Below are positions 1 through 31,093 of a stretch of DNA of 31,093 nt, in pieces. The notes beneath the pieces are model-generated. The model did no database searches. It was given only the letters and a program-made list of their open reading frames with translations, and was not told the DNA's origin. Where the stretch lies: IMG/VR virus record IMGVR_UViG_3300030389_002468, positions 1 through 31,093 of that record. The stretch is one strand, 5' to 3'. Origin of the DNA: a virus. Positions within the stretch are counted from its first letter, which is position 1, and every line of letters begins with the position of its first letter. The position numbers and the translations under genes are program-made.

Positions 1-98
1 ACTGCCCCTGCACCTGCACTAGCATTTACACTTGGAGTTTTTACTAATGATGGGTGGTTTGTTAATCTAATAAGTTGTTCTATTTCTGAGTATTCGTT
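1..98. repeat. Terminal direct repeat, left copy (circular-map overlap)
   Basis: These 98 bases are identical to 30995-31092. The next base differs (G here, A at the last base of the window). The repeat lies inside the portal coding sequence and the reading frame continues across the joined ends, so it is best read as the overlap left when a circular or circularly permuted genome was assembled. It is unlikely to be a physical long terminal repeat. Confidence 0.9.
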
Positions 99-860
99 GT
101 AAATAGCTTTTTGTAAGTCTGCAATATCAGTAAGGTCTGACTGGCCAATCCCACGTTTGTGTGATTTGGAATTGTATAAAATAACTGCTGGTATTTTGCC
201 AATCAGATTATCGGCAGTATCTATAACTTGAGGCTCTAACTGATCTTTTTGATAAAGAGTATCTATTCTATCAGGATACCATATTCTAAAATAACTTCCT
301 CCATCCTTATCAACTTCCTCTCGTATTTTTAAGTAGTCTAAATAATACTTACCATTTACCTCACGTTTAAAATTCCAATCTAAAACGTTTTCAGGTGTTA
401 CTAATGAAAGGTAAGGTCTTATTTCCTGGTTTAGTTCATCTGCCCTTGTTCTTGCCTGTATATTTGGTTTATCTAAAATCATAAAACAATGACCATAGAT
501 AGACGCATAATTTTGAGCTTGTTTTATAACACTATTAAAATTGTTTCCTTCAAGGTCAGCATCTTTTAAGAATGATTCTAAACTAGGCTCGTTGATCATT
601 GATCCAAAATTTCTAGATGGTTTTACTCTAAATAGAAACGATGAATATATTTGTATAATATTTTTACAATGATTATCGCATGGAGTGTTTCCAAGTCTTT
701 GATTGAACTCGTTATCTAATTCTAAATTGTATCTGTTTAAATATTGACCGACAGTATAATCATAACCACCATTATAACTTCTAATGTAATACTCCCATAA
801 GGTTATAGTTTCTTTATAATCTTTATGAGTATCGAGTGCCTCGTCTTTGCTGTAAGCCAT
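1..860 (-). CDS. Portal protein, N-terminal 286 residues (gene runs off the left edge)
   Basis: This is the first part of the phage portal protein, the dodecameric ring at the capsid vertex through which DNA is packaged. The frame opens at the ATG at 858-860 (MAYSKDEALD) and stays open to base 3. Across the circular join it continues without a stop into 30996-30448, giving a protein of about 468 residues, normal for a portal. The segment around residues 55-75 (CKNIIQIYSSFLFRVKPS) and the later stretch with SDLTDIADLQKAIYNEYSE resemble SPP1-gp6/DUF4055-type portals. The family is recalled from memory and not searched. The start overlaps the large-terminase stop by 38 bp, the usual terminase-portal order. 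Confidence 0.85.
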   Translation of the reverse strand, partial: MAYSKDEALDTHKDYKETITLWEYYIRSYNGGYDYTVGQYLNRYNLELDNEFNQRLGNTPCDNHCKNIIQIYSSFLFRVKPSRNFGSMINEPSLESFLKDADLEGNNFNSVIKQAQNYASIYGHCFMILDKPNIQARTRADELNQEIRPYLSLVTPENVLDWNFKREVNGKYYLDYLKIREEVDKDGGSYFRIWYPDRIDTLYQKDQLEPQVIDTADNLIGKIPAVILYNSKSHKRGIGQSDLTDIADLQKAIYNEYSEIEQLIRLTNHPSLVKTPSVNASAGAGA

Positions 861-2100
861 GTTTACCTTTTATATTCCATCGTTGCGGATCACTAATAGG
901 ACTTTTTAAAGTTAAAGGTTTTACATAATCGACGAGATAACCAACCGCATCATTCATATGATCGAAACCCTCCTCTTTATCAGGAATATTAGTGTTTTCC
1001 TTATATACCTGTCGTTGTAATCCTTTTATAATAGTTTTACAAGATTTGCTAATAAAAATATTCCTATGCCCATTAGAATCTTTAAGTCTTGAATTTACAT
1101 TGTTAACTCTGTCTCGTATGGCAGTATGTTTTAGTTTTGCTTTAACTGTAAAACCTGCATTTTGTAATATGGATAAGTCTGTTCTGCCACCTGCACTTGT
1201 TTTACGTTGTCTACAAGCTGGATCAGGATATATAAATATTTGTGCTTTAGAACCATATCTGTCTCTTATTTCCTGGCACATCTCATCGGTATTTGATGAG
1301 TATATAATTATCTCATCTGCAAAATATATTCTATCTCTATCAATTTGAGCTACGGCACACGACATCGGATCTACGTTGAAATCCATCCCAATATGTAAGG
1401 GTTTTTTCCAGTCTATTTTATAATCTACTACACTCTCCACAGGGTGGAAATTATAATAAACAGCTCCTGCGTAATTTTCAAAAGTTCCCTCAAACTCCTG
1501 TCTAAAGGTTCTAATATCCACATCTTGTTTAGCTTGTTCTAATTCTTCTTTTGTTACCATCCCACCTTGTAAAGTCGTATATTGAAAAGACTCCCATTCA
1601 GGATCTTGCTTTCCTTTGAGATAAAGCTCATAGCTCCAATTACCAAAGCCTCTCGGTGTTCCTGTAAATAAAACCTTTGCCTCTTTATCAGAACAAGAAG
1701 CTCGTAATACCTCAAACCAAGTACGTTTATCTATATCAGCAAACTCGTCTAATACTAAAAAATTTAAACCTGTTCCTCGTAAGCTATCAAAGTTCTCAGC
1801 ACCTTTTAGTGATATAATACTATTTGTTTTTCTAATTCTAATAGTAAGGGTTGTTTCGTTTATATCCTCAATCCAATTATATTTTGCTAAAGTTTGTTTT
1901 AGATCACTCCAGCATATTTCTTTTGCCATTTTAAAAGTAGGAGCTACATACCATATAATTTGATTTGGTATAGCTGCCTGTTTCATCATCTCAACTATTG
2001 TTAAAAAGGTTTTACCAAACCTTCTACCGCTTATAAGAACTCTGAATCGCTTGTTGGAGTGACTGACCTGATACTGCGGACTTGTAAGTTTTATCTTCAT
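823..2100 (-). CDS. terL: Terminase large subunit
   Basis: This is the ATP-driven DNA-packaging motor and headful/end nuclease, about 425 residues. Visible motifs are Walker A GRRFGKT (about residues 25-31), Walker B FLVLDE (114-119), the coupling motif TGTPRG (146-151) and the start of the RNase-H-like nuclease domain at IGMDFNVDP (catalytic Asp near 240). I chose the ATG at 2098-2100; a TTG three codons upstream is possible. The start lies inside the preceding small gene (77 bp overlap) and the stop lies inside the portal start. I could not judge pac versus cos packaging from sequence alone. Confidence 0.95.
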   Translation of the reverse strand: MKIKLTSPQYQVSHSNKRFRVLISGRRFGKTFLTIVEMMKQAAIPNQIIWYVAPTFKMAKEICWSDLKQTLAKYNWIEDINETTLTIRIRKTNSIISLKGAENFDSLRGTGLNFLVLDEFADIDKRTWFEVLRASCSDKEAKVLFTGTPRGFGNWSYELYLKGKQDPEWESFQYTTLQGGMVTKEELEQAKQDVDIRTFRQEFEGTFENYAGAVYYNFHPVESVVDYKIDWKKPLHIGMDFNVDPMSCAVAQIDRDRIYFADEIIIYSSNTDEMCQEIRDRYGSKAQIFIYPDPACRQRKTSAGGRTDLSILQNAGFTVKAKLKHTAIRDRVNNVNSRLKDSNGHRNIFISKSCKTIIKGLQRQVYKENTNIPDKEEGFDHMNDAVGYLVDYVKPLTLKSPISDPQRWNIKGKHGLQQRRGTRYS

Positions 2101-2293
2101 AGCAATCAAACTTAATAAATATTTTATGTTTATTGACTTCTTTTCTGCCTAACTCTTTAGTTTTATCAATAGATTCTTGATATCCTTCCATAAGACATGA
2201 ATAAACGTCATCATACTTTTTTGGAAAAGTATGAGGGTCAAGGCAGATCCCCTGATATCCTGAACACATAATAATTACTAATATAAATTTCAT
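2024..2293 (-). CDS. Small putative exported cysteine-containing protein
   Basis: This is an 89-residue protein of unknown function. A short hydrophobic start (MKFILVIIMCSGYQG) looks like a weak signal peptide or anchor. The rest carries spaced cysteines (YSCLMEGYQES and KFDCYEDK), compatible with a disulfide in a periplasmic protein. The last 77 bp overlap the terminase start in another frame. Because the terminase N-terminus is clearly conserved, both frames appear to be used. It forms a run with two other small hydrophobic-start, cysteine-bearing proteins just upstream (2312-2530 and 3215-3427). The function is not recognised. Confidence 0.6.
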   Translation of the reverse strand: MKFILVIIMCSGYQGICLDPHTFPKKYDDVYSCLMEGYQESIDKTKELGRKEVNKHKIFIKFDCYEDKTYKSAVSGQSLQQAIQSSYKR

Positions 2294-2311
2294 AATATCT
2301 CATAAAATAAA

Positions 2312-2530
2312 TTACTTGCTTAAGGTAACAATCTTAACAATTTTTTTTGCTCCCATATAAATTTCTGTTTCTGCTTTAATTTTTTGACAACTAAATCTAA
2401 CGTTTTTTGGATTTACCTCACGTTCCGCCAAACGTTTAGATCGAAGACAATCGGACATCTTGCTTTTGTAAGTTGCCTCTATGATATCTCCTTTTAAAAA
2501 CATTAATAATGCTACGACTGTTTCAATCAT
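2312..2530 (-). CDS. Small conserved-looking protein with hydrophobic N-terminus
   Basis: This is a 72-residue protein of unknown function. A hydrophobic N-terminus (IETVVALLMFLKGDI) is followed by a basic region with two cysteines (SDCLRSKRLAERE and RFSCQKIKAE). I recall similar short proteins from marine phage genomes, but no role is known to me. Its ATG overlaps the upstream stop as ATGA (2527-2530), and a GGAGGT Shine-Dalgarno sits within the end of the upstream gene, so translation is probably coupled. Confidence 0.65.
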   Translation of the reverse strand: MIETVVALLMFLKGDIIEATYKSKMSDCLRSKRLAEREVNPKNVRFSCQKIKAETEIYMGAKKIVKIVTLSK

Positions 2531-2934
2531 TTTTGACCTCCGTTTGCTCTAACTTTATCTTTAACTACTTCTAGTTGCTCCATAATTTTATCTACATCTT
2601 TTTGCAACCTTTGTATATTAACTTTATTGTGCATCATAGACTCCATCTGCTCTTGTATTTTTTCAACATCCTTTATTAGATCCTCGATAAGAAGGAACTG
2701 CTCAGAGTCCGCTGGTAAACTGCCAAGCTCACCTAAAGGCCACTTAATTCTAAACTCAGTATTCATTTCTATATCCTTTGAGTTCAGTTTATTTTGAGTT
2801 TCTAAAACATTGATACGTTCAATAACCGAGAAACCGAACCAGGCTCCAACAAGACACGCACCGATGATTGTAATTAAATTTTTGGCAGGGAGCTGGATAC
2901 CTGTGTCTTCAGAAAGGCTAAGTCGCTTTGTCAT
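2527..2934 (-). CDS. Membrane-anchored coiled-coil protein
   Basis: This is a 135-residue protein with one probable transmembrane segment near residues 20-45 (AKNLITIIGACLVGAWFGFS) followed by a long charged, heptad-like region (EKIQEQMESMMHNKVNIQRL onward) that should form a coiled coil. The start is the ATG at 2932-2934, which overlaps the previous stop as ATGA. The layout of a single N-terminal anchor plus coiled coil would suit a spanin-like or inner-membrane scaffold protein. Its position among DNA-metabolism genes, far from the lysis genes, gives no support for spanin. The function is not recognised. Confidence 0.65.
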   Translation of the reverse strand: MTKRLSLSEDTGIQLPAKNLITIIGACLVGAWFGFSVIERINVLETQNKLNSKDIEMNTEFRIKWPLGELGSLPADSEQFLLIEDLIKDVEKIQEQMESMMHNKVNIQRLQKDVDKIMEQLEVVKDKVRANGGQK

Positions 2935-3212
2935 AACTTGAAACCTTTTTGCCAAGTTAAATTTGACCAGTAAACAGGTTGTAACGTGAGCTGTTTACCT
3001 GATCTTTTTGCTTTGTTCAAAATGGGTCTAAACCTCGCAAAAAAACTTCTACGTCTAGCAGGATCGTTTCTGCCTATACTCATACCCTTCTGACCGAAGT
3101 TTACCTTTTGAACTCTGCCTGTTCTTTTATTCCTTACAAATACTTTAAATTTTTTTACATCGCCACGTTGGACTTTGTTTAGCTTTACTGTTCTACCTCT
3201 ATATTTAGCCAT
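2931..3212 (-). CDS. Small basic phage protein of a widespread unknown family
   Basis: This is a 93-residue, strongly basic protein. The pattern is recognisable as a family common in phages: a basic N-terminus, then VNFGQKGMSIGRNDPARRRS, F-ARF, and a C-terminal YWS-x-LTW. In many relatives as I recall them, an RARHxC segment carries a cysteine. Here it reads FFARFRPILN and the cysteine is absent. Two bases separate it from the upstream gene. DNA or capsid association is possible given the charge, but this is inference. Confidence 0.65.
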   Translation of the reverse strand: MAKYRGRTVKLNKVQRGDVKKFKVFVRNKRTGRVQKVNFGQKGMSIGRNDPARRRSFFARFRPILNKAKRSGKQLTLQPVYWSNLTWQKGFKL

Positions 3213-3214
3213 GC

Positions 3215-3427
3215 TTACTTATTATCACAATACGCACCAAAAACTAATTCTTTTTTACCTGATCTGTCTAAGTAGTAGCCTTGTTGACCTTCCCAAGTGT
3301 GAGTAGCATTATTTTCAATCCAAATATCAGCTTGTTCAAAGCAGGTGTATTTATGATCTCTATCTAGTTTTATTTTATAATATCCCTCTACTGACGCAGA
3401 TAATAAAAGGATATATAGATATTTCAT
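3215..3427 (-). CDS. Small putative exported protein
   Basis: This is a 70-residue protein with an N-terminal hydrophobic stretch (KYLYILLLSASVEGYY) that could be a signal peptide, and two cysteines (KYTCFEQAD and FGAYCDNK) that could pair in the periplasm. The ATG overlaps the stop of the upstream metal-binding-like gene as ATGA. It is similar in design, though not obviously in sequence, to the 89-residue protein at 2024-2293. The function is unknown. Confidence 0.6.
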   Translation of the reverse strand: MKYLYILLLSASVEGYYKIKLDRDHKYTCFEQADIWIENNATHTWEGQQGYYLDRSGKKELVFGAYCDNK

Positions 3428-3627
3428 CTTCTAAAATGTCTAGGTCGCCACTTGTTGCAAACGTAAGTATCTTTGACTCCTCTAGTACGGAAGACTCCGC
3501 AAAACATATGACGTTGAGAGAACATACCACAATTACCGCAGCTACCTCTACCTTGCGATGGTCTGAAATCCTGAGGCATTTGGTAGGGTATAAACTCACC
3601 ATTTGGATAAAAGTTAGATCGCTTCAT
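3424..3627 (-). CDS. Small four-cysteine protein, HiPIP-like or zinc-binding
   Basis: This is a 67-residue protein with cysteines at about 30, 33, 43 and 57 in the order CGNC-x9-C-x13-C, ending with CNKWRP. The spacing resembles high-potential iron-sulfur (HiPIP)-like domains that I recall in marine phage genomes (CxxC, then C, then WCxxY/W), but a zinc site would fit as well. I chose the ATG at 3625-3627, two bases before the upstream stop codon (TGAAATG arrangement). A longer frame upstream lies inside the methyltransferase and is not needed. Its role is unknown. Confidence 0.65.
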   Translation of the reverse strand: MKRSNFYPNGEFIPYQMPQDFRPSQGRGSCGNCGMFSQRHMFCGVFRTRGVKDTYVCNKWRPRHFRR

Positions 3628-3628
3628 T

Positions 3629-4243
3629 TCAACCCCATTGATCTGCCATAGCATTAGCAATACCTTGAAAAAATTTAGATCGTATCTTACCTCTATCTTC
3701 ACTCCATTGTTGCCAATCGTTTTTATAAATAGGCTTACCTTTTTTTTTACCTGATTTATAATATCCATATATTTTAGGCTTTACTAATTTTGTATGTTTC
3801 AGTGGCTCTAAATTTTTAAACCATAAACAGGTTCTTTTAGATTCAGTATCGCCAAAATAATAAGGTTGAATAATTTGGGATGGTTTTTTCCAATTATTAT
3901 TTAAATAACCAACTGGATTTTCAATGCAAACCTTTGATATGTTATTATAGTAAAATTTTTTTACAAACTCCATAGCTTCAATTCTTAGTCTTTTTCTGAG
4001 CCTTGCCTTATCACCATATTTTTTTTCATTAAACCAAGCTATCCCTGCATTTGATAAATAAGTGCAAGGAGGATGAGCAATCATAAGATCCCAACCTTTA
4101 TCTAAATGTTTTAATACATCACCTTGAATATGATTACCTGGACTTTCAGTAGGTAGTATATCACAACTCCAAGCATCATGGCCTTTAGCAGCAAAAGCAT
4201 TTCTAACAATTCCTGAAAATTCACACGCAACCAAAACTTTCAT
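3629..4243 (-). CDS. Short DNA cytosine-C5-type methyltransferase
   Basis: This 204-residue protein has C5-methyltransferase hallmarks in order: an AdoMet-binding motif I-like start (MKVLVACEFSGIVRNAF), motif IV PPC at residues 58-60 with the putative catalytic Cys60 (HPPCTYLSNAG), motif VI-like ENP (109-110 region) and a KRTCLW segment near 136-141. Full C5 enzymes have about 300 or more residues with a target-recognition domain. That domain appears to be missing, so specificity may be loose or supplied in another way. Start choice: the ATG at 4241-4243 overlaps the upstream stop as ATGA. No cognate restriction enzyme is seen, so the likely role is protecting phage DNA from host restriction. 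Confidence 0.8.
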   Translation of the reverse strand: MKVLVACEFSGIVRNAFAAKGHDAWSCDILPTESPGNHIQGDVLKHLDKGWDLMIAHPPCTYLSNAGIAWFNEKKYGDKARLRKRLRIEAMEFVKKFYYNNISKVCIENPVGYLNNNWKKPSQIIQPYYFGDTESKRTCLWFKNLEPLKHTKLVKPKIYGYYKSGKKKGKPIYKNDWQQWSEDRGKIRSKFFQGIANAMADQWG

Positions 4244-4389
4244 CTTCCTTGACCCCTGTACTTTTTCCAAGTTCTACGTTTATGCTTATTCATCGTGCTA
4301 GTGTTTGGCCTTCTGCCTATACTAGTGCCTTTGTAAGTTTTTTCATAAACAACAGTTTGACCATAGACATTACCTTTTTTTTTAGCCAT
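4240..4389 (-). CDS. Small basic protein (49 aa), GRRPNTSTMNKHK-type
   Basis: This is a 49-residue, very basic protein encoded between the small-terminase-like gene and the cytosine methyltransferase. It overlaps the first by 8 bp and the second by 4 bp (ATGA). The sequence TSIGRRPNTSTMNKHKRRTW with C-terminal KKYRGQGR matches a pattern I recall from marine phage microproteins. The function is unknown; nucleic-acid binding is plausible from its charge. It is too short for default ORF cut-offs, but fused start and stop codons on both sides make it credible. Confidence 0.65.
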   Translation of the reverse strand: MAKKKGNVYGQTVVYEKTYKGTSIGRRPNTSTMNKHKRRTWKKYRGQGR

Positions 4390-4741
4390 CTATGATCTCG
4401 GAGTCAGCTTCGATTATAAGTGGTAGAGGCTCTGTAATAGTTTCATTTACAGATCTGTCTTTCATGCCTAATTCATTTTTAGATAACCATATTTGCATAT
4501 TGGTATTATCTTTTTTAATAGCCTTATCCCACATTTTTTTTCTAAGACTAGCCTTACCCTTGTTTTTAAACCTGTCTATAATTTCGGCAAAATTACGTTG
4601 TAATGTTCTAGCAGATACACCAACTACACTTGCTATTTCCTCTTGAGTGCAACCAATCGAGGCTAAGTTTCCTAATATATCTAAATCTATTTTTACTCTA
4701 GGTCTACCCACTGCTTTGTGGCTAGATTGTGACTTGTTCAT
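4382..4741 (-). CDS. terS: Terminase small subunit-like HTH protein
   Basis: This 119-residue DNA-binding protein probably recognises the packaging site and feeds DNA to the large terminase. After a basic VGRPRVKID linker comes a sigma-like helix-turn-helix (CTQEEIASVVGVSARTLQRN). Then comes the typical small-terminase tail SLRKKMWDKAIKKDNTNMQI with WLSKNELGMKD. I chose the ATG at 4739-4741 because it overlaps the methyltransferase stop as ATGA. In-frame ATGs at 4768 and 4777 would add 9 or 12 residues. Identification is by motif pattern; a transcriptional regulator is the main alternative. Confidence 0.75.
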   Translation of the reverse strand: MNKSQSSHKAVGRPRVKIDLDILGNLASIGCTQEEIASVVGVSARTLQRNFAEIIDRFKNKGKASLRKKMWDKAIKKDNTNMQIWLSKNELGMKDRSVNETITEPLPLIIEADSEIIDG

Positions 4742-5916
4742 ATTTTTGTCGCTTTTGCGTTTGCCCATTGTTCCCATCTTTTTACTATAACATCACAATA
4801 TTTAGGGTCTAGTTCTATTCCATAACATATACGTTGTAGTTTTTCACAGGCTATCAAAGTACTGCCTGATCCTAAAAATGAGTCTAATACTATATCCTCC
4901 TGCTTTGTTGAGTTATTTATCAGATAGGACAATAAATTAACAGGTTTCATAGTAGGATGAAGTTTAGATGAGGTTGGCCTGTCAAAGTTTAAAATAGTGG
5001 TTTGCTTACGATCTGAATACCAGCTATGAGACGCACCCTCTTTCCAACCATATAAGCAAGGTTCATGCTGCCACTGATAGTCTTGTCTGCCCATAACCAT
5101 ACTATTTTTAGACCATATAAGAGTTTGCCTTAATTTTAGATTTGAGTCGTTTACAGCTAGTCTAAATAGTAATCCTTCACTATCCGAGTGCCATATGTAA
5201 AAAGATCCGCCTAATTTCAAATAGTTTGTAGAGTTTGTAAATGCTTGTTTTAAAAATTCTTGGAATTGCTCATCGCTTTGTTTGTCGTTTTGTATTTTAA
5301 GTGCATCCTTAGTTTTTCCAACATAATCTACGTTATAAGGAGGATCTGTTAAATATAGGTCTACCTTTTTATCACTTAATAGTTTTTCATAAGTTTCAGC
5401 AGACGTACTATCACCGCATATAATTCTATGTTTACCAAGTTGCCAAATATCGCCAGGCTTTGTAATAGGCTCTTCAGGAGTTTCAGGAACTTCATCGTCA
5501 TCAGCATTACCTTGTTTCTCAGCAAAAAGTATTTGATCAACTTCAGGTTTATCCATACCTGTAAGCTCAAGATTAAAGTCTTTCATTTCTAGCTCTTTTA
5601 TTTCTAAAGCTAATAACTCGTCATCCCACTCAGCTTCTTCATTAGTCCTATTATCAGCTATACGATATGCGTTTACTTGTTCAGGTGTTAAATTATCTAT
5701 TATTGTTACAGGAATAGTTTTATATCCTAATTTACGTGAGGCCTGGTATCTAGTATGACCTACAACTATTGTACTATTTTTATCAATAACTATCGGCTGC
5801 CTAAAACCAAATTCTTTAAGTGACTGAGCTACTTTCTCAATAGCTTTAGGAGTAAGTTTTCTTGGATTGTTTGAATATGGCTTTACAAGATTAATATCTA
5901 TTTGCTGTATTCTCAT
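4738..5916 (-). CDS. ParB-domain / DNA N6-adenine or N4-cytosine methyltransferase fusion
   Basis: This 392-residue protein has two domains. Residues 1-90 are a ParB/Srx-like domain with the GHTRYQASRKLG signature (53-64). Residues from about 160 are an amino-methyltransferase with the catalytic DPPYN at 191-195 (LYLTDPPYNVDY). The AdoMet motif DSFLGSGSTLIACE lies near the C-terminus, an order typical of beta-class enzymes. An acidic linker (NADDDEVPETPEEP) joins the two domains. This architecture is common in phages and is thought to modify phage DNA against host restriction. The start overlaps the upstream stop as ATGA (5913-5916). The target sequence cannot be told. Confidence 0.93.
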   Translation of the reverse strand: MRIQQIDINLVKPYSNNPRKLTPKAIEKVAQSLKEFGFRQPIVIDKNSTIVVGHTRYQASRKLGYKTIPVTIIDNLTPEQVNAYRIADNRTNEEAEWDDELLALEIKELEMKDFNLELTGMDKPEVDQILFAEKQGNADDDEVPETPEEPITKPGDIWQLGKHRIICGDSTSAETYEKLLSDKKVDLYLTDPPYNVDYVGKTKDALKIQNDKQSDEQFQEFLKQAFTNSTNYLKLGGSFYIWHSDSEGLLFRLAVNDSNLKLRQTLIWSKNSMVMGRQDYQWQHEPCLYGWKEGASHSWYSDRKQTTILNFDRPTSSKLHPTMKPVNLLSYLINNSTKQEDIVLDSFLGSGSTLIACEKLQRICYGIELDPKYCDVIVKRWEQWANAKATKI

Positions 5917-6218
5917 AAAGTGATTTTTTCGAGCTTAACAATGCATCCAATAGGAAAAGCATTACGATCAGAAAAGACCTCGTCGCTTGTATCATATGAA
6001 CTAAAGGTAAGTAATATGTTTTTAGTTTTTTTATAGACATATGCCTGAGTTACCATAACAGCAGGTTTCATTTTGTCAAACTCCTCTGCTGAGTTATGAG
6101 AACTGTCGCCCAAGATATCACTCCAGGTTATTTTATAAAAGTAATATTTTCTTTTATTGATAACTGCGTGTTTATATCGTTTTTTTCTTACTTTCCGTTT
6201 CAAGTTTGCCTTTGCCAT
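5913..6218 (-). CDS. Hypothetical basic protein
   Basis: This is a 101-residue protein of unknown function with a lysine/arginine-rich N-terminus (KANLKRKVRKKRYKHAV) and a mixed C-terminal part ending FPIGCIVKLEKITL. The start is the ATG at 6216-6218 with GAGG about eight bases upstream; a GTG one codon earlier is an alternative. Its first 47 bp overlap the C-terminus of the zinc microprotein gene in another frame. It sits between the zinc microprotein and the ParB-methyltransferase and is translationally fused to the latter. Confidence 0.6.
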   Translation of the reverse strand: MAKANLKRKVRKKRYKHAVINKRKYYFYKITWSDILGDSSHNSAEEFDKMKPAVMVTQAYVYKKTKNILLTFSSYDTSDEVFSDRNAFPIGCIVKLEKITL

Positions 6219-6336
6219 CACAATCCTCGCATCTTGCGTGTGTTTCTTCTCTTGTTAAATTATAATCCACCCTATAAAATCCTGTTCCTTTACATTGAGG
6301 ACACTTTATAGTGGTATCATTGGTGTTTTTTTCCAT
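6172..6336 (-). CDS. DnaJ-like zinc-ribbon microprotein
   Basis: This is a 54-residue protein with two CxxCxGxG-type knuckles: CPQCKGTG (Cys12, Cys15) and CEDCDGKG (Cys36, Cys39). They are separated by a short strand region (FYRVDYNLTREETHAR). This is half of the four-repeat zinc domain of DnaJ/Hsp40, enough to bind one zinc ion. No J domain is present. It overlaps the winged-helix gene upstream by 31 bp and the next gene by 47 bp. It may act as a zinc-binding adaptor in replication or packaging; function is inferred from fold only. Confidence 0.7.
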   Translation of the reverse strand: MEKNTNDTTIKCPQCKGTGFYRVDYNLTREETHARCEDCDGKGKLETESKKKTI

Positions 6337-6875
6337 CTGTGTCTTCTATACCTTTTACCCTCTCTCTCGACGATATCCTCATCGCCCCACGTTTCTATTA
6401 CCTTATACCCATTATCCACACTCTTTGCTGATCCTATAATATTAGTATTATTATTATTTAGATTGTTATTTAGTAATGCACTCGAGGTGGACTTGAGCTG
6501 GTCAGGTGTCAAATCGAATTGTTGAAATTTATCGTAATTTACTATCGAAATTATACTAACAGATCTATAAGGGTGGTTATGATGTGGTCGAGTAGTGGCT
6601 ACTCTTACCTCTATCATTTTCTTTTTTTTTAACCTTTGTATAAGGGATCTCATAGAGGAATATGGCATTTTCCAAATACTAGCATTTTTGCGAATTGGAA
6701 AAATAAGCTCACCTCGTTTTACAAATACAGGGTTTTCCATAAACTTTAGCTCCTTATCCTTATGGGATGCATTGGAAACCATATATAACCAAACACCTCG
6801 TTCAATATGGTTTTTAAAAGCTGGATGATTCCAAATACTTCTAAAGGCCAAAAAATATCCTGATCTATAACTCAT
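6306..6875 (-). CDS. Winged-helix replication initiator-like protein
   Basis: This 189-residue protein resembles the N-terminal winged-helix domain of phage replisome organisers and lambda-O/DnaD-like proteins. The pattern is a residue-5 to -30 opening (SGYFLAFRSIWNHPAF), then WLYMVSNASHKD, then V-KRGELIFP, a wing (MPYSSMRSLIQRLKKKKMIE) and the closing ISIVNYDKFQQF. A polar, Asn-rich linker follows. Such proteins bind the phage origin and recruit the host helicase. No other replication enzyme is present, so this is the best candidate for origin recognition. The start forms an ATGA overlap with the HNH gene stop. Confidence 0.72.
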   Translation of the reverse strand: MSYRSGYFLAFRSIWNHPAFKNHIERGVWLYMVSNASHKDKELKFMENPVFVKRGELIFPIRKNASIWKMPYSSMRSLIQRLKKKKMIEVRVATTRPHHNHPYRSVSIISIVNYDKFQQFDLTPDQLKSTSSALLNNNLNNNNTNIIGSAKSVDNGYKVIETWGDEDIVEREGKRYRRHRWKKTPMIPL

Positions 6876-7210
6876 TTAAATTGATCCTCGTTTGGAGTGT
6901 TAGTAGCAAGATCAAATAAAAAACTTTCCATCTTTTCCTTTTCAACTAATGCCTTTTTAACTTTTTTAAGTAGTACTTTTTCAGTTCCAAAGGTTCGTTC
7001 AAATTGGGTCTTACCTAAATGAATTGATACTTTACCAAGTCTGTGATGAGTTGGGCATAATGGAATTACATCAAAGTGACTAGCTCTTTGACCCATACCC
7101 ATGCCTGATCTTGGATGATGTAGTTCCGCTGGTTGACCGCAGCAGATACATCCTAGATCCGCAACTCTGCTCATGTAGTCTCGTTCAGATTTGGTTTTGT
7201 ATTTTGCCAT
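6872..7210 (-). CDS. HNH-type nuclease (Ref/DUF968-like)
   Basis: This 112-residue protein has a zinc/metal finger-nuclease pattern: CICCG (Cys21, Cys24), ELHHPR (His31, His32) and IPLCPTHHR (Cys52, His55, His56). The C-x2-C...HH...C-x2-HH spacing resembles Ref-type RecA-associated nucleases and DUF968 proteins found in phage recombination regions. A role in recombination, branched-DNA processing or packaging cleavage is possible. The start at 7208-7210 has AAGG upstream. The gene overlaps the upstream hypothetical gene by 40 bp. Confidence 0.8.
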   Translation of the reverse strand: MAKYKTKSERDYMSRVADLGCICCGQPAELHHPRSGMGMGQRASHFDVIPLCPTHHRLGKVSIHLGKTQFERTFGTEKVLLKKVKKALVEKEKMESFLFDLATNTPNEDQFK

Positions 7211-7470
7211 AATTTGCCTTGATTTGGATTATCTTCCTTATAAGGCTTCCAATCGAAATCTACTAGTCTATATTTTTTATTATTAAATTTTGATTGAATT
7301 ATAGTGTCAGTGTACTGCTTGGCCTTTTTTAGATTCTCGTAAGGAATTATCATAAATTCCTTGCCATGCGTAATACCTAGAGATTGTTTAGTTTTAAGTG
7401 CCTTTTTATAGACATAATCCCTAACTGATACTTTGCCGAGCCATATTTTAGTTACTTCTACTTTTATCAT
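7171..7470 (-). CDS. Hypothetical protein, first gene of the leftward operon
   Basis: This 99-residue protein of unknown function starts MIKVEVTKIWLGKVSVRDYV. I chose the ATG at 7468-7470, which has a good Shine-Dalgarno (AAAGGA) just upstream. A longer frame to 7509 would run through a perfect hairpin at 7486-7509 and lacks an RBS. As the first leftward gene it should be expressed early from the control region. The sequence contains MIIPYENLKKAK and YRLVDFDWKP, with no recognisable enzyme motif. Confidence 0.65.
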   Translation of the reverse strand: MIKVEVTKIWLGKVSVRDYVYKKALKTKQSLGITHGKEFMIIPYENLKKAKQYTDTIIQSKFNNKKYRLVDFDWKPYKEDNPNQGKLWQNTKPNLNETT

Positions 7471-7485
7471 TTTATCCTTTCGAGT

Positions 7486-7509
7486 GTGGCCTTGAGGGAG
7501 CAAGGCCAC
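7486..7509. promoter_or_regulatory. Perfect 8-bp hairpin in the leader of the leftward operon
   Basis: GTGGCCTT (7486-7493) pairs exactly with AAGGCCAC (7502-7509) around an 8-base loop; the stem can extend by AGT/ACT across a one-base bulge. On the + strand it is followed by CTTTTT and GTTTTTT, as in an intrinsic terminator for rightward transcripts. On the - strand it lies 15 bases before the start codon at 7470, just upstream of the Shine-Dalgarno, where it could stabilise or gate the leader mRNA. Either role is inference. Confidence 0.6.
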
Positions 7510-7791
7510 TACTTTTTACGTTTTTTACAAAAAGGATAATTAATGAAAAACTAACTAAAAAGTTCCTCGACTCAGTAATAACCCTTTTTGATTCTTTTAA
7601 CAATCTTTTAGTAATAATTCAATTAACAAGTCTAAATACAACTAGATATTGTGTATATATGGCTAAAAATGGCCATTTTGCTAGGTTTTTACATATATAA
7701 AGTACAACTCACCGCTTTATTTTGCTTTACAAACAATTGCAACTCAGGTACGACTTAGTCATGGATAATAAAAAAACTAACGGAGTAAACT
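7510..7791. promoter_or_regulatory. Divergent control region between leftward and rightward operons
   Basis: This is the only substantial non-coding stretch, 282 bp, very AT-rich, with genes diverging on both sides. It must hold the promoters for both arrays and may hold the replication origin. Possible rightward sigma70-like elements are TTGATT (7588-7593) with TAATAA (7612-7617), and TTAACA (7623-7628) with TATTGT (7647-7652), both at 18-bp spacing. AGTAATAA occurs twice (7574 and 7610). I found no convincing leftward promoter by eye and no clear iterons. Confidence 0.5.
7666..7679. promoter_or_regulatory. 14-bp perfect palindrome, candidate operator
   Basis: AAAATGGCCATTTT is a perfect 14-bp palindrome placed 13 bases after the weak -10-like element at 7647-7652, so it would cover the transcription start of a rightward promoter. 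It is a natural candidate site for the XRE-type HTH protein encoded at 8845-9165. No second copy was noticed in the region. Confidence 0.4.
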
Positions 7792-8007
7792 ATGAGTACT
7801 AAAAAAACAGATCTAAACTTTAAAATAGCTGCCATGAGTCCTAGCACAAGCAGTGGTGTTCTATTTAAAAAAGAAGATATATTGATAATAAACCAAGCTG
7901 CTGACTCATTGGAGTATTATGAAAATCAAAACAAACTCCTTAAAAGTAAACTTAGACAACTCACTGATAAGTATAACGATTTAAAAATGAAAGAGTTAAA
8001 TGCCTAG
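7792..8007 (+). CDS. Hypothetical coiled-coil protein, first gene of the rightward operon
   Basis: This 71-residue protein of unknown function has a GGAG Shine-Dalgarno at 7782-7785. The C-terminal half (ADSLEYYENQNKLLKSKLRQ onward) is leucine/charge patterned and should form a coiled coil, so it may dimerise. Its stop overlaps the next start by 8 bp. As the first rightward gene it is probably made early, and it could take part in host takeover or regulation. Nothing in the sequence says which. Confidence 0.65.
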   Translation: MSTKKTDLNFKIAAMSPSTSSGVLFKKEDILIINQAADSLEYYENQNKLLKSKLRQLTDKYNDLKMKELNA

Positions 8008-8206
8008 AGTAATATCAATATTTAAAGGTAAGGCTAAAGACTGGCCTAAATACTTTAAAAAAAGATTTGGTAAATATAAACCAAATACAACACTTGCTAG
8101 TGTTGTTAACAACGAGGTTAGTTATTTAGGAAATCATGTAACTAACTTCTTAACAGAGAGGGCAAATGCCACAAATAAACACTATAAAAAATCTCAAGCA
8201 AAGTAA
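8000..8206 (+). CDS. Hypothetical basic protein
   Basis: This 68-residue protein is rich in lysine (KGKAKDWPKYFKKRFGKYKP) with no recognised domain. It overlaps the previous gene by 8 bp and the next small frame by 41 bp. The high charge would allow nucleic-acid or membrane-surface binding; this is only inference. Confidence 0.55.
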   Translation: MPRVISIFKGKAKDWPKYFKKRFGKYKPNTTLASVVNNEVSYLGNHVTNFLTERANATNKHYKKSQAK

Positions 8207-8321
8207 TCAATACTTTAAAATTTTAGAGCAAGAAAAAAGTATTGAGAGAAAGTTGATTGCTAAAAGGGAACAGAGAAAAAAATTAGCATTCAAATTGCAG
8301 GGATATAAAGTAATGACATAA
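8166..8321 (+). CDS. Small basic helical protein (51 aa)
   Basis: This short frame runs from the ATG at 8166 to the TAA at 8319-8321 and has AGAGGG just upstream as a Shine-Dalgarno. The product is helical and lysine/arginine/glutamate rich (ILEQEKSIERKLIAKREQRK). It fills the otherwise empty 133 bp between the previous gene and the lipoprotein gene, overlapping the former by 41 bp. The function is unknown. Confidence 0.5.
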   Translation: MPQINTIKNLKQSNQYFKILEQEKSIERKLIAKREQRKKLAFKLQGYKVMT

Positions 8322-8339
8322 ACTAAGAAGGGAAACAAA

Positions 8340-8627
8340 ATGTTAAAAAGGATAATAATGATAGGGGTTCTTTTGACCCTAACGCAAGGGTGCAGTAAAT
8401 ACACTCCAATTGTCGATTCGGTAGGAGTATCAAAGTTTGAAAAATCAAACGCACAAAACATAGATTACGATTTACATAATTGTGAATGGAAGGCAGCAGA
8501 TAGTAAAAAGAAAGTTAAATTGTTTAGACGTATTAACTTTTGGATTACTAACCCTAAAGCTGAAACCATATACACTCATATGTATAGGGAATGTATGAAG
8601 GGGCGAAACCATAACGTTTTAAATTAA
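8340..8627 (+). CDS. Predicted lipoprotein in the early operon
   Basis: This 95-residue protein has a lipoprotein signal: positively charged MLKR, hydrophobic IIMIGVLLTL, and a lipobox-like LTQGC with the lipidated cysteine at residue 18. The -2 Gln makes the box slightly atypical. The mature part ends with YRECMKGRNHNVLN, a pattern I recall from small bacterial and phage outer-membrane lipoproteins. A good SD (GAAGGGA) precedes it. Early expression plus surface location suggests exclusion of superinfecting phage or masking of a receptor, but that is inference. Confidence 0.75.
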   Translation: MLKRIIMIGVLLTLTQGCSKYTPIVDSVGVSKFEKSNAQNIDYDLHNCEWKAADSKKKVKLFRRINFWITNPKAETIYTHMYRECMKGRNHNVLN

Positions 8628-8635
8628 GGAGGAAT

Positions 8636-8848
8636 ATGTTTAAAATATTTAAACAATACGTTGTAGAGCTAAGAAGGGCTAACGATTTAAAAGAAAGAGA
8701 GTTAAACTTGATGTTAGATCCTTATTACAAGCATATAAATAAACAAGAAGTAGTTGTGCAAATACCACAGCTTAATAATCTTGAGTTAAAAAAACCTGAT
8801 ACAGGCAATCCTAATTGGACTGTGTTTTCTTCGGAGGTGAAAGGATGA
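8636..8848 (+). CDS. Hypothetical protein
   Basis: This 70-residue protein of unknown function is preceded by a near-perfect Shine-Dalgarno (AAGGAGGA, 4 bases before the ATG), the strongest in this operon, so it should be well translated. The N-terminal part is helical and charged (YVVELRRANDLKERELNLML); the C-terminal part is polar. The stop overlaps the HTH start as ATGA. Confidence 0.6.
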   Translation: MFKIFKQYVVELRRANDLKERELNLMLDPYYKHINKQEVVVQIPQLNNLELKKPDTGNPNWTVFSSEVKG

Positions 8849-9165
8849 GACAGAAAGTATGGAAACTAAAAGTTAAGAAGGCTCAAGAAGAGCTTGAGGT
8901 CGCTAAAAACAAATATCATATGAATGGTAAATCAAGGGATAACTTTAATAAGGTGCTTGGTAAAAGAGTTAAACTTGGTAGAGTGATTCGTGGTATGAGT
9001 CAGTCAAAAGTTGCACGAGGTTTGAACGTAACATTCCAACAGCAGCAAAAGTACGAGAAAGGTGATAACGAGCTTTCTACTTGGCGATTAAATCAATTAG
9101 CAACAACACTAAGCACAACAATAAAATGGTTACTTAAACCAATTAAACACAGGAAGGAGTGGTAA
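8845..9165 (+). CDS. XRE-family helix-turn-helix regulator (Cro/CI-like)
   Basis: This 106-residue DNA-binding protein has a basic helical N-terminus (1-35) and then an XRE helix-turn-helix at about 38-95: GKRVKLGRVIRGMSQSKVA followed by QQQQKYEKGDNELST and RLNQLATTLS. No peptidase or sensor domain follows, so it resembles Cro or a small antirepressor-type regulator. I chose the ATG at 8845 because GGAGGTG lies at 8833-8839 and the ATG overlaps the upstream TGA. A nearby candidate site is the palindrome at 7666-7679. It ends one base into the next start (TAATG). Confidence 0.82.
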   Translation: MRQKVWKLKVKKAQEELEVAKNKYHMNGKSRDNFNKVLGKRVKLGRVIRGMSQSKVARGLNVTFQQQQKYEKGDNELSTWRLNQLATTLSTTIKWLLKPIKHRKEW

Positions 9166-9926
9166 TGCCTGATAAAACAATAAAATTAGAAAATGGTTAT
9201 AATATGACCTTTAAAGATGCATCTCATAAATATTTAGTAAATGGTGAGTATCAAATAGGGGTTTCAACTATTTTAGATATGTTAAATAAACCAGCACTGC
9301 TAAATTGGAAAGTTAAAGAAACAAAAGATAATATTAGAGTGCAGCTAGAGGAGCATTTGTCAGATGATATAATACAAAAAATATTTGATAGAGCTGAGTC
9401 TAGAGCAAATGAAAAACAAACAAACGTTTTTTCTACAGGTAAAATAGTGCATGGATTATGTGAGAAATTTGTCAAAGGTATTTCATATAAAGAACCAAGC
9501 GACCCTGTAATAAAAGACTGCTTTCATAAATTCGTTAAATGGTGGAACGATAATGGCTTCACGTTAATTGCTTCTGAAAAAATAGTATTCTTGCCTGATG
9601 GGTTTGCAGGTACACTTGATTTATTAGCAAAAGACAGAGAAGGCTTGGTTTGGTTGATAGACATAAAAACTAGCAATGGTATTTTTGTGTCTGCCTTCCA
9701 CCAAGTACATGGATATAAATATGCATATGAAAAACAAACTGGAAAAAAAATTGATCGTATGTGTATTGTAAGACTTCCTAAAGACGGCTCTAAAATAGAG
9801 GTAAGAAGAGTGGTAAGTAAAACGCAGCACCACAGAGCTTTTTTAGGATTATTGTCTGCTTACAAATCATGTAAGTTATTTGAAGAACAGACAAAAAAAT
9901 ATAAACAAAAACTAAAAAAAAGGTAA
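9165..9926 (+). CDS. PD-(D/E)XK exonuclease, RecB/Cas4-like
   Basis: This 253-residue nuclease carries the RecB-family signature. The N-terminal GKIVHGLCEKF contains the motif His96 and Glu100. Then come the acidic GTLDLLA (Asp152), the core DIKTS (Asp166-x-Lys168) and QVHGYKYAY (Gln180, Tyr184), the RecB-type motif III. It probably resects phage DNA ends for recombination-dependent replication. I chose the ATG at 9165 with AGGAAGGAG upstream; a GTG at 9159 would overlap the SD. The following gene may supply the single-strand-binding or annealing partner. Confidence 0.88.
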   Translation: MPDKTIKLENGYNMTFKDASHKYLVNGEYQIGVSTILDMLNKPALLNWKVKETKDNIRVQLEEHLSDDIIQKIFDRAESRANEKQTNVFSTGKIVHGLCEKFVKGISYKEPSDPVIKDCFHKFVKWWNDNGFTLIASEKIVFLPDGFAGTLDLLAKDREGLVWLIDIKTSNGIFVSAFHQVHGYKYAYEKQTGKKIDRMCIVRLPKDGSKIEVRRVVSKTQHHRAFLGLLSAYKSCKLFEEQTKKYKQKLKKR

Positions 9927-9929
9927 AAT

Positions 9930-10430
9930 ATGCAAAAGAAAAGCAAAGACCCGTATGTAGCTTGTAAGTCAAACAAGATATATGCGACTGGTATGAACGC
10001 ACCAATAGCTTCGTATCAAAGGAAACTAACAGAGATAGTTTATAAATGCAGTGTAACAGAGAGAGAGTTTAAACCATCTCAAATGCCGATGGATTGGTAT
10101 AATCAACCGCAAATACAAAATTACGTTAAGCAAGGTTGGGAAATGTCAAAGGAATATGTAATTCAACAACCATTTCAAACTCCAAAATATCCAAAAGCTG
10201 GAGGAAACGAAGAACTGATTGAGGTATTTAGGTTAAAAAGACCTTATCAAAAACGAGGCAATATAGGTGCAGGTTTTAAAACTGTAGCCGAGTCAGTACC
10301 TGTAATGCCACCTCAAACATTTGCACCTGATAATTCTAAACCTATTACTCAAGAGGATTTAGAAAAAATAGACAGGGAAATGATGAGCAATGAACAGGAT
10401 GAAGAGTTAGATGATAAAATCCCATTCTGA
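9930..10430 (+). CDS. Protein with SSB-like acidic C-terminal tip, possible single-strand DNA-binding protein
   Basis: This 166-residue protein ends in an acidic linker and DDKIPF (residues 161-166), very close to the bacterial SSB tip DDDIPF that docks RecO, RecQ, PriA and other partners. The rest does not read like a canonical bacterial SSB OB-fold. It has VACKSNKIYATGMNAPIASY, a conserved-looking VYKCSVTEREFKP and a basic RPYQKRG before the acidic tail. It directly follows the RecB-like nuclease, so it may coat or anneal the single strands produced, or mimic host SSB to recruit host repair proteins. Confidence 0.65.
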   Translation: MQKKSKDPYVACKSNKIYATGMNAPIASYQRKLTEIVYKCSVTEREFKPSQMPMDWYNQPQIQNYVKQGWEMSKEYVIQQPFQTPKYPKAGGNEELIEVFRLKRPYQKRGNIGAGFKTVAESVPVMPPQTFAPDNSKPITQEDLEKIDREMMSNEQDEELDDKIPF

Positions 10431-10779
10431 AGATTATCTACACTTAAATGTAAGTGAGTTGATGAGAGAGCTTCAAGACTTATCAGCTACTTACAATAAG
10501 TGGTATGGTCTTAAAGTAGATAGAGAGACTGAGCTAAAACAGGTATATGCAAAAAAATACCTAGATCTTAAAAACGACGTTGTAAAAAGGTCTCAAAAAG
10601 AAATAGAAGTATTATTGATGCAAGACAGGGAGTATCTTGCTGCAAAAAAACTAGTCGACAATGCAGATAAATACTATCTATCTTCTAAACTTTCATATAA
10701 TAATAAAAATACTGAAATATCTCTTTTGCAATCAGAGTTAAAAAGAGAGCTTCAATTATTTGGTAAGGAGAGGTTATGA
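10411..10779 (+). CDS. Hypothetical coiled-coil protein
   Basis: This 122-residue protein is almost entirely helical and charged, with heptad-like stretches (VSELMRELQDLSATYNK and AAKKLVDNADKYYLSSKLSY). It overlaps the SSB-tail gene by 20 bp and the next microprotein as ATGA. The adjacency suggests a place in the recombination module, perhaps as a structural partner. No catalytic motif is visible and I do not recognise the family. Confidence 0.6.
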   Translation: MIKSHSEDYLHLNVSELMRELQDLSATYNKWYGLKVDRETELKQVYAKKYLDLKNDVVKRSQKEIEVLLMQDREYLAAKKLVDNADKYYLSSKLSYNNKNTEISLLQSELKRELQLFGKERL

Positions 10780-10886
10780 TGATATTTGGAAAAACAAAAA
10801 GCGACTGGAAAGCTATCGAGCTTCACTACAGACGAGAGTGGATATGCTTTGTAGCTGGTTTTGTATTAGGTGCTATTATATTTTAA
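10776..10886 (+). CDS. Membrane microprotein (36 aa), last gene of the rightward operon
   Basis: This short frame starts ATGATG at 10776 with GGAGAGG upstream and overlaps the previous stop as ATGA. The product has a charged N-terminus (KTKSDWKAIELHYRREW) and a C-terminal hydrophobic segment (ICFVAGFVLGAIIF) long enough for a single membrane span, with a GxxxG-like spacing. The stop overlaps the converging leftward gene by 4 bp. The function is unknown. Confidence 0.55.
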   Translation: MMIFGKTKSDWKAIELHYRREWICFVAGFVLGAIIF

Positions 10887-11131
10887 TGCTTAGTGACATT
10901 TTCTAGTTCATAGTCATTAAGTTCACTATTTTTCATTGGCCTGTAAGTAATTTCATAATCTAATAGCACCAGGCCATTCTCTTCAAAATTTTTAAGTATT
11001 TTTTCTTTATGATTAAATTTTGGAAAAATATCAATAAAGGATATAGATATTGCTTTGCCTAAAGGTTCGTCTTTCTCTAAAGGTGCAAAAAAGAATTGTG
11101 CTTCACAATAAATATAATCTTTTACGTTCAT
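10883..11131 (-). CDS. Hypothetical protein, last gene of the leftward array
   Basis: This 82-residue acidic protein has no recognised domain (starts MNVKDYIYCEAQFFFAPLEK). It is the final leftward gene, converging on the rightward operon with a 4-bp overlap of the stop codons. The upstream 34 bp to the holin gene is AT-rich and holds no clear Shine-Dalgarno, so the gene may be weakly expressed. TTAAGATTAT in that gap could be a -10 element, but no -35 is evident. Confidence 0.5.
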   Translation of the reverse strand: MNVKDYIYCEAQFFFAPLEKDEPLGKAISISFIDIFPKFNHKEKILKNFEENGLVLLDYEITYRPMKNSELNDYELENVTKH

Positions 11132-11165
11132 TGAATAATCTTAACACAATTCTAAGGTTAGTTAA

Positions 11166-11543
11166 TTATTTTTTTTTAAAAGCAGATACTCCACGAACTC
11201 CTAGAATCGTTGAAAAAGATCCCACGACAAGAGCTTGGTAGAAAGTAGGCAGGTTTGAAAACTTATCAAAAAATATATCTATTTTAGCTTGGATATTAGG
11301 GTCGTCACTAAATACAGACCAAGCTAATAAAAGCAAAGGAATCGAAATTAATATTAAACAAAATTCGTCTTTCCAGTCCCCTTGTTGTGCAGCAATCGTA
11401 ACTTTTTTGTGTTCGATCTCACCAGCTACAACTCTTTCTAAATGTTTAACTTCCGCTTCGCTTTCTAATAGCTTTGCTCTTTTTTTATTTTTATATATCT
11501 CTGTGCCTGTTTTAAGTGCTAATTTACCTAACGTGAACCACAT
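11166..11543 (-). CDS. Putative holin (two central/C-terminal membrane segments)
   Basis: This 125-residue protein has a helical N-terminus (MWFTLGKLALKTGTEIYKNK), a charged middle, and two hydrophobic segments: CLILISIPLLLLAWSVFS and FYQALVVGSFSTILGVRG, followed by a basic C-terminus. The arrangement, including SVFSDDP and IRG/VRG-type ends, resembles holins that I recall from marine phages. It would form inner-membrane lesions letting the M15 endolysin reach the wall. I chose the ATG at 11541-11543; upstream residues of the longer frame overlap the DUF3310 gene. Confidence 0.7.
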   Translation of the reverse strand: MWFTLGKLALKTGTEIYKNKKRAKLLESEAEVKHLERVVAGEIEHKKVTIAAQQGDWKDEFCLILISIPLLLLAWSVFSDDPNIQAKIDIFFDKFSNLPTFYQALVVGSFSTILGVRGVSAFKKK

Positions 11544-11803
11544 TTTAACTCCAATGCCAACTCGCAATAGTGTTTAATTTTCTCGTATCTCTCTCTATTG
11601 CTTTCATAATCTTTTTTTCTTACTGCATATTTGACTATATTACCATCAATAAAATCTAGGTTATGAGCTACAATCAATTGTATGGGGTCTATACCGCCCA
11701 CAGACTTCGATTTGTAATGACTGCCCCCTATTTGCTTATCTAGTGCTGATCGCCTCTTAAAAGGCTTTATTTTGCTCTCAGGAGGGTCTTTTTTGATGGT
11801 CAT
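11528..11803 (-). CDS. DUF3310-family protein
   Basis: This 91-residue protein has the DUF3310 signature: ALDKQIGGSHYK, then DPIQLIVAHNLDFIDGNIVK, then YERYEKIKHYCELA-like. The family is common in phages, often annotated as nucleotide kinase-like or SaV-like, and its biochemical role is not established. It overlaps the metallophosphoesterase as ATGA and the holin start by 16 bp. Its usual neighbours are nucleotide-metabolism genes, so its place beside lysis genes is slightly unusual. Confidence 0.85.
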   Translation of the reverse strand: MTIKKDPPESKIKPFKRRSALDKQIGGSHYKSKSVGGIDPIQLIVAHNLDFIDGNIVKYAVRKKDYESNRERYEKIKHYCELALELKCGSR

Positions 11804-12495
11804 ACTAGTTTATTAATCCATCTGCCTTTATTATTCAAGACCATAGGTAAAAGTCGTGGTATTCCTTCAATTATTACTCCACAACCCAAAATGAACCTTG
11901 TTTTAAAGTTTTTGGCATATGCAAAAGCAAGACTTTTTTGATTAATCATACAACCTACATTCATACCAAAAAATAGGTTATCAGGATTAGCCCACCAAGA
12001 TATAACAAACTTAGTGTGATAATGGCCTTGTACTGCCGACATACCCATAGCTTGTGAGACCTTTAATATATCCGCACTTCTGCCATGAGTAAAAAAACAC
12101 CTTTGTCCGTTAGACATAGTAATAGTCAAATCATCGACCCACTTCCATTTTTTAGTTCCAAGAAAGTCCCCATATGGTTTTAAAAATTGTCTGCTCATTC
12201 CATATTTTAAAGCTCGTCTATAAACTAAGCTAGAGTGATTAGAATCTACCTCAATCATTTTAGGAAACATAGACTCCAGTTCTTTTATGTATTCTTTTGA
12301 TTTATCAAGCTCCATCCCTGCCGAGTAAAGATCAGGATCATGGGTGTGCATATTGATTGCGTGAAAATCTAGTAGATCGCCAATATTAATTACAAAATCA
12401 GGTTTGTATTCTTTTTTAATTTCTTTTAAAAAATTAAAGGCATCACAATGTTGATACGGCAAATGCAGATCACTAATTACTAATATCCTCTTCAT
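11800..12495 (-). CDS. Calcineurin-like metallophosphoesterase
   Basis: This 231-residue enzyme has the metallophosphoesterase motifs in order: ISDLHLP (Asp9, His11), NIGDLLDFH, DSNHSS, FFTHGRS and GHYHT. The third motif is normally GNHD/E; here it is SNHS, keeping the Asn-His metal/phosphate ligands but changing the flanks. Substrates could be nucleotides, nucleic acids or phosphoproteins. It sits between an XhlA-like gene and the DUF3310 gene in the lysis block. The start at 12493-12495 follows a 39-bp gap. Confidence 0.88.
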   Translation of the reverse strand: MKRILVISDLHLPYQHCDAFNFLKEIKKEYKPDFVINIGDLLDFHAINMHTHDPDLYSAGMELDKSKEYIKELESMFPKMIEVDSNHSSLVYRRALKYGMSRQFLKPYGDFLGTKKWKWVDDLTITMSNGQRCFFTHGRSADILKVSQAMGMSAVQGHYHTKFVISWWANPDNLFFGMNVGCMINQKSLAFAYAKNFKTRFILGCGVIIEGIPRLLPMVLNNKGRWINKLV

Positions 12496-12534
12496 AGAAA
12501 TCTACTATAAGGCGAATTGTGAATAAAAGCAAAT

Positions 12535-12732
12535 TTAGTTGAGGACTGTGTAGAGTAGATGCGTAACAGCAATTAAACAAATAGACCACATAACTTTTTC
12601 CATACGAGAAACTCTTTGATCTAAGTGTGCAAGATGGTTTCCACGAATCGTCTGTATTTCGTGTTTAAGAAGTGCTATCTCACCTTCTATACGGATCAGT
12701 TGCTCTTTGTTTTTTTGACTTGCTGTTGCCAT
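12535..12732 (-). CDS. XhlA-like membrane protein (holin accessory)
   Basis: This 65-residue protein has a helical, heptad-patterned N-terminal half (LIRIEGEIALLKHEIQTIRG then NHLAHLDQRVSRMEK) and a C-terminal hydrophobic segment (VMWSICLIAVTHLLYTVLN). It matches the haemolysin XhlA/holin-accessory design in which the C-terminal anchor sits in the inner membrane. It neighbours the holin and endolysin genes. A spanin-like role is less likely because the anchor is C-terminal. Confidence 0.7.
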   Translation of the reverse strand: MATASQKNKEQLIRIEGEIALLKHEIQTIRGNHLAHLDQRVSRMEKVMWSICLIAVTHLLYTVLN

Positions 12733-12734
12733 AT

Positions 12735-12983
12735 TTACCTTTTACGTTTTTTTCTGCGTAGGTCAAGATCATGCTTTCTAGATCCTCTCAAAAAAGAATT
12801 AACCCTTCCCATACTCCATGCAGCCATAGATACTCTTCTTGATCCAGCACCTAAAAAAGCACCTTGACCACGTCTATAAACTTTTACAAGAGTTGAGTAT
12901 GAAACACCTTTTTTTGCTTTTGCTTTACGTCTCAAAGCAGTTCTTACAGCAGATGATAAAGGTCTTCTAAATCTACTAGCCAT
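12735..12983 (-). CDS. Small basic protein with VYRRGQGAF...RVNSFLRG pattern
   Basis: This 82-residue, highly basic protein contains SYSTLVKVYRRGQGAFLGAG then WSMGRVNSFLRG and a basic tail. I recall this pattern (possibly DUF5824) from many phages and giant viruses; its function is unknown. It belongs to the run of basic genes between the M15 peptidase and the XhlA-like gene, and its ATG overlaps the upstream stop as TAATG. Nucleic-acid or virion association is inferred from charge only. Confidence 0.65.
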   Translation of the reverse strand: MASRFRRPLSSAVRTALRRKAKAKKGVSYSTLVKVYRRGQGAFLGAGSRRVSMAAWSMGRVNSFLRGSRKHDLDLRRKKRKR

Positions 12984-13171
12984 TATGCCCTCGTTCTGCT
13001 TCTTAGTAAGGATCTAGGTATGAAGCCACCTGATTTGTAAATAGATGCAACTTTCTTAATTAGTCTAGCTCTTCTTGTTCGTTTTGAGCCTTTTAGTCCT
13101 GACAAGTATTTCTTAGGAATACCTGTCTTTTTATCTTTTGGAACGTTTCTTCTTTTTCTTTTTTTTGACAT
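12983..13171 (-). CDS. Small basic protein (62 aa), TGIPKKYLSGLKGSKR-type
   Basis: This is a lysine/arginine-rich protein with a recognisable block TGIPKKYLSGLKGSKRTRRA followed by RLIKKVASIYKSGGFIP, similar to small proteins (DUF5872-like, from memory) found in marine phages. It overlaps the 37-residue gene by 41 bp and joins the next gene through TAATG. The function is unknown. Confidence 0.65.
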   Translation of the reverse strand: MSKKRKRRNVPKDKKTGIPKKYLSGLKGSKRTRRARLIKKVASIYKSGGFIPRSLLRSRTRA

Positions 13172-13244
13172 TTCTTCTTCTCTTTCGCAACGACCTTTTG
13201 TTTATCATTTCAGCTAATGTAGAGGAAGTTGTAAATCCGTTCAT
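13131..13244 (-). CDS. Lysine/arginine-rich microprotein (37 aa)
   Basis: This short frame from the ATG at 13242-13244 (ATGA overlap with the upstream stop) to the TAA at 13131-13133 has an uncharged start (MNGFTTSSTLAEMIN). A tail of almost pure Lys/Arg follows (KRSLRKRRRNVKKKKKKK). The fused start codon supports translation. It overlaps the following 62-residue gene by 41 bp in a different frame. The tail resembles a nucleic-acid-binding or condensing peptide. Confidence 0.55.
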   Translation of the reverse strand: MNGFTTSSTLAEMINKRSLRKRRRNVKKKKKKKRSKR

Positions 13245-13438
13245 CTGCCACTTCTTCTCATTGCGATCCTGTGAGCTTGACCGAATGTCCGCTTTCTTTT
13301 TCCACCAGCACCACTCATCAATCTAGCCATAGTTCGCATATGCTTTAGTGTGTGATGTTTTGCGTGACCTCTCATAGTCTTTTGCTGTCTAGGAGTTAGG
13401 CCTTTTATAATATTTTTAATTGAGGCTACTTTAACCAT
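13241..13438 (-). CDS. Small basic protein (65 aa), LTPRQQKTMRGHAKHHT-type
   Basis: This His/Lys/Arg-rich protein reads SIKNIIKGLTPRQQKTMRGH then AKHHTLKHMRTMARLMSGAG and TFGQAHRIAMRRSGR. I recall the LTPRQ...HSKHHT...M..LM pattern from marine phage microproteins of unknown function. Both ends are fused to neighbours (TAATG upstream, ATGA downstream). The several histidines could bind metal. Confidence 0.62.
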   Translation of the reverse strand: MVKVASIKNIIKGLTPRQQKTMRGHAKHHTLKHMRTMARLMSGAGGKRKRTFGQAHRIAMRRSGR

Positions 13439-13512
13439 TATCTTTTCTTTTTACCTTTTTTCTTTTTTTTCTTTTTTTTTGGTTTCATACCACCTCCGTA
13501 ATGATAGGGCAT
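13438..13512 (-). CDS. Poly-lysine microprotein (24 aa)
   Basis: This frame runs from the ATG at 13510-13512 and starts MPYHYGGGMKP, followed by eight lysines in a row, Gly and a KKKR end. TAATG fusions link it to both neighbours. The codons for GGG contain GGAGGTGG, which is a strong Shine-Dalgarno for the internal ATG at 13486-13488. A 16-residue version is therefore also likely to be made. Confidence 0.55.
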   Translation of the reverse strand: MPYHYGGGMKPKKKKKKKKGKKKR

Positions 13513-13604
13513 TATTTCCTCGCTTTCTTTTTTTTCTTTTGTTTTTTTAGAATAGCTTTTTGTAAAGCCATTGGTAATTTTTTTTGTTTTTTAGTAAGTG
13601 CCAT
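13512..13604 (-). CDS. Lysine-rich microprotein (30 aa)
   Basis: This frame starts MALTKKQKKLPMALQKAILK and ends in a lysine-rich tail with ARK. Its ATG overlaps the M15 peptidase stop (TAATG at 13602-13606) and its stop overlaps the next start. It is the first of a run of basic microproteins after the endolysin. The function is unknown. Confidence 0.55.
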   Translation of the reverse strand: MALTKKQKKLPMALQKAILKKQKKKKKARK

Positions 13605-14086
13605 TATTCTACTACCTTTCCACCTGACCATTTCATTTCAGGTAATCCGTTTGTATATTTTTTTCCGTCAAAGGTCAAAACTTGTTTTCTATTAGAACCC
13701 TCAACAAAGCTACAATGAACCCAACCCTTTTGATCATCATCAGGACAATAATATTCTAATATAAGTTGATCGAAGTCACAATTAGCTTCTATAAAATATG
13801 CCACCTGTATATTTGCAACACCAATCACCTCAAAATCGACTGCCTCCCCTTTGGTGTGTTGACTAGTAGATTTTGATCCTATTGCCTCGCAAAGTTCAGG
13901 GCTTCTATATCCTGAAGTGACTATTACAGGCTTATCGTATTTGACTCTAACCTTTTCTAAAACTCCATAACAAACATCAGTTAAATTTTTTATTTCACCT
14001 GATCCTGCTTTATTTTTAATACCTAATCTTTGAGCTGTTTGAGACTTTTCAAATTCTTCTAATTTAAAATGTTTTGATAGTTGCAT
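13604..14086 (-). CDS. Endolysin, peptidase M15 (D-Ala-D-Ala carboxypeptidase type)
   Basis: This 160-residue zinc peptidase should cut peptidoglycan cross-links at lysis. The M15_3 motifs are complete: VTSGYRSPELCEAIG, then SQHTKGEAVDFE with zinc ligands His77 and Asp84, and WVHCSF with His124. No signal peptide is visible, so release should depend on the holin. AGGAGA precedes the ATG. It lies directly after the fibre genes and before the basic microprotein run. Confidence 0.92.
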   Translation of the reverse strand: MQLSKHFKLEEFEKSQTAQRLGIKNKAGSGEIKNLTDVCYGVLEKVRVKYDKPVIVTSGYRSPELCEAIGSKSTSQHTKGEAVDFEVIGVANIQVAYFIEANCDFDQLILEYYCPDDDQKGWVHCSFVEGSNRKQVLTFDGKKYTNGLPEMKWSGGKVVE

Positions 14087-14094
14087 TAAATCTC

Positions 14095-14391
14095 CTATTC
14101 TTTAGGATATTTGTCCTTTATTGCTTTAATAGTTTTTTTCCAACCAGCTACTCCATTATGATAAATGTCGTCAAGTTGATCTTCTATTGTGGGATATTCT
14201 TCTTTTCTATCTCTTTGATATTGGTTATTATCATATTCAGTTTGTAATTCTGTTTGTTTATCTAAAATTTGTTTTTTTGTAATATTTGTTGGATTACCAT
14301 CACTCCATTTGATTCTATCGATATCATTATCTAATACAGTTACTTGTGCATCAGGTTTTATTTTTAATATACTTTCAATAATAGTTATCAT
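14095..14391 (-). CDS. Tail-fibre assembly/XkdW-like protein
   Basis: This 98-residue protein has the pattern RKEEYPTIEDQLDDIYHNGV then GWKKTIKAIKDKYPK, typical of small proteins encoded just after tail fibres (XkdW-like or tail-fibre chaperone-like). It probably helps fold or attach the fibre encoded immediately upstream, with which it shares an ATGA overlap (14388-14391). Confidence 0.72.
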   Translation of the reverse strand: MITIIESILKIKPDAQVTVLDNDIDRIKWSDGNPTNITKKQILDKQTELQTEYDNNQYQRDRKEEYPTIEDQLDDIYHNGVAGWKKTIKAIKDKYPKE

Positions 14392-15413
14392 GCACTTATC
14401 TCCAAAGCAGTTATATTTGATTTAACATTTTGATACATAGCTGCACCACTACCACCATTTACTCTTCTTTGAAATTCATAAGTTATAGCTGATGTTGTTG
14501 ATGGTGAATCTAAAGCATGAATCATAACATTAGATATATGTACAGTATCTCCTCTAAAGTGTGAAAGACCCATAGAACTATCGCCAATGTTAGTATTTGA
14601 ACCACCACTTATTTGTCTTTCAATAGTAAAATAAACAAAATGTCCGTTTGTATCTATTAGTCCTGTTGTATGTGCCATAATTAGAATTTTTGATGATGAA
14701 GATGATGGTGTGATAGTTACATTTAAACCTGTATCTGTAAAAGATGTTTCTGAACCTTGGGATGCAGTTGAACTTGTGCCTGTAACAGCTTGTAAAACTT
14801 TACCACCACCAGCATCAGCAAAACTTAGATTTCCTGAGTTGTCAGTTTTTAAAAATTTATCAGTCGCTGGAGCAGTAGATGGAAAAGTTAAAGTGTAAGA
14901 TTGACCAGCACTATGAGGTGGTGATTTTAATTTTATTCCGTGTGAATTTGCTCTGCAATTTAATTGTATATAACCATCATTACTTCCACCATCGCCTTTG
15001 ACTTCTACACCAGCAGTTGAATCAGAAATAAAATTAACTTTTGCTTTTGTAACTGCATCGTCAACTATCTTTGCAGTTTGTACTGCGTTATCTTGAAGTT
15101 TAGCAGTTGAAATTGTGTTGTCGCTTGGAGTTCCTACTGAAAGCACATCACCTAAAACTAAAATAAAGTTTATAACATCACCTGTACTTAAAGCTGACGC
15201 AAATGTGATTGTAGAACCTGAAACTGTAAATGAATCTGTTGGTGCTTGGATAACTCCGTTAAGTGAAACTATAAATTGATTAACATTGTCATAGTTTGTA
15301 AAATTAGAACTGCCACTTTGCATAGTGTAAGCTGCTTGACCATTGACTACACTTATTGCATCTAGTTTTACAAAGTTTCCGAAAGCTGGTTGTTTTCCTA
15401 TATATCTAGTCAT
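14388..15413 (-). CDS. Tail fibre / receptor-binding protein
   Basis: This 341-residue, Ser/Thr/Gly-rich structural protein begins with a module widespread in phage fibres (RYIGKQPAFGNFVKLDAI, then QFIVSLNGVIQAPTDSFTV). It then has a linker of short repeats (ISTAKLQDNAVQTAKIVDDA), a central beta-rich part with FLKTDNSGNLSF, and a C-terminal part starting near KVLQAVTGT that resembles phage fibre head domains. It is likely to contact the host surface. No catalytic motif was seen. Confidence 0.78.
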   Translation of the reverse strand: MTRYIGKQPAFGNFVKLDAISVVNGQAAYTMQSGSSNFTNYDNVNQFIVSLNGVIQAPTDSFTVSGSTITFASALSTGDVINFILVLGDVLSVGTPSDNTISTAKLQDNAVQTAKIVDDAVTKAKVNFISDSTAGVEVKGDGGSNDGYIQLNCRANSHGIKLKSPPHSAGQSYTLTFPSTAPATDKFLKTDNSGNLSFADAGGGKVLQAVTGTSSTASQGSETSFTDTGLNVTITPSSSSSKILIMAHTTGLIDTNGHFVYFTIERQISGGSNTNIGDSSMGLSHFRGDTVHISNVMIHALDSPSTTSAITYEFQRRVNGGSGAAMYQNVKSNITALEISA

Positions 15414-15415
15414 AA

Positions 15416-16660
15416 TTAATATTGAAGTGCTACTCCTGTTATTCTTGCCTCTTTACTACCACTTGCCTGATTTGCAAATTCTATTTTATACTTTAATTGT
15501 GTTCCAGCAGTAACAGTAACATCTGAAACTGAGGCAACTTTTGTTGTACTATCTAAGTCGCCATTATCCACTAAAGTTGCTGTTGTGTAATTTGAGCCGT
15601 TGTCAGCAGATAATTTTAAAACAATATCAGAATTAAGAGCATTAGTTCCAGCATTGTTTTTATAAGTTATTACAGCACCCATTTTTGTAGTTGATGAAGC
15701 AGTAATTGCTACTCCCTCAAACGAACCTGTGGCATTGTTTATAGAATAGACTAACTGTTCTGTTGGTGGAGTAAAAGAAGTTCCGTTAGGATAACGACAA
15801 ATGTTTGATAGTCTAATGTCGTCATAATATCCTGATACTTTTGACTCGTTACCACCAACAAAACTTCTTCCGAATTGAATACTTGAATAATCATCATCTA
15901 AAGTTCCTGAGCCAACTGATGCACTTCCACCCTGTACTCCATTTACATACAATCTTATATTCGTTCCATCTCTTACAAACGCATAATGATTAAATTGAGA
16001 CGTGGGATTTGTAGTAGATACTCCATTTACATAATAATCAGTTCCACCAACATTGGTGTCAAAATTTACTGCTCCAAAAGTACTGTTAAAATATGTTCTA
16101 AAATCTTCAACATTACTTGCATGATCTGATTTTCCAAATAAAGTCCTATAAGAACCTGAACCACCTATTCCGTAAAACCATAACTCTATTGTAAAATCAC
16201 CACTATAAGCATCACCAAATAAATCACCTGTTGCTGGAACTAAAACTAAATATTCGTCATTTGATAGTTGTAAAGAATTACTGCCATATTTTTTTGTAGA
16301 ACTATTTAAAGTTCCACTTCCACCACCAATAGATGCACTATAACTATCTGCGTCTGCACCCACTATTCCAGCGACAGAACTTTCAAATGTTAATAATATT
16401 TTTGTATTAGGGTCAGTTTGAACAGTAGAGACATATTCATCAGCATTTCTTATACAGTTCGTCAGATTAGTAACCCCTGTTGAATCTTGAAAAACATCGT
16501 AAGATGAAGATGTGCTATTTTGTTTTGCTAAGTTTTGATTGGCAAAAACTCTTAATCCTAATCTTGCTACATCTACTTTTAAATCAGGGTCAGAACCTAA
16601 TCCACTTGGTAAAGCTGTAACACTTGTTAATGCGTTGTTATTTAATTTAATTATCGCCAT
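15416..16660 (-). CDS. Virion adhesion protein with LamG (concanavalin A-like) domain
   Basis: This 414-residue protein has a fibre-type N-terminus (IIKLNNNALTSVTALPSG). A LamG-type lectin/glucanase fold spans about 110-310 (KYGSNSLQLSNDEYLVL, DFTIELWFYG, FNHYAFVRDGTNIRLYVNG, YYDDIRLSNICRYP). The C-terminal beta-domain has DNGSNYTTATLVDNGDLDS. LamG domains bind carbohydrate or proteins, suggesting host glycan binding. The N- and C-terminal parts resemble the neighbouring 397-residue protein while the middle differs. Confidence 0.8.
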   Translation of the reverse strand: MAIIKLNNNALTSVTALPSGLGSDPDLKVDVARLGLRVFANQNLAKQNSTSSSYDVFQDSTGVTNLTNCIRNADEYVSTVQTDPNTKILLTFESSVAGIVGADADSYSASIGGGSGTLNSSTKKYGSNSLQLSNDEYLVLVPATGDLFGDAYSGDFTIELWFYGIGGSGSYRTLFGKSDHASNVEDFRTYFNSTFGAVNFDTNVGGTDYYVNGVSTTNPTSQFNHYAFVRDGTNIRLYVNGVQGGSASVGSGTLDDDYSSIQFGRSFVGGNESKVSGYYDDIRLSNICRYPNGTSFTPPTEQLVYSINNATGSFEGVAITASSTTKMGAVITYKNNAGTNALNSDIVLKLSADNGSNYTTATLVDNGDLDSTTKVASVSDVTVTAGTQLKYKIEFANQASGSKEARITGVALQY

Positions 16661-16661
16661 A

Positions 16662-17855
16662 TTATTTCCACCCTAAACTTACTGCTCTTACTTTTGTTAT
16701 TTTTGAAGAACCTTGATTAAATGATTGAATTTTATATCTCATTGATGTTCCACTTGGTTGTGAGGATATATCAACATCATGTGCAACAATTATTTTTTGA
16801 TTGCTTCCATATGTTCCCTCATCAACTAATGTAACTTCTGTGTAGTTAGAACCATTATCTCTTGAAATATATCCTTTGATGTCAGTATTTAATGTAGCTG
16901 TTCCAAGATTATTTTCCATAATAAAAATTAAACTTGATGAAGTTGGAACACTTGAGGCAGTTGTTGCTGTTGAAATTAATGTAAAGTTAGTTGCCGAAGT
17001 TAATGCTTCTTCATAAAATTCTGCTTCCCCCATAAAATGAGTTCTATTTCCAGCAGTAGAACTAGATTTTAAACCAATCCAATGATATTGAAATAATCCA
17101 CTTCCTGTAGTTGTGCTTGTTACTTCATCGCTAAAACTTCTTCCATTAAAAGCAGAACTTATAGTACCTAAAGCAGTTGCAGTTGATGTATCATTTACAT
17201 TGTTTCCATATAATTGAATTTGCATTCCACCATTACTTATTGCATCGTTATTGGTTGAACTCCACGCTTCATTACTTGTTGAGTGTATTTTAATTTTTGT
17301 TATTGATTTTGCATTTCCTGTTCCCCAATTTTTTCCAATAAATGAAATCTCGCTAGCAGTTTTGTTAGCACTTGCAGCCGAACTTGCGTATCCTGGATGG
17401 TCTGTTCCATCAAAAGCAGCAGTTAATCCACCTTGCTCTGTCATATCACCTATTGGTGTTCCAACTCCATCACCAACTAGAGTTTCTGCTCCATCAAATG
17501 AGAATGTTCCTGATACTACTCCACCACTAATAAACTCACCTGTTGAAGCTGATGTATCTATTCCTGTATTATCAACAAACTCATCAATGACGTTATCTTG
17601 TAAGCTATACTTTGCAATACTTCCATTTATCTGAGTTTTAAAACCTAACAATGCAAGATTAGTTTGAATTTGGTTATCATCAAAAGTTGATGCGTGTTGT
17701 GTTACAGAACTTGCACTTATTCTTGCGTCTGCTAACGTTCCGCTTCCGATACGGCTAGCGTCCATAACTCCTGATGTAATTTTTGATGCTGGTAAGTCAG
17801 GAATATCACTAACTGCTAGAGGAACTGACGTTGGAACTCTACCTATATAAGCCAT
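16662..17855 (-). CDS. Tail-fibre-like protein, paralogue of the LamG protein with a different core
   Basis: This 397-residue protein starts with a fibre-tip module (AYIGRVPTSVPLAVSDIPDL) and a short-repeat linker (SKITSGVMDASRIGSGTLAD). The middle (about 120-290) includes TAAFDGTDHPGYASSA and KSITKIKIHSTSNEAW, which resembles a discoidin/F5-8-type carbohydrate-binding fold. The C-terminus has DNGSNYTEVTLVDEGTYGS, close to the same segment of the LamG protein. TAATG links it to the upstream gene. Confidence 0.72.
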   Translation of the reverse strand: MAYIGRVPTSVPLAVSDIPDLPASKITSGVMDASRIGSGTLADARISASSVTQHASTFDDNQIQTNLALLGFKTQINGSIAKYSLQDNVIDEFVDNTGIDTSASTGEFISGGVVSGTFSFDGAETLVGDGVGTPIGDMTEQGGLTAAFDGTDHPGYASSAASANKTASEISFIGKNWGTGNAKSITKIKIHSTSNEAWSSTNNDAISNGGMQIQLYGNNVNDTSTATALGTISSAFNGRSFSDEVTSTTTGSGLFQYHWIGLKSSSTAGNRTHFMGEAEFYEEALTSATNFTLISTATTASSVPTSSSLIFIMENNLGTATLNTDIKGYISRDNGSNYTEVTLVDEGTYGSNQKIIVAHDVDISSQPSGTSMRYKIQSFNQGSSKITKVRAVSLGWK

Positions 17856-18175
17856 TACGATACCTGTGTTAATAATTGCAACGCAACTGTAAGATTACCT
17901 GAAGAATCATCTGATTGTGCCTGTATTTTATCAGACGTATTTAAAACGATCTTAGGTATTTCTAATGACGAACCACTTGGTAAAGGAACTGTGTTTAAAA
18001 TCGTGAAAGCAGTTGTTGAACCATTATCATATTTTTTAAGAGTTACGTTTATTGACGTTCCCCCTGTATTACATAATGTTCCAGCAATTACTAAAGACTT
18101 TGAACTAGCAGTTACTATATCCGTTAAGCTGTTATTAGATATTGCTACTGTTGCATCATCAAAATTGTTTGCCAT
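17855..18175 (-). CDS. Small virion structural protein (fibre-associated)
   Basis: This 106-residue, Thr/Ser/Asn-rich protein has an all-beta look (SKSLVIAGTLCNTGGTSINV then VTLKKYDNGSTTAFTILNTV). It is similar in style to small tail-associated proteins placed between the tip protein and the fibres. No specific role is recognised. Confidence 0.6.
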   Translation of the reverse strand: MANNFDDATVAISNNSLTDIVTASSKSLVIAGTLCNTGGTSINVTLKKYDNGSTTAFTILNTVPLPSGSSLEIPKIVLNTSDKIQAQSDDSSGNLTVALQLLTQVS

Positions 18176-18178
18176 ATT

Positions 18179-18496
18179 TTAACTTCCTAAAGCCACCGCA
18201 AATGGAATAGCATTTGGGTCAGCTTCTGTTATTGTTCCTGTTACGGACATATTACTTGTTATTGCGTTTGATGAAATGTCTATTTCAAATAACTCTACGT
18301 TATCTGTTCCGTCATTTAGTTTTACTTTAAGTTTTCCTGACGTACCTGAATCCACCCATAATGTGCCTTGTGCAACAGATGATGGTGCAGATGATCCTAG
18401 ATTGCTAGTATTAATAGCTGCTAGAATATTATTGAGTTCAGTTCTAAATGAAGCAAAACCCTGATTGTCTAAAGTATAATCTGAAACTTGTGCCAT
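18179..18496 (-). CDS. Tail-fibre N-terminal-like protein
   Basis: This 105-residue protein reads SDYTLDNQGFASFRTELNNI then LAAINTSNLGSSAPSSVAQG and TLWVDSGTSGKLKVKLNDG. The motif (SDYTxDNQ...AP...LWVD...LK) is common at the start of phage tail-fibre proteins. Here it forms a free-standing small protein, so it may be a fibre adaptor or the remnant of a longer fibre. Confidence 0.68.
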   Translation of the reverse strand: MAQVSDYTLDNQGFASFRTELNNILAAINTSNLGSSAPSSVAQGTLWVDSGTSGKLKVKLNDGTDNVELFEIDISSNAITSNMSVTGTITEADPNAIPFAVALGS

Positions 18497-18518
18497 ATGT
18501 CTTTTTACTCCTATTCAA

Positions 18519-19316
18519 TTAAGATTTCAAGCCATGTCCTACTGCTTGAAAATCAAAAGTTCTTGATATCCCTGTATTACTACTATTAAAAAACCTAATT
18601 GTAAAACCATTTTTAGATTTTGATGTTATTGTGAAAAAATCACCTGTTGCCATTCCTTGTGCTGCAACACCTATTGATGGGGTTGCAAAAAAACCATTTG
18701 TAAACGTTATATCTGTTCCTGAAGCTGATGAAACTATATCTTCACCTGACTCAGTTCTTTTTTCAAAATTAACGGAAAACTTAAGGTCGTGAACCTTTGC
18801 TCTTACTTTATTATCCTCAGATGTAATTCTACATCTAAACTTAAAAAATCTACCTTTTATAGTGCTTTGTTGTGCTATTTTTTGAAAGCTAGTTATATTC
18901 GCTAAATCTGAGTCATCCGCACCCACTTGTATTTCAGCACCGCATTGTATTTCACTTGATCCATCAAAAGGTGCTTTTGCATCCTCAAATAAGGAAGCTC
19001 CTCTTCCTGAGTCAAATAGATCGTATTCATCCTCACTACTCATACCCAATATAGCTCCTAAACTTACATCATATATAGCATCTAACGATAAAGTATTTGA
19101 AAATGTATAAAAACCCTCACTAACAATATTACCATTAAAATTAGTAGGATTTGTTGATTGGTTTGTTCCTCCTAAATCAAACAAACCTTCAGCAGATTCT
19201 ATATTTCCAACTCCATCATCAAAGTCAGTTATAGTATCAAGTATTAATACTTTTCTTGCTGCGTTGTCCGTTGATATTGCAACGTTACTATCTCTTGTTC
19301 CTAAAAAATTTGCCAT
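18519..19316 (-). CDS. Tail protein adjacent to the tip (central fibre or tip accessory)
   Basis: This 265-residue protein follows the J-like tip gene with a TAATG overlap. It has an N-terminal FLGTRDSNVAIS module, a beta-rich middle, and a C-terminal segment TDITFTNGFFATPSIGVAAQ then FFTITSKSKNGFTIRFFNSS that resembles H-type-lectin/fibre trimer domains. It is probably part of the tail tip. The precise role is not known. Confidence 0.65.
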   Translation of the reverse strand: MANFLGTRDSNVAISTDNAARKVLILDTITDFDDGVGNIESAEGLFDLGGTNQSTNPTNFNGNIVSEGFYTFSNTLSLDAIYDVSLGAILGMSSEDEYDLFDSGRGASLFEDAKAPFDGSSEIQCGAEIQVGADDSDLANITSFQKIAQQSTIKGRFFKFRCRITSEDNKVRAKVHDLKFSVNFEKRTESGEDIVSSASGTDITFTNGFFATPSIGVAAQGMATGDFFTITSKSKNGFTIRFFNSSNTGISRTFDFQAVGHGLKS

Positions 19317-21472
19317 TATTCACTAAATACCTGTGTTTGTTTAAAGTTTGCTTGTCCGCTTATATTAGTTGATACAAATGATGCGTTAGCACTTGTATTA
19401 CCTAATTTATCTACCGCTTTTATACAAAATGTTCCTGTAGCAAAATTAACAACCGCACTATTAGATTTTCTTCTAACGACCTTTGCTAAAGGTGTGCTTT
19501 CGTTCCAAGTTGCTCCGCTTGTCACATTTTGAAATCTTATCTCATACCAAGATATATCAAGATCTAGAACAGGTGTCCATGAAAGTTCCATTTGATTTGA
19601 TCCAACTAAAGATACAGATAAATCAGTTACATCACTTGGTATTTCTGTTGCACCGACTATTTTTCTTGTTGCTGATGTATAAGTACTTGAAACTCCAAAG
19701 CTGTTAATAGCTTTAACTCTTACATCATAGTTAATATCATCAACCACGTTTAATAGTTCATGATTTAACTGTGAACCTGTAGATATAATTTTAAAATTAG
19801 ACTCTGTGCTTTTTTTGGCCTCTACTTGATAGTTTTGAACAAATTGATCTGTTGAAGCTCCTATAAGTATATTTAATCTTGTAATAGTAATTCCATCTGC
19901 ATATTCAATAAGTTCATCAGATAGAGTTATTGATGCAGGTGGTTGAATAGTAAATGGATCAGGAAGAGTAGTTGCAGGTGTACTAGCAACCTGACCTTTA
20001 GTAGCAAATGTATAAAAGCTATCTTGATGCTCTACTAAAGTTAAACCTATGGTATAATCCTCGTTAAAAACCATTGATAAAACTCGAAAGGCTTTTGATG
20101 AAAAACCTAGACTGGATAATGTTATATTTACTATGTCTCCTATGTGTAATTCATATGCTTTAAAACCTGCTGTGATATTAAGACCTAAAGACTCTCTGCT
20201 TCTTCTAAGTATAATTTCAGACATCTCCTCCGCCTGATACGGACTTGTTATAGTCTTAAAGTCAAATTTTCCTTCTAGTAAGAAACCACCATCAGCAGTT
20301 TTCATTGTTGCGTGTTGATCTGAACTAGGTAAACTTGAATCATCTGTTGGTGGAAAGGTCACTTGATCCGCTTGAAAATTACGATCAGGATTAATAAAGG
20401 TTGCTATCACTCTGTTGTATTTAGAATTTTTAGTTGGCGATGCTAAAGCATATCCTCCTATAATATCATCCTCACCCAAAGATACTGACGCAGATCCTGT
20501 TGTTTCTATAACTAATCTGTATTTACCTTGTACATAAGGAAGATAACCTCGACATCCTCTTAAAATATCTCTTACGTTATCTATTACTTTTCTTGAAGTA
20601 TCTATCACTGCATTTGTATCAAATATATTTATATCGCTTCCTCCTGAAAAAGGAGTGACTTGAGTTACACAGACTTGTGATGCATCATAAAAACTTTGTA
20701 AATCTATATCTGAAGTTGCTATACCCTTTCCATATCTTTCGTTTCTTAAATAGTCTAATAAACAAAAAGCAGGGTTAGTTGAAAAAGATGCTGTTTGCTC
20801 TGATAAGTTTGCTGCTAGTGTAACAACCTTTTTACCTTTGATTTTAGCTTGTACTTGAGGGATGCCACCAAATACATCTGCATTCCATTTAAATTTAAGA
20901 GCTAAATAACAGATCCCTGATAGTTTGTGGTTAGATCCCCAGCTAGATAATGTTGATAAAAGACTTGATGCTGATTGGCCATCAGTTCCAAAGTGAGGTT
21001 CTATTGTAATATAACTAACGGCATCTTTGTAAAAATTAGAATCTGAACTAGCAACGGATCTTTGTGTATTATCTGTTAAAGCACCATCAAATGTAACTAC
21101 CTTATCGTCTACTCTTATTTCCTCAATTGAATTTATCTCACCTTCACTAAGCACTAAAGCTACATATAAAAACTCGTTATCATTGCCTGAGGTTTCTATA
21201 AAAACCCTTGTTCCTCCGACAAGTCTTTCGCCATATATTACTGGTATTGATGCATTGTTAGATTGTTTGTTTACTAAAATACCACGTTCTGTTTCCTCAA
21301 AATCATTAGTTCCAAAGTCAGGAACTTCAGGTTTTTTTGATCTACTAAATAACCAACCTATTGCAAAAATACCTAGAGCAACATATGGGTTAAAACCTTT
21401 GCCACTAAATATATTAACTGCACTTAATACAGGTTGAACTACCTCAACAGCTTTTTTAACTGCACCACCCAT
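19316..21472 (-). CDS. Tail tip / host-specificity protein (lambda J-like)
   Basis: This 718-residue protein has the J/tip-attachment layout. A hydrophobic N-terminal segment with FNPYVALGIFAIGWLFSRSK is followed by hub domains with PVIYGERLVGGTRVFIETSG and LSEGEINSIEEIRVDDKVV. The tail-associated domain (YGKGIATSDIDLQSFY) comes next, then two fibronectin-III-like domains (VQNYQVEAKKSTESNF; LSWTPVLDLDISWYEIRFQN). It would form the tip that contacts the receptor. It is shorter than lambda J (about 1,130 residues). TAATG overlaps connect both sides. Confidence 0.85.
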   Translation of the reverse strand: MGGAVKKAVEVVQPVLSAVNIFSGKGFNPYVALGIFAIGWLFSRSKKPEVPDFGTNDFEETERGILVNKQSNNASIPVIYGERLVGGTRVFIETSGNDNEFLYVALVLSEGEINSIEEIRVDDKVVTFDGALTDNTQRSVASSDSNFYKDAVSYITIEPHFGTDGQSASSLLSTLSSWGSNHKLSGICYLALKFKWNADVFGGIPQVQAKIKGKKVVTLAANLSEQTASFSTNPAFCLLDYLRNERYGKGIATSDIDLQSFYDASQVCVTQVTPFSGGSDINIFDTNAVIDTSRKVIDNVRDILRGCRGYLPYVQGKYRLVIETTGSASVSLGEDDIIGGYALASPTKNSKYNRVIATFINPDRNFQADQVTFPPTDDSSLPSSDQHATMKTADGGFLLEGKFDFKTITSPYQAEEMSEIILRRSRESLGLNITAGFKAYELHIGDIVNITLSSLGFSSKAFRVLSMVFNEDYTIGLTLVEHQDSFYTFATKGQVASTPATTLPDPFTIQPPASITLSDELIEYADGITITRLNILIGASTDQFVQNYQVEAKKSTESNFKIISTGSQLNHELLNVVDDINYDVRVKAINSFGVSSTYTSATRKIVGATEIPSDVTDLSVSLVGSNQMELSWTPVLDLDISWYEIRFQNVTSGATWNESTPLAKVVRRKSNSAVVNFATGTFCIKAVDKLGNTSANASFVSTNISGQANFKQTQVFSE

Positions 21473-21879
21473 TATCCGTGAAACTCCCTTTTAAATTTTT
21501 GACCTATTCTATAAACATTGTTATCTGCATCTAATCTTAACCAGTGAATAGATTGATTTACTTTCAAATATTCTTTAAAATAATTATACACCCAACTCAT
21601 TACCTCTTTTGGATTTTTTTTAATAATAATATCGTATAGCCATAAGTTTTTACCTGTTTGCCATTCCCACTTATGTAAAGTTCCTGTTTTTTGATATTGC
21701 TCCGCAACAGAGTCACTTAAAAAAGCCCAATTAACAAAGCCATATATTTTTTTACCCTCGTTAAACACTTTATATTGATTTAAATTTATTGATGGATAAA
21801 TATGGTAGTAAAGATCAGAGTAACTATCTTTTTTATATTTATTAAATGATTGATATAATTTTATAATTGAATCCATCAT
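21472..21879 (-). CDS. HlyC-like toxin-activating lysine acyltransferase family protein
   Basis: This 135-residue protein matches the HlyC/RtxC acyltransferase fold pattern: YPSINLNQYKVF, then IYGFVNWAFLSD, GTLHKWEWQTGKNLWLYDII, and IHWLRLDADNNVYRIGQKFK. In HlyC, a Gcn5-like enzyme, catalysis uses His23 and Asp92. The aspartate aligns with Asp83 in NLWLYD. The histidine's aligned position, counted from the conserved Pro-x4-NQY block, appears to be a tyrosine, with the only nearby His at 26. No RTX toxin is present. The gene sits between the L-like protein and the J-like tip. Confidence 0.75.
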   Translation of the reverse strand: MMDSIIKLYQSFNKYKKDSYSDLYYHIYPSINLNQYKVFNEGKKIYGFVNWAFLSDSVAEQYQKTGTLHKWEWQTGKNLWLYDIIIKKNPKEVMSWVYNYFKEYLKVNQSIHWLRLDADNNVYRIGQKFKREFHG

Positions 21880-22442
21880 CTTCTACCCCACTTTAAGTCA
21901 AGGACAGTTTGAGAGCTAAAATCCATTCCAACATCTGTGCTAAAAAACCTTTGTTGAGAGTTATTATTTGTTTGCCTTCCTGATTTTTTATCAAAGTCTG
22001 CCCAGTGAGATACAACTGTTAAAGTCACGTTTGACTCTGTTTCTGACTCGTTAATTTGAAAAGTGTCAATGTTTCCTGAGTATAGTAATATTGGATCTGC
22101 TATTAGTGCATTATTAGAGTCAAGTAATCCTCTAAAAATATCAATTGTATCGTTTACAACATTTTCATTTAAAACTGTTGATATGAAAGTCGTATCTGCT
22201 CCTGATAAAGTAATATTTAAACTAGTTTTTGTAAGATCAGTTTCCTCAGTAAAGGTTGGAGTAGCAACTAAAAATGGGGATGCAGTGTAAGTAGTGCTAG
22301 ATCCTGAAACAGATGAAGTTAAATTAAAACTATTATCCGTAATATTTATTGGAGTTGAAAAACCAATAGATAACAAATGAACAGGTCGTATTTCATTTGT
22401 TAATAGTTCGTTCTTGAGTGCTGTCGTTAGTGTTCTTGCCAT
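21876..22442 (-). CDS. Minor tail protein, L-like / tip hub
   Basis: This 188-residue protein starts ARTLTTALKNELLTNEIRPV and contains TIDIFRGLLDSNNALIADPI then LLYSGNIDTFQIN and ESNVTLTVVSHWADFDKKSG. The pattern is typical of tail-tip proteins found between the distal tail protein and J in siphoviruses. It overlaps the HlyC-like gene as ATGA. It probably links tail end to tip. Confidence 0.7.
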   Translation of the reverse strand: MARTLTTALKNELLTNEIRPVHLLSIGFSTPINITDNSFNLTSSVSGSSTTYTASPFLVATPTFTEETDLTKTSLNITLSGADTTFISTVLNENVVNDTIDIFRGLLDSNNALIADPILLYSGNIDTFQINESETESNVTLTVVSHWADFDKKSGRQTNNNSQQRFFSTDVGMDFSSQTVLDLKWGRR

Positions 22443-22626
22443 AATCTTCTATACTCTTTCTAATTACCTTTATATCACCATTAACTTTATAGTCAGCATT
22501 TTTTGATGGGAAGTCATGCTTTTTTAAATCAAGTTTATTAATGTCAATAGACTCTGCCTCTACTATCTCTTCAGCTAGTATGTCAGCATTCATAAAATAT
22601 TTAATTTTATATTGCTTCTTCGACAT
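22393..22626 (-). CDS. Small hypothetical protein in the tail module
   Basis: This 77-residue protein includes AEEIVEAESIDINKLDLKKH then DYKVNGDIKVIRKSIEDYGK. It fills the gap between the distal tail gene (20-bp overlap) and the L-like gene (50-bp overlap). There is no clear Shine-Dalgarno for the ATG at 22624-22626, and an internal ATG at 22591-22593 is an alternative. The sequence looks protein-like, but the function is unknown. Confidence 0.5.
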   Translation of the reverse strand: MSKKQYKIKYFMNADILAEEIVEAESIDINKLDLKKHDFPSKNADYKVNGDIKVIRKSIEDYGKNTNDSTQERTINK

Positions 22627-23227
22627 CTATTTCAAATTCGTATAATAAATTTCCATCCTTGTCAGCACCAACAGCTCCAAACTCTTGAACATCGTTTGTC
22701 ATATGAACTTGGAAAGGCACATTATTATAAGTAACAACCTCATCATCTGATAAATTAGATAATAAGGGAGGTTCAATAGTTACTGTTGCTGCACCTGATG
22801 ATGGAGTAAACTCTGCAACTATCATATAAACTTTTGTATGTCCTGCAAACTTTATAAAATCACCTGACTTGAGTCTACCTGCACTATCAGCTCCAAATCC
22901 ATCCATAGCAATAGTTGTGTCCCCTGCTGTGTGTGATCCATTTACAGATACGACCTGATCTTCAGATCCTCTGGTGCTTTTTACTTCAGGTGGAGTAATT
23001 GTAAAATTTTCTTTTGATGCTCTTTGCTTAACTATAAAGGCCATAAGCTCACCATATATATCTGATCGTTTTCCTATAATAATCTTTGCAGTAAAACCAA
23101 ACCTTTGATTGTCTATTTGTCTTGATAGTTTTTTTCCTGATAAAGATTTGGATATGATTGTATTTTGTATTGATCTGATTCCCATAGTTGAGAAATCAGC
23201 AGTTGATATCGGAAACGCACCTGACAT
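22607..23227 (-). CDS. Distal tail-like protein
   Basis: This 206-residue protein starts SGAFPISTADFSTMGIRSIQ and continues NQRFGFTAKIIIGKRSDIYG and ELMAFIVKQR. It has beta-rich parts (FIKFAGHTKVYMIVAEFTPS) and ends NLLYEFEIDVEEAI. It follows the tape measure through a TAATG overlap, the usual place for a distal tail protein (M/Dit position). It should form the ring between tube and tip. Confidence 0.7.
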   Translation of the reverse strand: MSGAFPISTADFSTMGIRSIQNTIISKSLSGKKLSRQIDNQRFGFTAKIIIGKRSDIYGELMAFIVKQRASKENFTITPPEVKSTRGSEDQVVSVNGSHTAGDTTIAMDGFGADSAGRLKSGDFIKFAGHTKVYMIVAEFTPSSGAATVTIEPPLLSNLSDDEVVTYNNVPFQVHMTNDVQEFGAVGADKDGNLLYEFEIDVEEAI

Positions 23228-25026
23228 TAAATTAACTCCCCTCTACCTTTTTCTGTTAAAGCATTATTTATTATTGATGTGATCGTTGCTCTATTTTCTA
23301 CTAAAGCCTGATCAAAGCCTCTAGAGTCTATTGTGTTTATATTGAAGTTTACAACAGCAGATCTACCACCTGTCCCTCTAGCTGATTGAGTAATTTGACC
23401 TGTGCTATTTGGAATAAACATTTCTGCACCTCTTTCACCAACTAAAAGCGGTTGGCCTTTTCTAACAGCTCCACCATTTGCCATAGCTGTAAAACCTAAA
23501 AAGCCCATTGGATTACCTGACATTAACATCATAGTAGATTGTATTTTCAATTGGTTTCTTAATTCACCTGTTTTCTTTTTTTCATTTTCTAATGTATCTT
23601 TACTTAAAAGATTTTTTATCTGCTCTTGGATAACCATTTGGATGGTGAATGCTAGAGCCTCAACTAATAACTTTTGAGCTAGTTCTTTAAATGATTTATT
23701 TAGTTCTTTTCCAAGTACAACAGCTTCTGCAAGGGATCTTGAAAAGCCTTTAACTCCGCTTAATATAAATTTACCAATTGTGTCGTTAATAGACTCTAAA
23801 TCTTTTTTAATTTGGTTTTTAATAGAGTCTTGTATTTTGCTAAATGATATTAACGTTTTTTCAGAACTTTCCTCTATACCTTTTAGTTCTTTTTGAAGCT
23901 CTGCTAGTTGCTCTTTTGATAGTATTATATTTTCTTCTATTTTTTTAATAAATTCGTTTACACTTTTAAATGCTGCACCAAACTCCTCCGTCTTTTTAGT
24001 GCCACCAAAAACTTTATTTGTTATTGCATCAAGATCAACACCAATAGCTTTAAGTAATCCAAGAATACCTACTATTGCTATTTTACCTGTTCTACCTAGC
24101 ATCAAGAAACCAACAATACCCATTTCTCTAATACCTGGAGGCAGACCTTTTACTACATCTATTAATCCTCCAATACCAACAGCAACTGCTTGAAATATAG
24201 GTCGTAATATATCAAGTAAAGCTGCACCACCAAGTAATGCTTGTTTTATAAAATTAACTAAACCCTCACCAACCGCTGTTGCAAATTGAGTTAGTGCTTT
24301 TGAGTTATCCTCTATCCCTTTGTTTATGACTACAAGTGCGTTTTTAAAGAAATCAAAAAAACCAGCTCTATTTGTTTCTAATTTAAATTTAAATAATTTA
24401 TCTGAAAGCATTGATAACGTACCTGTGAAAGTTGTTGCAAGTACTTCAGTTGCTTTACCAAATCTACCACCTTCACCAAAGGTATCTTCAAATGCTTTTA
24501 TAGTTGCTTCGGCTGTAACAGTAGCTCCAGCTTTAAATCCTAATAAAGCTCTAACACCTCTTTCTCTAAATACGTCTGCTGCTGCTATACCACCTGCAAA
24601 GGATCTTTGAATTTGCTCTGCGGTTTGTCTAAAGTCTAATCCTGTTACTGCTGCAACGTTACCTGTTATTTTAAGAATACGAGTTAGGTCATCTGCATCT
24701 TTTGCGACAACCGCTAGGTTACCTGATGCAGATGATATTTCCTCTAGGGAGAAAGGAACTCGTGCTGCAAAGTTAATCAAGTTATCAAATGCCTTTGTTC
24801 CTTGTTTAACGTTACCAAATAAAAAATTAAATCTAATACCTAAGTTTTCAACCTCAGATCCTACTCGTACAATTGATCTAATAGCAACACCACCACCAAT
24901 ACCAAGTAAGGCAGATTGTACAGAAAAAATTGATGCTCTTAAATTTGCTAAACCTTTTTGAACACTACCAAGTGCTGCTTTTGTCTTATCACGTGCTAAT
25001 ACATTTAAAACTAAATTTTGTGCCAT
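23227..25026 (-). CDS. Tape measure protein
   Basis: This 599-residue protein sets tail length and occupies the tail lumen. The N-terminus (NVLARDKTKAALGSVQKGLA) and the TMP domain (VRVGSEVENLGIRFNFLFGN then SLEEISSASGNLAVVA and FRQTAEQIQRSFAGGI) are typical of siphovirus tape measures. Hydrophobic stretches follow (LGGAALLDILRPIFQAVAVG; IGGLIDV; MLGRTGKIAIVGILGLL). A long helical part comes next, then a C-terminal end with GQPLLVGERGAEMFIPNSTG. At about 1.5 angstroms per residue it would give a tail of roughly 90 nm. Confidence 0.93.
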   Translation of the reverse strand: MAQNLVLNVLARDKTKAALGSVQKGLANLRASIFSVQSALLGIGGGVAIRSIVRVGSEVENLGIRFNFLFGNVKQGTKAFDNLINFAARVPFSLEEISSASGNLAVVAKDADDLTRILKITGNVAAVTGLDFRQTAEQIQRSFAGGIAAADVFRERGVRALLGFKAGATVTAEATIKAFEDTFGEGGRFGKATEVLATTFTGTLSMLSDKLFKFKLETNRAGFFDFFKNALVVINKGIEDNSKALTQFATAVGEGLVNFIKQALLGGAALLDILRPIFQAVAVGIGGLIDVVKGLPPGIREMGIVGFLMLGRTGKIAIVGILGLLKAIGVDLDAITNKVFGGTKKTEEFGAAFKSVNEFIKKIEENIILSKEQLAELQKELKGIEESSEKTLISFSKIQDSIKNQIKKDLESINDTIGKFILSGVKGFSRSLAEAVVLGKELNKSFKELAQKLLVEALAFTIQMVIQEQIKNLLSKDTLENEKKKTGELRNQLKIQSTMMLMSGNPMGFLGFTAMANGGAVRKGQPLLVGERGAEMFIPNSTGQITQSARGTGGRSAVVNFNINTIDSRGFDQALVENRATITSIINNALTEKGRGELI

Positions 25027-25184
25027 TATAAAGGTCTCTTTCTATCGTATTCTTCTTTTTCTAACATAAAATGTGCTATCCACAAATTAAATTCCTCTTC
25101 AGGCATATCTAATACCTGCATCAAGGTTATTTTTAACCTGTCTGCTACTATTAGCATATTTCTAATTTCAGGAGTAGTGTTTAG
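25026..25184 (-). CDS. Tail assembly chaperone, frameshift extension (GT-type)
   Basis: This is the -1-frame continuation of the chaperone gene at 25181-25522. If the ribosome slips on A AAA AAC (25190-25184), reading resumes at CTA (25184-25182). It adds 52 residues: LNTTPEIRNMLIVADRLKIT, then LMQVLDMPEEEFNLWIAHFM and LEKEEYDRKRPL. The product would be about 165 residues. The extension has the W-A-x-F/Y look of lambda T-like domains, which recruit the tail tube protein. It ends with TAATG into the tape measure start. An independent start at 25155-25157 is an alternative but has no clear RBS. Confidence 0.72.
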   Translation of the reverse strand, partial: LNTTPEIRNMLIVADRLKITLMQVLDMPEEEFNLWIAHFMLEKEEYDRKRPL

Positions 25185-25190
25185 TTTTTT
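25145..25190 (-). promoter_or_regulatory. Programmed -1 ribosomal frameshift signal
   Basis: The slippery heptamer A AAA AAC (25190-25184) is in phase with the 0-frame and lies directly before the TAA stop (25183-25181). Six bases after the heptamer begins a stem-loop: CTACT (25177-25173) pairs with AGTAG (25149-25145), and inside it ATTAG (25166-25162) pairs with CTAAT (25154-25150) around a 7-base loop. The 6-base spacer matches known signals. Confidence 0.7.
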
Positions 25191-25522
25191 TTTGACTCGT
25201 AAGCTGACGTTACTTGAACCATAGCAGTCGATATTTTTGCTAATACATCGGAATCAACTTTATGCATAATATCCATTTTATCTGTGCTTGAAAAAAGTTT
25301 ATTACCATCTTTATCTAAAGCCTTTAAAATAACTACATCAGCAAGAATACCAACGTCGTTTAAATTACTTGAGCCTGAGAATAGTTTTTTCTTTTCAGCA
25401 AGTGTTATTGGTTTCCAGTAAATAACAGAGGGTTTACCATCCTCATCAGGCCACTCTTCAATCTCAATGGATTGGATTCCTAAAGCCTCAAAGTGAGATT
25501 TAGCTCTATCTATTAGTGACAT
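25181..25522 (-). CDS. Tail assembly chaperone (G-type, unshifted product)
   Basis: This 113-residue protein comes just before the tape measure, the classical place of the tail assembly chaperone. It starts SLIDRAKSHFEALGIQSIEI, has YWKPITLAEKKKLF, and ends SAYESKKN. The final codons AAA AAA AAC form a slippery sequence. It probably wraps the tape measure during tail assembly. Confidence 0.82.
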   Translation of the reverse strand: MSLIDRAKSHFEALGIQSIEIEEWPDEDGKPSVIYWKPITLAEKKKLFSGSSNLNDVGILADVVILKALDKDGNKLFSSTDKMDIMHKVDSDVLAKISTAMVQVTSAYESKKN

Positions 25523-25531
25523 ATATCCCTA

Positions 25532-25918
25532 TTATTCAGTTCCAATTGTCAACGCACCTGTTCCTTGAAACGTAACACTTCTAGCAACAATACCATCCAT
25601 TGGTTGGTTAACACTCATTCCAGTTACTATACCTGTGCCTTCAAATTTTCTATCACCTGAAGATGATCCTTCAGGCATTAATTTGAAAGATAGACTAGTT
25701 CCTGCTGTCATTTGTGTTTGTGCTGAGTCAGTTTCGTCAAAATGCATTTCAAGAGTTCCTGAAAACGATGTTCTACCAGCAACAAAAGTTTTAGCTGCAT
25801 CTGACATTTTTGTACTTTCAACAACATCTCCTGTTGTTTCTAAAGTGAAAGATTGCAACTCTCCTACTCCAGTTCCTCCGATAGCTACTTCGCCTTCTTT
25901 TCCATGGTGAACACTCAT
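25532..25918 (-). CDS. Major tail tube protein
   Basis: This 128-residue protein polymerises into the tail tube. The pattern SVHHGKEGEVAIGGTGVGEL, QSFTLETTGDVVESTKMSDA, AKTFVAGRTSFSGTLEMHFD and RSVTFQGTGAL is characteristic of short tail tube proteins. A strong Shine-Dalgarno (CGGAGGA) precedes the ATG, in line with a high copy number. It sits just before the chaperone. Confidence 0.88.
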   Translation of the reverse strand: MSVHHGKEGEVAIGGTGVGELQSFTLETTGDVVESTKMSDAAKTFVAGRTSFSGTLEMHFDETDSAQTQMTAGTSLSFKLMPEGSSSGDRKFEGTGIVTGMSVNQPMDGIVARSVTFQGTGALTIGTE

Positions 25919-25946
25919 AATTTTTTCCTCCGTTTAAGTTCTTATA

Positions 25947-26147
25947 TTATTTTTCTTGTTCTTCGTCAAACTCTTCTTCTTCATCTTCCCAGTTTTCTTC
26001 TACTTCCTCATCTTCTGAGTGATCTTCTTCTATCTCATCTAATATGTCTTTTGCTTCTTCGCAAAGTAATGATTCTTTATCGTGTAATTTTTCTATCTTA
26101 TCTATAATTTTTTTTATCTTACTAACTTTGTTTCCTATTTTTGCCAT
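25947..26147 (-). CDS. Very acidic small protein
   Basis: This 66-residue protein has a basic, heptad-like first half (KVSKIKKIIDKIEKLHDKES) and an extremely acidic second half (EEDHSEDEEVEENWEDEEEE). It lies between the tail terminator and tail tube genes. It could mask a basic or hydrophobic surface during tail assembly, but the function is unknown. The low-complexity acidic tail makes homology calls unreliable. Confidence 0.6.
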   Translation of the reverse strand: MAKIGNKVSKIKKIIDKIEKLHDKESLLCEEAKDILDEIEEDHSEDEEVEENWEDEEEEFDEEQEK

Positions 26148-26160
26148 CGCTTATCCTTTG

Positions 26161-26598
26161 TTATGGTGTTCCTGATTCAAATGTGTATATACACCTGATA
26201 GTCATCCTGATCCCACCAATAGGGAATAAAGTCCCTTCATCAGTTTCAACAGATATAACTTCTGTATCAAGTGCATTACTTCCTCTAGTAATATCAGATT
26301 CTAATTCAGTTTCAATAGCGGTGATAAGTTGATTTCTTTTAGTGTCAATATTTGTTTCTGCACCCTTAACAAAACCTGATAAAACGAAGTCTATTGTTCC
26401 TTGCCTTCTTTTTGCCCCACTTCCAATCTCAACATCCTCTCTTGTTTCCTCGCTTGTTTGTATTATTACAACAGGATATTGTTTATCTGATAACTCGTCT
26501 ATATCAAAAGGTTGTCTAGTTACCTTTTTAATTGATGGGCTAGTTATACCGCTTATAGTTGAAGCTATATTTGATGCTATATTCTCTCTAGTACTCAT
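26161..26598 (-). CDS. Tail terminator-like protein
   Basis: This 145-residue protein starts STRENIASNIASTISGITSP. It has a beta-alpha pattern with QYPVVIIQTSEETREDVEIG, RRQGTIDFVLSGFVKGAETN and GGIRMTIRCIYTFESG. Size, pattern and position (after the gp10-like connector and before the tail tube) match siphovirus tail terminators, which cap the tube and join it to the head. It overlaps the upstream gene as ATGA. Confidence 0.72.
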   Translation of the reverse strand: MSTRENIASNIASTISGITSPSIKKVTRQPFDIDELSDKQYPVVIIQTSEETREDVEIGSGAKRRQGTIDFVLSGFVKGAETNIDTKRNQLITAIETELESDITRGSNALDTEVISVETDEGTLFPIGGIRMTIRCIYTFESGTP

Positions 26599-27062
26599 AA
26601 TCTAAACTTTCTAATTTCTTTTTCCATAAACATTACAAACTCTCTCTGTATAATACGTTCTGTCCTTTTATCAAAACCAAAAAACTCTCTTTTTGGTTCA
26701 TTTAATACTTGATTAAATAAAGCCCTTGTTCTCATTTCACCTCTATTAAAAAAAACTGTAGCTTTTCTGTTAGAGTGAACTTTACCTGTTAAACTATCTA
26801 ACATCTCATTGCTATATCTGAGATCTACCTTTTGTGGTTTACCCTCTGCCTCTAATCTTTTTATATATCCATCACTATAAGGAGCAAATTTACGTCTTCT
26901 AAAATCTTTTCCTTGAGATGTTAATTCTTTTATAATGGCTTGTAATCTGAAACTTGCTCTTGCTAGACCTTTACGAGTTATGCTTGGAAATTTATTAAAA
27001 AATCTATTTAGTGATTTTTGTACAGACTTTGCGTTGGATTTGATCCTAACATCTACTGCCAT
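26595..27062 (-). CDS. Head-tail joining / tail completion protein (gp10-like)
   Basis: This 155-residue basic protein reads KSLNRFFNKFPSITRKGLAR, then KFAPYSDGYIKRLEAEGKPQ and DLRYSNEMLDSLTGKV, and ends with FFGFDKRTERIIQREFVMFM. The pattern fits the gp10/virion-morphogenesis family that joins head and tail. It overlaps its neighbours by TAATG and ATGA. Confidence 0.72.
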   Translation of the reverse strand: MAVDVRIKSNAKSVQKSLNRFFNKFPSITRKGLARASFRLQAIIKELTSQGKDFRRRKFAPYSDGYIKRLEAEGKPQKVDLRYSNEMLDSLTGKVHSNRKATVFFNRGEMRTRALFNQVLNEPKREFFGFDKRTERIIQREFVMFMEKEIRKFRL

Positions 27063-27547
27063 TATCTAACTAGTCTGCCTGTACTATGTAATGGTTCTCT
27101 TTCGTTTTTAACAATGTTTCCATCACCTGATGCATCGTATTCAACTCCATCCTCTAGTATTGCATCCCACTCCTTGTTATATTCAGACATATAGTGTTCA
27201 CCCATTCTCTCAAATCTATCTTTTTCTGTTTCAGGTCTGAACTTTGTTAGGGCAGGAGCAAGGAATCTTCCTATAAATAAATAGACTCCAGCTCTTTCAA
27301 ATTGATCTAGGTTAACCTTTGTATCAACCATTTCATTAGTATTTAAAACTGTAATATCTGTATAGACATTAGTTTTATATACAGGCCACCACTCTATTCG
27401 TAATTGTCTTAAAATATCGTTTGTTGTTTGTGCTAAAAAATTGACTGCCTCAGTATCAGTTGATGCAATACCAAAACCAAAAATATCAGGTTGATATTTA
27501 GTTACATCACTTGCTACAATAACATTTGCTCCAGTATAGTTAGCCAT
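27062..27547 (-). CDS. Head-tail connector / adaptor protein
   Basis: This 161-residue protein starts ANYTGANVIVASDVTKYQPD and includes NFLAQTTNDILRQLRIEWWP and FERAGVYLFIGRFLAPALTK. It lies right after the capsid-side genes and before the gp10-like protein, where a head-completion adaptor is expected. Its start overlaps the stop of the 25-residue peptide gene (TAATG). The family assignment is by position and general helical pattern. Confidence 0.65.
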   Translation of the reverse strand: MANYTGANVIVASDVTKYQPDIFGFGIASTDTEAVNFLAQTTNDILRQLRIEWWPVYKTNVYTDITVLNTNEMVDTKVNLDQFERAGVYLFIGRFLAPALTKFRPETEKDRFERMGEHYMSEYNKEWDAILEDGVEYDASGDGNIVKNEREPLHSTGRLVR

Positions 27548-27624
27548 TACTTTGCACCTTTAAATAGCCATTCAACATATTTATTCCATACTTTTTTAAC
27601 TAGCTTTTTTAGTTTTTTTAGCAT
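27547..27624 (-). CDS. Amphipathic cationic microprotein (25 aa)
   Basis: This short frame runs from the ATG at 27622-27624 to a TAA that overlaps the connector start (TAATG). It is read +1 relative to the preceding 71-residue gene and overlaps it by 29 bp. The product starts MLKKLKKLVKKVWNKYVEWL and ends FKGAK. Hydrophobic residues repeat every three to four positions between lysines, so it should form a cationic amphipathic helix. The tight fusion to the next gene and an upstream AAGAGA support translation. The function is unknown. Confidence 0.5.
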   Translation of the reverse strand: MLKKLKKLVKKVWNKYVEWLFKGAK

Positions 27625-27811
27625 TTTTTTTTCTCTTCGGTTTTTGTTTCACTACTTTATCAGCTATGACCTTTGTTGTCGCCTTTTTAATTTGTTTTTT
27701 TGCTTCATCAACTGGAGCAAAACCATTTCTTTCATAAAACCCAATATTAGCTTCATAATACTTTTTTGGTTTTACAATAATTTTTTTACCATTTGTTAAT
27801 TTAATATCCAT
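27596..27811 (-). CDS. Small basic-tailed protein downstream of the capsid gene
   Basis: This 71-residue protein has a folded-looking first half (MDIKLTNGKKIIVKPKKYYE then ANIGFYERNGFAPVDEAKKQ) and a lysine/arginine-rich tail (KQKPKRKKNAKKTKK). A strong Shine-Dalgarno (CGGAGGA) precedes it. It is the first gene after the terminator-like hairpin behind the capsid gene. It may be a minor virion or connector component; unknown. Confidence 0.6.
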   Translation of the reverse strand: MDIKLTNGKKIIVKPKKYYEANIGFYERNGFAPVDEAKKQIKKATTKVIADKVVKQKPKRKKNAKKTKKAS

Positions 27812-27832
27812 AATTCCTCCGTTTAAATTAAA

Positions 27833-27858
27833 TGTGAGGGCAGTCTCCCACCCTCACA
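27833..27858 (-). terminator. Terminator-like hairpin after the major capsid gene
   Basis: TGTGAGGG and CCCTCACA form a perfect 8-bp inverted repeat (27833-27840 with 27851-27858) around a 10-base loop. Read leftward, as the genes are, it is followed by TTTAATTTAAA, an imperfect T-tract. It sits 13 bases after the capsid stop and could partly terminate transcripts or protect the capsid mRNA 3' end. Confidence 0.65.
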
Positions 27859-27871
27859 AAGTATCCAATTA

Positions 27872-28729
27872 TTATTGGATTGATGAGTCTGCTTCGACTT
27901 CACAACCTTTAGAGTCGTCTAATTCGCCAACTCCATAAACTGCTGTCGCTACAATCTCGTCTGCTCTTAAACTCGCATCTCTTTGAGTTTCAATTTTAAG
28001 ATCTTGCATCATTGCAAGTCCTAAAGCATCAGAGTGGAATACTGCACCTTTGTAATCACCTGTTGTTCCTGGATCATTACCTGATGCGTCTGCTATATTT
28101 GAAGTTTCAAATATATTCACTCCAGCTATTTGACCTACTAGACCAGTTCTTAATGCTTCATTACCAACACCTGGATTAGGGTTAGCAAATGTGTTTGTAA
28201 GACCTGATTTCAAGTCAAATGCTACTTGTGGGTGGATTACAGCAGAGAGATTCTCTCCTGGTACACCAGCTGCTCTTAATTTTGCCACTGCTTGGAAAAT
28301 TAAAGATGCAGACATAGCTGTTGAAGCTGATCCGACAGTTGTTGAAAAACCACCGAATAAAGCTGTTAAGTCTTTGTCTATTTTTTTTGCAATTGCCTCA
28401 CCAAACAGTCTGCCGATATCTGCTGCAACGTTTCTTGGAGCTGCGTTTCTACCTAGATCTGTTAGGGTCGTCATGATTCCATGTTCTGAACAAGTGATTG
28501 TTTTAGAAGTTGGATCGATTGCTGTGTTAGATAAATCAGATGCCTCCGATACAGCCGCTGCTGAAACAGCAGAGTATATTGGAACTTCAACTGACTTTCC
28601 ACCACCTGTTACGGCATAATTTCTTACAAGTGGTCTCATAATTGATCTCTCACTTGCTACGAACAATGCCTCTGCCACTATCTCTGTGTATAGTTCCGAT
28701 AGTGTAGAACTTGTGCTTTCGTTTGCCAT
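27872..28729 (-). CDS. Major capsid protein
   Basis: This 285-residue protein assembles the icosahedral shell, probably with an HK97-like fold. It has an N-terminal helix region (LSELYTEIVAEALFVASERS), RPLVRNYAVTGGGKSVEVPI, SKTITCSEHGIMTTLTDLGR, ENLSAVIHPQVAFDLKSGL and a C-terminal VATAVYGVGELDDSKGCEVE. The pattern is common in marine phage capsids. The scaffold gene lies immediately upstream and a terminator-like hairpin immediately downstream, suggesting a discrete high-level transcript. Confidence 0.92.
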   Translation of the reverse strand: MANESTSSTLSELYTEIVAEALFVASERSIMRPLVRNYAVTGGGKSVEVPIYSAVSAAAVSEASDLSNTAIDPTSKTITCSEHGIMTTLTDLGRNAAPRNVAADIGRLFGEAIAKKIDKDLTALFGGFSTTVGSASTAMSASLIFQAVAKLRAAGVPGENLSAVIHPQVAFDLKSGLTNTFANPNPGVGNEALRTGLVGQIAGVNIFETSNIADASGNDPGTTGDYKGAVFHSDALGLAMMQDLKIETQRDASLRADEIVATAVYGVGELDDSKGCEVEADSSIQ

Positions 28730-28739
28730 TGTTGTTTAC

Positions 28740-29447
28740 CTATTGTTTATTGTTTAAGTTAATTTGAGTAGGTTTCGAGTCTCGTATTTTTCGATATTCT
28801 GCATATCTTTTACGATCCTCTGGCTTACTCATATCTAAGTCCTGAATATTAAATGGTTTTACAGTTTTACCTTCCAATGCCGACTGGCTTCCTGAACCAG
28901 CTAAAGACCCTTGACGGAAATGTGGGTTCGCATCTAAAAACTCTACGACACGATCTTCTATCGTAAAAAGTTCGCCTTTTGAGTTATATCTGATATTGTT
29001 ATTATTATCAAGAATTTCAATCCTATTGTCATCAGATAATCTAACTTGATTTTTTACAAGCTCAACTACTTGAGCTGGGTTTATAGCTTTATGCTTTGAA
29101 GCGATAGATAATACTGAGTTATCTATTTTTTCTTTTTTAATAGAGTTTTGTAGACGTTGTATATCTGCATCCTTACTTGCTATTCTCTCTTGCATAAGTT
29201 TTTCAAGATCAGCTTTTGTTTTAGCATCTTTAATCTCTTGCTCTTTTTTACGTTCATCATCTTTCTTTTGTATTTCAGCTAGAGCTTTCTCTTGTTTAGC
29301 TTTCTCTGCACCAAGTCTAGTTTGTATAATTTTATCGACTTGTTCTTGTGTAAACTGAGGTTGAGTTTTATTATCAGCTTGAGTTTCTTTTACTTCCACT
29401 GCTGGAACGTCTTTTTGCGGTTGACTAACCTGTTCTTTTTCTGACAT
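28740..29447 (-). CDS. Head scaffolding protein
   Basis: This 235-residue protein has a polar, charged N-terminus and a long coiled coil (QEKALAEIQKKDDERKKEQE; DLEKLMQERIASKDADIQRL). The C-terminal part contains VEFLDANPHFRQGSLAGSGS then DLDMSKPEDRKRYAEYRKIR, a tail typical of phage scaffolds. It lies just before the capsid gene and should template procapsid assembly. No protease domain or protease gene is seen nearby. Confidence 0.85.
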   Translation of the reverse strand: MSEKEQVSQPQKDVPAVEVKETQADNKTQPQFTQEQVDKIIQTRLGAEKAKQEKALAEIQKKDDERKKEQEIKDAKTKADLEKLMQERIASKDADIQRLQNSIKKEKIDNSVLSIASKHKAINPAQVVELVKNQVRLSDDNRIEILDNNNNIRYNSKGELFTIEDRVVEFLDANPHFRQGSLAGSGSQSALEGKTVKPFNIQDLDMSKPEDRKRYAEYRKIRDSKPTQINLNNKQ

Positions 29448-29455
29448 TTTTGCTC

Positions 29456-30448
29456 CTATATTATTAATTGTCCGTCTTCGTTATACCAATCAGGGCTAAC
29501 GTAAGACCACTGATGCCTACAATTATATCCGCCTCTAACTACTAATGGATCGCCTGGTTTTTTACCATCCCACGATTGTTGAGACCATAGTCGTCTAACT
29601 TCAGCAACAGTGAAAACATTACTGCTTCGTTTTTTATATACACCACCTAAGATGTTTCTGCAAATACGTCTTGTTGTAGGTATGACATCGCCAAAGTATT
29701 TAATATGAGTTAGACCTGCCTCACCTGCTTTAAAAGCATTAACCTGTGCATCAAACTCACGCAAACCATCATTTAATAGCTGGGATGCGTATTTTCTCAT
29801 ATTATCACCAGCTCTATCTCTACCAAATTTAGACTGCAAGGTTTGTACTGCTTTATCAACCTGTACTTGCATAGACTTTTTGTTTTTATTTTTTTTTACA
29901 AATTCAGCTAATCGTTGTGCTTCTGCATCATTTGATTTACTATATATGCCGTTTATTGTTTGACGTAATTCCTTCTCTAACTCAACAAACTCTCTACCAA
30001 CTAAGGTGTTTTGATAAACTTTATCTGCTAATCGTTTTGTAAATGTATTTGATACATCTTTAAATTGAGTGAAGGTTTGTAATTTTAAATTTTGTATTAA
30101 GGCTAGATCCCCTTTTGTTAGTTCTTGGAAAGCTACAGGTATATTACCAATTCCTTTAAAAGCCCTTTCTATTCTTTTGGCCTGTCTATTAAAACCTTTT
30201 TTAGTAAGAGTATCTGCCCAAGCTAAAAACTGAGATTGTAATACTGATCTTATTTTTGGTCTGATTGCTATTGCTGCCTGCAGCTCTATTAATTTACCTG
30301 CTTGAGTTGGAAGTTCCTTTCCAGCAAGTCTAACAACATCATCTTCTATTTTATCTAGAGTCCTTTGTAATGTTTGGTAGTATTCTTGTTCTGCTCGGTC
30401 TAGGTTTTTAATCCTGTAAATAGTAAACTGTCTGACTTTGTCTGCCAT
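29456..30448 (-). CDS. Phage head morphogenesis protein (Mu F / SPP1 gp7-like)
   Basis: This 330-residue minor head protein has a helical first two thirds. The family C-terminal module contains ITHIKYFGD-like THIKYFGDVIPTTRRICRNI, LGGVYKKR, RLWSQQSWDGKKPGDPLVVR and GGYNCRHQWSYV. Cysteines and histidine in the last segments are typical of the family. It overlaps the portal stop as TAATG and is probably packaged inside the head or at the portal vertex. Confidence 0.85.
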   Translation of the reverse strand: MADKVRQFTIYRIKNLDRAEQEYYQTLQRTLDKIEDDVVRLAGKELPTQAGKLIELQAAIAIRPKIRSVLQSQFLAWADTLTKKGFNRQAKRIERAFKGIGNIPVAFQELTKGDLALIQNLKLQTFTQFKDVSNTFTKRLADKVYQNTLVGREFVELEKELRQTINGIYSKSNDAEAQRLAEFVKKNKNKKSMQVQVDKAVQTLQSKFGRDRAGDNMRKYASQLLNDGLREFDAQVNAFKAGEAGLTHIKYFGDVIPTTRRICRNILGGVYKKRSSNVFTVAEVRRLWSQQSWDGKKPGDPLVVRGGYNCRHQWSYVSPDWYNEDGQLII

Positions 30449-31093
30449 TATACTTGCTCATCTTCAACATCTTCTTCTTGTACTTCGTCTTGAGTAAACT
30501 GACCTACCTCTGCTTGACCATTTATTTCTTCAAAGGCCTGGTTAAGAGTATCGTCATCATCAATAACTGTTCTTACTATTTCTTTATCTACCTCTTTGTT
30601 AAACGTTGGTGATTGTAAGTTCATAGCTTTTGCCATTGAGAAAAATTGAATGTCAGTGGCGTAGTCACGAATATTGAACGAATCAGGGTAGCTTATCTCA
30701 CCATCAAAAGTAGTATTTTGAAATTGAGCATATAATCTAAATAGCTGCTCTTCTGCTATTTCTAAATTGTCCGCTTTTTCAGATAGTCTAGCATTTAATA
30801 ATTCAAACTCTGTTTGCAGAGCTATACCTGATGAGACTTGTTGTTTGGTAGTTCTAATAGCCCCTGTATGAGCAATTCTATTTATGGCCTCGACCTTGTG
30901 CCTAATTGAATCCATAATAGATTGTAAGTTAGCTCCTGAAGGTTGTAATAAATATGGTTTTAAATTTGAGTCTATTTCTTCAGGCATTTCTATAACTGCC
31001 CCTGCACCTGCACTAGCATTTACACTTGGAGTTTTTACTAATGATGGGTGGTTTGTTAATCTAATAAGTTGTTCTATTTCTGAGTATTCGTTA
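30448..31093 (-). CDS. Portal protein, C-terminal part (gene continues across the circular join)
   Basis: This is the C-terminal 182 residues of the portal plus the 32 codons of the terminal repeat region. The internal ATG at 30985-30987 is not the start: the frame is open to the right edge of the window and matches the frame that enters at base 3 on the left. The segment contains LKPYLLQPSGANLQSIMDSI, HKVEAINRIAHTGAIRTTKQ and SGIALQTEFELLNARLS, like portal helices. It ends in an acidic tail (DEVQEEDVEDEQV). Do not annotate it as a separate 179-residue gene. Confidence 0.9.
   Translation of the reverse strand, partial: NEYSEIEQLIRLTNHPSLVKTPSVNASAGAGAVIEMPEEIDSNLKPYLLQPSGANLQSIMDSIRHKVEAINRIAHTGAIRTTKQQVSSGIALQTEFELLNARLSEKADNLEIAEEQLFRLYAQFQNTTFDGEISYPDSFNIRDYATDIQFFSMAKAMNLQSPTFNKEVDKEIVRTVIDDDDTLNQAFEEINGQAEVGQFTQDEVQEEDVEDEQV
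30995..31092. repeat. Terminal direct repeat, right copy (circular-map overlap)
   Basis: This is identical to bases 1-98. The following and last base (31093, A) differs from base 99 (G). In the portal frame both give tyrosine (TAT versus TAC), so the difference is silent. Confidence 0.9.

Follow-up and report, generated by a model that had tools for sequence, protein, structure and literature searches.

Disruptins, the cationic lysis peptides of some phages, disrupt the outer membrane at lysis. A T4-type internal protein carries an N-terminal capsid-targeting sequence, which is cut by the prohead protease. T4 packages about 1000 copies of its internal proteins, whose lysines are in contact with the phosphates of the DNA (PMC3012670; PMC7697877). 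Tlr6F is widespread in polinton-like viruses, virophages and Megavirales and is found in some phages, and it has no assigned function (PMC4642659; PMC12220804). The window analysed here, the whole of a 31,093-base virus record from a small marine virus that is probably a phage of SAR11, encodes a cassette of six small basic proteins whose families are catalogued already but uncharacterised. Portal matches are found at both ends of the window (1-823, with P_portal from 3, and 30448-30987, the portal C-terminal part), which suggests that the record is a nearly complete genome, circularly permuted and opened within the portal gene.

Six short genes under purifying selection

The six open reading frames (ORFs) of 30, 24, 65, 37, 62 and 82 residues that the sequence-only reading had reported at 12735-13604 are present on the minus strand, overlap one another and all start with ATG. 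Relatives were taken from two IMG/VR scans (150 loci), and the families were then gathered by iterated profile searches. The cassette, its flanks and a further gene discussed below are listed here, with the number of homologous loci and the median pairwise dN/dS given for each of the six.

13604..14086, minus strand: upstream flank, M15-peptidase endolysin (PF08291, E 1e-19; phrog_894 endolysin)
13512..13604, minus strand: A30, a 30-residue Lys-rich peptide in which the core LTKKQKKLP.ALQ.AI.KK is kept; 92 loci, dN/dS 0.123
13438..13512, minus strand: B24, a 24-residue peptide with an MPYHYG head and a poly-lysine tail; 90 loci, dN/dS 0.278
13241..13438, minus strand: C65, a 65-residue His/Arg-rich protein, phrog_31838; 115 loci, dN/dS 0.116
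13131..13244, minus strand: D37, a 37-residue peptide with a Lys/Arg tail; 92 loci, dN/dS 0.253
12983..13171, minus strand: E62, a 62-residue protein, phrog_38321, likely the N-terminal half of DUF5824; 135 loci, dN/dS 0.297
12735..12983, minus strand: F82, an 82-residue protein, phrog_28338, matching the C-terminal part of DUF5824; 138 loci, dN/dS 0.214
12535..12732, minus strand: downstream flank, an ORF for a 65-residue coiled coil with a C-terminal transmembrane (TM) segment, without firm family match
2931..3212, minus strand: a 93-residue basic protein, Tlr6F/DUF5754-like (phrog_7595, E 4e-12), upstream of the terminase

The earlier description of the products as highly basic and rich in lysine and arginine is borne out: the pI of each of the six proteins is 10.8-12 and the net charge is +13 to +24, and the K+R fraction of the cassette is 0.28-0.54 versus a median of 0.15 in the 52 other genes. 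The gene fusions described in the same reading are likewise found, as TAATG-type 1-nt overlaps at endolysin/A30, A30/B24, B24/C65 and E62/F82 and as an ATGA 4-nt overlap at C65/D37; in addition, the reading frames of D37 and E62 share 41 nt. Among the relatives, the same junctions recur at E62/F82 (1-nt overlap in 122 of 135 pairs), B24/C65 (1-nt, 83 of 85), C65/D37 (4-nt, 84 of 89) and D37/E62 (41-nt, 76 of 77). As to the flanks, the upstream gene is indeed an endolysin, whereas the call of the downstream gene as a holin accessory is only plausible (phrog_5225, E 0.007).

All six ORFs are real genes under frame-specific purifying selection. The sequence-only reading would have been refuted by conservation that went no further than A-richness or by a dN/dS near 1; the medians are in fact 0.12-0.30, and those of the neighbouring endolysin and phosphodiesterase genes are 0.188 and 0.283, respectively. 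When the codon alignments were shifted by 1 or 2 bases, pN/pS was about 0.9-2.7 and 3-12 stops appeared per 100 codons, so A-richness does not explain the conservation. The long A-rich runs of lysine codons in B24 make ribosome slippage or assembly errors possible, and its frame is kept nevertheless.

The nearest isolates with the cassette are the pelagiphages HTVC026P, HTVC111P and HTVC202P. Conserved genes of 20-40 codons are absent from the annotation of these phages: the A30 and B24 region of HTVC026P (5549-5813) has no annotated gene, and short cassette ORFs are missing from the public annotation of HTVC111P (5560-5637) and HTVC202P (5590-5658). Searches with tblastn gave no match to A30 in phage records, and the HTVC111P and HTVC202P versions of C65 and E62 matched only their source phages.

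E62-F82 and the DUF5824 family

The sequence-only reading missed that F82 matches a catalogued family, DUF5824, of which E62 probably supplies the remainder, and that a Tlr6F-like sister gene lies elsewhere in the window. F82 alone matches positions 64-108 of the DUF5824 profile (PF19141) with 24.9 bits (E 2.5e-5; gathering score, 25). Once E62 and F82 are joined, the score is 32.2 bits and the match is continuous over positions 1-108 of 127, and when shuffled E62 was placed before F82 as a control, the scores were 19.5-23.4 bits, the real E62 being ahead of all four shuffles by 9-13 bits. In HTVC111P, the joined E and F proteins score 40.4 bits versus 32.6-36.8 for four shuffles; its E protein is ahead of these shuffles by 4-8 bits and only 2.8 bits over F alone, which already scores 37.6 bits. 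For the HTVC202P orthologue, F alone scores 36.6 bits.

E62 adjoins F82 immediately upstream in nearly all loci, and the two genes are nearly inseparable, with overlapping frames. Because E62 precedes F82 and extends the match from 64-108 to 1-108, the pair looks like a split DUF5824; judged from these profile matches, E62-F82 is probably the two-gene form of the family. In the T4-like phage C48C1, profile positions 1-55 are found in one gene and 63-125 in the next, and in HTVC008M and Melnitz the E-like and F-like stretches lie within one protein. Profile comparison of E62 with the E-region of the T4-like proteins gave a suggestive E value of 0.003, which was nearly equalled by 1 of 40 column shuffles. 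Two contigs showed DUF5824 matches that continue through a stop into the sequence upstream of F82; these were discarded, and in the contig examined (G005) the upstream frame is not the E62 frame.

The AF2 model of F82 is a three-helix bundle (mean pLDDT 82.7) and that of C65 is a small helical bundle (pLDDT 87.5). Fold searches with both models gave no significant PDB match, and the profiles of F82, E62 and C65 returned nothing relevant among the sequences of solved structures. Sigma-70 region 2 domains recurred as weak look-alikes of F82, with a Z of 6.0 and an rmsd of 3.2 across 66 residues at best and Foldseek E values no better than 2; this is too low to be trusted, since the match is within the chance range for helical bundles. 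The DUF5824 proteins returned by a fold search of viral predictions include one named XkdF and one named ChaB.

In one bacterial class, DUF5824 was found in only 2 of 385 genomes, with a phage contig as one of the two, and this speaks against a host chromosomal family. DUF5824 is nearly absent from the sampled bacterial genomes and is a virus-specific family.

Gene neighbourhoods and head-protein fusions

Gene context was compared in ten long contigs, in which TerL, portal, MuF, scaffold and MCP are homologous throughout. In type 1 (the window, G006, G008, G009 and G010), the cassette lies between the tail genes and the phosphodiesterase gene and has six genes (five in G010), which follow the endolysin where one is recognised; the Tlr6F-like gene of these phages is located upstream of the terminase gene. 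In type 2 (G001-G005 and G007), E62, F82 and the Tlr6F-like gene are found between portal and MuF, sometimes with C65 and a 43-46-aa protein, in the order TerL-portal-E62-F82-(C65)-(43-46 aa)-Tlr6F-MuF-scaffold-MCP; the terminase, portal, scaffold and capsid of G001 are backed by PHROG matches. In these phages A30 and D37, together with B24 or C65 where present, stay after the lysis genes, and neither A30 nor D37 was found in any head operon. C65 lies within the head operon of several relatives. The cyanophage P-HS2, a different siphovirus, has a B24-E62-F82-C65-Tlr6F block between MuF and scaffold (portal-MuF-...-B24-E62-F82-C65-Tlr6F-scaffold-MCP). Among 97 distinct F82 neighbourhoods, which sample the closest relatives and not a random set, 54 lie on the lysis side and 40 in head/packaging regions, with 3 unresolved.

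Just after the major capsid gene, the window encodes a 71-aa protein (27596-27811, minus strand) with a lysine-rich C-terminal tail, a K+R fraction of 0.32 and a net charge of +17. In G006, G008, G009 and G010, a homologue of it comes after the capsid gene, whereas none was found in type 2.

The protein encoded at 2931-3212 matches PF19058 with 16.5 bits (E 0.0089), below the gathering score (27.4), and is therefore called Tlr6F-like only. Its family, phrog_7595, has a further match at the C-terminal end of the Melnitz protein that carries the E-like and F-like stretches, and in relatives the Tlr6F-like gene is found in the head operon directly after E62-F82. Near this gene in the window, the gene at 3629-4270 (minus strand) has a homologue at L253:13254-13841, recognised by the shared start MKVL.ACE.SGIVR.AF; this homologue sits between the Tlr6F-like gene and MuF of G005.

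DUF5824 is fused to head proteins in other phages, and the E62-F82-Tlr6F trio occupies the portal-MuF slot of the sister phages. In a phage contig within a Rhodobiaceae MAG (L264), a single 744-aa protein contains the portal (residues 111-417) and DUF5824 (residues 537-617) and is followed by MuF and an S78 protease, which is the same slot as in type 2. In Roseobacter phage CRP-831, DUF5824, an S78 prohead protease and an HK97 capsid protein form one 974-aa protein, and in CRP-823 an ORF of 238 aa, separate but overlapping, encodes the DUF5824 part. In Salinibacter phages, the major head protein is immediately preceded by a DUF5824 ORF. T4-like phages speak against a pure head role: their E-like and F-like domains are part of a nucleotidyltransferase-like protein encoded outside the annotated head cluster. 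These fusion proteins might carry a capsid-targeting N-terminus.

A second small domain, phrog_2859, lies beside DUF5824 in the CRP-831 polyprotein (L156, aa 8-114) and in the L264 portal protein (aa 643-736); as it accompanies DUF5824 in both fusions, it seems that accessory domains move as a group from one head protein to another. In Salinibacter phage B2_17, some 1.1 kb separate the DUF5824 protein from a Cas12f1-like TNB / OrfB transposase gene upstream of it (L161:435-1937).

Possible roles and comparison with known systems

The reading that we favour, with a probability of about 0.48, makes E62, F82, the Tlr6F-like protein and, probably, C65 internal proteins that bind DNA and are associated with the head. 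We infer that they would join head assembly and enter the prohead, and hence the virion, near the portal or scaffold, that they would bind packaged DNA within the head or at its mouth, and that their basic charge would neutralise the charge of the viral DNA. Because the family elsewhere lies inside or is fused to head genes, E62 and F82 would most likely be packed with or around the viral DNA. The head-operon context, the head-protein fusions, the fold match to an XkdF-named protein, the near-absence from bacteria, the net charge of +13 to +24 and the precedent of the T4 internal proteins were counted as support; counted against it were the position of the window cassette, which adjoins lysis genes and not head genes, the absence of A30 and D37 from the head operons, the nucleotidyltransferase-like setting of the domains in T4-like phages, the weak sigma-70 region 2 look-alikes of F82 and the consideration that small genes might simply be tolerated between portal and MuF. 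In E62 and F82, inspected with no consensus applied, no N-terminal capsid-targeting sequence is evident. Condensation of DNA in the head, which had been offered as a possible role for the whole set, is favoured by context and fusions for E62 and F82 only and, in fewer phages, for C65 and B24. Among the open-licence literature, we found no virion proteomics papers on pelagiphages with the cassette. A wider proposal, which we regard as doubtful, is that DUF5824 and Tlr6F may form one capsid-interior DNA-binding module common to tailed phages and eukaryotic DNA viruses and occurring as stand-alone genes, split into a pair or built as domains into portal, protease/capsid or other phage proteins.

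It is unlikely that the cassette, or at least A30-B24-C65-D37, serves lysis through cationic amphipathic peptides that disturb the outer membrane with the endolysin, acting like disruptins and replacing spanins. These four genes follow the endolysin in the phage type of the window, in type 2 they follow lysozyme-holin-TM genes though E62-F82 has moved to the head operon, and no spanin pair was recognised in the ORF list of the window. However, head operons contain E62-F82 and the Tlr6F-like gene, joined in several phages by C65 and B24, DUF5824 is fused to head proteins, and A30, which is about half lysine and arginine, has a short amphipathic core only, with no evident signal peptide or lipobox. 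The role of A30, B24 and D37, which are basic peptides from this cluster too, is less certain. For A30 and D37 this uncertainty arises because both stay beside the lysis genes even when E62-F82 moves, and for these two the lysis-peptide reading is live.

The proteins might also build or fill the head without being retained in the virion, as scaffold, portal-loading or packaging cofactors that are later removed or degraded. The context and the fusions would fit this equally, and the domain is fused to the portal C-terminus and to protease/capsid precursors, which are places where parts may be cut away; nevertheless, nothing positive beyond context speaks for this explanation, and we consider it rather improbable. 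Host takeover by binding nucleoid DNA, ribosomes or RNA polymerase is the least supported role and a very improbable one: the high charge and the weak resemblance of the predicted F82 fold to sigma-70 region 2 would agree with it, but that resemblance is at chance level, head-protein fusions and head-operon placement point elsewhere, the cassette lies in a same-strand block with tail and lysis genes, and the earlier suggestion of ribosome or nucleoid binding finds no support beyond charge.

As far as our searches show, the new points are that even the very short frames are genes under selection, that DUF5824 is probably split, that head operons of phages pair it with a Tlr6F-like gene and that it is fused to head proteins; none of these was found in the open-licence papers searched. 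The pairing and the portal/capsid fusions narrow the open function to one question, namely, whether the proteins are in the head, and this question is approachable now, since the cultured HTVC026P, HTVC111P and HTVC202P hold much of the cassette.

Under the favoured reading of E62, F82, the Tlr6F-like protein and C65 as internal head proteins, T4 IPI, IPII and IPIII, which are small proteins packed in the head, may be proposed as functional analogues of the cassette proteins, although no sequence relationship is shown and the window phage is far smaller than T4. The likeness to disruptins lies in a small cationic product encoded beside an endolysin gene; it comes from position and charge alone, whereas the context of E62-F82 points to the head. 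With Tlr6F/DUF5754, the common ground is that the 93-aa protein of the window and the neighbour of E62-F82 in the sister phages both match phrog_7595, but the Pfam match is weak and the Tlr6F-like gene of the window is unlinked from the cassette. The likeness to DUF5824 (PF19141) is one of sequence and of context: F82 matches its C-terminal half, the joined E62 and F82 score above the gathering score, and the family is elsewhere found fused to portal, protease and capsid proteins, whereas here it is probably divided between two overlapping genes, each encoding a stand-alone basic protein.
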